Part shown: piece after piece, positions 1 to 60,898 of the stretch | Layout: each line of letters begins with the position of its first letter | Numbering within the stretch: the stretch's first letter is position 1 | Assembly (NCBI GenBank): GCA_016937695.1 | Contig: JAFGWC010000017.1 | Span: forward strand, 1-60,898 | DNA: 60,898 bases | Reading direction: 5' to 3' | Source: Bacteroidales bacterium | GTDB taxonomy: Bacteria; Bacteroidota; Bacteroidia; Bacteroidales; NBLH01 | Made by a program: the position numbers and the translations under genes | Notes under the pieces: generated by a model | What the model was told of the DNA's origin: nothing | Database searches by the model: none | What the model saw: only the letters and a program-made list of their open reading frames with translations

Positions 1-23
1 CTATCTTTTTTCGTTTTAAGAGA

Positions 24-1070
24 TTAACCTGGATTAATTATCAGACTAAAAACACTGCCTTTATTTAAAACGCTTTCAATACTAAGTTCTGCGTTGTTTT
101 TTGCAGCAAATTCTTTACAAATTTTTAATCCTAAGCCTGTTCCTTTTTCTTTTTCTGTGCCAAGCGTAGAACTAATATAATCATTATCAATAAGTTGAGT
201 AATTTTATCTTGATCCATTCCTACTCCATTATCAGCAACAGATACAATTATTTTATTATCAGAATTTCTTAAACTTTTTATAATAATTTTTCCATTTTTA
301 TTTGTAAATTTTATTGCATTTGAAATTAAATTTCTGATAATTGTTGAAAACATATTTTTATCTAGTTTTGCTTGCAGATTATCTTCCATATCAAATTTTA
401 TATTTAGTTCTTTATTTTCGGCAATGTTTTTAAATAGTGAATAATCATTTAAAATTAAATCGTTAATGTTTACTATTTTGGCTTCAAAATGAATTTCACC
501 ACTTTCAAGTTTCGACCACAACAATAAGTTTTCTAAAAGCTGCAATGTTTGTTCTGCAGTAAAATTAATTATGTTAATTAGTTTATTTTTTTCTGAGTTT
601 TCAATTATTTTGTCTGTCAATAACAATTCTGTAAATCCAAGAATTGCATTAAATGGGCTTTTTAAATCGTGAGCAATAATTGAAAAAAACTTTTCTTTTG
701 TGTGGTTTATCTTTTCTAACTTATCCTTTTGTTCAAGAATTTCTTCATTTTGTAATAATATTTCCTCATTTTTTGACATCAAATCACTATTTATTTCTTT
801 TAGTGCATTTGATTTATTTTGCAACAATTTTTCATTTTTTTCAACCTGACTTTGAAATAATAGAATAACTAATACTATTGTTACAAAACTTAATATAATT
901 GAAAATGTATTAAAAAAGAGGAGTGTATTTTCAGGAAATTTAAAAAATACATTATCGGCTGTTGAATAAAATTCGACATAATAAAAAGCAAAAAGATTAA
1001 TAAAAAATAAAAAAATTATATATTCAAGCTGTTTTAATGACCAAAAAACAATTGGAATAATTGAATACAT
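24..1070 (-). CDS. Sensor histidine kinase, C-terminal piece (3' part of a frameshifted gene)
   Basis: This 348-aa reading frame holds the last membrane segments, a coiled-coil linker (about residues 75-122), a HisKA domain with the phospho-acceptor His at about residue 134 (IIAHDLKSPFNAI) and a HATPase domain with N box (NLISNAIKF), G1 box (DNGVGM) and G2 box (GTGLGL). All kinase motifs are intact. Its apparent ATG overlaps the stop of the upstream frame (TAATG). However, the codons just upstream in this same frame spell GAETGIHVYFL, a stretch typical of Bacteroidota membrane sensor kinases, so the natural start lies in the upstream frame and one gene has been split. Translational coupling through TAATG could still yield this fragment. 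Signal and partner regulator are unknown; no response regulator is adjacent. Confidence 0.85.
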   Translation of the reverse strand: MYSIIPIVFWSLKQLEYIIFLFFINLFAFYYVEFYSTADNVFFKFPENTLLFFNTFSIILSFVTIVLVILLFQSQVEKNEKLLQNKSNALKEINSDLMSKNEEILLQNEEILEQKDKLEKINHTKEKFFSIIAHDLKSPFNAILGFTELLLTDKIIENSEKNKLINIINFTAEQTLQLLENLLLWSKLESGEIHFEAKIVNINDLILNDYSLFKNIAENKELNIKFDMEDNLQAKLDKNMFSTIIRNLISNAIKFTNKNGKIIIKSLRNSDNKIIVSVADNGVGMDQDKITQLIDNDYISSTLGTEKEKGTGLGLKICKEFAAKNNAELSIESVLNKGSVFSLIINPG

Positions 1071-1429
1071 TAAAAAATAAACATGAATTCCTGTTTCTGC
1101 GCCAGAAAAAAAGCAGTTCCGATAAAGGTTGGAATAATAATACTAAAATTTAGTAATAATTTTGCTTGATTATGATGATGATTCTTGTTTAAATAAAATG
1201 AAATAAAAACAAAAGGGATAGCAATATCGTAAACTATTATTAAAGGCCACAATTCTTGAAAATCAGCAATAGCATACGTTAAATTAAAAAATAATAATGT
1301 TGCTGTTGAAATTAAACATCCATAATTTACCAGTTTTATATATCGGATATCAGAAAAAGAAGTGAAACCTTCGGTACCAGAGAAAGCAAATTTTTCAATC
1401 TTTTTAATAATGGAATTAAAAAAAATCAT
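1070..1429 (-). pseudogene. N-terminal membrane domain of the same histidine kinase, ended by a -1 frameshift
   Basis: This 119-aa frame encodes the first membrane helices of the sensor kinase. It runs into a foreign tail (AQKQEFMFIF) right after an A7 tract (T7 in the sense strand) at 1106-1112. Adding one base to the tract restores a join FFSGAETGIHVYFLMYS into the kinase frame, giving a single protein of about 468 aa over 24-1429. The cause may be a true inactivating or phase-variable slip or a homopolymer sequencing error; the window cannot decide. Confidence 0.75.
1106..1112. other. A7 homopolymer, probable frameshift site
   Basis: Seven A on the + strand, read as T7 in the gene. Eight would restore one continuous kinase frame. 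The position coincides exactly with the point where the N-terminal protein stops looking like the family. Confidence 0.7.
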
Positions 1430-1578
1430 AAAAAAAATAATTATATAAATGGGAAACTTAAAAAAATTAAACCTTAAGTTTCTTCTTTATAAAATTTGCA
1501 AATAATATAAAAATTTTAAATATCTCAAAAGATTTTTTTAACCAACTATAAGTTTTCTTGAATAATAAAAGATAATAT

Positions 1579-2043
1579 TTATAGAATAGGCACTTGTCTT
1601 TTAATTCTTTCTTCAAGAGATATAAAAGATTCTGTTCGTTCTATTCCAGTAATAACCTGAAGTTTATCTGCAATAATTTCTTTTAAATGGTCATTATCGC
1701 GTGTAATTATTTTCACAAAGATTGAATAAGCACCTGTTGTATAATGGCATTCAACAATTTCGGGTATTTTTTCCAGACAATTCATAACATCTTTATACAA
1801 AGCTGCCTTTTCGAGATAAACACCAACAAAAGAGCAAGTTGTGTATCCAATTTTTTTTGTGTCAATAATTAATTCAGAACCTTTAATTATTCCATTATCA
1901 AATAAACGCTGCATTCTTTGATGAATTGCTGCGCCAGAAACATTACATTCTCGAGCTACTTCTAAATATGGAACTCTTGCATTTTTAGCAACAATAGTCA
2001 ATATTTTTTTATCTAATTCGTCTATTTGATATTTTAAATCCAT
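1579..2043 (-). CDS. Lrp/AsnC family transcriptional regulator
   Basis: The 154-aa protein has the standard layout: an N-terminal winged helix-turn-helix (about residues 5-55, with LDKKILTIVAKNARVPYLEVA and the recognition helix SGAAIHQRMQRL) and a C-terminal RAM effector domain (about 70-140, with VGVYLE and YTTGAYSIFVKI). Such proteins form octamers or dimers that bind DNA and sense amino acids. Which ligand and targets apply here is not visible. The length matches the family. It stands alone, with about 210 bp of AT-rich DNA before the divergent J-protein gene, so the shared intergenic region could hold its own operator. Confidence 0.93.
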   Translation of the reverse strand: MDLKYQIDELDKKILTIVAKNARVPYLEVARECNVSGAAIHQRMQRLFDNGIIKGSELIIDTKKIGYTTCSFVGVYLEKAALYKDVMNCLEKIPEIVECHYTTGAYSIFVKIITRDNDHLKEIIADKLQVITGIERTESFISLEERIKRQVPIL

Positions 2044-2254
2044 AAATATTTTATTAATCTGTAAAAATTAGATATGCTTTTTTTAAAAACTATAAGCAAA
2101 TTTAGCAATCTAATTATAAATTTCAAAGATAAACAAATATTTAATATGATATTATATAAATTTTTATAGCACTTAAGTTTTAATATTTAAAATGGCAGAT
2201 TAACTATTATAATTTGTACATTTATTTAATATTTATTTATTTTAATATACTTTA

Positions 2255-3163
2255 ATGCTATTTCAAGACTATTATAAAATACTTGGTATTAATAAAACTG
2301 CTACAAAATCAGAGATTAAATCTGCATACAGAAAACTTGCGTTAAAATATCATCCCGACAAAAATATTACTGACCCAAATACAAATGAAAAGTTTATAAA
2401 AATAAAAGAAGCTTATGAAGTATTAAACGATACTGAAAAAAGAAAAACTTATGATGAATTAATTAATCAGAAAACATACACAAAAAACCAAAATTATAAA
2501 ACGTACAATTATAATCAATCTTCTAATTATCAAGAATATAACTCTAATTTATCTGATTTTGAAAATGAATCTGTATTTTCATCATTTTTCCAATATTTTT
2601 TTGGCAAAAGAAAAAAGGACAATAAATTTTCAATTTTATATGAAGGTAAAGATATTAAGAAAAAAATATCTATTGATTTAGAAGAAGCTTTTTTAGGTAG
2701 TAGTAGAATTATTACTGTTTTAGGCGAGAAGTTAAGAATTAATATAAAGCCCGGTGTAAAACACAATCATATTATAAAAGTTGTAGAAAAAGGTGATTAT
2801 GGTGAATTAGGAAGTAACAGAGGAAATTTATATATAAAAATTGAAATTATAAATCATTTATTTGAACGCAAAAAAGATGATTTATACCGTGATATTAATG
2901 TAAATATTTATACTGTAATTTTAGGTGGCAAAATAAAGTTATCTACTTTTCATGGCGAAATTATTTTAAATATCCCGAAAGGAATTAATTATGGTTCAAG
3001 TTTAAGAATTAAAGGAAAAGGTATGCCTAATTATAAAAATCCGAATATTTTTGGTGATTTATATTTAACTGTTAAATACAAATTGCCGGAAAATTTAAAT
3101 AACGAAGAAATTGAATTGTTAAACAAATTAAAACAGTTACAATTGAATAAGAAAAAAGACTAA
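2255..3163 (+). CDS. DnaJ/CbpA-like J-domain co-chaperone (no zinc finger)
   Basis: The 302-aa protein starts with a complete J domain (residues 4-70) with the HPD motif in KYHPDKN, which stimulates DnaK ATPase. A polar, Asn/Tyr-rich linker follows (about 75-105) in place of the Gly/Phe region. The C-terminal part has the two substrate-binding beta domains of class II J proteins ([22 protein letters not shown] and INIPKG-type repeat near residue 245). The CxxCxGxG zinc repeats of DnaJ are absent, so this is CbpA-like rather than the housekeeping DnaJ. It is a single gene facing the Lrp gene. Confidence 0.9.
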
Positions 3164-3257
3164 ACAACTAACTATCAACAACTTACAATTAGAAATTACT
3201 ATGTTTTAATACACTTTGATACTAATAATTATTTGTTTTCATTAATTTGCAGATAAA

Positions 3258-3294
3258 TAGTAATTAAATGAACTACTAATATTCTTAATTACTA
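3258..3294. repeat. Inverted repeat in AT-rich spacer
   Basis: TAGTAATTAA at 3258-3267 and its exact complement TTAATTACTA at 3285-3294 are separated by 17 bases. The words (AATTACTAATTAC) resemble those in other intergenic spaces of this window, for example near 43.7 and 44.05 kb. Confidence 0.5.
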
Positions 3295-3376
3295 ATTACC
3301 AGTATACTAATTACTTGCGAGAATTAAGCAATACAGTCATTTAAAATATCCTTTAGTATTTATACTAAAACCATAA

Positions 3377-3664
3377 CTAACTATACAAAAACTTAGCTAT
3401 AACTAAATAAAAAGTTGCAATTATATTCACAAAATAATTCAAAAGCAATGGCCATTGGAATTTTTTTACTTTATAATTATCGCTTATAATATAAATAAAA
3501 GTAAAAAATACGCCAAAAGCCCACATTAATAAAAACGACCACGAAAAGCTGTCAACATCGTGAGTTATAAAAGTTTGATAAACCTGAGGAATTACACCGA
3601 TACTTAAAATTATATTTCCAAACCAGCCTAAAAACTGAAAAAAGTCAAATTTTTTAAAATCCAT
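3377..3664 (-). CDS. SemiSWEET-type PQ-loop sugar transporter
   Basis: The 95-aa protein is one triple-helix bundle: three hydrophobic helices (about residues 8-30, 42-62, 70-92). The first helix ends in the PQ motif (GVIPQVYQTF, P26-Q27), the hallmark of bacterial SemiSWEETs, which work as dimers to pass sugars. The length is exactly that of the family. The gene lies 5 bp downstream of the MscS-type channel gene on the same strand, so the two are probably co-transcribed. The sugar is unknown. Confidence 0.85.
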   Translation of the reverse strand: MDFKKFDFFQFLGWFGNIILSIGVIPQVYQTFITHDVDSFSWSFLLMWAFGVFFTFIYIISDNYKVKKFQWPLLLNYFVNIIATFYLVIAKFLYS

Positions 3665-3669
3665 ATATT

Positions 3670-4947
3670 TTATGTTTTATTTGTGAAATTCCTAAAATCA
3701 AATCCTGTTGGATTTTGAAAAAGTTTTAAATCAAACTCGTGAATAACAGAGAAAATGTAATCAAAAATATCTGATTGAATTTCTTCGTATTCTATCCATT
3801 TTTGCTCTGTTAAAAAAACGTAAATCTCTAAAGGCAAGCCATTTGGTGTTACTTGTAACTGACGAACCAAAATTGTAAAATCTTTTTTTGTAAATTTATT
3901 TTCTTTAAGATAAAATTCGATATATTTTCTGAAAGTGCCAATATTAGTTAATCTTCTTGAATTAAATATAGTTTCCTCACTAACTGCCTTTGATTTATTA
4001 TATTCGCTGATTTCTAGCTGTTTAGATTCTATATAATTTCTTAAAAGATAAAATTTCTTTAATTTATCTATCATTTTTTCATCACAAAATTTTATTGAAT
4101 TAACATCAATAAATATAGACTTTTTAAATCGTCTTCCGCCTGATTCTTCCATGCCTTTCCAATTTGCAAAAGACTGATTTACAAGAGAATAAGTTGGAAC
4201 TGTACTGATTGTTTTATCCCAATTCTGAATTTTAACAGTTGTTAAGCCAATTTCCAAAACTGTTCCATCTGCATTCATATCAGGCATTGAAATCCAATCG
4301 CCGGGTTTAAGCATTTTATTTGCCGCAATTTGAATTCCGGCAACAAAACCAAGCAATGTATCTTTAAAAACAAAAATTAATGCAGCAGCTACAGCGCCAA
4401 AAGCAGCTAATATAGCTCCGGGTTTTTTATCTACAATAACAGAAACAAGCATTATTATAAAAACAATAGATACTAGCACTTTTATTAATTGCAAAAAACC
4501 TTTGATATCAACACGTTCAGAAATTGCCCATGTTTTAAATAATGTGTGAAATGCATTTATAGCTGCAAAAACAACCATCCATAAAATTATTAAAACATAT
4601 AATAAAATTAAATTATCAACAATATCCAGAATACTCTGATAATCAAAAGGATACTTTACATCAGGATTAAATACAAATTTTATTAACAAATGTATAATTG
4701 CAGCAGGAACTAGATGTGTAATATATAGTATAAGTTTCTGATTTACGATTATATCGTCAAATTTAAGAGTAGTTTTTTTGGCAATTTTTTTAATTAGCCA
4801 AATAACATACTTTTTAACTATTAAATTAATTATTGAAGCAAAAATAAAAATAAATAAAAACAGAGTAATACTTTTTAAAATTTCTGCATAAATATCAGAA
4901 AGTCCTAGTTCTAAATATAAATCTTTTAAAAAATCAAATAAATGCAT
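3670..4947 (-). CDS. MscS-family mechanosensitive channel (YbdG-like)
   Basis: The 425-aa protein has about five membrane helices before the pore helix (AAFGAVAAALIFVFKDTLLG, about residues 183-202). The MscS beta domain follows (KPGDWISMPD, GTVLEIGLTTVKIQNWDKT, VPTYSLVNQSFANW). The insertion with SGGRRFKKSIFIDV and the long C-terminal domain are those of the YbdG/MscM branch, which acts in the inner membrane on moderate osmotic downshock. It is the first gene of a likely two-gene unit with the SemiSWEET gene. Confidence 0.92.
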   Translation of the reverse strand: MHLFDFLKDLYLELGLSDIYAEILKSITLFLFIFIFASIINLIVKKYVIWLIKKIAKKTTLKFDDIIVNQKLILYITHLVPAAIIHLLIKFVFNPDVKYPFDYQSILDIVDNLILLYVLIILWMVVFAAINAFHTLFKTWAISERVDIKGFLQLIKVLVSIVFIIMLVSVIVDKKPGAILAAFGAVAAALIFVFKDTLLGFVAGIQIAANKMLKPGDWISMPDMNADGTVLEIGLTTVKIQNWDKTISTVPTYSLVNQSFANWKGMEESGGRRFKKSIFIDVNSIKFCDEKMIDKLKKFYLLRNYIESKQLEISEYNKSKAVSEETIFNSRRLTNIGTFRKYIEFYLKENKFTKKDFTILVRQLQVTPNGLPLEIYVFLTEQKWIEYEEIQSDIFDYIFSVIHEFDLKLFQNPTGFDFRNFTNKT

Positions 4948-5203
4948 AATTTTTAGCTTTTTTCAGTTTCAAAAGTATAAATAATTATTAAATCAACCAT
5001 TTATAAGGATTTAAAGATATTTTTCTTATTATTAAATAACTCAAATTATTTAAGATTAATAATCTAATATACAGATATTTATGTTTAGTTTTCCAAACAT
5101 AATTAACTTTAAAACTTTATAACTTCTTAAACAATTCAATATAAATTTGCCAGATAATAAAATTTATTTGAGTTTTGCATTTTTAATTTAATAAAATAAA
5201 GCT

Positions 5204-6631
5204 TTGAGACGTACAAACAGAAAAAGATTACCAAGATACGAGAATGTTGAAATTATAGATTTAGCAGCAGAAGGAAAAGCTATTGCAAAACTAAAAATTG
5301 GCGACGATGAAAGAGAAATAATAGTATTTGTAAAAGATTGTATTCCTGGCGATATTGTTGATATTCAGGTTGATAGAAAGAAAAAAAGCTTTATGGAAGC
5401 TTATCCTGTAAAGTTTCATAAACTTTCGGATGTGCGAATAGATGCTAAATGTTCGCATTTTGGCGTTTGTGGCGGCTGCAAATGGCAAAGCCTTCCTTAT
5501 CAAAAACAAATAGAATATAAACACAAACAAGTTGTTGATCAATTAACGCATATTGGCGGAATTGAGCTACCGGAAGCCGAAAAAATTCTTGAATCTAATG
5601 AAGAATTTTATTACAGAAATAAACTTGAATACACTTTTTCGAACAAAAGATGGCTTACTAAAGAAGAAATTTCTGATGAAACTCCAAAACAAATGGATGC
5701 TTTAGGTTTTCACATTCCTAAAATGTTTGATAAAATTGTTGATATAGAAACATGCTATTTACAAAATGACTCGTCAAACGATATAAGACTTGAAATAAGG
5801 AAATATGCTATTGAAAATAAATTAGAGTTTTTTGATTTAAAAAACAACAAAGGATTTCTTAGAAATTTAATTATAAGAAGCTCAACCACAGGCGATTTAA
5901 TGGTTATTTTATCTTTACATTACGATGATATAAATTTAAGAAAAGCATTATTAAATCATATAAAGGAAAAGTTTCCTGAAATTACTTCTTTAATGTATGC
6001 TATAAATCCAAAAAGAAATGATACAATAACTGATTTACCTGTAAAATTACATCACGGAAACGACCATATTTATGAAAAAATGGAAGATTTAAAATTCAAA
6101 ATTGGTCCTAAATCTTTTTATCAAACAAATTCAAAACAAGCATATCGTTTATATACATTAGTTAGAGAATATGCTGATTTAAAAGGCGATGAAATTGTTT
6201 ATGATTTATACACAGGAACAGGAACAATTGCAAATTTTGTGGCTAAAAATGCAAAGCAAGTTATTGGTATTGAGTACGTTCCGGAAGCTATTGAAGATGC
6301 AAAAGTTAATTCTGAAATTAACGAAATTGAAAACACAACTTTTTATGCAGGCGATATGAAAGATGTGATGACAAAAGATTTTATTAAAGAAAACGGTAAA
6401 CCTGATGTAATAATTCTTGATCCGCCAAGAGCAGGAATGCATAAAGATGTGGTTGATGCAATTTTGTTTGCAGAACCTGAAAAAATAGTATATGTTAGTT
6501 GTAATGCTGCCACGCAAGCACGTGATATTAAATTACTTGATGAAAAATATAAAGTTGTAAAATACAGACCTGTTGACATGTTTCCGCAAACAGCACATGT
6601 TGAAAATATAGCTTTATTGCATAAAAAATAA
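5204..6631 (+). CDS. rlmD: 23S rRNA (uracil-5-)-methyltransferase RlmD (RumA/TrmA family)
   Basis: The 475-aa protein has an N-terminal TRAM RNA-binding domain (about residues 10-70), a [4Fe-4S] cluster motif CSHFGVCGGC (Cys83, 89, 92, plus the Cys of IETCYLQ), a SAM-binding fold (YDLYTGTGTIANFVA) and the m5U catalytic site DPPRAG followed by YVSCNAAT, whose Cys is the nucleophile. These features place it with RlmD/RlmCD, which methylates U1939 and sometimes U747 of 23S rRNA. The start is TTG; the reading frame has no ATG before the TRAM domain. It is followed by a strong terminator. Confidence 0.93.
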   Translation: MRRTNRKRLPRYENVEIIDLAAEGKAIAKLKIGDDEREIIVFVKDCIPGDIVDIQVDRKKKSFMEAYPVKFHKLSDVRIDAKCSHFGVCGGCKWQSLPYQKQIEYKHKQVVDQLTHIGGIELPEAEKILESNEEFYYRNKLEYTFSNKRWLTKEEISDETPKQMDALGFHIPKMFDKIVDIETCYLQNDSSNDIRLEIRKYAIENKLEFFDLKNNKGFLRNLIIRSSTTGDLMVILSLHYDDINLRKALLNHIKEKFPEITSLMYAINPKRNDTITDLPVKLHHGNDHIYEKMEDLKFKIGPKSFYQTNSKQAYRLYTLVREYADLKGDEIVYDLYTGTGTIANFVAKNAKQVIGIEYVPEAIEDAKVNSEINEIENTTFYAGDMKDVMTKDFIKENGKPDVIILDPPRAGMHKDVVDAILFAEPEKIVYVSCNAATQARDIKLLDEKYKVVKYRPVDMFPQTAHVENIALLHKK

Positions 6632-6647
6632 ATGCTTTATTTATAAA

Positions 6648-6684
6648 AAAAACCTTCGATGAAATAAATCAATCGAAGGTTTTT
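6648..6684 (+). terminator. Rho-independent terminator after rlmD
   Basis: A 13-bp stem (6648-6660 with 6672-6684; core ACCTTCGAT / ATCGAAGGT) with an 11-nt loop is flanked by A and T runs. It can act in both directions. Confidence 0.85.
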
Positions 6685-6783
6685 ATTTATTTTTTAATCT
6701 TTAATAATTATTTAGATTAATAAACCAAAAAAGCATCAATTCTTAAAAAAAAGAAAACTCATTTTGGTAAAAACAATCTATAA

Positions 6784-7029
6784 TTATTTTTTTACTGCTT
6801 TTGCTTCTTCAACGGCAATTGAATCAGCTTTTAATTGATCAGCAGCTGCATTAATTGAATCTGTTTTAGCTTTTTCGATTGCAGCTAAAGAATCAACTTG
6901 AACTTGCATGATAGAATCTTGTCTTAAAGAATCTAACTTTGCTTGCTCAGCTTGTTCGTCAACACTAGGAGTACAGGCAACGAATACAAACATTCCGGCA
7001 AAAGCCAGAGATAATAATAATTTTTTCAT
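6784..7029 (-). CDS. Small lipoprotein with Asp-Ser repeats
   Basis: The 81-aa protein has a signal peptide ending in a lipobox (VFVAC, Cys19). The remaining 60 residues are charged and Ala-rich with recurring DSL/DSI words about 10-13 residues apart (LDSLRQDSI, VDSLAAIEKAKTDSI, KADSIAVEEA). This suggests a single amphipathic helix or coiled coil standing on the outer or inner membrane. No family with known function is recognised. It faces rlmD across the terminator and may be a structural envelope lipoprotein. Confidence 0.75.
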   Translation of the reverse strand: MKKLLLSLAFAGMFVFVACTPSVDEQAEQAKLDSLRQDSIMQVQVDSLAAIEKAKTDSINAAADQLKADSIAVEEAKAVKK

Positions 7030-7316
7030 TTTGTTTCATATTTTTAGAACGCAGCAAAATTATAATAAAATATTCATTTTAAACTAAATTGTTCTAAATA
7101 TTTTTTCAATAATCACAAACTGCTTATTATCAACAACATATAAAATTAATTTTATATGAAAACTTAGTTTAAATTTCATTAATTAAGCTAAATTTTCAAA
7201 TTACACACTTTAATACTGTGAATTTTAACTTTTACTTAATATAGTTTTTTCATTTTGGGTTTTTACTTATTTCTTAATCTTAAAAACTTGCAGCTATTAA
7301 AAAAGACACAAATTTT

Positions 7317-9074
7317 TTAAAGTTCAATTTTTTCTTCAATTCTATAAACTGGATATCTCATAAATGATTTTTCGAAATATTTTGAGCGTCTGTAAATGAA
7401 AAGTAGCTGCCAATAATGATTTTCAGCCAAATTTTTATCGTTTAGCTTTGCTTTTTCCAATTCTTCTTTTATATCTGGATGCTCTTCCAATATTTTTTCA
7501 GCAGTTTCTTCAAAAACATATGCCGAAAACCATTCTTTTTGTTGCAAAACGGCATCAAAAAAGTTCCACACAAAATATGAATCTGTGGCATCAGGTTCAA
7601 GTGTATTTATTATGTAATTATTTTCTTTTTGATTTGTTTCTACAATATAATCGCCTTTATAAAATTCGATTAACTGCTTGTCTGTATGAGTTTTAACTTC
7701 GTAATGCAAATAATGATTTTCGTATGCTTCTTTTGTTTTAAAATCGTCAATGATAAATGCAGAAACCATTATCGAAGTGTCTTTTTTTAGTGTTTTTAGT
7801 TTTACATTATTTAATTTTAATCTATCAATTGCATTTTGCCAAGCTTGAGAAATAATGTAATATTCAGGTTTTTTTATTGTTTTTTCGGGTTTGTAATGTT
7901 TATAGAAAGCAATATTTTTTTCAAAAGGCTCTGTTTTGTCATAATAAAGCCTTTGAAATCCGGTAATGTTACTTTTTTTATATTTTGCTGCAAAACCTTT
8001 AAAAAGCAAACTGTCAATTTGGGTTTTATCGAGTTTCCAATTTATTGTAAATTCATGTTTTTTTGATGTTTGTTCATCTGCATCTTTCTTTAAATCAGCA
8101 ATTTGCTTATTGTTTTTATTTAAAAACTCATTTATAGCCAAAATAAAATAATATGTTGATAAAACTCTGTCTTTATAAGGTTTTAGCATATGAGTTTCGG
8201 TAATAAAACTTATTGTATTAAACAAACTTGTATATCCTGAAGCATATCTTGGCGAATCGAAAAAACCCACAATTCCGCTATCGGGAATTTCATTTACAGG
8301 ATTAACATATGGAGTCATTTCGTATTTGTAATCAATCATTTTTGAATACAGAAAAGGTAAAATGTTATTATCGACATAACTAGCCAATGGTTTGTGAAAT
8401 TTATCTGTATTAGTTGAAATAAGTGTTATAACATACTGATAATCTGCTCCATTTGAAGTGTGTGTATCAACAAAAACATCTGGTTGCCAAATGTGAAAAA
8501 TTTTGGCAAAAGTTTTTGAATTTTCGGCATCGCTTTTAATAAAATCGCGATTAAGATCAAGATTTTTTGCATTTCCTCTAAATCCGTGCTGCTCCGGTCC
8601 AATTTGATTCATACGACTGTATGGTCCTCTGTTTATGCAGCCGCCAACATTGTAAACCGGAATTATGCAAATAACCGTATTCGAAAGATATTTTTTTTGA
8701 TTTAAATTACCAGAAAGCAAATCTTCTGAAAATTTTATGCTTGCATCAATTCCGCATGATTCACCAGGATGTATTCCATTATTAATCAGCAATATACGCT
8801 TATTGTCTTTTTTTATTTGTTCAGGATTAAATTCCTTGTCATCAGAAATTATAAACAAATGAATTGGTTTTCCTGCATCGGAAATTCCTGCTTCAATAAG
8901 TTTTGCGTTTTCGTATTTTTTATCAAGATTTTTATATTCTTGAATTATTTGCTCGTATGTAAGAGTTTTATTTTGGTTAAAAAGCTCATTGTTTTGAGCA
9001 ATACTTATGTTAATTGTTTTTATCAGCAAAAAAATTATAAGTATACTTTTAAAAATAATTGATTTTATTTTCAT
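7317..9074 (-). CDS. Secreted M14-family zinc carboxypeptidase
   Basis: The 585-aa protein has a signal peptide (residues 1-26, ending NISIAQ). The M14 zinc site is present: HPGE at His102-Glu105 (NNGIHPGESCG) and the third ligand in VDTHTSNGAD. RMNQIGPEQHGFRGNAKNLDLNRDF-like words around residues 160-180 fit the substrate-binding Asn-Arg pair, and the catalytic Glu is plausibly that of FITETHML. A C-terminal extension of about 250 residues is typical of Bacteroidota M14 proteins. It likely trims peptides in the periplasm or outside. It is monocistronic, with 287 bp of AT-rich DNA beyond its 3' end. Confidence 0.88.
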   Translation of the reverse strand: MKIKSIIFKSILIIFLLIKTINISIAQNNELFNQNKTLTYEQIIQEYKNLDKKYENAKLIEAGISDAGKPIHLFIISDDKEFNPEQIKKDNKRILLINNGIHPGESCGIDASIKFSEDLLSGNLNQKKYLSNTVICIIPVYNVGGCINRGPYSRMNQIGPEQHGFRGNAKNLDLNRDFIKSDAENSKTFAKIFHIWQPDVFVDTHTSNGADYQYVITLISTNTDKFHKPLASYVDNNILPFLYSKMIDYKYEMTPYVNPVNEIPDSGIVGFFDSPRYASGYTSLFNTISFITETHMLKPYKDRVLSTYYFILAINEFLNKNNKQIADLKKDADEQTSKKHEFTINWKLDKTQIDSLLFKGFAAKYKKSNITGFQRLYYDKTEPFEKNIAFYKHYKPEKTIKKPEYYIISQAWQNAIDRLKLNNVKLKTLKKDTSIMVSAFIIDDFKTKEAYENHYLHYEVKTHTDKQLIEFYKGDYIVETNQKENNYIINTLEPDATDSYFVWNFFDAVLQQKEWFSAYVFEETAEKILEEHPDIKEELEKAKLNDKNLAENHYWQLLFIYRRSKYFEKSFMRYPVYRIEEKIEL

Positions 9075-9171
9075 GTTTTTAGTTTATAAAGTTAAAGAGT
9101 TTATAAAGCTGCGATTTGCTATAATGTATTAAATATCAGCATGTTAAAAAATATAGCTTTTGCGTATATTT

Positions 9172-10836
9172 TTAATTTATTTTAAAAAGATAAGCAGGTT
9201 CGTCGTTTCCAATTTGGTAAAGCGGCTTAATTTTTTCGGGATATTTAGTTTGAATATAGTATAAATATCTTTGAATTGTATTTATAGTGTATTCTGATTT
9301 TCGCTCTTCAAATTTTCTCAAACTTGCCATTATTATATATTTAACATTATTTTTATAAAGATTTTGCAAAAGTGTGTCGGCATTTTCTGAATTTACTTTA
9401 TAGATTCCATAAAATCTTCGGTTTGTATAAATAAAAGAAATATTTGGTTTTCGGCATGCAATTCGTTCATTTTCAGGAATATTATCGGCAACCCATTTAC
9501 ACATTTTAATATAATTTACCCAATCAGGACTTAAACCTGCAAGCAAATTTCCTTTAAAGTTTTCTTTTAAAATTGGTTTGTGTTTTTCAATTTTTTCGAT
9601 TGAATTTGTAAATGAAAAATAAAATAGAAAAGCAACAAGAAAAACTAATATAAATTGATAATTTTTTAAATTTATGTCTTTAAAAAGATAATAAAATCCG
9701 CCAATAAAAAATAATACAAAAAACGGAAAAAAAGCAAGTATCAATCTAATTGATTCCCAGATAGTTTGCAGAATTACAAAAGTAAAACCTAGCATTAAAA
9801 AAAGATAAATTCCGGTAAACAATAAATATTTATTCTTTTTATAAACGGCAATAAAAGATATTAATAATGCAATTACAATAATTATTGCTAAAAAAGGAAT
9901 TGGACTGCAAACATCTGGTCTTAAGCCAAATAGTGTATATAAATGCTTTGAAAAATACAGATTTGAATTATCAATAAGTCTGTTAAAAAATCCGAAAAAT
10001 GTTTCTTGTCCAAGACTTGGGTCGTAAGGATGTTTTTGAAAAAGTACTTTAGCTTGTTCTGTAAATTGCGATGTTTGATTTCCCCACAAAATCATTTTTA
10101 TTGCTTTCCAAACAGAAAAAAACAGAGAAAAAGATGCGATTGAATACGAAATTGCTTTCCATTTTTTTTCAAATACAAAATATATAATTATAGCGATTAA
10201 AGAAATATTACCAATGCTTTTTGTAATTCCCATTAAAAAAACGAAAAATCCAATAATTAAATATCTGATAATCTGAATTTTAATGTTATAATTTTCAATA
10301 TTATCTGTAATAAAATTTTTGAAAAAATATGCAAAAAATAATATCTGCAAAAGCATAAAAAATGTTTCGGAATAAGTTTGACTAGCAAAGAAAGCCAAAT
10401 ACGAATTTATTGATATTAAGGCAATTGAAGAAATCAAGACAAAATTAGGAACTCGAATTTTAAAGGTTTTAAACAAAATATATAAATGCAGAGCAAGAAA
10501 AATTGCTGATAATAATTTTAATAAAGGTATATTAATACCAAAAAACAGTATTAATATGCTTAAAACAAAAGGATAAAGTGGGCCTTGAAAAGAAGGATAT
10601 TTAAAATGGTTTATAAAATCAGATGCTCTTATTATATAGGCAGCATCGTCGCCGCCAACGCTAACTCTAAAGTTGAAAAGCAAGATTGTGAATAATATAC
10701 TTAAAGCAAAAAATATCCGGAAAAATAAATTTAGCTTGTTTTGAAAATATGAATCAATATTTGATAAAAAATCGATTTGTTGAATTGACTTTTTAGATTT
10801 AATGCTTTGTTTTACCACAGGTTTTAAATTATTCAA
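9172..10836 (-). CDS. GT-C (family 39-like) membrane glycosyltransferase
   Basis: The 554-aa protein has about 11-12 hydrophobic helices. An acidic motif VGGDDAAYIIRA (about residues 60-71) sits in the first extracytoplasmic loop, where GT-C enzymes hold their catalytic Asp. It is followed by a PxxYPF-type segment (SFQGPLYPFVLS) and a soluble C-terminal domain (about 440-550). This is the layout of dolichyl- or polyprenyl-phosphate-sugar:protein or lipid glycosyltransferases (PMT/ArnT-like). Donor and acceptor cannot be read from sequence. It is not near other glycan genes. Confidence 0.75.
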   Translation of the reverse strand: MNNLKPVVKQSIKSKKSIQQIDFLSNIDSYFQNKLNLFFRIFFALSILFTILLFNFRVSVGGDDAAYIIRASDFINHFKYPSFQGPLYPFVLSILILFFGINIPLLKLLSAIFLALHLYILFKTFKIRVPNFVLISSIALISINSYLAFFASQTYSETFFMLLQILFFAYFFKNFITDNIENYNIKIQIIRYLIIGFFVFLMGITKSIGNISLIAIIIYFVFEKKWKAISYSIASFSLFFSVWKAIKMILWGNQTSQFTEQAKVLFQKHPYDPSLGQETFFGFFNRLIDNSNLYFSKHLYTLFGLRPDVCSPIPFLAIIIVIALLISFIAVYKKNKYLLFTGIYLFLMLGFTFVILQTIWESIRLILAFFPFFVLFFIGGFYYLFKDINLKNYQFILVFLVAFLFYFSFTNSIEKIEKHKPILKENFKGNLLAGLSPDWVNYIKMCKWVADNIPENERIACRKPNISFIYTNRRFYGIYKVNSENADTLLQNLYKNNVKYIIMASLRKFEERKSEYTINTIQRYLYYIQTKYPEKIKPLYQIGNDEPAYLFKIN

Positions 10837-10902
10837 GATTAGTTATATCGTTGATTATAAGCATTTTACTTTAAGCAGTTATAAAAACATTAAGTAACTG
10901 TT

Positions 10903-11277
10903 TTACAAGTACTTAGCTAATACTCTAAAGAGATTATCTTTTATAATTGGTTTTTGAATAAAGTCGTTACAACCAGCTTCAATTGCTTGTTCTTTGTCGT
11001 AATTCATCATTAATGCGGTTTGAGCAATAATAGGTATTTCGCAACCTTTTTGTCTTAATCTTTTTGTGGCTTCAAATCCGTCTAATTTAGGCATGCTCAT
11101 ATCCATTAAAATTAAATTGACATTTTTTTGGTTTTCAACTATTTTCAATAAATCTTCGCCATCAACTGCTCTTATTATTGTAGCTTTTGTTTGTTCCAGA
11201 ATTTTTTTCATCAAAATAAAATTCATATCGGCATCTTCAGCTACAATTATTATTTTATTTTCAAAATTGGATTCCAT
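10903..11277 (-). CDS. Single-domain response regulator (CheY-like), output of phosphorelay
   Basis: The 124-aa protein is a lone receiver domain: acidic pocket EDAD near residue 14-17, phospho-acceptor Asp59 (LILMDMSMPKLDG), a Thr/Ser-region ending AQTALM and the conserved Lys of FIQKPI. There is no output domain. It is the last gene of a four-gene minus-strand cluster, 80 bp after the hybrid kinase, whose HPt domain is a natural phosphate donor. Confidence 0.9.
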   Translation of the reverse strand: MESNFENKIIIVAEDADMNFILMKKILEQTKATIIRAVDGEDLLKIVENQKNVNLILMDMSMPKLDGFEATKRLRQKGCEIPIIAQTALMMNYDKEQAIEAGCNDFIQKPIIKDNLFRVLAKYL

Positions 11278-11357
11278 TGTAATTAGTTTTCACTATTTGT
11301 TATTGTAATATATCTAATTTTATATAAATAATTATTAATACACAGATTTTCAAATGA

Positions 11358-13337
11358 TTATCCATTAATAAAACTATTTAATTCTTTTTCAATTTCGAGC
11401 CAATTCTTTTTCAAAATTAATATTTTTGAGTTTATTTGTCTTTTAGTATTTTTCTTATCTGCTAATATTTCTATATCTTTTGAAATATTTGATAAATCAA
11501 GTCTTCCCAAATATTTTAAAGTTGATTTTAACGAATGTGATATAAATTTAACATTTTCGAGTTCATTATTTTTATTTTTAACATCTAATTCATTAAGCTG
11601 TTGAGGTATTTGCAACAAATATGTTTGTAAAGTTTTATTTATTTTTTCAATATCTCCTTTATACATATTCTGAAAAAAACTTATATCAATAATAATTTGT
11701 TTTTCTGTTTCAGAAAGTTTTTTAAATTGCTCATTATCAGAAGGTAAGTTGATATTTGAGTTTGTAATTTGAGCAATTTTACTTAATAGAACGTTTAATT
11801 CAATCGGTTTAGACAAAAAATCTGTCATCCCAATTTTTTTCCCTTTTTCAACTTCAGTTTTAATAACATGAGCAGATAATCCTAAAATTGGCACTTTATT
11901 TTTTGGAAAAGGAAATTTATTACGTATATGTTCAGTGGCTTCATATCCATCCATAACAGGCATTCTAACATCCATAATAATTAAATCATAATTATTTTTT
12001 TCGGCCAATTGTATAGCTTCAAAACCATTTTTAGCTTTATCTAAAACAATTTTATCAGAAAACATTTTTAATGAATCTTCAAGAAGGTGCATGTTAATAA
12101 TATCGTCTTCTACAGCTAGAATTTTCAAATTTTCAAATTTTTTCGAATCAATTTTTATTGGTTTAGATACATTTTTTTTAGCTGTTGATTTTTTATAAGG
12201 AATTGTAAATAAGAATGTTGTGCCGAAATTCAATTTTGACTTAACCCAAATTTCGCCTCCTAATCTGTCTATTAGGTGTTTTGTAATTGAAAGTCCTAAA
12301 CCTGTTCCGCCAGGATTTTTAATTTTTTTATCAATAATTTGGCCGAATCTGCTAAAAATAAGTTCCATTTTATTTTCAGGAATTCCAATTCCTGTATCTT
12401 TAACAAAAAATTGTAAAAACTTATCGTTTTTTATTTCATATCCAATTTTAATATATCCTCTGTTAATAAATTTAAGCGCATTTCCAATTAGATTTATAAG
12501 AATTTGTTTTAATCTATTTGGGTCTGTAATTATTTGAAAATCAGCATCTTCAATTGCTTTTTCAATACTTATTTCGATATCATTTTTTTCGAGACTAAGT
12601 TTTTCATTATCAAAAATTACTTTTAGCTCATCAAGTATTTTATTTATATAAGCAACTCTATTTTCAATTTCAACTTTTCCGGCTTCAATTTTTGAAACAT
12701 CAATTATATCTTTAATTAAATTTAAAAGATTATTTGCACTGCTTGATATATATTCGCTGTACTGTTGGCGCTTTTCATCGCCAATATCCGGTAAAGTAAG
12801 AAGCTTTGAAAAACCCAGAATTGCGTTTAAAGGAGTTCTTATTTCGTGAGACATATTTGCTAGAAAAGCCGATTTTAATGTGTCGGATTCTTCGGCTTTA
12901 TCTCTTGCCTGCCTTAGAAGTTCTTCATTTTGCTTTTCTTGAGTAATATCTTGAATAATTCCGATAATTTTTCCATTTAATTTTATATTGTGCAAAACAG
13001 ATTTAGAAATTATTTTAAGAAAAAGCTCTTTTTTATCTTCAGGTCGTGTAATAGAAAATGTTAATTCAATGTCTTTATTTAATTTTTTAAAGCTTTGCTT
13101 AATTTCATTTCTGTATTTTTCATTTATGATATTATTAATAATATATTCGAAAGTTAAATTTTTCAATTCGCTTAAACCAAAAAAAGTTTTTATTTCTTTC
13201 GATAATTTAAGTTTATTTTTATTTAAATTGTATTCCCAAATTCCTGTTTTTCCAACCGATTGAGCTATAATAAGTTGAGCACTTAAACTGTCTAGTTTTT
13301 TTTTAAGCTTTTTTATCTTTTTTTTTGATTTTTCCAT
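11358..13337 (-). CDS. Hybrid sensor histidine kinase (PAS-HisKA-HATPase-REC-HPt)
   Basis: The 659-aa protein carries a full internal phosphorelay. It has an N-terminal coiled coil, a PAS domain (about 28-130), HisKA with His164 (ANMSHEIRTPLNAI), HATPase (NLIGNALKF, DTGIGIPE, GGTGLGLSI), a receiver (about 405-525; phospho-Asp in IIMDVRMPVMDGYEA) and a C-terminal HPt (His in FISHSLKSTLKYLG). No membrane helix is visible, so the kinase is probably cytoplasmic. It sits between an unknown secreted protein (23 bp upstream) and a single receiver (80 bp downstream). Confidence 0.94.
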   Translation of the reverse strand: MEKSKKKIKKLKKKLDSLSAQLIIAQSVGKTGIWEYNLNKNKLKLSKEIKTFFGLSELKNLTFEYIINNIINEKYRNEIKQSFKKLNKDIELTFSITRPEDKKELFLKIISKSVLHNIKLNGKIIGIIQDITQEKQNEELLRQARDKAEESDTLKSAFLANMSHEIRTPLNAILGFSKLLTLPDIGDEKRQQYSEYISSSANNLLNLIKDIIDVSKIEAGKVEIENRVAYINKILDELKVIFDNEKLSLEKNDIEISIEKAIEDADFQIITDPNRLKQILINLIGNALKFINRGYIKIGYEIKNDKFLQFFVKDTGIGIPENKMELIFSRFGQIIDKKIKNPGGTGLGLSITKHLIDRLGGEIWVKSKLNFGTTFLFTIPYKKSTAKKNVSKPIKIDSKKFENLKILAVEDDIINMHLLEDSLKMFSDKIVLDKAKNGFEAIQLAEKNNYDLIIMDVRMPVMDGYEATEHIRNKFPFPKNKVPILGLSAHVIKTEVEKGKKIGMTDFLSKPIELNVLLSKIAQITNSNINLPSDNEQFKKLSETEKQIIIDISFFQNMYKGDIEKINKTLQTYLLQIPQQLNELDVKNKNNELENVKFISHSLKSTLKYLGRLDLSNISKDIEILADKKNTKRQINSKILILKKNWLEIEKELNSFING

Positions 13338-13360
13338 CGAGTTGAATAAAAATTAAAATT

Positions 13361-14164
13361 TCACATATTCTCTTTTATAACTTTATTACATAAATTATGA
13401 AGCAAAAAGTTATCCGTTTTACCATAAAAAGCTGAAAAATATTTTTTTAATAATACTTTCATTTCAGATTCAGAATTTATAGTTGATTTAAAACTTTTAA
13501 CTATTGTTAAAAATTCATTTTCAATATCAGTTTTTGCTATAAATCTTAAATTAAATTGTGTAATAAATTCTTTTGAAATATCGCTTTTTTGTAAATATAA
13601 ATTAAGTTCAAAGTATTCATTTTCAGGTATTTGAAATTTGTTTTCAGATAAGCAAATACTATTTGAATCGTTATTTAAAACAAGTTGTTTAGCATTATTT
13701 TCAAACTGATATTTTGCAATTATTTTTTGAGTTTGGTTTAATTTATAAGTTTTTTTATTCAAATTTACCGATAATTTATTTCCGATTATTGTAAAATCTG
13801 AATTTCCAAAATATTTGGATAAATTGCTTATTTGACTTTCAAATGCAACACCGCCGCGTGTATTAAGCTTATCATTTACTGCAATTAAAGAATTTTTTGT
13901 ATAAGCTGTAAATTCATCAACTGTTGCTTCCATTCTTTCTGGTAATTTCAAATGGAATTTTTCACGTTTGTTGTTCATTACCAATGCGTAAGCATTAGCT
14001 GATTTAAATTTAAGTTTGTCATTTAAATTTAAATTATCGCCTTGTTTTAAAAGTTTTCCTGAATTAATGCATAAAATTTCGCCACGAACTTTTATAACAT
14101 AATAATTTTGAGAATGTAGTAAAGTTTGAATAAAAAAAAGACAAATTAAAAGTATAGTTTTCAA
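13361..14164 (-). CDS. Secreted protein of unknown function in a phosphorelay operon
   Basis: The 267-aa protein has a signal peptide (about residues 1-18, ending LLHSQ). Its N-terminal half resembles a small beta domain seen in other Bacteroidota envelope proteins: YYVIKVRGEILCINSGKLLKQG, then a segment with LKFKSANAYALVMN. The C-terminal half is helical and has no family I recognise. It lies 49 bp after a response regulator and 23 bp before a hybrid kinase, so it is probably co-transcribed. A role as periplasmic sensor or target of that relay is inference only. Confidence 0.7.
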   Translation of the reverse strand: MKTILLICLFFIQTLLHSQNYYVIKVRGEILCINSGKLLKQGDNLNLNDKLKFKSANAYALVMNNKREKFHLKLPERMEATVDEFTAYTKNSLIAVNDKLNTRGGVAFESQISNLSKYFGNSDFTIIGNKLSVNLNKKTYKLNQTQKIIAKYQFENNAKQLVLNNDSNSICLSENKFQIPENEYFELNLYLQKSDISKEFITQFNLRFIAKTDIENEFLTIVKSFKSTINSESEMKVLLKKYFSAFYGKTDNFLLHNLCNKVIKENM

Positions 14165-14213
14165 AAAATATTTGTTTTTTTGTTAAATATGCATAAATAT
14201 CACATTTAGAAAT

Positions 14214-14642
14214 TTACCTTTCTAATCTTTCATTAATCAGCTTTATCAACAAAGGTTTTAATTGACTTAAAGATTTTTCGTCTTTAGAAATATATGCATA
14301 AGCGCCATCAGATAAAAGTTGCTGTTTTATAACAGGACTTTCTTGTCCGGAAACAATAATAACATCAATATTTAAGTTTTTTTCTTTAATATCTTTAATA
14401 ACTTTTGTTCCGGTGTCAGCTCTAAGCTCATCGTCCATTATAAAATAGTCAAGTAAAACAATATCAGGATTTTGACTAAATTCGAACTCTGCTTCTTTTG
14501 CGCTGTAAAATGTTTGATAAAGCAATTTCAGATTTTTGTATTTAAACTCTGAATTTATTGATTCTAAGATATTTACAAGAATCTCAATAAAAATAAAATC
14601 ATCTTCAATAATAAATATTTTCACTTCTTTTTTATCACTCAT
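14214..14642 (-). CDS. Response regulator receiver protein
   Basis: This 142-aa single receiver domain has an acidic pair (IIEDD, residues 11-15), phospho-acceptor Asp65 (IVLLDYFIMDDEL), the beta-4 Ser (VIIVSGQESP) and the switch-region Lys (YISKDE). It has no DNA-binding domain. It is the first gene of the cluster that continues with the secreted unknown, the hybrid kinase and a second receiver. Confidence 0.88.
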   Translation of the reverse strand: MSDKKEVKIFIIEDDFIFIEILVNILESINSEFKYKNLKLLYQTFYSAKEAEFEFSQNPDIVLLDYFIMDDELRADTGTKVIKDIKEKNLNIDVIIVSGQESPVIKQQLLSDGAYAYISKDEKSLSQLKPLLIKLINERLER

Positions 14643-14732
14643 GTTGGTTTTATTATTTTCAAATTTCTTTTTATATTGATTATACTGATAAAAGTTTTCT
14701 AAAATTAAGGAAAATTTAAATATTAAAAAATA

Positions 14733-15797
14733 TTAGTTCCTGCAATTTTCAATAAAAATATTTTCTAATTTAGATTTGTCGTTAATTATATTGTAAAATT
14801 CATCTATATATTCAATAATTCTTTCTTTTGTTTTATTGTTTAAATCAATTGATTGTTCAAATAATTTATTTATTTCAGTTCTTTTTTCATTAAAAAATTT
14901 GATTACCGGAACATATTCCGAATAAGTTCTGTAAAATCCTCTAAAAACTCTTTCTTTAACTGTTTGAGTTCCTAATAATGGCGCTGGAACTGCATATGGA
15001 GCATTAATTAAACCAGACCAATCAAAATCGAACGGAACCGGAAATGGTTTATTATTATCATTAATGTACAATAATTTAACATTATGCAATTTATAAAACG
15101 ACCAATCAGTATTTCCAATTAAATATTGAAAACAAACAAACATTGTCATTTCTTCTCTTATAGTTTGCTCTTGATTAAAGGTTTCTACATTCTTTATTTT
15201 ACCTTTATTCCTATCTGCCATTTGATTATTTTCTTCAACAAAAAAGCCTTTAAACTTGTAATCTTTTTTATTTTCAAGGCTATCAATTAAATTAATTTCA
15301 GCTAAACGTACTTTAAAACTTTTTTCAGTAATAATATTGTATAATTTATAAATCAGATATTCAATAATCACGTATTCTTGAAATTTATCAAAGTTTTTAC
15401 ATGGCACAACCAATTTTAATTTATTTTGTCCTTTAAAAATTTCATCATTTTTACTGATTTTTTTTGGAAAATTTACTGTTAAAGGCGGAAAACTGCAATT
15501 TTCTCTATTTCGCCTAAAATTTCCTCTTGTTCTTAGTTTAGCTGAAATTCTAATGGAATCACCATTTTCGTTTTTATAAATCAATAATGCTTTATGATAT
15601 TTTCTGTTTTGGCCAATATCTTTTAAAAGCTCTTTTCTGTTAACAATTATATCAAATTTAAGCTCATTTTCTTTATTAAAAAGAGTACTTTTTGAATAAT
15701 CGAATGATTTTTTATTTTTATTTTCTTCTTGTGAGTAAGCTATTGATTTTAAGCTGATTATCAGCAATACAAATAAAATACTTTTATAAATATTCAT
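14733..15797 (-). CDS. Secreted CotH-like protein (putative kinase fold)
   Basis: The 354-aa protein has a signal peptide (about residues 1-22, ending IAYSQ). The words LRTRGNFRRN, LIGNTDWSFYKLHN and PVPFDFDWSGLI follow the order and spacing seen in CotH-type kinase-fold proteins: RG near the start, a catalytic-loop-like GN-D, then a DFD metal motif. CotH phosphorylates spore coat proteins in Bacillus; distant relatives are common in secreted bacterial proteins of unknown substrate. I see the motifs; kinase activity is inference. The gene is alone, 26 bp upstream of nothing related. Confidence 0.55.
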   Translation of the reverse strand: MNIYKSILFVLLIISLKSIAYSQEENKNKKSFDYSKSTLFNKENELKFDIIVNRKELLKDIGQNRKYHKALLIYKNENGDSIRISAKLRTRGNFRRNRENCSFPPLTVNFPKKISKNDEIFKGQNKLKLVVPCKNFDKFQEYVIIEYLIYKLYNIITEKSFKVRLAEINLIDSLENKKDYKFKGFFVEENNQMADRNKGKIKNVETFNQEQTIREEMTMFVCFQYLIGNTDWSFYKLHNVKLLYINDNNKPFPVPFDFDWSGLINAPYAVPAPLLGTQTVKERVFRGFYRTYSEYVPVIKFFNEKRTEINKLFEQSIDLNNKTKERIIEYIDEFYNIINDKSKLENIFIENCRN

Positions 15798-15823
15798 GAT
15801 AAATGATTCTATTTATTAAAACA

Positions 15824-16615
15824 TTAAAAATCTACTAAACCAAAAAGTTTAAGACTAAAAACAATTAAAACAAAAATTAAAATCCAACGGATAAAACCTG
15901 CGCCCCATTTTGTTGCCAAGCTTGCAGCTAATAAGCCTCCGGTTAAATTTCCAAGTCCGGTAACAAAGCCAATTAAATATTCAACTTGATTATTTAACAT
16001 AAAAATAACAAAAACAAAAGGTGTGTAAATTAAAACAACAAAAATTTTAATTGCAGCCGCTTTTACCAAATCATAACCGGAAATATATACTAAAGCAGCA
16101 ATCATAAAAATACCAAATCCAATATGAAGAAATCCGCCATAAATTCCGATTAAAAAATATATAATAAGATGCCAAAAACTAACTTTACGTGAAGATAAAA
16201 CAAGTTTTCCTTTAATCCATCTGTCCGAATCGTAAAAAAGAAAAAACAACATAATTAAAAGTACAACTCCAATTAGCCTTTCAAATATCATTAAATTAAC
16301 CGAAACTGCTATTTCTGCGCCAATTATAGCACCTGCTGTTACCGGAATTGAAATAAATAAAGCTTTTACAACATCAAGCTGTTTTTTTTTGTAAAAGCTT
16401 AAAGATGTGGCAATTGCCTGCATTATTACTCCCAATCTTACTGTTCCGCTTGCAACATTAATCGGTATTCCTAACAAGAAAAACAAAAAATAATTTATTG
16501 CAGTTCCGCTGCCAGCAAAAGTGTTTATAAAACCAGCCGCAAAACCTGCAAAAAACACTATCGACAAAACTTGCCAACTATAAATATCTATATTTATAAA
16601 ATAATCAGAAATCAT
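15824..16615 (-). CDS. TauE/SafE-family sulfite/organosulfonate-type permease
   Basis: The 263-aa protein has eight hydrophobic helices in two halves. The first carries the family signature AGFAAGFINTFAGSGTAINY (residues 19-38), and the second repeats it weakly (YGGFLHIGFGIFMIAAL). Members export sulfite, sulfoacetate or take up small carboxylates/sulfonates. The substrate cannot be read here because no sulfur gene is near. The product ends 27 bp before the CotH-like gene start, so the two could share a transcript. Confidence 0.88.
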   Translation of the reverse strand: MISDYFINIDIYSWQVLSIVFFAGFAAGFINTFAGSGTAINYFLFFLLGIPINVASGTVRLGVIMQAIATSLSFYKKKQLDVVKALFISIPVTAGAIIGAEIAVSVNLMIFERLIGVVLLIMLFFLFYDSDRWIKGKLVLSSRKVSFWHLIIYFLIGIYGGFLHIGFGIFMIAALVYISGYDLVKAAAIKIFVVLIYTPFVFVIFMLNNQVEYLIGFVTGLGNLTGGLLAASLATKWGAGFIRWILIFVLIVFSLKLFGLVDF

Positions 16616-16834
16616 ATAATGTAAAAATAAATGATATTAAATGATTTGCAAAAAGAATAATTAAGTGAGATATTTAAGTAATGTTTATTTGAATTTTATG
16701 TTTGTTAATATCCTGATTAAGTTTGATTTACAATAGCAATTGAGCAATTTAACAATTAAAACATAAATAAATTTTAAAATCTGATTTTCTATTCTTAAGT
16801 TTAAAAAATACTTTTTGTACTTATAATTTTGTTA

Positions 16835-19800
16835 ATGAACAATTTAAAGATATACAAAGCTTCTGCAGGCTCAGGAAAAACACATACATTAACAGTTGAA
16901 TTTTTAAAATTAGCTGCTAAAAGTCCTGATAATTTCAAAAAAATTCTTGCTGTTACATTTACCAATAAAGCTTCTGAAGAAATGAAAATTAGAATTTTAG
17001 AAGCTCTAAACGAAATAATAACATTATCAAAAAAAGCAGATTTTTATGCTGTTTTTGCTGAATCTTTTACAAATTTAAATGAAAATGAAGTAATAATTAA
17101 AGCTAAGCAAATAAGAGATAATATTTTACATAATTATAGTTTATTTTCAATAAGCACAATTGATAGTTTTGTTCAAAAAGTTATTAGATCTTTCACTTAC
17201 GAAATTGGCATTCAAAACGGTTATAATATTGAGCTTGACACAGATAAGGTTATATTTGAATTAACAGATTTACTTTACAAAAAAATCAATGATGATCAAA
17301 ATTTAAAAAACTGGCTCATAAATTTTGCATTTTACAAAGTTGATGTTGGAAAAAATTGGGATTTCAGAAGTGAAATTCAAAAATTGGCAAAAGAAATATT
17401 CAGAGAACAATTTCAAGCTTTAAACGAAGATAAGGAAAACTCAAAACATGCTGATTATCAAGACATAACAAATTATTATAATGAACTTATTAAAATTAGA
17501 AATTCTTTTGCTAAAAACATGTCTGATATCAGCATTGAAACAAAAAAAGTTCTTAAATCTAATAATATTAATAATTCTGATTTAGGACAAAAATTTAAAT
17601 ATATTGCTGATTACCTGATAGTTCACATAAACAATCCGGATAATTACGAAAAATATAAACCCAGTAAAACAATTTATGAAATAATAGACGACATTGATTT
17701 ATGGACTGCTAAAAAAGCAAAAGATGATATAAGAAATAAAGTCGCTTCTATTTTTCCTGAGGTTAATAGATTATTAAACAATGCTTTTGATGAATTAAAA
17801 AACAATTACAAATATTACCTTTCAGCAATAAATATTCTTTCAAATTTTCATGCATTTGGCATTTTAAACAGTCTTGCAGAACTTTTACCTGAATACAGAG
17901 AAGAAAATAATATTTTATTAATTAGCGATACAACAAAAATTTTAAAAGAAATAATTGGCGGAAATGATGCTCCGTTTATCTACGAAAAAATCGGCAATAA
18001 ATACTCTCATATTCTTATCGATGAATTTCAGGACACATCAAATTTTCAGTGGGAAAACTTTAAACCTTTATTAACAAATTCTATTGCCGAAAATAATTTT
18101 AATTTAATAGTTGGAGATATAAAACAATCTATATACAGATGGCGTGGAGGCGATTGGAAACTTCTGCTTTCGACAGTAAAAAAAGAAATAGGCGAAATAT
18201 ACATTGATGAAGAAACACTTGATACAAATTGGCGAAGTAAAAAAAATATTATAGACTTTAATAATTCGATATTTAGTAATGCTGCCGAAAAATTGCAATA
18301 TATATTTGATAATGAACTAGATGAACACAGTAATATTAATGATATCGATAAAGAAATATACAATAATGTAATCAAAAGTGCATATAGCGATATACATCAA
18401 TCAACATCACCAAATTCGGCTAAAAGTGGTGGCAGAGTAAAAATTAATTTTGTTCAAAAAACAGGCAATTCGGACAAAGAATGGAAAGAAAATGTTTCAA
18501 AAATGCTTCCTCAAACAATTGATAATTTGCTAAAAAACAAAAATTATCATCCTGGCGATATAGCAATTTTGGTAAGAAAAAATGGCGAAGGAAAAAATGT
18601 TGCAGAATTATTACTTAATTACCAAAACTCTAGTAATGAGGCTTATAAATATCAAATTATTTCTTCCGAATCTTTATATTTAAGTAATTCGCCTATTGTA
18701 CGAATTTTAATAAACGCATTATATTATATTCATAATCAATCAGATAACATACATTTGCATGCATTATTGAGCGAATACATTAATTTATTTGATTTAAAAA
18801 TAAATTTCAATAGTTTTGAATCAAACGAAAATATTACCAAAATATTACCAATTAATTTTATTAAAGAAATATCTAATCTAAAGAAACTACCTGTATATGA
18901 AGTAATTGAAAAATTAATTACACTTTTATCATTAAGTGCTTTTTCCAAACAATTGGCATATTTACAAAGTTTTCAAGATGTAGTTAACGATTTTTCGCAA
19001 AGCAATTTATCCGATTTAGAATTGTTCTTGCAATGGTGGGAAGAAAAAGGGAAAAGTATTTCAGTAAAATTATCCGAATTACAAGATGCATTAAAAATTA
19101 TGACAATTCATAAATCAAAAGGCCTTGCCTTTAAAATTGTTATAATTCCTTATTGCGATTGGTCTTTAGAGCCTGAAACTTATACAAATACAATAATTTG
19201 GGCAAAACCGGTAATCGAACCTTTTAATAAAATTAACAGAGTTCCGGTTTTATACAGAAAATATCTTTCCGAAAGCACTTTTTTTAAAGAATATTTCGAT
19301 GAAAGGCTTTATACTTATATTGATTCGCTTAATTTACTGTATGTTGCATTTACAAGGCCAAAAGAAGAACTTCTTATTTTTGCGCCATATAATACAAAAT
19401 CAAATGGTATTTCAAAAGTTTCAGACTTGCTTTACAATTTAGTAAGCGATAAGTTTATTACTGATAATCAAGAACTTATAAAAATTTCTGATTATTTTGA
19501 TATAGAAAATAATATATTCGAATACTCAAGCGGTTACAAAACAATTGACGATAGAAAATTTTCTAAAGACAATTCACAAGTAAAAACTTTTGAAATTGAA
19601 AAATACCCAAAATCAGACTGGAATTCAAAAGTAGATATAAAGCATCATTCCGATGAATTTTTTATGAAAAGCATTAAATATATTGAAGAAAAAGTAAATT
19701 ACGGAAATTTAATGCACGAAATATTTGCAAAAATAAATACTGAAAAAGATATAGAAAACGCTTTATCAGAAATGTATTATTCAGGTAAAATTAATTCAAC

Positions 19801-20113
19801 GGATAAAGATTTTTTGTTGAATAAAATAAGAAACATAATAAATCAAACTGAAGTAAAAAACTGGTTTTCAGATAAATGGACTATAAAAACAGAAGATTCC
19901 ATTTTAAGTACATCAGGACAATTAAAAATACCCGACAGAGTTTTAATTTCTGAAAAAGAAACAATTGTAATTGATTTTAAATTTGGCGAAATTAACGAAA
20001 ACTATAAATATCAGGTAAAAGAATATATGAAACTTCTTGAAGAAATGAATTATCCGAATGTAAAAGGCTTTCTATTTTATGCCGAAAAAAACAAAACTGT
20101 AGAAGTAGCTTAA
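16835..20113 (+). CDS. AddA/RecB-like UvrD-type helicase with C-terminal nuclease
   Basis: The roughly 1092-aa protein is a superfamily 1 helicase: Walker A in SASGSGKT-like ASAGSGKTHT (residues 10-19), VTFTNKAS, ILIDEFQDTSNFQW (motif II), VGDIKQSIYRWRGGD (motif III), TIHKSKGL (motif V) and LLYVAFTRPKEEL (motif VI). The end has a RecB/AddA nuclease: GNLMHEIFAKI and VIDFKFGE (the D-x-K pair). It should process double-strand breaks for recombination with an AddB partner, but no AddB gene adjoins. I chose ATG 16835; a TTG two codons upstream is possible. Confidence 0.9.
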   Translation: MNNLKIYKASAGSGKTHTLTVEFLKLAAKSPDNFKKILAVTFTNKASEEMKIRILEALNEIITLSKKADFYAVFAESFTNLNENEVIIKAKQIRDNILHNYSLFSISTIDSFVQKVIRSFTYEIGIQNGYNIELDTDKVIFELTDLLYKKINDDQNLKNWLINFAFYKVDVGKNWDFRSEIQKLAKEIFREQFQALNEDKENSKHADYQDITNYYNELIKIRNSFAKNMSDISIETKKVLKSNNINNSDLGQKFKYIADYLIVHINNPDNYEKYKPSKTIYEIIDDIDLWTAKKAKDDIRNKVASIFPEVNRLLNNAFDELKNNYKYYLSAINILSNFHAFGILNSLAELLPEYREENNILLISDTTKILKEIIGGNDAPFIYEKIGNKYSHILIDEFQDTSNFQWENFKPLLTNSIAENNFNLIVGDIKQSIYRWRGGDWKLLLSTVKKEIGEIYIDEETLDTNWRSKKNIIDFNNSIFSNAAEKLQYIFDNELDEHSNINDIDKEIYNNVIKSAYSDIHQSTSPNSAKSGGRVKINFVQKTGNSDKEWKENVSKMLPQTIDNLLKNKNYHPGDIAILVRKNGEGKNVAELLLNYQNSSNEAYKYQIISSESLYLSNSPIVRILINALYYIHNQSDNIHLHALLSEYINLFDLKINFNSFESNENITKILPINFIKEISNLKKLPVYEVIEKLITLLSLSAFSKQLAYLQSFQDVVNDFSQSNLSDLELFLQWWEEKGKSISVKLSELQDALKIMTIHKSKGLAFKIVIIPYCDWSLEPETYTNTIIWAKPVIEPFNKINRVPVLYRKYLSESTFFKEYFDERLYTYIDSLNLLYVAFTRPKEELLIFAPYNTKSNGISKVSDLLYNLVSDKFITDNQELIKISDYFDIENNIFEYSSGYKTIDDRKFSKDNSQVKTFEIEKYPKSDWNSKVDIKHHSDEFFMKSIKYIEEKVNYGNLMHEIFAKINTEKDIENALSEMYYSGKINSTDKDFLLNKIRNIINQTEVKNWFSDKWTIKTEDSILSTSGQLKIPDRVLISEKETIVIDFKFGEINENYKYQVKEYMKLLEEMNYPNVKGFLFYAEKNKTVEVA

Positions 20114-20321
20114 ACAATTAACAATGAACACTTTACAATGCACAATTCAAAACAATAATTATTAGATTCTCATATTCCTTTGCGGATTTGCGGATTTTGA
20201 GAAAAGACACAAACAATTTGCAATACATAAATTACAATAATAATTAAAAAACAAAAATTATTTGATTTCAATATTATAGTATTTCTTTGCAAATTATTTA
20301 ATATCAAAATCGCACAATAAA

Positions 20322-21530
20322 ATGTCATTAAAAAAAATATTAATATTTTTCCTTTCAATTATTCTAATCTCTTCGTGTGGAAATTCAAAAAGAAAAAACA
20401 AAAAAGCATTAGCTATTTTTTCAACAAATAAATTAGTAACAGAATACAACGATTTATCACTTAAAATAGATAATTGGTTCAAAAATCTATATTCAACAAG
20501 TCGTTTTAGCGGAAATATTCTTGTGGCAATTAACGATACAATTATTTATGAAAACACTTCTGGATATTCTAATTATGAAACAAAAGATACATTAACAACA
20601 TTAAATTCTTTTCAACTTGCATCGGTAAGTAAACAATTTACATCAATGGCAATTATGATTTTAAAAGAACGAAATAAAATCAGCTATAATGATGATATTC
20701 AAAAGTTTATACCAGATTTTCCTTATAAAGGAATAACAATAAAACAATTATTAACACACCGTTCAGGTTTACCAAATTACAATTATTTTTCTGATCAATA
20801 TACTGATAAAGAAACAACAATTTACAATAAAGATGTAATTAAATTGATGATAGATTCAATTCCTGCGGCATATTATCCACCAAACACAAGATTTGATTAT
20901 TGCAATACAAACTATGTAATTCTGGCTTCTATTGTCGAAAAAGCATCAAAAATGCCTTTTGAAAAGTTCTTAAAATATGAAATTTTCAAAAAAGCAGAAA
21001 TGAATAACACAAGTATTTTTATAAAAAACAAAAATGACAGAATTTACAATGCAACAAAAGGTTATCATTATAAATGGCTAGAAGCAGAACCAAGCTATCA
21101 AGATGGAGTAATTGGCGATAAAGGAATATATTCAACAGTTGAAGATTTATTAAAATGGAATATTGCCTTAAACAACAACAAATTAGTAAGAGAAAACACT
21201 TTAAATGAAGCATTTAATCCTGCTCAACCAGAAAAAAAAGGCAATAAAAATTATGGTTTTGGCTGGCGAATTTTAAAATGTATCGATAACAGCAGCTTAA
21301 TATATCACGGTGGTTGGTGGCGAGGCTATAACTCACTGTATATCAGAGATAAAAAAAATAATGCAACTATAATAATATTAAGTAATATTAGAACAAGAAG
21401 TTTCTATAATTCTTTTAGAGAGCTTTTAGGAATTATTGATACAAGTCGCCTTCAACAACTATTGGATTTTGAAGAAAAATTAGCCTCTTTAAAAGAAGAA
21501 AAGCCTGATTCTTTAGAAACAGGCCTTTAA
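20322..21530 (+). CDS. Beta-lactamase-family (class C fold) serine hydrolase lipoprotein
   Basis: The 402-aa protein has a lipobox at residues 16-19 (ISSC), so it is a lipoprotein. The serine hydrolase triad motifs are present in order: SxxK in ASVSKQFTS, YxN in YCNTNYVI and HxG in YHGGWWRGYN. HRSGLPNY is also typical of the family (PF00144). These enzymes are mostly esterases or D-Ala-D-Ala-type peptidases rather than true beta-lactamases. The substrate is unknown. It converges on the Omp85-like gene with 24 bp between stops. Confidence 0.9.
   Translation: MSLKKILIFFLSIILISSCGNSKRKNKKALAIFSTNKLVTEYNDLSLKIDNWFKNLYSTSRFSGNILVAINDTIIYENTSGYSNYETKDTLTTLNSFQLASVSKQFTSMAIMILKERNKISYNDDIQKFIPDFPYKGITIKQLLTHRSGLPNYNYFSDQYTDKETTIYNKDVIKLMIDSIPAAYYPPNTRFDYCNTNYVILASIVEKASKMPFEKFLKYEIFKKAEMNNTSIFIKNKNDRIYNATKGYHYKWLEAEPSYQDGVIGDKGIYSTVEDLLKWNIALNNNKLVRENTLNEAFNPAQPEKKGNKNYGFGWRILKCIDNSSLIYHGGWWRGYNSLYIRDKKNNATIIILSNIRTRSFYNSFRELLGIIDTSRLQQLLDFEEKLASLKEEKPDSLETGL
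21501..21527. terminator. Weak hairpin at convergent gene ends
   Basis: AAGCCTG (21501-21507) and CAGGCCTT (21520-21527) form a short stem overlapping the stop of the serine hydrolase gene, with A/T runs outside. It may serve both convergent genes. Confidence 0.4.
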
Positions 21531-21554
21531 ATAAATCATAATTTAAACTTCATA

Positions 21555-22913
21555 TTAATACAAGAAATTCAATCCAATGTAAATTCCGCTGGTTCCATCT
21601 TCAGGTTTTGCAGCCAAACCATAATCAACAGCAACAATAAAATTATCATTTATTGCAAAATGAATTCCGGCACCATAACTAATATGCCATGCTTCTTCTC
21701 CATTAGTAAACCATTCTCTCGGATTATAATTAATTCCTTCAATATTAACTGTAGCATCAACACCGCTTAAATCAACTTGGTAAGGATCTACAACTCTTGC
21801 CATATCAGTAAACGCACTAAGCGCTATATAAAAATTCTGATTAAACAATACCGTATTTATAACTTTCCATCTAAATTCAAAATTTGCTAAAGCAACACCA
21901 TCTCCAACAACACGATTTCTTAAAATACCACGCATAGTTTTTGAACCGCCAAATCCATCCTGAATGTTTTTAGAATCAATATAATAAGGTAATAAATAAA
22001 AAGGAATATCACCACCCAATTTTGTTTGATAAGCAAGTCTGTATGCAAAAGTCATTTTGTTTTTAATTAAGGTAAAATACTGTCTATGAAGCAGTAACAT
22101 TGAAGTAACATTATTTTCATATCCTAAAAATGAAGGTCCGTAAAATAATAAAGCTTCTGTCCACATACCGTTATTCGGATTTGGCTCATTATCTCTTGTG
22201 TCATAAACAATACCCATTTTAAAAGAAGTATTATTACCACCATCTTCTTCAGATTCTTTAATAACGTCCCACTCCTTATATAAATTATATAAACTTTCAT
22301 CAGTACTTATAAAATCCTCATCTGTTTCATCTTTATCTCCATTAATATTATCGATATCAACAGTAGCTATTTCTGTTCCTAAATAAGTAACGCCGGCTAA
22401 CCATCTTAGTTTTCTACCAATTATATTTCCTTGAAAATCAGCCTTTAATTTTATAACTTTTCGTTCATATCTATAAAACAAGCGAGAAATACTAGTATCA
22501 AGCGTTTGATCCTCATATTCAGGTACATAAACAGCATTATAACCATTAAATCCGTAAAAATCTAAAGCTTTTTCAGTTAAATAAGAAGCCTCAGCCGTAA
22601 CTCTCATATTAGGTATTAGTCTTTCGCTGTCATATCTTAAAATGTTACTTCCATAACCTTTTGTAGAACGAGACCATTCAACATAAAGCGAATGATCGTA
22701 AGCAGGATATCTGCTTCCATCGCCGTAATGGTAAAAATTTGCTAAAGCTCCATATTGAAATCCAATATCAGAAGTATATGCCACAACGGGTAATGCGCCA
22801 AAGCTAAATCCTGATTTCTTTTTTAAATCTGTTGCTGTTGTATCTTCCTGAGAATAAACATAAAGTGCTGAAAATAAAACAGCTACTATTAAAATTATAA
22901 TTTTCTTCATCAT
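21555..22913 (-). CDS. Omp85-superfamily outer-membrane beta-barrel without POTRA domains
   Basis: The 452-aa protein has a signal peptide (about 1-21, ending YVYSQ). It consists almost only of alternating amphipathic strands ending in an aromatic-terminated strand (SGIYIGLNFLY, the C-terminal BAM signal). GGSKTMRGILRNRVVGDG is the lid-lock-like (V/M)RG motif of Omp85 barrels (BamA/TamA C-terminal domain). POTRA repeats are missing because the barrel begins by residue 40. Related Bacteroidota proteins are annotated as surface antigen/BamA-family. Cargo is unknown. Confidence 0.8.
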   Translation of the reverse strand: MMKKIIILIVAVLFSALYVYSQEDTTATDLKKKSGFSFGALPVVAYTSDIGFQYGALANFYHYGDGSRYPAYDHSLYVEWSRSTKGYGSNILRYDSERLIPNMRVTAEASYLTEKALDFYGFNGYNAVYVPEYEDQTLDTSISRLFYRYERKVIKLKADFQGNIIGRKLRWLAGVTYLGTEIATVDIDNINGDKDETDEDFISTDESLYNLYKEWDVIKESEEDGGNNTSFKMGIVYDTRDNEPNPNNGMWTEALLFYGPSFLGYENNVTSMLLLHRQYFTLIKNKMTFAYRLAYQTKLGGDIPFYLLPYYIDSKNIQDGFGGSKTMRGILRNRVVGDGVALANFEFRWKVINTVLFNQNFYIALSAFTDMARVVDPYQVDLSGVDATVNIEGINYNPREWFTNGEEAWHISYGAGIHFAINDNFIVAVDYGLAAKPEDGTSGIYIGLNFLY

Positions 22914-23030
22914 AAATAAGGTTTTATAAAGGTTTATTTCACAAATCTAATAAAAATAGCGATATATGTTAATATTTGTTAAAAAAAATTATAAATTTGA
23001 ACTTTTAAAACTCATATAACACAATATATC

Positions 23031-24083
23031 ATGAAAAAGTTTCTAAAAATTTTATTATACATAATTATTTTTGTTGTAGTGATTTTTGCAGGTTTAATTT
23101 TAACAGCAATTTTTACAGATTATAAACCCGAAGAAAAAGTTATAATTTCTGAAAAAATTAACACTGTAAATTTACCAGATACACTTGAGTTTGACATAGT
23201 TGATTGGAATATCGGATATTGTGGTTTAGATGCATCAATGGATTTTTTCTATGATGGCGGAACTCACGTTAGACCTGATATTCAAAATGTTATAGATAAT
23301 TTAAACGCTGTAAAATCATTTTTAAAATCTCAAAGCGATATCGAATTTTACCTTATTCAAGAAGTTGATAAAGAATCGAAAAGAAGTTATAAAATAAATC
23401 AATATGATAGTTTAAAAACCTCATTTCCTGATTATTATACCTCATTTGGAAAAAATTATGATGTATTTTTTGTTCCGACACCTCCTTCCCAACCATACGG
23501 GAAAGTAGTTTCTGGTTTAATGACATTATCAAAATTTGAAGCTAAAAATATTACAAGATTTCAGTTTCCCGGAAATTATGATTTTCCTAAAGGCTTATTT
23601 ATGCTCGACAGATGTTTTTTAGTAAACAGATTTAATATTGAAAACGGAAAAGAATTACTGATAATTAACACTCATAATTCAGCCTACGATGATGGTAGCT
23701 TAAAAGCCGGACAAATGGAGTATCTTAAGAAATTTTTACAAGATGAATATCAAAAAGGCAATTATATTTTAGTTGGCGGCGACTGGAATCAATCGCCTTT
23801 TGCCGTTGACACTACTTTTGCCGATTTTAAATATGATACAGAAGATTTTAGCAGAATAGCAAATAACTATCTACCTGAAGATTGGAAATGGATATTCAGT
23901 AATGCAACACCAACAAACAGAAGAGTTAAAACCCCTTACGATAAAAAAACAACACTGACAACTGTAATAGACTTTTTCTTAATTTCGCCCAACATAGAAA
24001 GTATATCAATTGAGAATATTAATTTAGAATTTAAAAACTCTGATCATCAGCCAGTTAAAGCAAGTTTTAAATTAAAGAAGTAA
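23031..24083 (+). CDS. Membrane-anchored endonuclease/exonuclease/phosphatase (EEP) family protein
   Basis: The 350-aa protein has one N-terminal helix (residues 5-27) and then an EEP fold: DIVDWNIGY (Asn ligand), LIQEVD (catalytic Glu), INTHNSAYDDG, GGDWNQSP (Asp/Asn pair), DFFLISPN and the final SDHQPVKASF (Asp-His). All metal and catalytic positions of the DNase I / sphingomyelinase / inositol phosphatase superfamily are kept. The substrate may be nucleic acid or a phosphodiester lipid; sequence alone does not say. The active domain faces the periplasm. Confidence 0.85.
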   Translation: MKKFLKILLYIIIFVVVIFAGLILTAIFTDYKPEEKVIISEKINTVNLPDTLEFDIVDWNIGYCGLDASMDFFYDGGTHVRPDIQNVIDNLNAVKSFLKSQSDIEFYLIQEVDKESKRSYKINQYDSLKTSFPDYYTSFGKNYDVFFVPTPPSQPYGKVVSGLMTLSKFEAKNITRFQFPGNYDFPKGLFMLDRCFLVNRFNIENGKELLIINTHNSAYDDGSLKAGQMEYLKKFLQDEYQKGNYILVGGDWNQSPFAVDTTFADFKYDTEDFSRIANNYLPEDWKWIFSNATPTNRRVKTPYDKKTTLTTVIDFFLISPNIESISIENINLEFKNSDHQPVKASFKLKK

Positions 24084-24122
24084 TAATTAAGAAATATTTT
24101 TTTATTGATAAAAAAATTATTT

Positions 24123-24130
24123 TATATTTG
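24123..24130 (+). promoter_or_regulatory. Bacteroidota-type -7 box before tRNA-CAT
   Basis: TATATTTG fits the TAnnTTTG -7 element of Bacteroidota housekeeping promoters, 33 bp upstream of the tRNA. The same 12-base word TATATTTGCAGC occurs before the HU gene (35247). A possible -33 TTG at 24105 is closer than usual. Confidence 0.6.
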
Positions 24131-24162
24131 CAGCCGCAAAATAATTGCAAGCCAAATATAAT

Positions 24163-24236
24163 GGCGAGGTAGCTCAGCTGGTTAGAGCGCATGATTCATA
24201 ATCATGAGGTCGTGAGTTCAAGTCTCACTCTCGCTA
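24163..24236 (+). tRNA. tRNA-Met (anticodon CAT)
   Basis: A 74-nt cloverleaf is seen by eye. The acceptor GGCGAGG pairs with TCTCGCT (two G-T pairs); the D arm is GCTC/GAGC, the anticodon arm CATGA/TCATG with loop TTCATAA, and the T arm GTGAG/CTCAC with TTCAAGT. Anticodon CAT reads Met, or Ile (AUA) if the C is lysidinylated. It is not initiator tRNA: the G-C triplets in the anticodon stem and the 1-72 mismatch are absent. The 3' CCA is not encoded (ACA follows). Confidence 0.93.
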
Positions 24237-24237
24237 C

Positions 24238-24263
24238 AAAAGCCTGAATATTTTCAGGCTTTT
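24238..24263 (+). terminator. Terminator directly after tRNA-CAT
   Basis: An 11-bp stem AAAAGCCTGAA / TTCAGGCTTTT with loop TATT is followed by an AT-rich run. It begins 2 bases after the tRNA discriminator base. Confidence 0.85.
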
Positions 24264-24371
24264 ATTATTTAGTAGAGATGGGAAAATATTATCTATACAT
24301 ACTTTTTAGTAAAATGTATGTTATATCTTAAGCGTTTAATCTCGCGCAAATTTATAGATATTAATGTTTTT

Positions 24372-27332
24372 TTAAACATATCTGGGATCTGGCAATAAAT
24401 CAAGCTTTTGCATTTTATCAACATCAATAGAAGGAAAACCAAATTCATTTGTTACTTTACCTTCAATTAAATATGCCCCCATTCCTGAAAAACTATATTT
24501 TTCCAGTGATTTTGGAAAATGAACTGTATCAAAAAAATCTCCATTGTAATCAATGAATGTTCCAAAATTCATAATTTTAGAATGCTTTGTAAATACATAT
24601 TTTCTTGCAACAAATAAACCAATGAAGCTAACTTTTTTGCCTGTAGAATTTAGTAATTCTTCTGCTGTAATTTTATATTCATATTTGTTTTTTAACATTT
24701 CAAAATAAGTAATTGATACAGGAAATCCAATTAACTCAATTTCATCGTATGCATCAGAAATTATTTGCTGATTAAAATCCGGCAGGCTGATTTCTTTATA
24801 ATTAGTTTCAAATAAGCTTAAATTATTGTTGGTGAGATGTTTACTTGTAGTATTTTTAAATCTGTGTACTTCCCACAATAACGCAGCTTTTGTTTTTTTT
24901 GTAAATCTGAAAGCGCCTATTTGTATTAAAATTTTTACCTGCTCCAAACCCGGATTTATTCTATCCATAAAATCAGTAAAACCTGTAAATTCGCCATAAT
25001 TATTTCTGTAATTAATTATCTTTTCAGACAGGTTTGTTTGTAAACTGGAAATATGTGTAAAACCTACGAAAATTTTACCTCTTTTTAATGAAGTAAGAAT
25101 TTCAGAATTATTAACACATGGAAGCTCGATTTTAGCACCAAGTTGCTTTGCTTCGTGAAAATATACCCATGTTCTGTAAAAACCGCCAAAATTATTTATT
25201 ACGGCAGTCATAAATTCCGGAGGGAAATGGGCTTTTAAGTAAAGACTCTGAAAACTTTCAACAGCATAGCTGGCAGAATGTGCTTTTGAAAAAGAATATC
25301 CTGCAAAAGAAACAATTTGCCTCCAAACTTCTTTCGTTAAATCATCAGAATAGCCTTTGGTTTTACAGTTATTTAAAAACTTGCTTTCAATGTCTTTAAT
25401 TTTATCTGTGTCTTTGAATTTGCCACTCATCAGCCTTCTTAGTATATCCGCTTCTTCAAGACCAAGTCCTGCAAAATGATGAATTATTTTTAATACATCT
25501 TCCTGATAAACCATAACACCGTATGTTTCACTTAGTTGCTCTTTAAAAATAGGATGCAGATATTTAACTTTTTCAGGATTATGATGCCTTTTAATGTATT
25601 CTTTCATCATACCAGATTTTGCCACGCCAGGCCGAATAACAGAACTTGCAGCAATAAGTATTTCATAACTGTCGCATCTTAGTTTTGTTAATAATCCTCT
25701 CATAGCAGGGCTTTCGATGTAGAAGCAGCCTAATGCCTTTGAGCTTTTTAATAATTCAATAGCTTTTGTGTCAAAATTTATTTTATTTGTGTTATGGATA
25801 TCAATATCGATACCATGATTTTTTTTTATTAATTTAACAGAATCATTAATGTGCCCAATTCCTCTCTGGCTTAGAATATCTATTTTATCCAAACCATTTT
25901 CTTCGGCAATGTACATATCTATTTGCATAGTAGGGAATCCCTTTGGTGGCATATCCAAAGCCGAATAATAATTCATGGGTTTTTCTGAAATAATTATTCC
26001 TCCTGCATGAATACTTCTATAATTAGGAAAATTTTCCATTAATTTGCCAATTTCCAGTATTTTTTGTGTTGTTTCGTTAATATTGGCTTCATCAGTTGGA
26101 TTATCAATAAATTTATCAGTTTCTTCTTTTGGCAAGCCGTAAACTTTAGATAATTCCCTTACGATTGAATTAAAGCTAAACTGATTTATTGTTCCTAAAA
26201 GAGCAGTATACTCGTAACCATATCGTTTAAAAACATAGTCTATTATTTCGTTTCTTTCTCGCCATGAAAAATCGATGTCAAAATCAGGTGGCGACTTTCT
26301 AAGTTTGTTAAGAAATCGCTCAAAATAAAGGTTTAACTTTATCGGATCAACATCAGTAATTCTTAAACAATAGGCTACTATGCTGTTTGCACCGGAACCT
26401 CTTCCAACATGATAAAAACCTCTTGATAATGAATATCTTACAATATCCCAAGCAATTAAAAAATATGTATCGAATTTTAGTTCTTTTATAATTTTAAGTT
26501 CATGCTCTAATCTCTTTTTAGCTTCGTCATTATCAGGTTTATATCTGTATTTGAAACCATCCAGACTAAGTTTTTCAAGTAATTTGTGGTCGCTTTTTTT
26601 ATCTCCTGTAAAGCTTAGTTTGTTTTTTTTGATATGAATATTGTATTCAAAGTTTGTTTGATCAAAGAGTTTTTGAGTTTGCTCAATAAGCTGTGGAAAT
26701 CTGCTAAATGCCTTTTTATAATTATCAAATGAAATGAGTTTATCTGTTATTGGTGCAAGATCATTTTTTGTTAATTTTCCAAGTAATGTGTTTAAATCTA
26801 TTGCTCTTAAATGTTTGTGCAATTCGTAGGTAATATTGCCCACATAAGTAATTTTATGAAAAGCAATAAATTTTTTCATATATTCTTGATAATCAGTATT
26901 TAACAACAAATTAATTTCGTTTTCTCTTACAGCTATAAATTCGTTTTTATTTAAGCTTCCTAGATTTATTCTTTCCGAAAAAGGATAGATTATAAATGCA
27001 TCTTTAAATTTTATTGCTCTTCTCGGCAATTCTGTTTTATTGAGCTGATGCTCTGTTAAAAATTTGTTTAGTTCGTAAAGTCCATCGTGATTTTGTGCAA
27101 TCCCAGTATATAAATGTTTATAATTTTTATCTCGAAACTCTATGCCTAAAACAGCTTTAATGTTATTTTCCTTGCATAATTTATAAAAATTAAAAGCAGC
27201 TGTAGTATTGTTAATATCAGTTAATGCAAGTGTTTTTAAACCATATTTATGAGCTAATGTAATCAGCTTTTCAACAGATAATGTTCCATATTTTAAACTG
27301 TAAAATGAATTAGCAAAATACATAAAGCACAA
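24372..27332 (-). CDS. dnaE2: DnaE2-like DNA polymerase III alpha subunit (error-prone type) with degenerate PHP domain
   Basis: The 986-aa C-family polymerase has catalytic aspartates in PPDFDIDF and the third in GLDKIDILSQRG, with GRGSGANSIVAYCL and YQEDVLKI also present. The N-terminal PHP domain has lost its metal ligands: YFANSFYSLKYG replaces the usual HxHSxYS and ALTDINNT replaces ALTDHGN. The protein ends at the OB domain and lacks the C-terminal tau-binding part of replicative DnaE. This fits DnaE2-type lesion-bypass polymerases. The ATG lies 1 bp after the SRAP stop and dinB lies before that, so the three form one operon. Confidence 0.82.
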   Translation of the reverse strand: MCFMYFANSFYSLKYGTLSVEKLITLAHKYGLKTLALTDINNTTAAFNFYKLCKENNIKAVLGIEFRDKNYKHLYTGIAQNHDGLYELNKFLTEHQLNKTELPRRAIKFKDAFIIYPFSERINLGSLNKNEFIAVRENEINLLLNTDYQEYMKKFIAFHKITYVGNITYELHKHLRAIDLNTLLGKLTKNDLAPITDKLISFDNYKKAFSRFPQLIEQTQKLFDQTNFEYNIHIKKNKLSFTGDKKSDHKLLEKLSLDGFKYRYKPDNDEAKKRLEHELKIIKELKFDTYFLIAWDIVRYSLSRGFYHVGRGSGANSIVAYCLRITDVDPIKLNLYFERFLNKLRKSPPDFDIDFSWRERNEIIDYVFKRYGYEYTALLGTINQFSFNSIVRELSKVYGLPKEETDKFIDNPTDEANINETTQKILEIGKLMENFPNYRSIHAGGIIISEKPMNYYSALDMPPKGFPTMQIDMYIAEENGLDKIDILSQRGIGHINDSVKLIKKNHGIDIDIHNTNKINFDTKAIELLKSSKALGCFYIESPAMRGLLTKLRCDSYEILIAASSVIRPGVAKSGMMKEYIKRHHNPEKVKYLHPIFKEQLSETYGVMVYQEDVLKIIHHFAGLGLEEADILRRLMSGKFKDTDKIKDIESKFLNNCKTKGYSDDLTKEVWRQIVSFAGYSFSKAHSASYAVESFQSLYLKAHFPPEFMTAVINNFGGFYRTWVYFHEAKQLGAKIELPCVNNSEILTSLKRGKIFVGFTHISSLQTNLSEKIINYRNNYGEFTGFTDFMDRINPGLEQVKILIQIGAFRFTKKTKAALLWEVHRFKNTTSKHLTNNNLSLFETNYKEISLPDFNQQIISDAYDEIELIGFPVSITYFEMLKNKYEYKITAEELLNSTGKKVSFIGLFVARKYVFTKHSKIMNFGTFIDYNGDFFDTVHFPKSLEKYSFSGMGAYLIEGKVTNEFGFPSIDVDKMQKLDLLPDPRYV

Positions 27333-27333
27333 A

Positions 27334-28113
27334 TTATTTATATCTGCCCATTCCTGCTTTTCTTAAGGTATTGCGAGTTTCAAAACTTTCTTCTTTTAGT
27401 AGTCTATCTCCCTGAGGTTCAATTAAATACCTGCTATTTGTTTTTTTATTTTTTATATCATTTGATATTGGATAAGCATTCATTTTTTCTGCAGGAAAAG
27501 CTTTTAATAGTCTTGTTATATCAGAAAGTGGAGTATTAGGATTTAGCCATTTTTTTTCGTGACTTGGTTCTAAAATAACTGGCATTCTTTCGTGCGGTAA
27601 TTTTTGCAAGAGTTCATTTGCAGTAGTTGTTATTATTGAAAAAGAATTTATTTGCTCATTACTTTCAGGATTATACCAACTATCCCAAATTCCAGCGAAC
27701 GAAAAAGGTTTTAAGTCTCTTACATAAATCAGATATGGCTTATTTAAACCTTCTTTTGTTGTACCTTCAATATAAGCATCAGCAATAATAAGGCATCTTT
27801 GAGATCTTATTGCTTTTCTGTAGGCCGGTTTAACAATTATTCCTTTTTGTCCGGAATATTTCGGATTGTTTTCTTTATTATGATCGCCTTCCGTTCTTGC
27901 ATTGAATAGATACATTTGTTTTTTTGCCCAAAATGGTGTTAAACCAAAAGTGAAGAATTGAATTTCCTTTGGATTATCATCTGTTATTACAGCAGCTTTT
28001 TGGCCTATCCCTAAATTATAATTAGGTTTAATTGCTTCATTATCAACAACATTAACATTAAAACGATTCTCTATTGTTTTTATTTTAGATGCTAATATAT
28101 ATCGTCCACACAT
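27334..28113 (-). CDS. SRAP-family protein (YedK/HMCES), abasic-site DNA crosslinker
   Basis: The 259-aa protein begins MCGRY, so Cys2 becomes the catalytic N-terminal residue after Met removal. Other active-site parts are present: NARTEG (Asn71, Glu75), Glu116 in ADAYIEG and His174 in LPHERMPVI. SRAP proteins form a thiazolidine crosslink with abasic sites in single-stranded DNA and shield them. The family is known to travel with translesion polymerase genes. It lies 14 bp after dinB and 1 bp before the dnaE2-like gene. Confidence 0.93.
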   Translation of the reverse strand: MCGRYILASKIKTIENRFNVNVVDNEAIKPNYNLGIGQKAAVITDDNPKEIQFFTFGLTPFWAKKQMYLFNARTEGDHNKENNPKYSGQKGIIVKPAYRKAIRSQRCLIIADAYIEGTTKEGLNKPYLIYVRDLKPFSFAGIWDSWYNPESNEQINSFSIITTTANELLQKLPHERMPVILEPSHEKKWLNPNTPLSDITRLLKAFPAEKMNAYPISNDIKNKKTNSRYLIEPQGDRLLKEESFETRNTLRKAGMGRYK

Positions 28114-28127
28114 TTGTTTTATTTTTA

Positions 28128-29297
28128 TTAATATGCTATTGCTTTTCTTATTATTTTATGTCCGAATTTTTTCTTTAAAAAATCTACTTCTTTATACAAT
28201 TTACTCAATTTTACTTTATCATCAAAAAGCTGCAATTGTTGTGTGCCATATATAAGTTTGTCAAATTTAAGTCCAATAAGGCGAACAGATAATCTGCGAT
28301 TATAAATTCTGCCAAATAAATCTTTTGCAACATCCTCAATATGATAATCAAACGAAGTATATGAAATCTTTCTTTGCAAAGTAGGCGTTTCAAAATTTGA
28401 GTATCTTATTTTAACTGAAATTATTCCTGTAAGTTTGTTTTGCTTGCGCAACTGAAAACAAAGCCTTTCTGTCATCAGCACAATAAGCTCAAGCATATGG
28501 TTGTAATCTGTAGAATCTTTATCGAATGTTTTTTCAATACTAATGCTTTTGGGTTCCTGATATGGTATTATTGGCGTATTATCTATTCCGTTTGATTTTT
28601 TCCAGAAATTCACACCATTTTTACCAAAAGTATATTCCATTGTTGGCAGTGGTATATCGCTAAGATTTTTTATTGTGTAAATACCCATTTGCCTTAATAT
28701 ACGAAATGTTTTATTGCCAATTCCTGGCATTTTTTTTATTGAAAGCGGCTGTATAAATGGCAGTACAAGTTGCTCAGGGATAAATAGTTCGCCTGGTTTT
28801 GCTTCGTTTGTTGTTATTTTTGATGTGGTTTTATTTGTTGATAAACCAAGACTTATAGGTAATCCGGATTCTTTTGTTATAAAGTTGCGTAATTCTTTTG
28901 ACCATTTTTGGCTTCCGAAAAATTTGTCCATTCCTGTTAAGTCAATATAAAATTCATCTATTGATGCTTTTTCAAAAACTGGTGCTTTTTCTTTTATTAT
29001 TTCTGTAATTAATCCGGAATATTTTGAATAATTATCCATATCGCCACGTAGAATTATAGCTTCGGAGCATAAACGTTTTGCCAGTTTCATTGGCATGCCA
29101 GCATGAACGCCAAAACGCCTTGTTTCATAACTACAGCTTGCAACTACAGATCTGTCGGAAAATCCCCCAACTATAACAGGTTTGTCAATTAATTTAGAGT
29201 TTATTAAACGCTCTACAGATATAAAAAAAGTATCAAGGTCTAAATGTAATATTTGCCTGTCTTTGTATTTGTAATATCCCAATGGATTTATAATCAT
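28128..29297 (-). CDS. dinB: Y-family DNA polymerase IV
   Basis: The 389-aa protein has the Y-family catalytic residues: LDLDTFF (Asp20, Asp22) and SIDEFYIDL (Asp114, Glu115). KMPGIGNKTFRIL is a helix-hairpin-helix. Near the C-terminus QLQLF (TQQLQLFDDK) matches the QLxLF beta-clamp-binding motif, so the polymerase can load on the sliding clamp. Unlike ImuB, the catalytic site is intact. It is the first gene of the dinB-SRAP-dnaE2 operon and has palindromic sites just upstream. Confidence 0.92.
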   Translation of the reverse strand: MIINPLGYYKYKDRQILHLDLDTFFISVERLINSKLIDKPVIVGGFSDRSVVASCSYETRRFGVHAGMPMKLAKRLCSEAIILRGDMDNYSKYSGLITEIIKEKAPVFEKASIDEFYIDLTGMDKFFGSQKWSKELRNFITKESGLPISLGLSTNKTTSKITTNEAKPGELFIPEQLVLPFIQPLSIKKMPGIGNKTFRILRQMGIYTIKNLSDIPLPTMEYTFGKNGVNFWKKSNGIDNTPIIPYQEPKSISIEKTFDKDSTDYNHMLELIVLMTERLCFQLRKQNKLTGIISVKIRYSNFETPTLQRKISYTSFDYHIEDVAKDLFGRIYNRRLSVRLIGLKFDKLIYGTQQLQLFDDKVKLSKLYKEVDFLKKKFGHKIIRKAIAY

Positions 29298-29314
29298 ATT
29301 ATTATCTTTATTTT

Positions 29315-29331
29315 TGATTAGTAATTAATCA
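29315..29331. promoter_or_regulatory. Inverted repeat in front of dinB
   Basis: TGATTA (29315-29320), five bases, TAATCA (29326-29331), centred about 26 bp upstream of the dinB start. It lies beside a second, longer palindrome and could be part of the same operator. Confidence 0.45.
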
Positions 29332-29337
29332 TATTTT

Positions 29338-29354
29338 AGATTATAATATAATCT
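29338..29354. promoter_or_regulatory. Perfect 17-bp palindrome, candidate operator of the mutasome operon
   Basis: AGATTATA-A-TATAATCT is a perfect inverted repeat with a single central base, ending 41 bp upstream of the dinB start. Its half-site GATTATA/TATAATC also forms the palindrome in front of recA (40940-40955). Which repressor binds is not known; no lexA-like gene lies in the window. Confidence 0.5.
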
Positions 29355-30020
29355 TTTTGTCGGTAAAAAGCAATTTTTTAATGTATAATTAGTTAATTTT
29401 TTATTTCTTTCACAGATATTTTGGCAATTGATATTTTATTTGTTAATTTTATATTGAAAATGCCTTGAGTGGAATTTGAACCTGAAGAAATAATAAAAGA
29501 CAACAAACTTTCAAATTAAATAATATTATTGCAAAGTAATTAAAAACTACTATAATAATAAGCCTAAGTTGAAATTAGCAAATAAGAACGAAAAGCAATA
29601 TTGAAAAAAACATCTCCCCTAATTTCCTAAGTATAGCAATGAATTATTATACTTTAAATCTGCGACTTAGTTCATAAATATGTGAATATTGTAACATTTC
29701 TAAAAAGTTTTGTAACATAATAGTCAATTTATCAATGTAAATTTGTGGTATAAAATACATGGTCATTTACTTTGTATCATCTTATAAGGACACAACATTT
29801 CTGGCTATTCCATTTCAACTAAAGGATTGAAAGAGTAAAAGCATGGCGCCGGCAAAGTAAATTGTAAGAATCAAGACAAATAGATAAGCCTACTTAAGAA
29901 CAAATCGAAAAAAGTAACTGTTTTATACAATAGAATAGGCAGTCCTTCAAAAAGAGCTATTGTAATTTAATAATCAAAAAATAATTACAGTATTATCATT
30001 AAATAATTAAAAAGAAAGTT
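29355..30020. other. Gene-poor stretch upstream of the basic secreted protein gene
   Basis: About 670 bp without a convincing reading frame. A -7-like box TAAATTTG at 29738-29745 could start a roughly 270-nt leader for the gene at 30021. Parts around 29760-29960 are visibly richer in G and C than nearby spacers. I see no tRNA, repeat array or recognisable RNA. Confidence 0.4.
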
Positions 30021-30512
30021 ATGAAAAAAATAATTTTTATCATTCTATTATGCACATTTGGTTTGCTTAGTCAAAAATCAAATGCCCAAATTTCACTGAA
30101 AATAAATATAGTTAGTCAACCTATTTGGGGACCAGAAGGCTATGACTATGTTGAATATTATTACTTGCCTGAAATTGATGTATATTATAATGTTGCAAGG
30201 CACAGGTATATCTATATGAGTCATAATCAGTGGATAGTAAGTTTACAGCTCCCACCTCATTATAGGAGCTTTGATGTTTACCATGCCAGAAAAGTTATAA
30301 TAAACGAGCAGAGACCTTATTTACGCCACGATCATTTTAAACAAAAATATGCACATTCCAATGACTATTCAAACCAAAGGTCCATAAGAGACAGTAACGA
30401 CGAAAAATACTATAAAAACAAGCACCATCCAAAGCACAATAATTGGAAGATTGCTAAAAAAAATAGTCATAATAAAGGGAGACAAAATAAACATTCAAAG
30501 CATAAAAAATAA
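30021..30512 (+). CDS. Secreted basic protein of unknown function with His/Lys/Asn-rich tail
   Basis: The 163-aa protein has a signal peptide (1-22, ending SNAQ). The central part (about 35-110) is rich in Trp and Tyr with the pattern WGPEGYDYVEYYYLPEIDVY and later INEQRPYLRHD, a small conserved envelope family I have seen in Bacteroidota but cannot name functionally. The last 50 residues are very basic and His-rich (KYYKNKHHPKHNN, KKNSHNKGRQNKHSKHKK), suggesting metal, nucleic acid or polyanion binding. It stands alone between two unusual non-coding stretches. Confidence 0.75.
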   Translation: MKKIIFIILLCTFGLLSQKSNAQISLKINIVSQPIWGPEGYDYVEYYYLPEIDVYYNVARHRYIYMSHNQWIVSLQLPPHYRSFDVYHARKVIINEQRPYLRHDHFKQKYAHSNDYSNQRSIRDSNDEKYYKNKHHPKHNNWKIAKKNSHNKGRQNKHSKHKK

Positions 30513-30530
30513 ACAAAAACACTTTGCCAG

Positions 30531-30566
30531 ACCATGGATTAATAATACTTATTATTAGTTCATGGT
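30531..30566 (+). terminator. Long terminator hairpin after the basic secreted protein gene
   Basis: ACCATGGATTAATAAT (30531-30546) pairs with 30551-30566 over 16 bp with two G-T pairs, loop of four, followed by TTTATTTT. Confidence 0.75.
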
Positions 30567-30896
30567 TTTATTTTAGCACTAAATCAACCACAAATAATTA
30601 GTTTCGCAGGTATTGAATAAAGTAAACTCCGACTAGTCAAGAACTAAGCTTTTTTAATTTACATTTATTATAACTCAGCAACATATAATACTAGACAAGG
30701 ACAAGCTCTAGCATTAGACCATAACTAACGACTTACTTAGCAAATGGCTTTGGGTAATATTAGAGTACGACAATATCCTCACTTGCCCAATGGCTATACA
30801 TAAGATAATCAAGCGCTTACATTTCCTAAATGGTCTATCATAAAGTATTGTCTTTCAAAATTACCAACTTCCTCTACAGATATTTATGAATACAAT
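30567..30896. other. Non-coding 330 bp between convergent genes
   Basis: No gene seen. One frame is open for about 44 codons up to a TAA near 30840 but has no start codon and no family resemblance, so it may be a decayed gene end. Base composition is less AT-rich than other spacers here. Confidence 0.35.
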
Positions 30897-32258
30897 TTAT
30901 TCGAAAGTTGTAATAGAAAGATTATCAAAGGCAACTGTTTGTTTTTCGCAAACACGCAATCCAATTTTTGAAGGATTTATTCCATCTAACGAAATTGATT
31001 GAACAAATTCATCATCGATAAAATATTCGAGTAATCCGTTTTTTAAAATTGCTTTTTGTCTGTGTTTTAAACTGCCATTGCTGATGAATTTTGTTTTAAC
31101 ATAGTCTTGAATATCAGTATATTCGCCATTTTCGCTTTTAACAAGTCTGATATTTCCATCGTTTTTAAATTCGCATGAGATGTAATTCAAATTATCTTGC
31201 AAAATCATTAAACCATAATTAGCCATTTCGCCACTTAACCATGTAGAGCTTAAAGTTATTTCGCAATTATTTGATATTATATGTTTTGAAGATATAGACC
31301 ACATACAATCATCTCCGTTTGTTCTAAATATATATTCACCATTTTCAAAATATGTTTGTTTAATCATTTTTTCGCTTGGCGCCCATTTAGAAGAAGGTGT
31401 TTCAAAACTTTCTTCAAAAACTATTTCATCATTATCAACATTAATAATTTTTAAATTATCAAAAGCAACTTGCTGTTGGCCACATGCTCTAAGTCCAATT
31501 CCGCTAATATTTAAACCAAGATTACCTTCTTCAACAATATTATTATTAACATAATAAGAAAAATTACCGGCTCTAACTTTTACTAATTGAGTATTTGGCT
31601 TTTTCATTTCGGATGAATTTGCCTTTTTACTTTTCCAACTTCCCTCATATACCCATTTAGTTTCAACTACTTTTCCATAAAATGCCGTTCCATCAGCTTT
31701 AATCTGAAAAGCACAGTAATTATCGCTATTTTGATGCAATGTAAATCCGTAACTATCAAACTTTCCATGTTTCCATAAAGAATTTACATATACATCATAA
31801 TTTTCAGGAAATTCAATATTTATATCGTCCCAATAACACCAACCTTCAACATTAGGTTCAAAAATATAAAAACCATTCTGAATAGTTTTTTTATATTTAT
31901 ATTTATCAAAAATATCCCAACCATAAGTATTATCGGTAAAAGAATCTTCTACCAAAACTTCTTTTAAAGGCGCTTCAGGCCAAAATATTATTAAAAAAAT
32001 CAATATTACAAAAGATGCAGCAATAGAAAGATATATTGTCTTTTTCCTATTTTTATCAGCTTCCAGCTTAACTTCAGATCTTACTACTTTAGCAATTTCC
32101 TCAACTTCTTTTTTCGACAGATTAGTAAGTTCTGTAAGAACTTCGATATTAGCTTCGCGTATTATTTCATCTTCGTTTTTTTCTTGTAATTCTAAATCTT
32201 TTTCAATAACTCTTTTTCTTATTTCAGCTAGAATTTTTTCTTCTAATCTTTTATTCAT
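30897..32258 (-). CDS. Membrane-anchored protein with two tandem LamG/concanavalin-like domains
   Basis: The 453-aa protein has a charged helical N-terminus (1-73), one membrane helix (about 74-93) and then two copies of a roughly 175-residue domain (about 101-275 and 280-453). Both begin with an E-(D/E)SF start (EDSFTDN, EESFETP), carry a Cys-Trp pair (WCYW, DCMW) and end with the same words (GLRACGQQQVAFDNLKI and GLRVCEKQTVAFDNLSI). The fold is most like LamG or DUF1080 jelly rolls that bind glycans. The N-terminus faces the cytoplasm and the domains the periplasm. No activity motif is seen. Confidence 0.7.
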   Translation of the reverse strand: MNKRLEEKILAEIRKRVIEKDLELQEKNEDEIIREANIEVLTELTNLSKKEVEEIAKVVRSEVKLEADKNRKKTIYLSIAASFVILIFLIIFWPEAPLKEVLVEDSFTDNTYGWDIFDKYKYKKTIQNGFYIFEPNVEGWCYWDDINIEFPENYDVYVNSLWKHGKFDSYGFTLHQNSDNYCAFQIKADGTAFYGKVVETKWVYEGSWKSKKANSSEMKKPNTQLVKVRAGNFSYYVNNNIVEEGNLGLNISGIGLRACGQQQVAFDNLKIINVDNDEIVFEESFETPSSKWAPSEKMIKQTYFENGEYIFRTNGDDCMWSISSKHIISNNCEITLSSTWLSGEMANYGLMILQDNLNYISCEFKNDGNIRLVKSENGEYTDIQDYVKTKFISNGSLKHRQKAILKNGLLEYFIDDEFVQSISLDGINPSKIGLRVCEKQTVAFDNLSITTFE

Positions 32259-32436
32259 AATTCATGAATTTCAATAGTTATTATTAAACAATAAAAATAA
32301 TAAAAAAATAGATTTAATCTAATTCAAAAGCTAATGAAAAATTTAATTATAGAGAAAATTTTAATATTTAGCTGTTTTTTTTGGAAAAATAAGATATTGA
32401 TAATAATATTGTCGAAAAAAAATCACATAAAAATAT

Positions 32437-33339
32437 ATGAAACCAACTTTATTAATTCTTGCAGCAGGACTTGGAAGCCGTTATGGCGGATTAAAACAAC
32501 TTGACAAAATTGGTCCTTCGGGCGAAACAATTATGGATTATTCTATTTTCGATGCAAAAAGAGCTGGATTTGGAAAGGTAGTTTTTGTAATTAGAGAATC
32601 ATTTGAAGAAGATTTTAAGAAACATGTTTTCAATAAATATCAAAACTTTATAGAAGTAGATTACGTTTTTCAGGAAATTAATAAACTTCCACATGGTTTT
32701 ACTGCTCCAAAAGAACGAGAAAAACCTTGGGGAACAGGCCATGCAGTTTTGGTTGCGAGAGAAAAAATCAAAGAACCTTTTGCTGTTATAAATGCTGATG
32801 ATTTTTATGGGAAAGACTCATTTTCAGCTATTTCATCATACCTTATGGCTGTAGACGAAGGTATTAATAATAAGTTTTGCCTAATGGCCTATAAATTAAA
32901 AAATACACTTTCAGAAAATGGTTCTGTTTCAAGAGGAGTGTGCTTTTTAGATAAAAATAATTATTTAGTCAACATAATTGAACATAAGAAAATATATCTG
33001 CAAAATAATGAAATTTATAGTGATTTTGAAAAAGAAAAAATAATTTTAGATGAAAACACGCCTGTTTCAATGAATTTAATGGGATTTTCACATTCTACAT
33101 TTCAATATTTTGAGTCTTATTTTTCAGATTTTCTTAAAAAAAATATTAACAGTCTTACTGCAGAATTTTATCTGCCATCAGTTGTTACAAACATAATTAA
33201 AAGTAAACAAGGAAAAGTTAGAGTACTGCCGAGCAACGAAATATGGTTTGGAGTAACATACAAAGAAGATCGTGAAACTGTGGTAAAAAATATAAACGAA
33301 AAGGTGGAAAACGGTATTTACCCGAAAAGTTTATTTTAA
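32437..33339 (+). CDS. Sugar-phosphate nucleotidyltransferase family protein
   Basis: The 300-aa protein begins LILAAGLGSRYGGLKQLDKI, the nucleotide-binding loop of NTP_transferase enzymes with the conserved Lys. WGTGHAVLVA and the metal-binding INADDFYG follow. These features fit UTP/dTTP:sugar-1-phosphate nucleotidyltransferases, but the length and Tyr-Gly-Gly variant belong to a Bacteroidota subgroup whose sugar is not established. It is monocistronic and almost abuts the convergent LuxR gene (2 bp between ends). Confidence 0.85.
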   Translation: MKPTLLILAAGLGSRYGGLKQLDKIGPSGETIMDYSIFDAKRAGFGKVVFVIRESFEEDFKKHVFNKYQNFIEVDYVFQEINKLPHGFTAPKEREKPWGTGHAVLVAREKIKEPFAVINADDFYGKDSFSAISSYLMAVDEGINNKFCLMAYKLKNTLSENGSVSRGVCFLDKNNYLVNIIEHKKIYLQNNEIYSDFEKEKIILDENTPVSMNLMGFSHSTFQYFESYFSDFLKKNINSLTAEFYLPSVVTNIIKSKQGKVRVLPSNEIWFGVTYKEDRETVVKNINEKVENGIYPKSLF

Positions 33340-33341
33340 AA

Positions 33342-33935
33342 TCAGTTTAAATCATTCATATTAACTATTTTATTTAAAATTGCATAAACGGTTAAACCCG
33401 ATAATGTTCTGATTCCCAGTTTTTTAACAATGTTTTTTCTATGTGTATTAACTGTATGCACGCTAATAAAAAGTTTTTCTGCAACTTCTTTATTTGTTAA
33501 GCCTTTTGCAAGCCATTCTAAAATAGCCTTTTCCCTATCCGACAATTCATTATCGTGTCTTAAATTCTCATTTTCAATATTTAAGCTTTTCAAATGATAA
33601 TTAAATTTACTTATTATTTCCATTCTATTTTCGTCATAATCAATAGAGTCAACAAAAATTTCATCAATTTGTTTATCATCATTTTTATTAATTCCAATTA
33701 CTAAAAATTTATATTTAGATTTTAATTTTTTAAAAAGTTCAATTGGAATTTGGTTGTAAATTTCGGTATTTAAAACAATAACGCTAGGTTTTGACTGCTT
33801 AATAATGATTTCAAAATCATCAAAATTGCTAATAATTGCCTCAATATCAAATTTATTTAATTCTCTCAACAATGATTTCAACCCTTTGGCCACTAAAAAA
33901 GATTTCTCGAAAATATTTATCGTAATTTTTGGCAT
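33342..33935 (-). CDS. LuxR/NarL-type regulator with a pseudo-receiver domain
   Basis: The 197-aa protein has a C-terminal LuxR helix-turn-helix (about 130-190: LSDREKAILEWLAKGLTNKE, SVHTVNTHRKNIVKKLGI). The N-terminal domain has the size and pattern of a receiver, but the phospho-acceptor position reads Asn56 (SVIVLNTEIYNQIP) and the acidic pocket is reduced. Control by Asp phosphorylation is therefore unlikely. It follows the hemerythrin gene by 32 bp, suggesting one transcript and a signal carried by that protein. Confidence 0.85.
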   Translation of the reverse strand: MPKITINIFEKSFLVAKGLKSLLRELNKFDIEAIISNFDDFEIIIKQSKPSVIVLNTEIYNQIPIELFKKLKSKYKFLVIGINKNDDKQIDEIFVDSIDYDENRMEIISKFNYHLKSLNIENENLRHDNELSDREKAILEWLAKGLTNKEVAEKLFISVHTVNTHRKNIVKKLGIRTLSGLTVYAILNKIVNMNDLN

Positions 33936-33967
33936 TTTATTAACGTTAAATTTCCAGCATTAATATT

Positions 33968-34714
33968 TTAAAGTTTTATTTTAGATTTTAAAAACATTTC
34001 CATTTCCATAATTTTTGGAACTAGAATTTTCTCTTCTATTCTGGCATGATTATTTAAATCTTTTTCTAAAAGAAATAATTGGAATAAAATTTTAATTGCG
34101 GTTTTCTGATTTTGTGGAGGTGGTAAATATTTAATAATTATATTTTTCAAATCAGTTAATTTCTCTTCAATATCATCATGGTCTTTCGCATAATCTGTTA
34201 TCGAATAAACTTTCATTTTTTTATAGCAATCGTCTAATTTGTCTTTGTATTTGCAATTTTCTTCAATATAAACAGCATAAGGATAAACTGTTTCTTCTTC
34301 ATGTAAAGTATGAGCTTTCACTTCAGTTTTATATTCATAAAAAAACTTCTTCAAAATCGACAAATTTCTATCATGATCGTCTGTATTCCAGTACAATTCA
34401 TCAATTAAAGATTCAATAAAAGGAATTTTTTCATCATTGTAAAAAACATGTGAATTTTTTAAAAAATCAACTATTAATTTAATAGAAAAAGATTGAAGCT
34501 TTTTATCCGGAAAATATTCTTTATCATGAAATATATTAATGATTTCAATAAAAAAATTATGATTAATATTATAGAATTCACAAATTTCTGAAATGTTTTT
34601 ATCGCCAAATCCAAGTTTAATACCAAATCTTTGAAAAACAGTAAGCAATTCAAAATTTGAATGTATTATTTCAGATAATGAATCATTTAGCTTAATTAAT
34701 TTTGAATATTTCAT
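33968..34714 (-). CDS. Hemerythrin-domain protein (RIC/YtfE/ScdA-like)
   Basis: The 248-aa protein has an N-terminal ScdA_N/DUF1858-like helical part (LLTVFQRFGIKLGFGDKNIS, about 22-42) and a hemerythrin four-helix bundle. Candidate di-iron ligands are His89, His114, His135/His138 with Glu139-141 (HTLHEEE), His179 (DHDDIEE) and His223-Glu227 (NHARIEEKIL). Family members bind O2 or NO or repair Fe-S clusters. The canonical Cys pair of full YtfE is missing. It is followed at 32 bp by the LuxR pseudo-receiver, and a GC-rich direct repeat lies about 100 bp upstream. Confidence 0.85.
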   Translation of the reverse strand: MKYSKLIKLNDSLSEIIHSNFELLTVFQRFGIKLGFGDKNISEICEFYNINHNFFIEIINIFHDKEYFPDKKLQSFSIKLIVDFLKNSHVFYNDEKIPFIESLIDELYWNTDDHDRNLSILKKFFYEYKTEVKAHTLHEEETVYPYAVYIEENCKYKDKLDDCYKKMKVYSITDYAKDHDDIEEKLTDLKNIIIKYLPPPQNQKTAIKILFQLFLLEKDLNNHARIEEKILVPKIMEMEMFLKSKIKL

Positions 34715-34810
34715 CTGTTGATATTTTTTTATTTTTTATTATTTCAGATGGAACACCCTCATTTTAACAAATTTACGATATATCAAAAATTTTTCCCTGA
34801 AATTATCTTT

Positions 34811-34840
34811 CGTGTGTGTTAAAAATTTATCGTGGGTGTT
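34811..34840. promoter_or_regulatory. Direct repeat CGTG(T/G)GTGTT upstream of the hemerythrin gene
   Basis: CGTGTGTGTT (34811-34820) and CGTGGGTGTT (34831-34840) start exactly 20 bp apart, two helical turns. They stand out in extremely AT-rich DNA and end 97 bp upstream of the hemerythrin start. Candidate activator sites for the hemerythrin-LuxR unit. Confidence 0.5.
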
Positions 34841-35246
34841 TCATTTTATCTTTTATATGAATTTAATAATCAAAGCTAATTTTGAAGTAAAAGTATTTAA
34901 TAAAATCTTTTTTAATAATAATCTCAAAAAAATAATTAAAAATATTTCAATTTTTAATCTGAAATATTAAAAAAAATATTATTTTTACCCTAATATTTAA
35001 ATACTTATAAAGTTTCATAATTAATTTTTCAGTATTAAAAATCATATTAGATTTTTAATTAATTATAGTTAAATTTCTATTTTTTTTCAAAAAAATAAAA
35101 TAAAAGAAAAAAAATCATAACCATTATTTAAATAATTAAAATGTAGAAATTGTTGATATCAAAGGCTTCAGCTAATAAAGAACTAGTGCTAACTCAATTA
35201 ATTTAAAAAAAAGGTAGTTGATAGTTTTTAAATTTAGATAAAAGCT
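34841..35246. other. Extremely AT-rich spacer between divergent hemerythrin and HU genes
   Basis: About 400 bp of long A and T runs with no reading frame and no RNA gene seen. It likely holds both promoters and may be curved DNA. Confidence 0.4.
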
Positions 35247-35254
35247 CTATATTT
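35247..35254 (+). promoter_or_regulatory. -7 promoter box of the HU gene
   Basis: TATATTTG (TAnnTTTG consensus), followed by CAGC exactly as before tRNA-CAT. It lies 52 bp upstream of the HU start codon. A TTG at 35217 is further away than a usual -33 element. Confidence 0.6.
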
Positions 35255-35305
35255 GCAGCTCGTTTTAATTATTGTAAACTCTTGATAATTAAATATATTA
35301 TAAAA

Positions 35306-35590
35306 ATGACAAAAGCAGATATTGTAAACGAAATTTCGAAAAACACCGGAATTGAAAAAGTGACTGTACAAAAAACCGTTGAGGCTTTCATGGATACAGT
35401 AAAAGGATCTTTAGCTAAGAATAAAAATGTATATCTTAGAGGATTTGGTAGTTTTATAGTGAAACAAAGAGCAGAGAAAACTGCAAGAAATATTTCTAAA
35501 AATACTACAATTATTATCCCTTCACATAGTATTCCGGCTTTTAAACCATCAAAAACATTTACTACTAAAGTAAAAAATAACGTTAAATAG
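35306..35590 (+). CDS. HU/IHF-family DNA-binding protein
   Basis: The 94-aa protein has the HU fold: helical N-terminus TKADIVNEISKNTGIEK, the beta-arm entry VYLRGFGSFIVKQRAEKTARN and the arm tip ISKNTTIIIPSHSIPAFKPSK with the intercalating Pro. It bends and compacts DNA as a dimer. I use ATG 35306; a TTG eight codons upstream would add non-conserved residues. It is followed by the 30-aa basic protein (62 bp) and RNase G, a conserved-looking order. Confidence 0.93.
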   Translation: MTKADIVNEISKNTGIEKVTVQKTVEAFMDTVKGSLAKNKNVYLRGFGSFIVKQRAEKTARNISKNTTIIIPSHSIPAFKPSKTFTTKVKNNVK

Positions 35591-35651
35591 TTAAGTTATT
35601 ATTTTAGTAAAAAAAAGGAATTATATTTATAAAAATTAAAAAGTTGTAATT

Positions 35652-35744
35652 ATGCCAAGTGGAAAAAAACGTAAAAGACATAAGATGTCTACTCATAAAC
35701 GTAAAAAACGTTTGAGAAAAAACAGACATAAAAAGAAGAAATAG
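35652..35744 (+). CDS. 30-aa AURKAIP1/COX24-domain mini-protein (bS22/mS38-like ribosomal protein)
   Basis: A very short frame encodes MPSGKKRKRHKMSTHKRKKR and ten more residues, about 60% Lys/Arg. The KKRKRHKMSTHKRKKRLRKN core matches the AURKAIP1/COX24 family, to which mycobacterial bS22 and mitochondrial mS38 belong; these sit in the small ribosomal subunit. It is placed 62 bp after HU and has its own strong terminator 40 bp downstream. The function is by family; I infer that it is a ribosomal component here. Confidence 0.85.
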   Translation: MPSGKKRKRHKMSTHKRKKRLRKNRHKKKK

Positions 35745-35783
35745 TTGCCTGTAATTTAAGTAACTTAAATTATCATTTTATTA

Positions 35784-35812
35784 ACCAAAAGGGTCAAAAA
35801 GACTCTTTTGGT
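35784..35812 (+). terminator. Terminator after HU and the mini-protein
   Basis: A 12-bp stem (ACCAAAAGGGTC / GACTCTTTTGGT, one G-T pair) with an AAAAA loop is followed by ATTTTATA. It separates the HU unit from RNase G. Confidence 0.8.
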
Positions 35813-36000
35813 ATTTTATATTGGTAATTTCATGAAAGAAAAATTAAAAAAACAACACACACATAAAAATATTTCCGAATGAAAATTTGATTTTTATAAT
35901 GTCATTTTTTTATAAAAAAATAACTAATTAAATTGCTTAAAATCAGTTTATTTCTTCCATGTAAATTACATATCTCTTTATATCAAAACCAGACGGAATT

Positions 36001-37551
36001 GTGAGTAATGAATTAGTAATAGATGTTAGAGAATCTGAAATACAAATAGCTCTTCTTGAAGATAAAAAATTAGTTGAATTAACTAAAGAAAAGAGCAACA
36101 AAAGATTTTCTGTAGGCGATATATTTCTCGGAAAAGTAAAAAAAATAATGACCGGCTTAAATGCTGCTTTCGTTGATGTTGGAAGCGAAAGAGATGCTTT
36201 TTTGCATTATCTTGATTTAGGTCCTCAGTTTATGTCTCAACAAAAATACTTAAAGCAAGTATCTCAAAATGAAAATAAAAGAATTTCTTTACAAAATTTC
36301 AAACTTGAGGATGACATAAACAAAAATGGTAAAATTTCAGATTTACTTGAAACCGGAAAAAAGATTTTAGTTCAGGTTGCAAAAGAGCCTATATCCACTA
36401 AAGGTCCAAGAATTACTTCTGAAATTACAATTGCAGGAAGAAACCTTGTTCTTATACCTTTCTCCGATAAAGTTTCTATTTCGCAAAAAATAAAAAGCAT
36501 AGAAGAAAAAGAACGCCTAAAAAGATTAATACAAAGTATTAAACCTAAAAATTATGGCGTAATTGTTCGTACTGTTGCAAAAAACAGAAGAGTTGCAGTT
36601 TTACATGCAGAACTTAACGAACTTGTTGATAAATGGGAAAACATGTTTATTGAGCTTGAACATGTTGAGCCACCAGAATTAATAATGAGCGAGTTAAACA
36701 GAACATCTGCTTTATTGCGCGATTTATTAAATAATTCCTTCAATAGTATTGTTGTTAATGATAATAACTTGTTGCGTGAAATTAGAGAATATGTAGAATC
36801 TATTTCGCCTGAACAAAAGAAAATTGTAAAAAAATATACCGGACGAACACCTATTTTTGAACATTTTGGTATCGAAAAACAATCTAAAAGTTTATTCGGC
36901 AAAACAGTTACAATTAAAAATGGGGCATATTTAATTATTGAACACACCGAAGCTCTTCACGTAATTGATGTTAATAGTGGAAATCGCTCTAAAAAATCAA
37001 ACGATCAGGAAACTAATGCATTAGAAGTAAATATCGCATCTGCAGAAGAAATTGCACGCCAACTTAGACTTAGAGATATGGGTGGAATTATTGTTGTTGA
37101 TTTTATTGACATGCACAGCGCTCAAAATAAGCAACTTGTATTTGACAAGATGAAAGATGCAATGGCTTCTGATAGAACTAAACATAATATTTTGCCTCTT
37201 AGTAAATTTGGTTTGATGCAAATTACAAGACAGCGTGTTAGACCGGAAATGGCTATAGAAACACTTGAAGTTTGCCCAACCTGTAACGGTACTGGAGAAA
37301 TAACTGCAAGTATTGTCTTTGTAGATGAAATTTACAATAATTTAAAATATCTTTCTAAAAGTTCTAACCTCAATAAAATCATAATTAAACTTCATCCATA
37401 TATTGCTGCGTATATACTTAAAGGTCTTATATCCAAAAGGTTAAAATGGGCATTGAAGTTAAAATTGTGGATTAAAATTGTTCCTGTTTCTTCAATGTCT
37501 TTGCTGGAATATAAGTTTTATAACAGCAAAGAAGATAGAATATTTGTATAA
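36001..37551 (+). CDS. rng: Ribonuclease G (Rne/Rng family)
   Basis: The 516-aa protein has an S1 RNA-binding domain (about 38-125, FLGKVKKIMTGLNAAFVDVG with a family-typical insertion), a first catalytic Asp in HVIDVNSGNRS, a second in GGIIVVDFIDM and the zinc-link CPTCNGTGE that holds the dimers together. It processes 16S rRNA 5' ends and takes part in mRNA decay. The start is GTG (MSNELVIDV), which matches family N-termini. It lacks the long RNase E scaffold tail. Confidence 0.93.
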   Translation: MSNELVIDVRESEIQIALLEDKKLVELTKEKSNKRFSVGDIFLGKVKKIMTGLNAAFVDVGSERDAFLHYLDLGPQFMSQQKYLKQVSQNENKRISLQNFKLEDDINKNGKISDLLETGKKILVQVAKEPISTKGPRITSEITIAGRNLVLIPFSDKVSISQKIKSIEEKERLKRLIQSIKPKNYGVIVRTVAKNRRVAVLHAELNELVDKWENMFIELEHVEPPELIMSELNRTSALLRDLLNNSFNSIVVNDNNLLREIREYVESISPEQKKIVKKYTGRTPIFEHFGIEKQSKSLFGKTVTIKNGAYLIIEHTEALHVIDVNSGNRSKKSNDQETNALEVNIASAEEIARQLRLRDMGGIIVVDFIDMHSAQNKQLVFDKMKDAMASDRTKHNILPLSKFGLMQITRQRVRPEMAIETLEVCPTCNGTGEITASIVFVDEIYNNLKYLSKSSNLNKIIIKLHPYIAAYILKGLISKRLKWALKLKLWIKIVPVSSMSLLEYKFYNSKEDRIFV

Positions 37552-37742
37552 TATTGATAAGAAACTTTCATTCAAAACTATAATTCTTCTTTTAAACATA
37601 ATTTTTGAGAGTTTCCTATCTGTTTTAAGAGAAGAGAATTATAAAAAATATTAAATAATCTTAAATTCTCTGATTCTTCTTTTTATTTTCATCCCCTTTT
37701 ATATATATTGCGCAATATTTAAATATAAATACTGATTAATAT

Positions 37743-39827
37743 ATGAAAAATCTCAATTTGTTATTTATCTTATTATCAATAATATACACATTAAATATTA
37801 ATGCACAAATTATTGATCCTGTAAAATGGACTTATTCAACAAAAAAAATATCTGACACGGAACTTGAATTAATTTTCAAAGCAAATATTGAAGCCAAATG
37901 GCACATGTACTCTCAATACTTTCCTGATGGCGGACCAATAAAAATGAGTTTCAATTTTAAAGAAACATCTGACTATAAAAAAATTGGAAAAGTAATTGAA
38001 AATCCTAAACCAAAAATTGAACACGATGATATTTTTGATATTGATGTTCAATATTTTGAAAAAACAGCAACTCTTATCCAAAAAATTAAAGTTATTTCAG
38101 ATAAAAACTTTATTATTAAAGGAGAATTTGAATATCAGGTTTGCTACGAAGATAAATGTGTTCTTTTTAATCCAGAATTTGAATTTAAAATTGAAAGGAT
38201 TCAAAAAAAAGAGAATAATACAAATCAATTGCAGAATATTACTGAAAAAGTTCTAACAACAGATACAATTTTCAAAGAAATTGTATTTCTTAAAGATACT
38301 ATAACACAAACATCTGAAAATAAAATAGATACAAGCCAAATTGCAACAGTTACAAATATTTCTGATAATATAACCTTAGAAAATTCGTCTTTATGGTGGC
38401 TATTTTGGGTGTCGTTTTTAGCAGGTTTATTAGCGATTTTAACACCATGCGTTTTCCCAATGATACCAATGACTGTAAGCTTTTTTATGAAAGGCGGCGA
38501 AAACAAAATTAGAGGTAGATTTCAGGCTATTTTTTATGGCATTTCTATTATTGTAATTTATACTGTAATTGGAACTCTTGTAGCAGTTTTATTTGGAGTT
38601 AATTTTGCTAACTGGCTTAGTACACATTGGATTCCTAATGTTTTATTCTTTATCATTTTCATGATATTTGCTGCTTCATTTCTTGGAATGTTCGAAATAA
38701 CTTTGCCTAGCTGGATTGTAAATAAAAGTGATTCTCAAGTTGATAAAGGCGGATTTTGGTCCCCATTTTTCATGGCATTTACATTAGTTCTTGTTTCTTT
38801 TTCATGCACTGGTCCATTAGTTGGAGCTATTTTAGTTAAATCAGCAGGCGGTGCTGTTCTTGAACCAATAATTGGCATGTTAGGCTTTTCTTTAGCTTTT
38901 GCTTTACCTTTTACATTATTTGCATTTTTTCCATCTTGGTTAACAAATTTACCAAAATCAGGCGGTTGGTTAAACTCAGTAAAGGTAGTTTTGGGTTTTA
39001 TAGAAATAGCTCTTGGTTTAAAATTTTTAAGCATTGCGGACCAAACATACCACTGGGGAATTCTTGACAGAGAGATATATCTTGCAATTTGGATTGTTTT
39101 AGCCATTCTTTTAGGAATGTATTTATTAGGGAAATTAAAATTTGCACACGATAGCGATTTACCATTTATAAGTGTTCCCAGATTAAGTTTAGCAATTATA
39201 ACTTTCTCATTTGCAGTATATTTAATACCCGGAATGTGGGGAGCACCTTTAAAAGCTTTATCAGGATATTTACCGCCAATGTCGAACCATGATTTTAATT
39301 TAACTCAAATAATAAGAGATAACAATAACAGCAACAATACTTTACAAGAACAAATTGAGAAACCAAAATATGGTGAATTTTTACACCTGCCTCACGGAAT
39401 GAAAGGATATTTTGATTACGAACAGGCATTAAGAGTTGCAAAAAAAGAAAATAAACCCATTTTTGTTGATTTTACAGGACATGGTTGTGTAAATTGCAGA
39501 GAAATGGAATCAAATGTTTGGTCAGATCCACGAGTTTTAAATATATTGAAAAACGATTATTTAGTTGTAGCACTTTATGTTGACGACAAAACAGAACTTC
39601 CTGAAAATGAATGGATAACATCAAGTTTTGATGGTAAAATAAAAAAGACAATTGGTAAAAAATTTGCTGATTTTCAAATTACTCGTTTTCAAGTAAATGC
39701 TCAACCATATTACGTTCTACTCGATTCAAACGGCAATCAACTTTGCAAACCCAGAGCCTATGATTTAGATATTGAAGGATTTATTCAGTTTCTGGAAAAT
39801 GGAAAGAAAAAATTTGAAGGAAAATAA
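37743..39827 (+). CDS. dsbD: Thiol:disulfide interchange protein DsbD
   Basis: The 694-aa protein has a signal peptide (1-21, ending NINAQ), an N-terminal immunoglobulin-like domain with the reactive pair VCYEDKC (about 137-143), eight membrane helices with the redox Cys of LTPCVFPMIP and FSCTGPLVGA, and a C-terminal thioredoxin domain with GHGCVNCREM. Electrons pass from cytoplasmic thioredoxin to periplasmic partners such as cytochrome or DsbC-like proteins. All six key cysteines are present. It is monocistronic with a strong terminator shared with recA. Confidence 0.93.
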   Translation: MKNLNLLFILLSIIYTLNINAQIIDPVKWTYSTKKISDTELELIFKANIEAKWHMYSQYFPDGGPIKMSFNFKETSDYKKIGKVIENPKPKIEHDDIFDIDVQYFEKTATLIQKIKVISDKNFIIKGEFEYQVCYEDKCVLFNPEFEFKIERIQKKENNTNQLQNITEKVLTTDTIFKEIVFLKDTITQTSENKIDTSQIATVTNISDNITLENSSLWWLFWVSFLAGLLAILTPCVFPMIPMTVSFFMKGGENKIRGRFQAIFYGISIIVIYTVIGTLVAVLFGVNFANWLSTHWIPNVLFFIIFMIFAASFLGMFEITLPSWIVNKSDSQVDKGGFWSPFFMAFTLVLVSFSCTGPLVGAILVKSAGGAVLEPIIGMLGFSLAFALPFTLFAFFPSWLTNLPKSGGWLNSVKVVLGFIEIALGLKFLSIADQTYHWGILDREIYLAIWIVLAILLGMYLLGKLKFAHDSDLPFISVPRLSLAIITFSFAVYLIPGMWGAPLKALSGYLPPMSNHDFNLTQIIRDNNNSNNTLQEQIEKPKYGEFLHLPHGMKGYFDYEQALRVAKKENKPIFVDFTGHGCVNCREMESNVWSDPRVLNILKNDYLVVALYVDDKTELPENEWITSSFDGKIKKTIGKKFADFQITRFQVNAQPYYVLLDSNGNQLCKPRAYDLDIEGFIQFLENGKKKFEGK

Positions 39828-39844
39828 ATATTAAGATTACAATA

Positions 39845-39884
39845 AAAAAAAGCTTGTCAAATTAATTTTTGACAAGCTTTTTTT
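39845..39884. terminator. Bidirectional terminator between dsbD and recA
   Basis: A perfect 17-bp stem (core AGCTTGTCAAA / TTTGACAAGCT) with loop TTAATT and A/T runs on both sides. Confidence 0.9.
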
Positions 39885-39913
39885 ATATTTTAATAACAAA
39901 TTTAAATTCGAAA

Positions 39914-40924
39914 TTATTTAACTTGCATTTTCTCTCTAATCTTAGTTTCTAATTCGTCTGCAAGTTCAATATTATCTTTAAGCAGTAATTTTACCGATTC
40001 GCGTCCCTGACCTAATTTAGTTTCGCCATAACTAAACCACGAGCCACTTTTCTTTATTATTTCAAACTCTACACCCAAATCAACAATTTCACCAACTTTT
40101 GAAATTCCTTCGCCATACATAATATCAAATTCTGCCTTTTTGAAAGGTGGAGCTACTTTATTTTTAACAATTTTAGCTCTTGTTCTGTTTCCTTTAGCAT
40201 CTTCACCATCTTTAATAGAACCAATTCTTCTAACATCAACTCTAACAGAAGCATAAAACTTTAATGCATTACCACCGGTTGTAGTTTCTGGGTTACCAAA
40301 CATAACACCAATTTTTTCTCTTAATTGATTTATAAAAATAACGCAAGTATTTGTTTTACTTATAGTTGAAGTTAATTTTCGTAATGCTTGAGACATTAAT
40401 CTTGCTTGCAAACCCATTCTCGAATCGCCCATTTCTCCTTCAATTTCAGCTTTAGGAGTTAAAGCAGCAACAGAGTCAATTACAATTATATCAATTGCAC
40501 CCGAACTAATTAAATGATCAGCAATTTCTAAAGCTTGTTCACCATTGTCGGGCTGCGAAATAAGTAAATTTTCAATATCAACACCTAAAGTTTCTGCATA
40601 AAATCTGTCAAAAGCATGTTCAGCATCTATAAAAGCAGCAACGCCACCTTCTTTTTGAGCTGCTGCAATAGCATGAATTGCAAGTGTTGTTTTACCTGAA
40701 GACTCCGGACCATAAATTTCAATCACCCTACCTCTTGGATATCCACCTACACCTATGGCAATATCTAAAGCCAAAGAACCACTTTTAATCGACGGAATAT
40801 CTTCAACAACAACATCTCCCAATCTCATTATTGCACCTTTTCCAAAATTTTTATCAATTTTATCTAATGTAATTTGTAAAGCCTTTAGCTTTTCTTTATT
40901 GATATCTGCTTTTTCTTTTGCCAT
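39914..40924 (-). CDS. recA: Recombinase RecA
   Basis: The 336-aa protein has Walker A GPESSGKT (72-79), Walker [11 protein letters not shown], the L1/L2 DNA loops ([18 protein letters not shown] and the GNPETTTGG segment) and [13 protein letters not shown]. It forms filaments on single-stranded DNA, drives strand exchange and acts as co-protease for LexA-type repressors. The acidic C-terminal tail is short. A perfect palindrome lies 16 bp upstream of the start. No inteins. Confidence 0.97.
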
Positions 40925-40939
40925 TTTATTTATTTTTTT

Positions 40940-40955
40940 TATAATCCGGATTATA
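40940..40955. promoter_or_regulatory. 16-bp perfect palindrome in front of recA
   Basis: TATAATCCGGATTATA, 15 bp upstream of the recA start codon. The half-site TATAATC/GATTATA is the same as in the palindrome before dinB (29338-29354), though with opposite arm order. Candidate damage-response operator. Confidence 0.5.
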
Positions 40956-41218
40956 TAATATTCAAATTAAATTTATTCCAGCCTAAAATTCATTTCTATC
41001 AAGACTTTTGCTTATTTTTGATAAATAAATCTCAATAATTATCAAAATTTAGATTATTAGTTGACTACAAATATATAGACTAAAACCGAAAAATAAATAT
41101 TAATTTATAAACATGTTAATAAAAATTAAAAATTGATTTTTTTTTTTAGTATTTTTGATGATATATAGTTTACTTTACATATTTTTGAAATTTAAATTAT
41201 AACACCAAATAAATTCTT

Positions 41219-43672
41219 ATGAACAAGCTTAAATTTATAAATATTATTATTGCTCTGCTTTTTGCAACAAATTTATTTTCAAGCACTTACAATAGCAATC
41301 TTAAATCTGGATATGAAAATAGAATAATTATTTCCAAATTATATTTGCAATTATCTAACTTGAAAAATAAAGATTATTACGAAAAAATATTTACAAAAGA
41401 CGAAAGAAAACAACTTGCAAAATCAGATAAATATCTAAATTCTGCAAAAAAATATATGGAACAATACGAATCTTATCAAAGTGAAATAGATAAGTATTAT
41501 ACAATTGCAGAAGCTACAAGCAGCGAAAAGAGTAAAGATAAAGCCTTAAAAAAAGCAAAAAAACTTGAGATAAAAGCTTTAAAAAAAGGTGAAAAAGCTT
41601 TATCATATTACCAAAAAGCAAATTCTATCAGAAGTAAAATATACTCTACTGCAATTAATAGAATTAGATTAACAGATGATTCTGAAAGCGCAAAATTAGG
41701 CAGAAAAATTGAACTTAGAGCAAAATCGCTTTTTGATGAGGCTATTTCAATTGAAAAAACAGCGCCAATTCATGATAAAAAATTAAAATTTAATGCTTAT
41801 AATGAAGCTAATAACAAAAAACTACAATCTTTTTCTTTACAAGAAGACGCTTTTGGATTTTATGCAAAAGATAAAAAATTCGACCCAAAAGAATATTCAA
41901 ACGACGATTTTGAAATAGATACAGATGATGTTGTAAAAACAGACTCTTCACTTTTCCCTGTTTATGTTGAACAATACAATCCGTTAGTAGATAACAACTT
42001 ATATAAGTCAAAAGCGAATATAATATTGCCAAAACTTAATTTAAGTAATGAAGAATTAAACTTAATTGTTGAAGCAAATCGTAAAAATCAGTTTGCAAAT
42101 GAATTATTACATCAAGTAGATGAAGCATATATTGTAATAGATTCATTGAATATTGTTGCAGAAATGGTTAAAGACGAAACAGAAAAAGACAGAATAAAAC
42201 AAAATGCTGTTTCTAAAGAACAAAATGCTTTTTATAAACTTTTAAAAGCAACAAATACTTATCTCGAAGTAAATAAATTGAGATATGAAATTTACAAAAA
42301 GCATATTGCTGAAGTAAAATCAAATAGAATTGATGAAAACAATAAAAAAGCTATTTTTTATGAACAAGAAGCAGATAACTACTATTCAAAAGCAAATAAT
42401 GAAATTATAAAAGCAAATAAAATGATGTATAAATCTGATCAATATATAAGTCTTATGGGCGCAAATGATCTACAATTATACTCATTACAGCTAATAGAAA
42501 GCTCTTATGGTTTATATATGAATATGCCAAATATAATTTCAGAAAATGTAGATACTTTATATATATCTGATAATACAATAAATACAAATACAACAGGAAC
42601 AGAAAAAGAAAAAGTTTCAACTAAATTAAGCTGGGAAGTTCTATCAACATACTCATATACAAAAGAAAAACCAAAACCTGTTAAATATCAATCAAAAAAA
42701 GGTGTTGTTTTTAATGTTCAACTCGGAATATTTAAAGGCTATCTCCCACCTCACCGATTTAATACTGTTGATCCAGTGATTTTTGATAAATTTGTTAAAA
42801 ATCCTTATAGAAGATATATGGTTGGCGAATATTTCACATTCGAAGCAGCAGAATTAGCATTACAAAAAGTAAAAATTATTGGATATTCTGATGCATTTAT
42901 TGTTGCTAAGCATGATGGAATAAGAAAAAATTATGCTTCTGCCAAATCTCTACTTATTTTAGATAATAATTACAACTACATGAGAGATAAGGAACTAGCT
43001 AAACTAAATGGCATTAACTCATCTACAAACAATAATTTATCTGTAAATTCAAATAGAAGCGGAAATGTTGTTGGTCAAGAAATAAAAAACACAAATGGAT
43101 TAGTTTATTTAGTTCAATTAGGAATGTTTAAAAATCCTATCAGTTATGAACAAATACTATTTCTAGAACCGGTTTATACTGAAATAATTCCAAATCAAGG
43201 CACAAAATATATGATAGGAACTTTTGCAAGCCTTTCTGAAGCTAGAAATCAAAATAATAAAATAAAACAAAAAGGGATTAAAGATTCTTATGTAATTGCT
43301 TATTATAATGGTAATCATATAAAACTTGACGATGCAAAAAAGTTTGAGAAACAACCAAATACTTATACACAAAATCAAACAACATATACAAAAGAGCCTG
43401 TCAATTTCAAAATTCAAGTTGGTGCATATAGCAATCAATTAAGTAGCAATGACGAACAAAAATTAAAAGCTAAATTTTTAGCCTGGGATATTGATAAACA
43501 ATTAACAAATGGAATGAACATTTATACAATTGGAAATTATAAAACGTATAATGAAGCAAACCAACTTAAGAAAAAAATAATGATTGAAGGACATAAAGAT
43601 ATTTTTATTGTAGCTTTTAAAGGAAATCAAAAAATATCAATTAGTGAAGCAATAAAAATAAGCGGAAAATAA
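41219..43672 (+). CDS. Secreted protein with three C-terminal SPOR-like repeats
   Basis: The 817-aa protein has a signal peptide (1-22) and a Lys/Glu/Ala-rich, helical N-terminal half with repeated stretches (KSDKYLNSAKKYMEQYES, KANSIRSKI, KANNEIIKANKMMYK). It ends in three copies of a roughly 75-residue SPOR-like domain (starting near 498, 628 and 728). Each opens with VVFNVQLGIFKG, LVYLVQLGMFKN or VNFKIQVGAYSN and closes with a YMVGEYFTFEAAELAL-type strand-helix and DAFIVAKHDG-type end. SPOR domains bind denuded peptidoglycan at division sites. The long helical half is not a family I recognise. Confidence 0.75.
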   Translation: MNKLKFINIIIALLFATNLFSSTYNSNLKSGYENRIIISKLYLQLSNLKNKDYYEKIFTKDERKQLAKSDKYLNSAKKYMEQYESYQSEIDKYYTIAEATSSEKSKDKALKKAKKLEIKALKKGEKALSYYQKANSIRSKIYSTAINRIRLTDDSESAKLGRKIELRAKSLFDEAISIEKTAPIHDKKLKFNAYNEANNKKLQSFSLQEDAFGFYAKDKKFDPKEYSNDDFEIDTDDVVKTDSSLFPVYVEQYNPLVDNNLYKSKANIILPKLNLSNEELNLIVEANRKNQFANELLHQVDEAYIVIDSLNIVAEMVKDETEKDRIKQNAVSKEQNAFYKLLKATNTYLEVNKLRYEIYKKHIAEVKSNRIDENNKKAIFYEQEADNYYSKANNEIIKANKMMYKSDQYISLMGANDLQLYSLQLIESSYGLYMNMPNIISENVDTLYISDNTINTNTTGTEKEKVSTKLSWEVLSTYSYTKEKPKPVKYQSKKGVVFNVQLGIFKGYLPPHRFNTVDPVIFDKFVKNPYRRYMVGEYFTFEAAELALQKVKIIGYSDAFIVAKHDGIRKNYASAKSLLILDNNYNYMRDKELAKLNGINSSTNNNLSVNSNRSGNVVGQEIKNTNGLVYLVQLGMFKNPISYEQILFLEPVYTEIIPNQGTKYMIGTFASLSEARNQNNKIKQKGIKDSYVIAYYNGNHIKLDDAKKFEKQPNTYTQNQTTYTKEPVNFKIQVGAYSNQLSSNDEQKLKAKFLAWDIDKQLTNGMNIYTIGNYKTYNEANQLKKKIMIEGHKDIFIVAFKGNQKISISEAIKISGK

Positions 43673-43693
43673 AAAATTAATTGTAAATTGTAG

Positions 43694-43729
43694 ATTACAA
43701 ATTATTAATCAAAATTAGTAATTTGTAAT
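43694..43729. repeat. 16-bp hairpin from recurrent intergenic words
   Basis: ATTACAAATTATTAAT (43694-43709) pairs with ATTAGTAATTTGTAAT (43714-43729), loop CAAA, one wobble pair. It has no T run, so it is not a plain terminator. The same words recur in the spacers near 3.25, 44.05 and 45.7 kb. Confidence 0.55.
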
Positions 43730-43748
43730 TCATCATTAATTAAATTTT

Positions 43749-44033
43749 ATGTTTAAAAATAAAAAAAAGGAAAATCCCGAAGAAAATAATTCTTTAAGCA
43801 CTATAAACGGTAATAATCAATCACTTATATTGTACAATGATGATTATCACACTTTTGATTTCGTTATTGAAACACTAATTAATATATGCAGACATAATGA
43901 TATTCAAGCAGAACAATGTGCATATATTGTTCACTATAAAGGAAAGTGTGATGTTAAAAATGGTGACTATGATTTATTAAAACCAATAAAAGAAGCCTTA
44001 ACAGACAGAGGATTAAAAGCTAATATTGAATAA
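43749..44033 (+). CDS. clpS: ATP-dependent Clp protease adaptor ClpS
   Basis: The 94-aa protein has a flexible N-terminal tail and then the ClpS core: LILYNDDYHTFDFVIETL (the N-D-D region that binds N-degron amino groups), CAYIVHYKGKCDVKNGDY with the conserved His, and the last strand DRGLKANIE. It hands N-end-rule substrates to ClpA/ClpC. It sits between the SPOR-like gene and the NfeD/FloA cluster, with hairpin- or repeat-bearing spacers on both sides, so it is probably its own unit. Confidence 0.93.
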   Translation: MFKNKKKENPEENNSLSTINGNNQSLILYNDDYHTFDFVIETLINICRHNDIQAEQCAYIVHYKGKCDVKNGDYDLLKPIKEALTDRGLKANIE

Positions 44034-44219
44034 CATTTGGGAATTAGTAATTGGTAATTAAAAATTGGGAATTGGAAAAATAAATAGCTTTTATCCAATA
44101 TACTAATAACTAATATATTAATGACTTTTAATATTTTTTTTGAGAAAATTAATATGAAAACAACATAGTTATTTTAAACTATAGCCAAATATTACAATAA
44201 TTTACAAAAAAATAATAAA

Positions 44220-44687
44220 ATGGCATTAAGCGGAATCATTATATTAATAGTTCTTGGAATCATCTTAATTCTTTTAGAATTTTTTGTAGTACCTGGAATT
44301 ACAATTGCCGGAATTGGCGGTGTGTTATTATTGGTAGCAGGTGTTTGGGTTGCATATGCAAATTATGGAATTACTACAGGAAATTATGTATTGCTTTCAA
44401 CAATAATAGCATTAATAATTATACTAATAATTGCTTTTAACTCTAAAACATGGGAAAAAATATCATTAAAAGCACAAATAAACAGCAAAGTAAAATCAGA
44501 TGATAATTTTAGTGTGAAAATTGGTGACAAAGGAAAAACAATTTCAAAAATGTCACCAATGGGAACAGTTATCATTAACGATAAATTATATGAAGCGGAA
44601 TCAAAAGGTATTTTTATTGATGAAAATACTGAAATAGAAGTAATTAAAATAATCAGAAATAAATTAATTGTTAAACTAGATAAATAA
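44220..44687 (+). CDS. NfeD-family membrane protein (short form)
   Basis: The 155-aa protein has two or three membrane helices (about 3-22, 27-45, 54-72) and a C-terminal OB-fold domain (about 97-152: GDKGKTISKMSPMGTVIIND, then KLYEAESKGIFIDENTEIEV). Short NfeD proteins are encoded beside flotillin-like FloA and modulate it in the membrane. The ORF ends 6 bp before floA, so the two are co-translated. It opens the four-gene NfeD/FloA cluster. Confidence 0.92.
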   Translation: MALSGIIILIVLGIILILLEFFVVPGITIAGIGGVLLLVAGVWVAYANYGITTGNYVLLSTIIALIIILIIAFNSKTWEKISLKAQINSKVKSDDNFSVKIGDKGKTISKMSPMGTVIINDKLYEAESKGIFIDENTEIEVIKIIRNKLIVKLDK

Positions 44688-44693
44688 ATAAAC

Positions 44694-45683
44694 ATGGGAG
44701 TATTAGGATTTTATATCGTGTGGGCAATAATAATTATCATCGCTTTGATGGTACTTTTATATTTTGTTCCGATTGGACTTTGGTTTCAATCACAAATAAC
44801 AGGCGTACCAATATCATTATTACAACTAATATTTATGCGTTGGAGAAAAGTTCCACCATCAATAATTGTTAATACTTTAATAATATCGAAAAAGGCCGGT
44901 TTAGATTTAAAAAGAGATGATTTAGAAGCCCATTATCTTGCAGGTGGAAATGTAATTGCCGTAGTAAAAGCCTTAGTTTCAGCTGAAAAAGCTAATCTTG
45001 GATTAACATTTAAAGTTGCAACAGCAATCGATTTAGCAGGCAGAGACATATTAGAAGCTGTTCACATGTCTGTTACACCAAAAGTAATAGATACTCCAGC
45101 TGTTTCAGCAGTTGCTAAAGATGGAATTCAATTAATTGCAAGAGCCAGAGTTACGGTTAGAGCTTCAATCGAAAATCTTGTTGGTGGTGCAGGCGAAGAA
45201 ACTGTTTTAGCTCGTGTTGGAGAAGGTATTGTTTCTTCAATTGGTTCTTCACTATCACACAAACAAGTATTGGAAAACCCCGATTCAATTTCTAAAGTTG
45301 TTCTTTCAAGAGGTTTAGATTCAGGAACTGCATTTGAAATACTATCAATTGATATTGCTGATGTTGATGTAGGAAAAAATATTGGTGCTGTTTTACAAGA
45401 AAATCAGGCAGAAGCCGATTTAAAAGTTGCAGAAGCAAAAGCAGAAGAAAGAAGAGCAATGGCCGTTGCTTTAGAACAAGAAATGAAAGCACTTGCTCAA
45501 CAAAAAAGAGCAATGGTAATTGAAGCTGAAGCCGAAATACCAAAAGCTATGTCGCAAGCATTTAGAGAAGGCAATTTAGGAATTATGGATTACTATAATA
45601 TGAAAAATATTATGGCTGATACATCAATGAGAGATTCTATTGCTAATCCGACAACCGCAGCTACTATTAAAAAGAAAAAATAG
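44694..45683 (+). CDS. floA: Flotillin-like protein FloA (canonical)
   Basis: The 329-aa protein has a membrane helix at residues 5-27, the amphipathic [20 protein letters not shown] segment, two copies of a 32-residue helical unit (59-90 and 91-122), an SPFH domain (about 125-240: [20 protein letters not shown] to [18 protein letters not shown]) and a Glu/Ala-rich coiled coil (about 240-290). It ends with the family words [17 protein letters not shown] and ADTSMRDSI. FloA organises functional membrane microdomains. It lies 6 bp after nfeD and is followed by two enlarged relatives. Confidence 0.96.
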
Positions 45684-45709
45684 TTGCTTAAAAATACTAG
45701 ATTGCTAGA

Positions 45710-45755
45710 TTGTTAAATTGCTTAATTGCAATGAAACAATTTAGCAATTTAACAA
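45710..45755 (+). repeat. Near-perfect 19-bp hairpin between floA and its enlarged paralogue
   Basis: TTGTTAAATTGCT (45710-45722) pairs exactly with AGCAATTTAACAA (45743-45755). After one T-T mismatch the stem goes on with AATTG/CAATT, leaving an 8-nt loop (45729-45736). It lies 26 nt after the floA stop and 29 nt before the next start. It has no T run, so processing or attenuation is more likely than plain termination. Confidence 0.65.
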
Positions 45756-45784
45756 TGAAATTATTTATAAATAAATTTATCAAC

Positions 45785-48094
45785 ATGTCGTTTCAATTCA
45801 TTTTAGTGCTTTTAGGCATACTATTGCCTATAATTTTGCTTACAATATTAATTGCAAAATCGATTGGTATTTGGCATTTAGTTAGAGCCTCGCATGTTAG
45901 AATGTCTTTTTTGGGATTTCTATACAATTATATTGAAATGATTATCAGACAGATACCAGCTGATTTGATATTTAAATTACTAGTAAATGCAACAAAAGGT
46001 GGAGCCATAATATCTATTAATGTACTAAAAGATTTTTTCAAACTTATCGATAGAACTGTTACTCATTCTATTTATTCCTTTAATAAAAATTTACACGATG
46101 GTGAATTGCTATTAACAAGAATAAGCAGCTATTATATAATGAGTGGAAATGTTGAAGATTTATTATATCTAATTTTAGATTCTATAAAAGCTGAAAAAGA
46201 AATATTCGTTAAAATTAACAGCAAAATAGTTGCTGATATCGAAAAGTTGAAATTTATCAATAATCTGTTAAAAGCCTATAGATTAAGTCTAAACAAAGCT
46301 CACCAAGATTTAATAAACATAGAAAGTAAAGATGAAGAAATAATAAAAAAAGCAGAAGATAAATTTAATTCTTTGCTTTATTTATATGCATCAGATATTT
46401 TATCAGCTTTTAAAGAAAAAAGAATCTTCATGTCAAAAGCAGAAAACTTAAAACTTCTGAAACATGAGATTTTTGAAAACGCAGCAAAAGCGCTAATTAA
46501 AGCACATCAGTCAGGATTAAAAATAAGCCTTGATGAATTGGAAGTATATTTTGGAATGAATGGCGATGTAGAAAAAACTGTTGATATATTACTTAAAACC
46601 AGATACTTAGGATTTAATATCAGCTTAGACGATTTAGAAAAATTTAATGTCGCAGGTGGTGATATTGAAAATACATTAATAAATTTAATAAATGCAAAAA
46701 AAGCCGGACTAAAGATAGAATTAGAAGATTTAGAAAAATATCATCTATTAGGCGGGAATATTGAACAAGTAGTAAAATCACTAATAAAAGCGCATCAAGA
46801 AGGAATGCAAATTTCCATTGTTGATTTAAGTGAATATCTTTCTCAGGGTGGCGATGTTGAAGTTTTAGTAAATGCATTAATAAAATTAAAACAAGAAAAT
46901 ATTGATATAAAAATTAACGAATTAAGTGAATATAATGCCTCTGGCGGAAATGTTCATCAAGTTGTTTTAGATATTATAAAAGCTCACCAGTCTGGCATCA
47001 AATTAAGCATGTTACAATTAAAATCATTTAGAGCGCAAGGTGGTGATGTTGAAAAATTAATAAATGTGCTCTTAAAATCTCATAATAATGAACTTGATTT
47101 AAATATTACTGATTTAGAAAAGCTTGCAAGAATTGGCGCTGATATTGAGAATGCTTTTAGTGCTTTTAAACTAGCTAAAAGGTCAAATATTGGCATCGAA
47201 AAAGAAGAATTACTTGAACTACAAAATGCAGGCGGCGACATACTTACGTATGTAAAAGCAATTTCTATTTCAAAAAGATTGAAAATTGAAATTCAAAAAG
47301 AACAGCTAGAAGCTGATGTTGTAGAAGGAAGAGATGTTTTAAAAGTAATTTTTGCAATCATTTATGCAAGAAAAGAAGGAATAGTTTTAAGCTATAATAA
47401 AGCCATCAGATTTGATAAGGAAAATCATGACGTGGCTGAAGTAGTACAATGGGCAATAAACCCACAAGTAATTAATATTCAGCCTATTACAATAATATCG
47501 CAAGATGCAGTAACTCTTAAATTAAATGTAAACGTAACAGTAAAAGGAATAATTGACCAATATTTAAGAGGCTCAAGAAATGAAGTCTTAAATGACAGAA
47601 TTAACGAAGCAGCTGTAAAAGAAGTAAGTAGACTTAAATCATATCAAGAAGTTCTTGAATCATTAAATGCTATTGCTGAAAGAATATTAAACAGGCTTTC
47701 AGGAAAAATTGAATCTGATGAATTTCCTGAAATGGATGCAGATGAAATAAATGAAATTAATAAAAAAGAAATAAAATTAAATTCCGGAAGCGCCTACGAG
47801 ATTATAGACGTTAATATCCCAAATATTGAAATAGGAAAAGATGCATATTCTGAAATTAGAAAAGAAAAAGCAGAAATAGAAAAAATAGTAGCTAAAACAG
47901 AATCCGATAGAAGAAGAGCAACTGCAATAGCACAAGAACTAGAGGCTAAAGCTAAATTAATTGAATCAGAAGCCGAACTTCAAAAAGGAATGGCACATGC
48001 TTTTAAAAATGGAAATATGAATACAAAAGAATATTATAAAAGGAAAATATTCGAAGACAAACATCACGAAAATGACTTAGGCGAACATCAATAA
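45785..48094 (+). CDS. FloA-family protein with ten tandem 32-residue repeats and a coiled-coil insertion
   Basis: The roughly 769-aa protein (ATG 45785 chosen; upstream ATGs lie inside the hairpin) has a membrane helix (about 4-26), a segment aligning with the FloA start of the helical region (RQIPADLIFKLLVNATKGG), and a charged, helical, probably coiled-coil part (about 130-232). Then come ten repeats of exactly 32 residues (234-553), each like xxALIKAHQxGLxIxxxDLE followed by xY-xxGGDVEKV. An SPFH domain follows (about 557-700, from NPQVINIQPITII to YEIIDVNIPNIEIGKDA), then an EAELQKGMAHAFKNGNMNTK tail matching FloA. Canonical FloA has only two units. The SPFH part has a roughly 30-residue acidic insertion (SDEFPEMDADEINEI). 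Confidence 0.85.
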   Translation: MSFQFILVLLGILLPIILLTILIAKSIGIWHLVRASHVRMSFLGFLYNYIEMIIRQIPADLIFKLLVNATKGGAIISINVLKDFFKLIDRTVTHSIYSFNKNLHDGELLLTRISSYYIMSGNVEDLLYLILDSIKAEKEIFVKINSKIVADIEKLKFINNLLKAYRLSLNKAHQDLINIESKDEEIIKKAEDKFNSLLYLYASDILSAFKEKRIFMSKAENLKLLKHEIFENAAKALIKAHQSGLKISLDELEVYFGMNGDVEKTVDILLKTRYLGFNISLDDLEKFNVAGGDIENTLINLINAKKAGLKIELEDLEKYHLLGGNIEQVVKSLIKAHQEGMQISIVDLSEYLSQGGDVEVLVNALIKLKQENIDIKINELSEYNASGGNVHQVVLDIIKAHQSGIKLSMLQLKSFRAQGGDVEKLINVLLKSHNNELDLNITDLEKLARIGADIENAFSAFKLAKRSNIGIEKEELLELQNAGGDILTYVKAISISKRLKIEIQKEQLEADVVEGRDVLKVIFAIIYARKEGIVLSYNKAIRFDKENHDVAEVVQWAINPQVINIQPITIISQDAVTLKLNVNVTVKGIIDQYLRGSRNEVLNDRINEAAVKEVSRLKSYQEVLESLNAIAERILNRLSGKIESDEFPEMDADEINEINKKEIKLNSGSAYEIIDVNIPNIEIGKDAYSEIRKEKAEIEKIVAKTESDRRRATAIAQELEAKAKLIESEAELQKGMAHAFKNGNMNTKEYYKRKIFEDKHHENDLGEHQ
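46484..47443 (+). repeat. Coding array: ten tandem 96-bp (32-residue) units
   Basis: Ten protein repeats follow each other without any gap or register change. Conserved positions: small/hydrophobic pairs in the first helix (LIKAHQ, LINAKK, IIKAHQ), Gly at position 11, DLE/ELS at 18-20 and GGD(V/I)E at 26-30. The last three units are more diverged (NAGGDILTY, VEGRDVLKV, ENHDVAEV). DNA identity between units is low, so the array is old. Confidence 0.8.
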
Positions 48095-48249
48095 AAAGTA
48101 ATTTATATTAAACTTTTTTTACTGTTTTTATATAATTTGTTTAACTTTATTGTAAATTTTATTGTTTTTTCAAATAATAATTATAATTTTGTAAAGTATT
48201 ATTTATATAAGTTAAAAATAATTTAATTACTTTTCTTAACTTTTGCCAA

Positions 48250-49650
48250 ATGAAGCTAAAATATATTTTAATTATCTTAAGTGTTTTAGCAATAATGCTA
48301 ACATACTCATGCAAATCCGATAAAAATAACAATCAAGAATATCAAACAGATGGTATAGAAGAAATTAACTTTGAAGAAGACGATGTTACTTCAGAACCTA
48401 ACGGTATGGGAACAGGTATGCTTATATTATTAATTGTTTCAGCAATTGTTTTAGGACCGGGTTTAATATTATTTTTCTATTATTTTGTTCCAATAGGCTT
48501 ATGGTACGAAGCCTGGTTATCTGGTGTAAAAGTATCATGGCTAACATTAATTGTAATGCGATGGCAGCGAGTCCCGCAAGATTTAATTTTAAAAACACTT
48601 ATAAAATCTGAAAATGCAGGCCTTCATATCGGAGCCAGAGATTTATCAGATCATTATTTGGCAGAAGTAGATATTGAAAAAGTTGTAAATACATTAATCA
48701 GAGCAACTAATGCCGGTTTAGAAATTCCATTAAATGATTTAGCCTCACAATATCTTGCAAAAGTAGATGTTGAAAAAGTTATTCATGCTCAAATCACAGC
48801 AAAAAATGCGGATTTAGAAATTCCATTAAAAACTTTAGCTTCACACTACTTGGCACAAGTAGATGTTGAAACAGTAGTAGATGCTTTAATTACAGCACAT
48901 AACTCTGGTTACGACGAAATGACACTTAATGATTTAAAAGAACATTTTTTGTCAAATGGAGATGTTAAAAAAGTTGTAAATGCTTTTATATCAGCTAGAA
49001 AAGCAGAACTTCCTAATTTTACTTTTAAAGATATTGCAGCTATTGATTTAGCAGGAATTGATGTTGTAAAAGCAATTGAAGCATCAATTACACCAAGAGT
49101 TGTTGAAACTGATGGTGTAACAGGAATTGCAAAAAATGGCGTTCAACTTACAATGAAGCTAAAAATAACATTAAGAGCACACATAAAAACGATAATTGGA
49201 GGTGCCAGCGAAGAAACGGTACTAGCAAGAGTTAATGAAAGTTTAGCCTCTGAAATTGGTTCGTCCGAAACACATCATCATATACTTAAAAGCCCTTATG
49301 AGTTAGCAGACAGAGTTGAGCAAAAGAATCTTGGTTTTGGAACGGCTTTTGAAATTTTATCAATTGATGTATCAGATATTCAGGTTGGTAGGGATATTGG
49401 TGCTGAACTTGCAATAGAAAGAGCAAAAGCAAATGCAGAAATGGCAAAAGCAGATGTGATAAGAGCTGATGAAAAAGTGCGTAAAGCAATGGCAGCAGCA
49501 TTTACTGATGGGAATTTAAGCATTCATGATTTCCATAATATAATGAATACTGAAGCTGATACAAAAATGAGAGATTCTATTGGTAATTCTGCGATGAAAA
49601 ATAAATCTAAACAAAAAAATGAAGATGATGAAAATGAAAATCATGATTAA
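48250..49650 (+). CDS. FloA-family protein with lipoprotein-like signal and five 32-residue repeats
   Basis: The 466-aa protein starts with a signal-like helix ending in TYSC (Cys21), a possible lipobox. An acidic stretch (30-50), a second helix (about 57-80), the FloA segment FVPIGLWYEAWLSGVKVSWL and five helical units (114-145, 146-177, 178-209, 210-242, 243-275) follow. SPFH (about 280-385) and the end TEADTKMRDSIGNS match FloA closely, more so than the 769-aa paralogue. If Cys21 is lipidated, the N-terminus would be periplasmic and tethered, a topology unlike ordinary FloA. It lies 155 bp after the ten-repeat gene on the same strand. Confidence 0.88.
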   Translation: MKLKYILIILSVLAIMLTYSCKSDKNNNQEYQTDGIEEINFEEDDVTSEPNGMGTGMLILLIVSAIVLGPGLILFFYYFVPIGLWYEAWLSGVKVSWLTLIVMRWQRVPQDLILKTLIKSENAGLHIGARDLSDHYLAEVDIEKVVNTLIRATNAGLEIPLNDLASQYLAKVDVEKVIHAQITAKNADLEIPLKTLASHYLAQVDVETVVDALITAHNSGYDEMTLNDLKEHFLSNGDVKKVVNAFISARKAELPNFTFKDIAAIDLAGIDVVKAIEASITPRVVETDGVTGIAKNGVQLTMKLKITLRAHIKTIIGGASEETVLARVNESLASEIGSSETHHHILKSPYELADRVEQKNLGFGTAFEILSIDVSDIQVGRDIGAELAIERAKANAEMAKADVIRADEKVRKAMAAAFTDGNLSIHDFHNIMNTEADTKMRDSIGNSAMKNKSKQKNEDDENENHD

Positions 49651-49814
49651 AAATTTCAATAAACAAATTATATAATTTATTTATTATCAGCCATATAGTA
49701 TAAAAACAAATAAAAAAGAGACTATTTACTTTTATAAAAAAACTAAATAGTTTTTTTTCTTTAAATATTTTTATTTTACCTTTACCTTTATTAATCACAC
49801 TAAAAAAAAATATT

Positions 49815-50081
49815 ATGCCTAGAGTAGTAACAGAACCATGTGTTGGATGTAAACACGGAGATTGTGTTGAAGTTTGTCCAGTAGATTGTTTTTTCGAATT
49901 AGATAACATGCTAGTTATTAATCCTGATGAATGCACAGACTGTGGTGCTTGCGAAGCAGAATGCCCTGTTGAAGCTATTCTTCCTGATGATGAAGCAGAT
50001 GCAAAATGGATAAAAATTAATGCAGAAGCTGATTTTGATAATCTAAAAAATATTACATCAAAAGATGAAATAACTAGATAA
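49815..50081 (+). CDS. 7Fe-type ferredoxin (FdxA-like)
   Basis: The 88-aa protein has two cluster motifs: [19 protein letters not shown] and [17 protein letters not shown]. The spacing CxxCxxxxCxxxCP in the first half and CxxCxxCxxxCP in the second is that of FdxA ferredoxins with one [3Fe-4S] and one [4Fe-4S] cluster. The acidic tail [16 protein letters not shown] is also typical. It carries electrons at low potential to unknown partners. It is monocistronic with a strong bidirectional terminator. Confidence 0.93.
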
Positions 50082-50103
50082 TTTAAATTCTGTTTTAATT
50101 CAT

Positions 50104-50142
50104 AAAAAAAGGTGCTTTTTATCTAAAACAGCACCTTTTTTT
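50104..50142. terminator. Bidirectional terminator after the ferredoxin gene
   Basis: A 13-bp stem AAAAAAAGGTGCT / AGCACCTTTTTTT with a 13-nt loop (inner TTTT/AAAA can extend it), lying between convergent genes. Confidence 0.88.
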
Positions 50143-50175
50143 GAGTAATGTATTTCATTACCATTCAAATATATA

Positions 50176-50730
50176 TTAGACCCATTCGACTAAATAATCA
50201 GTTGAAAAATCGCCTTTACCCATTGATTTTAAAAGTGTTACCTTTGGCGAGTTAAATTTAGAAAACTCAAAAGTTGTTTTAATCCATCCTAAAACTCTAT
50301 AATCAACTACAACATCAGATTCCGGAAAATCAATTATTGAAAGAACAGCCATTTTTTTTGAACTTTTCGTAACATCCATGATACATGGTCGATAATAACT
50401 AGACATTATCCCGGAAGTTCTATTTACGACAAATGAAGGCGAGCTAATTTGAACAAGCATTCTGTAAATTCCTTTAATTGCTGATTCTGAACTAAATATG
50501 CCAAGTTCAAAAGCTCCTTTTTCAATATCTTCATAAAACATTTCACCAATCAATCGTGTTGGGAGTATTAATGCTTCTTTAATTGGGTACCATTTTGAAC
50601 TGCTTATCTTTTCATTGAAAATTGTTTTCGAGCCATCAGGTAATGCATTAAACCATCTAGAATACTCTTCAGGAAATTTCTCTTTTACAAATTCCGGAAT
50701 AGTTTTTATTGCTGTTCCCTTAACTTCCAT
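50176..50730 (-). CDS. Uncharacterised 184-aa protein, faintly DUF2378/V4R-like
   Basis: No firm family. The N-terminal words GTAIKTIPEFVKEKFPEEY and SKWYPIKEALILPTRLIGEM, followed by GAFELGIFSSESAIKGIYRM, resemble the alpha-beta DUF2378/TIGR02265 group (heme-NO-binding or V4R-like fold) known from myxobacteria. The C-terminal part is beta-rich with FEFSKFNSPKVTLLKSMGKG. There is no signal peptide or membrane helix, so it is cytoplasmic. It stands alone, with its own 130-bp AT-rich upstream region shared with the end of the TPR gene. Confidence 0.6.
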   Translation of the reverse strand: MEVKGTAIKTIPEFVKEKFPEEYSRWFNALPDGSKTIFNEKISSSKWYPIKEALILPTRLIGEMFYEDIEKGAFELGIFSSESAIKGIYRMLVQISSPSFVVNRTSGIMSSYYRPCIMDVTKSSKKMAVLSIIDFPESDVVVDYRVLGWIKTTFEFSKFNSPKVTLLKSMGKGDFSTDYLVEWV

Positions 50731-50860
50731 TTTAAATTTTTATTTAAATAGACTATAAAAATATAATATTTATTTTTAAAACTTTAGTTTTTTATAATTT
50801 TATTGCAAAATTTATTCCGAACATTATAATTATCTATATTTATAGATATAAAAATAATAA

Positions 50861-53041
50861 TTAATAATCAATAGCCAAAAAATCTATTAAAAGATCTATT
50901 TCAAAAGCGTCTATTCCAAATTTTATAAGATTTTCTTTATCTTCAGAGAATTCTTTAATAAATAATTCAAAATTATTATTAAACCCTCTTAAACTTTTCC
51001 TGTAATATTCAACTGCAGCTTCAACATTATTTGTTATCCACTCCACGTGCCCCATATCCATATAGTCAAAATGATTAATTTCATTTTTATCAATTAATTT
51101 TTTATAATATTTTAAAGAATTATCAAATTTGCCTTGCATAAAAGAACACCAAGCTATTGGTCTAAGTATTAACATATTAGAAGGCGCAAAATATTCAACT
51201 TTAAAATAATGTTTTAGCGCTTTTTCATAATCTTTTAATCTTAAATAAGTATGCCCTAAATGGGCTTGTACATAAAGATTATCGGGCTCATTTTTTTCTG
51301 CTTTCAAATAATATTCTATTGCCATCTGATTATTTCCAAGTTCTCTATAACAGAGTGCAATTTTTTTTGTTGTCCACTCAAGATGAGTTTCAAATAATTC
51401 GGATTTTTTATAAAATTCTAATGCATTTTCATAATCTTTTAATTTTTGATATGAAAAAGCAATTTTTTCAATAATATCTTGATCTTTTATTCCTTTTTCA
51501 AAAACAATTTTATATACATTAAGTGCATCTACAAAATATTCTTTATCGAAATAAAACTCTCCTATTTGTTTAAATAAATCGATAGAAAACCAACTGCTTG
51601 AAATAACATCTTTACTATAAAAATCAAAATCGTCATTAAAAATATCGATAAATTCATTTTTATATGAATAAAGTTTAAAAAATCTATATAAATCTTGAAT
51701 ATATTGAGTGAAAATGTATTTGTTTTTCATTGATTTATTTAGAAGTTCATCATCTTTGACAAGTTCATTCATGCTTTCTAATTCAGCACTAAACATATCA
51801 AGAATCATCGATTTTTGAGCTTCGGGCATAAATTTAATATTCAAAACAAAAGAATATTTATCGGAATTACACAAAAAAGCAGATTTTTCAAGTCCTTCTG
51901 TAAATAATGTTGAATTAAAACCTTCTTTTTCAAATTTCATAGCATCTTCAATTGTATTATTTTCTTTATAAAAAGGTAAAAACCAATTATAAGTTTCTTT
52001 AAAAAAATCGAAGTGTTTCAACATTGCAAATGCGCTCATAAATACATCACCACCTTCAGTTTGAAGTTTAGAAAATTCTTCTAGTTTTTTCAAAAGTTCA
52101 GGTGAATCACCAAAAACGGTTTCCCAATCCGGATTTTTATCTTCGGAAAGAGAATCGTGAATTATATCATCAAGTTTTAATTTATCTTCAATTTTAGGTT
52201 TAAATTTTGCAACTTCAGGCATTATCTCGTTATGAAGTTTACGAGTTATCTTTTCAGTTTCTTTTGTACTTAAAATTTGGGCTATTATAAGTGTAATGTT
52301 TTTCTTAAAATCATCATCTTTTATGATTTTTTTTATTTTATTATTTAATTCAGGATAAAAATCAAGCCTGTCAGAAAACAAATAAACTCCAATAACTATC
52401 CCAACCAAAGCTCTATGCCATACTTTTTCTTGTTTTGTTTTATAGAATTTAAAAAGCAATTCAAACTTTTTATCATCAAAACAATTAAATAAACTTATGC
52501 TTATTGCACTAACAATAACTGATTGACTTACCCAATCTATTTTTTTTTCAGAAATTAATGAATCAATAAATAAAAAATCACTTTCTAATATTTTTTCTGA
52601 TAGCCATATTTTATTAAAAAAATAGGCGAAATTTTTATCCTTTTCATTATTAATAATTGCATTTTCAATTATAGCTTTATTAGTTTTGAATTCAAAATCT
52701 ACTTCATTTTTTAAATTAGAAGTTACAAAATTCTTGTTCTTTAATATCAAATTAGATTTTAAAGAATCAGTAAGTTGAATAGTAGATTTTTTTAAATTAT
52801 TGAAAATTTTATCTCTTTCAGGATCTTTAATTCCTGTAAATGAATACTTTAAAATATTTTTATAAATATCAAAAAGTTTATTTTTCTGCTCTTTAAGCAA
52901 GCTTAAATTGTATTTTTCAATTAATAAATCAATTAAATTAAATGCTTCAAATAATTTATTGATTTTAATTAACTTAATAATTTTTATAATTTCCTTATTA
53001 ATTTCTATAATTCCCATAGCATTAATTTCATATTTTATCAA
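50861..53041 (-). CDS. Large cytoplasmic TPR-repeat protein
   Basis: The 726-aa protein has no signal peptide. The N-terminal 480 residues are helical and charged without recognised domains. The C-terminal part (about 500-700) holds five or six tetratricopeptide repeats (FDKEYFVDALNVYKIVFEKG, LKDYENALEFYKKSELFE, LGNNQMAIEYYLKAEKNEPD, LKDYEKALKHYFKVEYFAPS, GKFDNSLKYYKKL). It likely scaffolds protein contacts. An internal start at residue 9 (MGIIEI) is an equally good choice. No partner gene is evident. Confidence 0.8.
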   Translation of the reverse strand: MIKYEINAMGIIEINKEIIKIIKLIKINKLFEAFNLIDLLIEKYNLSLLKEQKNKLFDIYKNILKYSFTGIKDPERDKIFNNLKKSTIQLTDSLKSNLILKNKNFVTSNLKNEVDFEFKTNKAIIENAIINNEKDKNFAYFFNKIWLSEKILESDFLFIDSLISEKKIDWVSQSVIVSAISISLFNCFDDKKFELLFKFYKTKQEKVWHRALVGIVIGVYLFSDRLDFYPELNNKIKKIIKDDDFKKNITLIIAQILSTKETEKITRKLHNEIMPEVAKFKPKIEDKLKLDDIIHDSLSEDKNPDWETVFGDSPELLKKLEEFSKLQTEGGDVFMSAFAMLKHFDFFKETYNWFLPFYKENNTIEDAMKFEKEGFNSTLFTEGLEKSAFLCNSDKYSFVLNIKFMPEAQKSMILDMFSAELESMNELVKDDELLNKSMKNKYIFTQYIQDLYRFFKLYSYKNEFIDIFNDDFDFYSKDVISSSWFSIDLFKQIGEFYFDKEYFVDALNVYKIVFEKGIKDQDIIEKIAFSYQKLKDYENALEFYKKSELFETHLEWTTKKIALCYRELGNNQMAIEYYLKAEKNEPDNLYVQAHLGHTYLRLKDYEKALKHYFKVEYFAPSNMLILRPIAWCSFMQGKFDNSLKYYKKLIDKNEINHFDYMDMGHVEWITNNVEAAVEYYRKSLRGFNNNFELFIKEFSEDKENLIKFGIDAFEIDLLIDFLAIDY

Positions 53042-53415
53042 AAATATAGCAATTTAAACTATTTTCAAACAAGTTTTTACATTTATATTGTATTCAATAA
53101 TAAAATCATATTTAAATACTATTTTTTTACGAATTAAACAAATGCTTTGACCAATATAAATCATAGTTTGATAATACTAAAATATATTAATATAAAGACT
53201 TGTGAAATGACATGAAATAATAATGTTTTGTGAAACAGCATATTTTTTTTATGTAAAATATTAGTTAGCTTTGAATAAAATTAAACCATTTTTTAGTAAA
53301 AATTCAATATTTAAAAATCGTTACTAGATTGAAAAATTACTTATCAATTTTTCACATTCTTATTTTAAAGTTACTAAAAAATTATTTGTAATTATAAAAA
53401 ATTAAAAACAACCAA
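53042..53415. other. AT-rich divergent promoter region of the TPR and wza-like genes
   Basis: About 370 bp without genes. I see no repeat, palindrome or clear -7 box in it. Confidence 0.35.
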
Positions 53416-54198
53416 ATGAAATATAAATTACACAAAAGAGGAAATCTTTTGATAATAAGCAGTCTTTTATTTTTGCTTCTATACTTAAGCTCATGCGTTA
53501 CTCAAAATAAAGTTAAATATGTACAAACTAAAGTTAACGATACACTAAATACATTTATTTTAAAACAACGCCCATTAAATAAAATTCAACCATTTGATAA
53601 TTTATACATCAAAATAATCAGTCCTGATATTGTAACTTCAGCCATGTTTAATAGTGAATCGATGAACGTGCAAACTGTAAACTACAATATGATAAGCTAT
53701 TCTGTAAATGAAGAAGGAAAAATCATATTTCCGTTTGTAGGCGAAATAAGTGTAAAAGATTTAACAATAACTCAAGCAAAAGATTCAATTCAATTAGCAT
53801 TAAATAGATATATCAGTAATTCTGATGTAGTTGTAAAATTTGTTGGAAAAGATATCACAATTATAGGAGAAGTAATGAGGCAAGGTCAATATGTAATATA
53901 TTCTGATAATGTTAACATTTTCAGAGCATTAGCAATGTCTGGTGGCCTTACTGATTTTGGTAATAGAAAAAATGTTACTATTATACGTGAGTTTAATGGT
54001 GAAGCAAAATTTTATTATATAGATTTAACAGATAAAAAAATAATGTTATCCAATTTTTATTATTTAAAACCAGATGACATAATAATCGTTCAGCCATTAA
54101 AACAAAAAACTTTTGGGTTTGCATCAGTTCCATATACTTTACTGCTTACAAGTATTACAACAATTCTTGCGTTTATGACATTTTTGCGAACCATGTAA
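53416..54198 (+). CDS. Polysaccharide export lipoprotein (Wza/OPX family)
   Basis: The 260-aa protein has a lipobox at LSSC (Cys27), a polysaccharide export (PES) domain (about 57-140, LNKIQPFDNLYIKIISPD and GKIIFPFVGEISVKDLTI), an SLBB domain (about 145-215, TIIGEVMRQGQYVIYSDNVN) and a C-terminal membrane helix (about 238-256). This is the Bacteroidota short OPX form, with the helix probably forming the outer membrane pore. It lies 50 bp before the wzc-like kinase gene. No glycosyltransferase or flippase gene adjoins. Confidence 0.9.
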   Translation: MKYKLHKRGNLLIISSLLFLLLYLSSCVTQNKVKYVQTKVNDTLNTFILKQRPLNKIQPFDNLYIKIISPDIVTSAMFNSESMNVQTVNYNMISYSVNEEGKIIFPFVGEISVKDLTITQAKDSIQLALNRYISNSDVVVKFVGKDITIIGEVMRQGQYVIYSDNVNIFRALAMSGGLTDFGNRKNVTIIREFNGEAKFYYIDLTDKKIMLSNFYYLKPDDIIIVQPLKQKTFGFASVPYTLLLTSITTILAFMTFLRTM

Positions 54199-54248
54199 AA
54201 AGTAGTACTTATTTTTTATTAAAAATTGTATTCTAAAAAAACAAAAAA

Positions 54249-56726
54249 GTGAAAACAATAAAACATTCGGAACAAGAATCAAATATGGATTATTATAAAT
54301 CCTTATTGAAGAAAACAATAAAAAAATGGCACTTTTTTGCGATAAGTATAAGTTTAGCAATGATTTTTGGTTATTTTATATATAGATCATCAGCACCATC
54401 TTTTAAAAATAGCATAATGATGCTTATGGCAGACCAAAACTCTAGACAAAGAGAAAATGCAGGTGAGTTTATACAAATAGGAATGTTTGATACACAAAGT
54501 AATATTGAAGACGAATTAGGAATCTTAAATTCATTCCCTGTTGTCAATAAAACTTTAAAAGAATTAAATTTAACAAGCTCATATTATCTGAGCGAAGGTC
54601 TTTACATAAAAGAAATTTATAAAAGCTCGCCATTTATAGTTTTAGTTGATTTAAATTTTGTTCAACCTGTAGATTTAATGTTTGAAGTAAAAATAATTTC
54701 AAACGATAAATTTGTATTAAAAGCTAAATCAGAAGAAGAAGTACCATTGTATAGTTATAGCAAAAATGAAAGAGTTGGATCAATTTATAGACTTAACTTT
54801 TCTAAAGAATTTTCATTTGGAGAAGATATTGAATTTAAAAATATAAAATTTAAAGTTTTATTAAATGGTAATTTTGAAAGTGGAACTTTTGATGATAAAA
54901 ATTTATACTTTAAATTTAATGATATTGAACAACTTACATATCAATATCAAAGCGCTCTTACAATTAGTAGAGTTTCAAATCAATCATCAATTGTTAATTT
55001 AGAAATTAAAGGTGGAAATTCATTACTTGTTACTGATTTTTTAAATAAATTGGCAGAAGTATATTTAACAAAAAACCTTGAAAAGAAAAACAGAATTGCA
55101 ACAAAAACAATTGAGTTTATAGACAATCAAATCTCAGAAGTCGCTGATTCTCTTGACTTTACAGCAAGTCAATTACAAGATTTCAGAACTACACATAAAG
55201 TGATGGATATTGGTTTTTTATCACAAAATGTTTACGAACAAATGATTGTATTAGAAAATCAGCGAGCCGGTTTAATGGTTGAATCAAAGTATTATGACTA
55301 TATAAAAGAATATTTTGAAAATAATAAGAATTTAACAGATTTGCTAGCTCCTTCATCAATGGGAGTTGATGATCCACAACTGGTTTCACTTATTAATCAA
55401 TTAACAGAGCTAAATGCAGAACGTTCTTTGATATTAGACAATAAAAGCATGTTAAACCCAAATTTACCTAATGTAAATGCTAAAATTAACAATCTAAAAA
55501 AAACAATATTAGAAAATATAGACTATATAGTAAGAACTTCTATTATAACAATTAATGATATTGATAATAGAATTGGGATATTAAATCAGCAGATTAACAG
55601 ATTACCTTCTACTGAAAAAGAATTAATAAATATTGAGAGAAAATTTCATTTAAATGATGCTATTTATACTTTTTTATTACAAAAACGTTCTGAAGCAGAA
55701 ATAGCACGAGCATCTAATTCACCTGATTACGAAATTATTGATCCGGCAAGATTGAGCAGTTCACAACAAGTGGCACCTAAGAAAAAAATGATATATTTCA
55801 GTTCATTTTTCCTTGGTTTAATTGCACCAATCGGCTTAATATTAATTTTATCAACTTTTAATGATGCACTAACAGAAGGACGAGATATTGAAAATGCATC
55901 CATTTTCCCACTTATTGGAACTATTGCCAAAAATGATAAAAAAAGTATGATTCCGACTATTGAAAATCCTACTTCATTAATTTCAGAATCTTTCAGGTCT
56001 ACAAGAACAAGTTTACAATTTTTTCAAAAAGATAAACCGAAACAAAATATATTAATAACATCATCATTAAGTGGAGATGGAAAAACATTTGTTGCAATTA
56101 ATTTAGCCGTTGTTTTTTCTTTTTATGGTAAAAGAACATTGCTTTTAGAATACGATTTAAGAAATCCAAAACTAACAGAATATCTTAATCTACAATATAA
56201 AAAGGGTCTTTCATCGTATTTAATTAATGATGCTAAACTTGAAGAAATAATTCATAAAACAAGCATTAAAAATCTTGATGTTATTGCAACCGGTTTAATT
56301 CCGCCAAATCCTGTTGAACTAATTGCTTCTGATAATACAAAAAACTTAATTGAAATTTTACAATCGAGATATGATTATATTATAATTGACACGCCACCTA
56401 TTGGAATTGTAACAGACTCTTTCTTACTAATGGATTATTCTGATGTAAATTTGTTTATCGCCAGATTAAATCATACAAATAAGAAGATGTTTTCAGCAAT
56501 GATGAGGGATATTGAACAAAAAGAAATATTAAATTTCGGAATAATTATTAACGATGATGATGAACAAGCGAACTCAGTTTATTACGAAAAAGACGTAAAA
56601 GCTTCTTATATGTTAAAAAAATTCAGAAAATTAAAGGAATTAGTTAAAATAAATGGAATAAATAGCGAACCTTTATTAAACAAATTTTCAAAACTAAAAG
56701 GATTTTTTAAGAATAAAAAGAAATAA
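54249..56726 (+). CDS. Wzc-like polysaccharide co-polymerase / BY-kinase
   Basis: The 825-aa protein has a Wzz domain between two membrane helices (about 25-45 and 510-530), with a long periplasmic coiled coil, and a cytoplasmic BY-kinase domain. This has Walker A SLSGDGKT (about 605-612), a Walker A' LLLEYDLRNPKL (Glu-Tyr-Asp where Asp-Ala-Asp is usual) and Walker B IIIDTPPIG. The C-terminal Tyr cluster is poor: only VYY and SYML are near the end. GTG 54249 is one start; ATG 54285 (MDYYKSLL) is an alternative. It controls chain length and export with the OPX protein. Confidence 0.9.
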   Translation: MKTIKHSEQESNMDYYKSLLKKTIKKWHFFAISISLAMIFGYFIYRSSAPSFKNSIMMLMADQNSRQRENAGEFIQIGMFDTQSNIEDELGILNSFPVVNKTLKELNLTSSYYLSEGLYIKEIYKSSPFIVLVDLNFVQPVDLMFEVKIISNDKFVLKAKSEEEVPLYSYSKNERVGSIYRLNFSKEFSFGEDIEFKNIKFKVLLNGNFESGTFDDKNLYFKFNDIEQLTYQYQSALTISRVSNQSSIVNLEIKGGNSLLVTDFLNKLAEVYLTKNLEKKNRIATKTIEFIDNQISEVADSLDFTASQLQDFRTTHKVMDIGFLSQNVYEQMIVLENQRAGLMVESKYYDYIKEYFENNKNLTDLLAPSSMGVDDPQLVSLINQLTELNAERSLILDNKSMLNPNLPNVNAKINNLKKTILENIDYIVRTSIITINDIDNRIGILNQQINRLPSTEKELINIERKFHLNDAIYTFLLQKRSEAEIARASNSPDYEIIDPARLSSSQQVAPKKKMIYFSSFFLGLIAPIGLILILSTFNDALTEGRDIENASIFPLIGTIAKNDKKSMIPTIENPTSLISESFRSTRTSLQFFQKDKPKQNILITSSLSGDGKTFVAINLAVVFSFYGKRTLLLEYDLRNPKLTEYLNLQYKKGLSSYLINDAKLEEIIHKTSIKNLDVIATGLIPPNPVELIASDNTKNLIEILQSRYDYIIIDTPPIGIVTDSFLLMDYSDVNLFIARLNHTNKKMFSAMMRDIEQKEILNFGIIINDDDEQANSVYYEKDVKASYMLKKFRKLKELVKINGINSEPLLNKFSKLKGFFKNKKK

Positions 56727-56731
56727 AAAAA

Positions 56732-56762
56732 GGCTGTCTGAAATATTGATTTCCTGACAGCC
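56732..56762. terminator. Terminator between wzc-like gene and pheT
   Basis: GGCTGTC (56732-56738) pairs with GACAGCC (56756-56762), with partial pairing in the loop and A/T runs on both sides. It lies between convergent genes. Confidence 0.75.
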
Positions 56763-56786
56763 AAAACCTTTTTATTAATATTTTAA

Positions 56787-59234
56787 TTATCTTAATTTTG
56801 CTTCTAATTCTTTCTCAAAAACACTAATAAAATTATTCATAATTTTATCTATCTGTTTGTCATTTAATGTTTTATATTTGTCCTGAAGAATAAAATTAAT
56901 AGCATATGATTTTTTATTTGCTCCAAGTTTTTCACCTTCATAAATATCAAATATAGATACTTGTTTTAATAGTTTTTTTTCATTTTTAAAAGCTAGTTCT
57001 TTTATTTGACTAAATTTTATAGATTTATCAACAAGCAAAGCCAAATCTCTTTTTACTTCAGGAAATTTAGAAATTGTTTGAAACGATTTTGTATCAGGCA
57101 AATTAATAAAAAGATTATCCCACTGGATATCAGCATAATATACTTCTTTTGAAATATCAAATTTCTTTAAAAGTTTTTTATTAATCATGCCAAATTGAGC
57201 TAATACTTTATTATTTAAAGAATATTCTAATGCAAATTCAAAAATATCATTTGATATTTCATTTTGTTTAAAAAATTCAATATTATAACCAAGCCTTGTT
57301 AAAACAATTTCGGCATATGATTTTATTTCATAAAAATCAGAAACTACTTCTTTTTCATTCCAATTCCCAATATTTTTATTTCCGGAAATAAATAATGCCA
57401 AATGTTCTTCTTCGCTATATTTATTTAGCGGATTTGAAACGTCATTTGATGTTTTATAAAAATAGCATTTACCAAATTCGTAGATTTTAATATTGCTGAT
57501 TTTCCTATTTTCATTGTAGCTAACTGCCTCTAAACCACCAAATAACAATGACTGTCGAAGCACGTTTAGATCTGAACTTAAAGGATTTAATATTTTAACC
57601 GAGTTTTCAGCTTTAAATGATTCTAAATTTTCAAAATATTCAGCTTTTGTCAATGAATTAGACATTGCTTCATTAAAAGTTTTATTACTCAACAAATCAG
57701 AAATAATATTTTTCCACTTATTTTTGTCAGGTTTTGGTGCGTATGAAATTGTTGATTTTACATTTGTAGAAATTTCAACATTATTATAACCATAAATTCG
57801 AAGTATTTCTTCAATAATATCAGCTTCTCTAGTAACATCTACTCTGAATGGCGGAACAGCAGCACTTAAATTATCGCCATTTTCAGAAATAATTTTAATT
57901 TCAAGTGCAGCTAAAATGTTCTTAATTTGCTGATGTTCAATCTTTTTGCCAATTAATCTATCAATATTTAAATATGATAATTCAATTTCGAAATCTTTTA
58001 CAGGATTTGGATAAACATCAACAATTTCTGATGAAATTTGACCACCTGCAATTTCTTTTACTAATAAAGCTGCTCTTTTTAAAGCGTAAATAATGTTATT
58101 TGGGTCAACTCCTCTTTCGAATCTAAATGAGGAATCAGTTTGAAGAATATGCTTTTTAGAAGTTTTTCTAACAAAAACAGGATTGAAATAAGCACTTTCG
58201 ATAAAAATATTTTTTGTTTTATCAGAAACTCCAGAATCTGCTCCGCCAAAAACTCCGGCAATACACATTCCTTCATTTTTATTACAAATCATTAAATCAG
58301 TAGAAGCAAGCTTTCGATGCTGTTCGTCTAACGTTTTAAAAGTTGTACCTTCATCCAAAGTTTTTACAATAACTTTTTTGCCAGCAATCATATCTGCATC
58401 AAATGCATGTAAAGGTTGACCGGTTTCGTGAAGAACAAAATTTGTGATATCAACAATATTATTTATCGGCTTTTGTCCAATTGCTTTAAGCCTATTTTTC
58501 AGCCATTTAGGCGATTCTTTTACTTCAATATTGCTTACAGTAATTCCTGCATATCTATGACATGCCTCTTTATTTTGAATTTCAACATCAATAAAATTTG
58601 AATTATTATCAATTTTAAAATTATCAACCGAAGGTTTTGTATAACTTATTTTTTCTTTTTGGCTTAAATATGCAGATAAATCTCTAGCAACACCAATATG
58701 AGAAGCACCGTCAATTCTATTAGGAGTTAAACCAATTTCAAAAATAATATCATCTGCGATTCCAAAAAATTCTTTTGCAAGAGTTCCAATATTTGCATTA
58801 TTATCAAGAATCATAATGCCTTCATGAGAACTTCCAAGTCCAATTTCATCTTCAGCGCAAATCATTCCATGTGATTCAGCTCCTCTGATTTTGCCTTTTT
58901 TTATTTTAAATTCCTCATTGCCGCTATAAAGAGTTGTTCCAATAGTTGCAACAACGACTTTTTGACCTTTTTCAACATTAGGTGCACCACAAACTATTGG
59001 AAGTAATTCTCCTGTACCAACATCAACTTTTGTCAAGCTAAGTCTATCAGCATCAGGGTGTTTAGACACTTCCTTTATTTCACCAATAACTAAACCTTCA
59101 AGTCCGCCTTTTACCGATTGAAAATGCTCAATACTTTCAACTTCTAATCCAATATTTGTTAATATTTCAGAAAGTTGATTGTAGCCTAAATCTGTTTTAA
59201 TATACTCTTTAAGCCAATTATAAGAAATCTTCAT
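56787..59234 (-). CDS. pheT: Phenylalanyl-tRNA synthetase beta subunit
   Basis: The 815-aa protein has the full layout: an EMAP-like tRNA-binding domain (about 40-150, VIGEIKEVSKHPDADRLSL), B3-B4 editing domain (about 215-380, KNRLKAIGQKPINNIVDITN), B5 (about 405-475), the pseudo-catalytic core and a C-terminal FDX-ACB anticodon-binding domain (about 720-815, SKFPEVKRDLALLVDKS). It pairs with PheS, which is not adjacent in this window, a common split. The thioredoxin gene ends 84 bp upstream. Confidence 0.96.
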   Translation of the reverse strand: MKISYNWLKEYIKTDLGYNQLSEILTNIGLEVESIEHFQSVKGGLEGLVIGEIKEVSKHPDADRLSLTKVDVGTGELLPIVCGAPNVEKGQKVVVATIGTTLYSGNEEFKIKKGKIRGAESHGMICAEDEIGLGSSHEGIMILDNNANIGTLAKEFFGIADDIIFEIGLTPNRIDGASHIGVARDLSAYLSQKEKISYTKPSVDNFKIDNNSNFIDVEIQNKEACHRYAGITVSNIEVKESPKWLKNRLKAIGQKPINNIVDITNFVLHETGQPLHAFDADMIAGKKVIVKTLDEGTTFKTLDEQHRKLASTDLMICNKNEGMCIAGVFGGADSGVSDKTKNIFIESAYFNPVFVRKTSKKHILQTDSSFRFERGVDPNNIIYALKRAALLVKEIAGGQISSEIVDVYPNPVKDFEIELSYLNIDRLIGKKIEHQQIKNILAALEIKIISENGDNLSAAVPPFRVDVTREADIIEEILRIYGYNNVEISTNVKSTISYAPKPDKNKWKNIISDLLSNKTFNEAMSNSLTKAEYFENLESFKAENSVKILNPLSSDLNVLRQSLLFGGLEAVSYNENRKISNIKIYEFGKCYFYKTSNDVSNPLNKYSEEEHLALFISGNKNIGNWNEKEVVSDFYEIKSYAEIVLTRLGYNIEFFKQNEISNDIFEFALEYSLNNKVLAQFGMINKKLLKKFDISKEVYYADIQWDNLFINLPDTKSFQTISKFPEVKRDLALLVDKSIKFSQIKELAFKNEKKLLKQVSIFDIYEGEKLGANKKSYAINFILQDKYKTLNDKQIDKIMNNFISVFEKELEAKLR

Positions 59235-59317
59235 TTTTACTGATTTTATGAATTGGCAAAAATAGTTAATTGTATCAAATTTTAAAAGATGATTTTAGTA
59301 TTTCTATCAAAAATAAA

Positions 59318-59743
59318 TTATTTATTGATTTGAAATATTTCTTTGATAGCTTTTTCAAAAGTTTCTTTAGGAAATGCACCAGAGGCCATACTTGGTTTGC
59401 CTTTTTTTGGAATAAACAAAAAAGATGGAATACTTTTTATACCAAATGCTGCAGAAACTTTAGGATTTTGATCTGTATTTATCTTGTATACTTTAATTTT
59501 ACCATTATATTCTTTTGCTATTTCTTCTAAAATTGGCGCGACTCTTTTACAAGGCCCACACCAATCGGCATAAAAATCAATAATTGCAGGTTCATCACCT
59601 AGATAATTCCAAACCTGACTATTTTCATAATCAAATACTTGTTCTTTAAAAGTTTGATCTGTTAAAAACACAGGTTTTTGAGCTAAAGCAGTTAAGCTTA
59701 GCAATAAAGAAAAAATAAATATTGTGCTTATTTTTTTTATCAT
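59318..59743 (-). CDS. Periplasmic thioredoxin
   Basis: The 141-aa protein has a signal peptide (1-21, ending TALAQ) and a complete thioredoxin fold with active site YADWCGPCKRV and the cis-Pro of SIPSFLFI. It is very similar to the cytoplasmic thioredoxin just upstream (shared words IDFYADWC, VAPILEE, AFPKETFEKAI versus ALPKETFKKAI), so the pair arose by duplication followed by gain of a signal. It likely serves as a periplasmic reductase fed by DsbD. Confidence 0.92.
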   Translation of the reverse strand: MIKKISTIFIFSLLLSLTALAQKPVFLTDQTFKEQVFDYENSQVWNYLGDEPAIIDFYADWCGPCKRVAPILEEIAKEYNGKIKVYKINTDQNPKVSAAFGIKSIPSFLFIPKKGKPSMASGAFPKETFEKAIKEIFQINK

Positions 59744-59817
59744 TTCACATTTTTTTAAATTATAACTCCATCACAAATAGAAACATCTATATATTTAGAT
59801 TTGTATTGAAAATAAAA

Positions 59818-59839
59818 AGGTTATTCCTTCGAACAACCT
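59818..59839 (-). terminator. Terminator between the two thioredoxin genes
   Basis: On the minus strand AGGTTGTTC pairs with GAATAACCT (one mismatch, 4-nt loop) followed by TTTTTATTTTC. It ends the cytoplasmic trx transcript. Confidence 0.75.
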
Positions 59840-59855
59840 AATTATTAATAAACTG

Positions 59856-60221
59856 CTATTCTTCAACTTTTAAAACATCAGCAATAGCTTTTTTAAATGT
59901 TTCTTTAGGTAAAGCACCAACAGCCATTTGAGGTTGTCCGTCTTTAGGAACAAATAATAATGAAGGAATACTTTGAATACCGAACATACCGGCTAAATTT
60001 CTTTCAGCTTCAGTATCGATTTTATATACGTTAATTTTACCCTGGTATTCTTCTTGCAATTCTTCAAGAATAGGTGCTACCATTTTACAAGGCTGACACC
60101 AATCAGCATAGAAATCTATTAAGCAAGGTAACTCGCCTTCAAATTTCCAATCTTTGCTTGCCTCAAAATTAAATACTTTAGTTTTAAAACTTTCTTCTGT
60201 TAAAAATTCTACTTTTGCCAT
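59856..60221 (-). CDS. trxA: Cytoplasmic thioredoxin with CQPC active site
   Basis: The roughly 121-aa protein (ATG 60221, MAKVEFLTEE, chosen over an in-frame ATG ten codons upstream that adds unrelated residues) is a full thioredoxin: YADWCQPCKMV active site, Asp of VYKIDTE and cis-Pro in SIPSLLFV. The dipeptide between the cysteines is Gln-Pro, not the usual Gly-Pro, which can shift redox potential. No signal peptide is present. It is divergent from the CCA-enzyme gene. Confidence 0.92.
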   Translation of the reverse strand: MAKVEFLTEESFKTKVFNFEASKDWKFEGELPCLIDFYADWCQPCKMVAPILEELQEEYQGKINVYKIDTEAERNLAGMFGIQSIPSLLFVPKDGQPQMAVGALPKETFKKAIADVLKVEE

Positions 60222-60407
60222 TTTATAAATGTTTATTAAAAATAATTTCAATTTTGACTGAATTACTCAAACAACATACCATTATCAAAAAAAGGATAAT
60301 ATGTTCTAAATAATGTTTATTTATTGTAATTTTGTCATTATATTTTTTCAAATGTCAGGTTTTATAAAAAACAACTGCCATTTTGCTGATTAACTTTATA
60401 TTTTTTT

Positions 60408-60898
60408 GTGAAAGACGTATTAAAAAATAAAATATTCGAGATTATTTCAAATATTGCTGAAGAATTAGATGAAGATATTTATGTAATTGGAGGTTTTGTT
60501 AGAGATAATATTCTAAAGAGAGAATCTAAAGATATTGATATTGTAGTAATTGGAAACGGAATAAATTTAGCCAAGAAAATACAAAAGCATTTAAAAGAAG
60601 ACTGTAAACTTTCGATATTTAAAAATTTTGGAACTGCTATGTTACTTTTTGAAGATATGGAAGTTGAAATTGTTGGAGCCAGAAAAGAATCTTACAGAAC
60701 AGATTCAAGAAAACCAATTGTTGAAAATGGAAGCCTTGAAGATGATCAGAAAAGGCGTGATTTTACTATAAATGCGATGGCCATAAGCCTAAATAAAAAG
60801 ACTTACGGCAAATTTATTGATCCTTTTAACGGAATTGAAGACTTAAAACGAAAAACAATCCGCACACCGCTTGATGCCGAAATAACTTTTTCTGACGA
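60408..60898 (+). CDS. CCA tRNA nucleotidyltransferase / poly(A) polymerase family, 5' part
   Basis: The frame opens at GTG 60408 and runs off the window end after about 163 codons. The class II nucleotidyltransferase head is clear: IYVIGGFVRDNILKRESKDI, then DIDIVVIG (catalytic Asp pair), a VEIVGARKESYR segment and RRDFTINAMAISL. It would add or repair the 3' CCA of tRNAs, which fits the absence of an encoded CCA in the tRNA at 24163. The rest of the protein is beyond the window. Confidence 0.9.
   Translation, partial: MKDVLKNKIFEIISNIAEELDEDIYVIGGFVRDNILKRESKDIDIVVIGNGINLAKKIQKHLKEDCKLSIFKNFGTAMLLFEDMEVEIVGARKESYRTDSRKPIVENGSLEDDQKRRDFTINAMAISLNKKTYGKFIDPFNGIEDLKRKTIRTPLDAEITFSD

Follow-up and report, generated by a model that had tools for sequence, protein, structure and literature searches.

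Two enlarged FloA-family genes recur as a pair in uncultured Bacteroidales and may encode an NfeD-independent SPFH membrane scaffold

The window analysed here is a single stretch of 60,898 nucleotides from a Bacteroidales bacterium, and at positions 44220-49650 it carries nfeD, floA and two enlarged floA relatives, which we call 'big' and 'mid', in line on the + strand with all four open reading frames intact. A preliminary description of this DNA had claimed nfeD plus three consecutive FloA-family genes, and both the open reading frames, which lie where it had put them, and the Pfam matches bear this out. The genes and the one candidate regulatory site of the locus are as follows.

41219..43672, + strand: SPOR-domain protein, 817 aa (Pfam PF05036, residues 728-795; two more SPOR-like stretches seen by eye only)
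43749..44033, + strand: clpS-like N-degron adaptor gene, 94 aa (Pfam ClpS PF02617, E 2.6e-17)
44220..44687, + strand: nfeD, short form, with a membrane domain and a C-terminal partner-binding domain (Pfam PF01957, PF24961)
44694..45683, + strand: canonical floA, 329 aa (PF12127, 518.1 bits; NCBIfam FloA equivalog, 515.6 bits)
45785..48094, + strand: big, FloA relative, 769 aa (PF12127, 214.2 bits; AF2 model, mean pLDDT 82.8)
48162..48191, + strand: weak promoter-like site before mid, with the Bacteroidetes-type pattern TTG-N19-TAnnTTTG
48250..49650, + strand: mid, FloA relative, 466 aa (PF12127, 348.6 bits; AF2 model, mean pLDDT 81.2)

All three FloA-family proteins of the window exceed the PF12127 gathering cutoff of 34 bits, the match being split into 7 stretches in big and 4 in mid, and the cutoff of the NCBIfam FloA equivalog NF010186 (393 bits) is passed by FloA, with mid (347.8 bits) and big (214.7 bits) below it. 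We took the ATG at 45785 as the start of big, for which relatives have an ATG at the equivalent position (by eye); a TTG at 45710 would make a protein of 794 aa. The promoter-like site before mid follows the Bacteroidetes consensus TTG-N19-TAnnTTTG, a pattern that matches 10 times per window strand against a mean of 5.1 in one-strand shuffles. Mid is full length in 6/6 same-genus genomes, counter to the absence or frame disruption in close relatives that the preliminary description had named as refuting; more widely, no stop lies within the mid match in 23 of 24 mids, the exception (G109) having one TAA.

The three FloA-family proteins share a repeat unit of two helices (32-33 aa), which follows the membrane helix and precedes the SPFH domain and is present in two copies in FloA, five in mid and about ten in big. 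The parts of the proteins are these.

44862..45056, + strand: FloA, two repeat units, residues 57-121 (repeat profile 49.2 and 38.9 bits, both units in the seed)
46481..47428, + strand: big, residues 233-548, a run of about ten 32-aa repeats of two helices each (model helices; seven units at 36-49 bits, all in the seed)
47447..47842, + strand: big, SPFH domain, residues 555-686 (VIA-align to mouse stomatin SPFH 4fvg: Z 12.2, rmsd 2.3, 106 aligned)
48250..48312, + strand: mid, lipoprotein-type signal peptide to Cys21 (own rule; Cys21 nearly invariant)
48313..48486, + strand: mid, acidic linker at residues 22-54, followed by a transmembrane helix (residues 55-79, a helix in the AF2 model)
48583..49071, + strand: mid, residues 112-274, a run of five repeats of 32-33 aa (repeat profile 43-51 bits per unit, every one in the seed; DNA tandem repeat; model helices)
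49075..49395, + strand: mid, SPFH domain, residues 276-382 (VIA-align to 4fvg: Z 13.8, rmsd 1.9, 104 aligned)
49396..49614, + strand: mid, short coiled coil and FloA-type tail (coiled-coil segment of 28 residues vs 53 in FloA)

The repeat profile was seeded with 14 units from the window's own proteins, so that its scores there (36-51 bits) are high by construction; it also detects units in relatives outside its seed, and shuffled versions of the same proteins give at most 5.2 bits. Two units were scored in 7/7 FloA proteins, six of them outside the seed, and five units in 24 of 27 mids, with four scored in the remaining three (L107, L108, L111). The spacing of units in 25 aligned mids, judged by eye, is that of five units in 23 and of six in two (G260, G062). 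The DNA of the mid gene is itself a tandem repeat of period 96, and the AF2 models show twelve solenoid helices in mid and helices with a 32-residue period in big, which fits the ten and five repeats first proposed for big and mid. Across the mid loci big varies from 492 to 794 aa, so that its repeat number may vary; that of mid is nearly constant. The difference in the helical part before SPFH that the preliminary description had noted is therefore real, and is refined here to a change in copy number of FloA's own repeat; a repeat unrelated to FloA is ruled out, since this very unit occurs twice in canonical FloA. We know of no explained role for the variable helical subdomain of FloA. Nature supplies a series of arm lengths, built from a single repeat in two, five or about ten copies, of which five is nearly constant in mids, and this makes that role testable by swapping arms. 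In published work the subdomain is described as variable over the tree (PMC11222466).

Both mid and big have the SPFH/band-7 fold by the structural alignments given above. In a Foldseek search with big, SPFH chains appear only from E 1.2e-3 onward. A likeness of its solenoid to TALE-like repeats was set aside, as the scores (Foldseek against 4cj9: E 1.8e-3, TM 0.16; VIA-align against 4osh: Z 8.4, rmsd 13.9, 246 aligned) lie within the chance range for repeats, and a search of PDB sequences with the big profile gave no match to the TALE-like two-helix repeat fold. That search returned ten matches at E 0.017-6.3, the sole relative among them being a prohibitin (E 2.8); with the mid profile it returned one designed protein (E 0.95), and with the FloA profile nothing up to E 1.

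The ends of mid set it apart from FloA. By our own rule, a lipoprotein-type signal, with a lipobox Cys at its end, is present in 25/27 mids, 0/28 FloA and 0/18 big proteins, Cys21 is nearly invariant among mids, and in 25/25 signal-bearing mids the linker is net negative and the 30 residues past the hydrophobic stretch are net positive. The signal had gone unnoticed in the preliminary description. It is a natural indication that mid, and by analogy FloA as well, has an N-out, C-in topology. At the other end, the claim that the FloA-type tail is kept is right in part: the coiled-coil segment has 53 residues in 28/28 FloA and 28 residues, with at most one EA repeat, in 27/27 mids, 25 residues fewer. 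In 18 big rows this segment has a median of 39 residues (range 0-46; 46 in the window) and 0-4 EA dipeptides. The EA repeats are reported to matter for self-interaction of FloA and FloT (PMC4409396).

A tree of 72 proteins places FloA (28), mid (27) and big (17 rows) each on one side of a branch, with SH-aLRT values (quick method) of 89, 100 and 99, respectively; support for the FloA group is thus only 89, and long branches leave the inner order of the big group unsure. The partial mid of L112 was excluded from the repeat, signal, tree and coiled-coil counts, and one big row cut by a contig end (L040) was dropped from the tree and kept in the signal and coiled-coil counts. A recent local duplication of floA was rejected in view of the three separate groups. 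From their sequences, mid and big appear to be two long-diverged FloA (SPFH5) subfamilies in uncultured Bacteroidales.

Of 393 genomes sampled from the order, 24 have mid; it was not found outside the order in one 395-genome phylum sample searched at a strict cutoff, for which the listing does not state the share outside the order. Canonical FloA (E 1e-70) was found in 7 of the 24 mid genomes vs 253 of the 369 genomes without mid (Fisher p=0.00018), where presence in the 24 was read off the list of matches, absences refer to draft genomes and to the cutoffs given, and the 24 genomes are not independent (they belong to 10 families, in four of which at least one genome keeps FloA). For mid, the co-occurrence with floA on which the preliminary claim depended is thus seen in seven genomes and fails in the 17 in which FloA went undetected. 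NfeD was matched in 7 of the 24 mid-bearing genomes searched (G004 and all of the above 24 except the genome of the window), the same seven that have FloA, and gave no match at E 0.001 in the 17 mid-bearing genomes without canonical FloA. This restriction suggests that NfeD belongs specifically with canonical FloA and is dispensable for a flotillin-type scaffold.

The unit that recurs is big-mid, often with an SPOR-domain gene upstream, and not nfeD-floA-big-mid. In 15 of 28 mid loci the gene immediately upstream of mid is big, and this arrangement occurs in five families (f1, f17, f56, f58, f104). The pairing is not strict, since the other 13 loci have mid without a neighbouring big: six have neither big nor SPOR upstream, four have SPOR directly upstream, one has SPOR and an unrelated 560-aa gene, and two are truncated at the edge of a contig. 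In one genome (G006) the two genes are on separate contigs, and a search at E 1e-25 found no big in G002 (82% complete) or G005 (90% complete). As for the order of all four genes, whose conservation had been put forward as a check, we found it contiguous in the window and in L087 (whose contig is that of G001); in L096 it is interrupted by another two FloA-like genes, in G003 it probably runs across a contig break, and in G022 nfeD-floA and big-mid are on separate contigs. These orders, together with the scarcity of FloA and NfeD alongside mid, rule out a strictly conserved four-gene operon. A member of the SPOR cluster is present in 15/28 mid loci, the one in L113 matching SPOR below the Pfam cutoff (E 0.01). 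Near ordinary floA genes without mid we counted an SPOR gene in 5 and a clpS-like gene in 10 of 22 loci, which were chosen among the FloA matches; in these counts overlap removal lost the floA of L121 and may have missed nearby genes as well, and divergent neighbours may escape the SPOR and ClpS profiles, which derive from mid-type loci and relatives.

We reason that big and mid may form an NfeD-independent, probably heteromeric SPFH membrane scaffold that stands in for NfeD-FloA in many lineages, a reading to which we give a little less than an even chance. FloA's own two-helix repeat would have been multiplied, from two in FloA to five in nearly all mids and about ten in the window's big. 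Mid would be anchored in the inner membrane by a putatively lipidated periplasmic N-terminus and its predicted transmembrane helix, and the SPFH domains of big and mid would be held in the cytoplasm on alpha-solenoid arms of unequal length. Lacking 25 residues and most EA repeats of the coiled coil on which FloA depends for self-assembly, mid would probably join a partner with a longer coiled coil, either big or, where present, FloA; the coiled coil of big is itself shorter than FloA's, so that big may not compensate for the loss. The big-mid set would replace NfeD-FloA in many lineages, the window's genome keeping both; scaffolding or the holding of clients is a conceivable function, and the SPOR and ClpS neighbours may have a role. 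The points that speak for this reading are the repeat counts, the three-group tree, the recurrent big-mid pairing, the signal pattern, the shortened coiled coil and the lack of FloA and NfeD matches in most genomes with mid.

A preference of Bacillus subtilis FloA and FloT for homo-oligomers, with an uneven spread of the two (PMC4409396), speaks against a big-mid heteromer and for the main alternative, in which FloA, big and mid each form homo-oligomeric microdomains of their own, with a division of labour much like that between FloA and FloT; the loci without a neighbouring big and the weak promoter-like site before mid point the same way. We regard this as quite possible, although it is harder to square with the position of big directly before mid in loci of five families and with the loss in mid of 25 coiled-coil residues and most EA repeats, in a region with a bearing on self-interaction of FloA and FloT (PMC4409396). 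The earlier model, with NfeD, FloA, big and mid in one hetero-oligomeric scaffold, draws on the gene order of the window and its few counterparts and on the binding of FloA by NfeD in Staphylococcus aureus (PMC11222466); it is improbable, as most mid genomes yielded neither canonical FloA nor NfeD and the two gene pairs lie on different contigs in G022, and its obligatory form is unsupported with FloA in only 7/24 mid genomes. That big and mid are neutral, decaying floA duplicates with no function of their own would suit their patchy occurrence, yet it is scarcely credible given the absence of internal stops in 23/24 mids, the nearly fixed repeat number and the fixed coiled-coil length over 27 mids, the near-invariance of Cys21 and the rarity of FloA where mid occurs.

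SPOR domains bind peptidoglycan glycans. Compatible with the favoured big-mid scaffold, and in our view rather unlikely, is a trans-envelope tether, in which the lipidated periplasmic N-terminus of mid and the SPOR protein would link the cytoplasmic scaffold to peptidoglycan, possibly at sites of division or remodelling. The SPOR-cluster genes in mid loci, four of them directly before a mid without neighbouring big, and the conserved signal, acidic linker and transmembrane stretch of mid argue for it, whereas the SPOR genes near ordinary floA mean that the link may be inherited, and the L113 member is a sub-threshold SPOR match. The fullest version combines these elements into an NfeD-free hetero-oligomer with repeat number (five vs about ten) as a ruler, a lipoprotein subunit whose lipidated N-terminus and acidic linker, exposed to the periplasm, meet the SPOR protein on peptidoglycan, a cytoplasmic SPFH scaffold thereby tied to the wall, and NfeD-FloA replaced in several uncultured Bacteroidales lineages; we consider it unlikely as a whole.

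Among known systems the closest is FloA/YqfA (SPFH5) with NfeD, with which big and mid share the membrane helix, helical subdomain, SPFH domain, coiled coil and conserved tail, and of which the window's own FloA, with NfeD in its genome, is a plain member. The two differ from it in having about ten and five repeats instead of two, in falling below the NCBIfam FloA cutoff, in the lipoprotein-type signal and 25-residue shorter coiled-coil segment of mid, and in the absence of an NfeD match from 17 of the 24 mid-bearing genomes searched. In the literature searched we found no description of repeat-extended FloA paralogues such as big and mid, and of tandem duplicates beside NfeD none for FloA, in keeping with the preliminary claim of two undescribed enlarged paralogues with different spacer lengths, which we can now extend to a recurring gene pair. 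Like HflK/HflC, whose two unequal paralogues are encoded together, and like the prohibitin 1/2 and flotillin 1/2 cages, big and mid have the SPFH fold and are unequal paralogues, adjacent in 15 of 28 mid loci; unlike these cages, they have a solenoid arm from membrane to SPFH domain and, in mid, a short coiled coil. Tandem SPFH paralogues beside NfeD have been described (NfeD1a-SPFH1a.1-SPFH1a.2 and cyanobacterial SPFH2 pairs; PMC2636767), so that the type of arrangement seen in the window is not new in itself; those belong to other subfamilies, and the portion of PMC2636767 available to us mentions neither repeat expansion nor a lipoprotein signal in them. B. subtilis likewise has flotillins of two lengths in one cell, FloA and FloT (PMC4409396), the latter of another subfamily, SPFH2 (PMC2636767); there it is the C-terminus of FloT that is longer, whereas here it is the N-terminal repeat part that grows.

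The expected row of nfeD followed by three consecutive FloA-family genes was borne out on the + strand at 44220-49650:

44220-44687, + strand: nfeD, the first of four genes in line
44694-45683, + strand: canonical floA, directly after nfeD
45785-48094, + strand: big, the gene for the 769-aa FloA relative, after floA
48250-49650, + strand: mid, the gene for the 466-aa FloA relative, last of the row

A SPOR-domain gene and clpS lie upstream of nfeD, also on the + strand, and a ferredoxin gene lies downstream of mid. All three proteins matched Pfam FloA far above its cutoff, canonical FloA alone passed the NCBIfam FloA equivalog cutoff, and in the source genome (159 contigs, 99.6% complete) FloA matches at E 0.001 number seven, none of them outside floA, big and mid. 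In a tree built by a quick method from 213 SPFH and tail columns (72 rows, one cut big row dropped), the FloA (28), mid (27) and big (17) rows each fell on one side of a branch (SH-aLRT 89, 100 and 99, respectively), with long branches that leave the inner order of the big part unsure. Because the three groups separate, they look like long-diverged paralogues rather than local copies. Elsewhere in the window, at 53416-56726, a gene for a polysaccharide export protein precedes one for a GNVR-domain/AAA protein of chain-length or tyrosine-kinase type, judged by their domains a capsule or EPS export pair.

The preliminary description held that the enlarged paralogues differ from FloA before the SPFH domain, and this stood as a difference in copy number of FloA's own repeat, a 32-33-aa two-helix unit present twice in canonical FloA between the membrane helix and the SPFH domain. 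A profile seeded with 14 units from the window's FloA, big and mid found two units in 7/7 canonical FloA, five in 24/27 mid proteins, in agreement with the five first proposed (four in the remaining 3), and seven strong units in the window's big; shuffled proteins scored ≤5.2 bits. The ten units proposed for big were recovered in its AF2 model (mean pLDDT 82.8, from 14 sequences), with a 32-residue helix period giving ten units and a half over residues about 230 to 550; the mid model (mean pLDDT 81.2, from 27 sequences) has five and a half. By eye, the aligned sequences of 25 mids show five units in 23 and six in two (from genomes G260 and G062). Other big proteins in mid loci are 492-788 aa, shorter than the window's or similar, and vary widely in scoring units, so a fixed repeat number is demonstrated for mid and FloA, though not for big. 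The helical subdomain of S. aureus FloA is described as having six helices, a number that varies across the tree (PMC11222466). At locus L096 the repeat part of big (5613-7598) matches Pfam Bac_RepA_C barely above cutoff (29.2 vs. 25 bits), perhaps a chance likeness among two-helix repeats.

Mid differs from its relatives at the N-terminus and in its coiled coil. By our own rule, a lipoprotein-type signal peptide opens 25/27 mids vs. 0/28 FloA and 0/18 big; of the two exceptions, the L101 protein probably has its start called too far upstream and the L104 protein probably lacks this stretch of the N-terminus. The 25-mid alignment, which partly overlaps these 27, has the Cys in 21, two of the other four being without the N-terminal part and two having the hydrophobic segment but no Cys. 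In all 25 signal-bearing mids the charge is net negative in the linker before the hydrophobic stretch and net positive over the next 30 residues, the pattern expected of an N-out, C-in topology. All 27 mids have a coiled-coil segment of exactly 28 residues and all 28 FloA one of exactly 53, with 0 or 1 EA dipeptides vs. mostly 3; in big the segment is 46 residues in the window (median 39, range 0 to 46, with 0 to 4 EA dipeptides; 18 rows, one cut by a contig end). A two-hybrid test is reported in which EA repeats mattered for the self-interaction of FloA and FloT (PMC4409396).

We found mid in 24/393 genomes of the order (E 1e-58), at full length in 6/6 same-genus relatives, so that the absence from close relatives that would have counted against the paralogues was not seen for mid; among 395 phylum genomes, a strict cutoff returned none beyond the source genome. 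Big matched in 14/393 (E 1e-25), two of these (G280, G283) through canonical-length FloA alone. All 27 named mid loci are titled metagenome-assembled or uncultured, mostly Bacteroidales or Bacteroidetes (Chlorobi or Chlorobiota in two), several under a genus name (Draconibacterium or Rikenella, for example); among the sources given in the titles are SulCav samples, horse feces, and ruminant stomachs, the rumen among them.

The proposal that NfeD, FloA, big and mid form one set was not supported. Canonical FloA (E 1e-70; 260/393 genomes) occurred in 7/24 genomes with mid vs. 253/369 without (Fisher p 0.00018, the 24 not being independent events because they spread over just 10 families); the predicted co-occurrence with floA appeared in those seven and was not found in the other 17. 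At family level, four retain FloA (f1 in 3/6, f17, f37, f57), and in the other six it was not found. In the NfeD search set (the same 24 with G004 replacing the source genome), NfeD matched in 7/24, the very genomes that have canonical FloA, and in 0/17 of the rest. Since both are seldom found where mid occurs, mid and big seem, from these searches, not to need either.

The 28 mid loci, the window's and 27 named ones, divide as follows by what lies directly upstream of mid: big in 15 (including L090, where a contig edge leaves just the C-terminal end of big), a SPOR-cluster gene (the cluster of the window's 817-aa SPOR-domain gene) in 4, SPOR together with an unrelated 560-aa gene in 1, and neither big nor SPOR in 6; a contig end cuts 2. 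By genome handle, big-mid pairs fall in families f1, f17, f56, f58 and f104. The SPOR-cluster gene is present in 15/28 loci and clpS in 5/28. Because clpS and SPOR also occur near ordinary floA (10 and 5 of 22 loci of the order), SPOR-clpS-nfeD-floA may be the older arrangement; a partnership of SPOR or ClpS with mid or big is possible, though the adjacency may be inherited. Ordinary loci L119, L124, L126 and L131 repeat the window's SPOR gene and clpS (41219-44033) upstream of nfeD-floA, and the literature searched yielded no paper tying the two to nfeD-floA.

Several loci carry further genes. In L096 (2103-9182) nfeD is followed by five successive FloA-family genes, the last two being big and mid; the two extra members between canonical FloA and big are degenerate (377 aa and 406 aa; 22.8 and 65.7 bits to Pfam FloA, the first of them under its cutoff of 34). 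L095 (4387-5685) and L099 (3082-5271) have extra FloA-like genes beside big (Pfam FloA 20 to 40 bits), with nfeD-floA absent from the locus; a 485-aa gene beside big in L042 (3647-5104) matched no Pfam family. FloA also matches a pair of overlapping long frames (717 and 761 aa) in L053 (5991-9570; G041, a genome outside the mid set), and paralogous 582-aa and 587-aa genes follow SPOR-clpS-big in L047 (8773-12274; G006).

The architecture of mid and big and its conservation are observed, and a likely mode of action can be proposed for them. Mid would be lipidated in the periplasmic leaflet and cross the inner membrane once, big would likewise make a single crossing, and the alpha-solenoid arms and SPFH domains of both would be cytoplasmic. 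With too little coiled coil of its own, mid would join big, or FloA, in an assembly that might organise membrane proteins or hold unfolded clients, offering larger client or lipid surfaces. Neither repeat-extended nor lipoprotein-type flotillins turned up in the largely open-access literature searched; tandem SPFH duplicates adjoining NfeD are already recorded for other SPFH subfamilies (PMC2636767). In function, the mid/big assembly would resemble S. aureus FloA-NfeD, for which unfolded-client holding or membrane-protein organising is described (PMC11222466).
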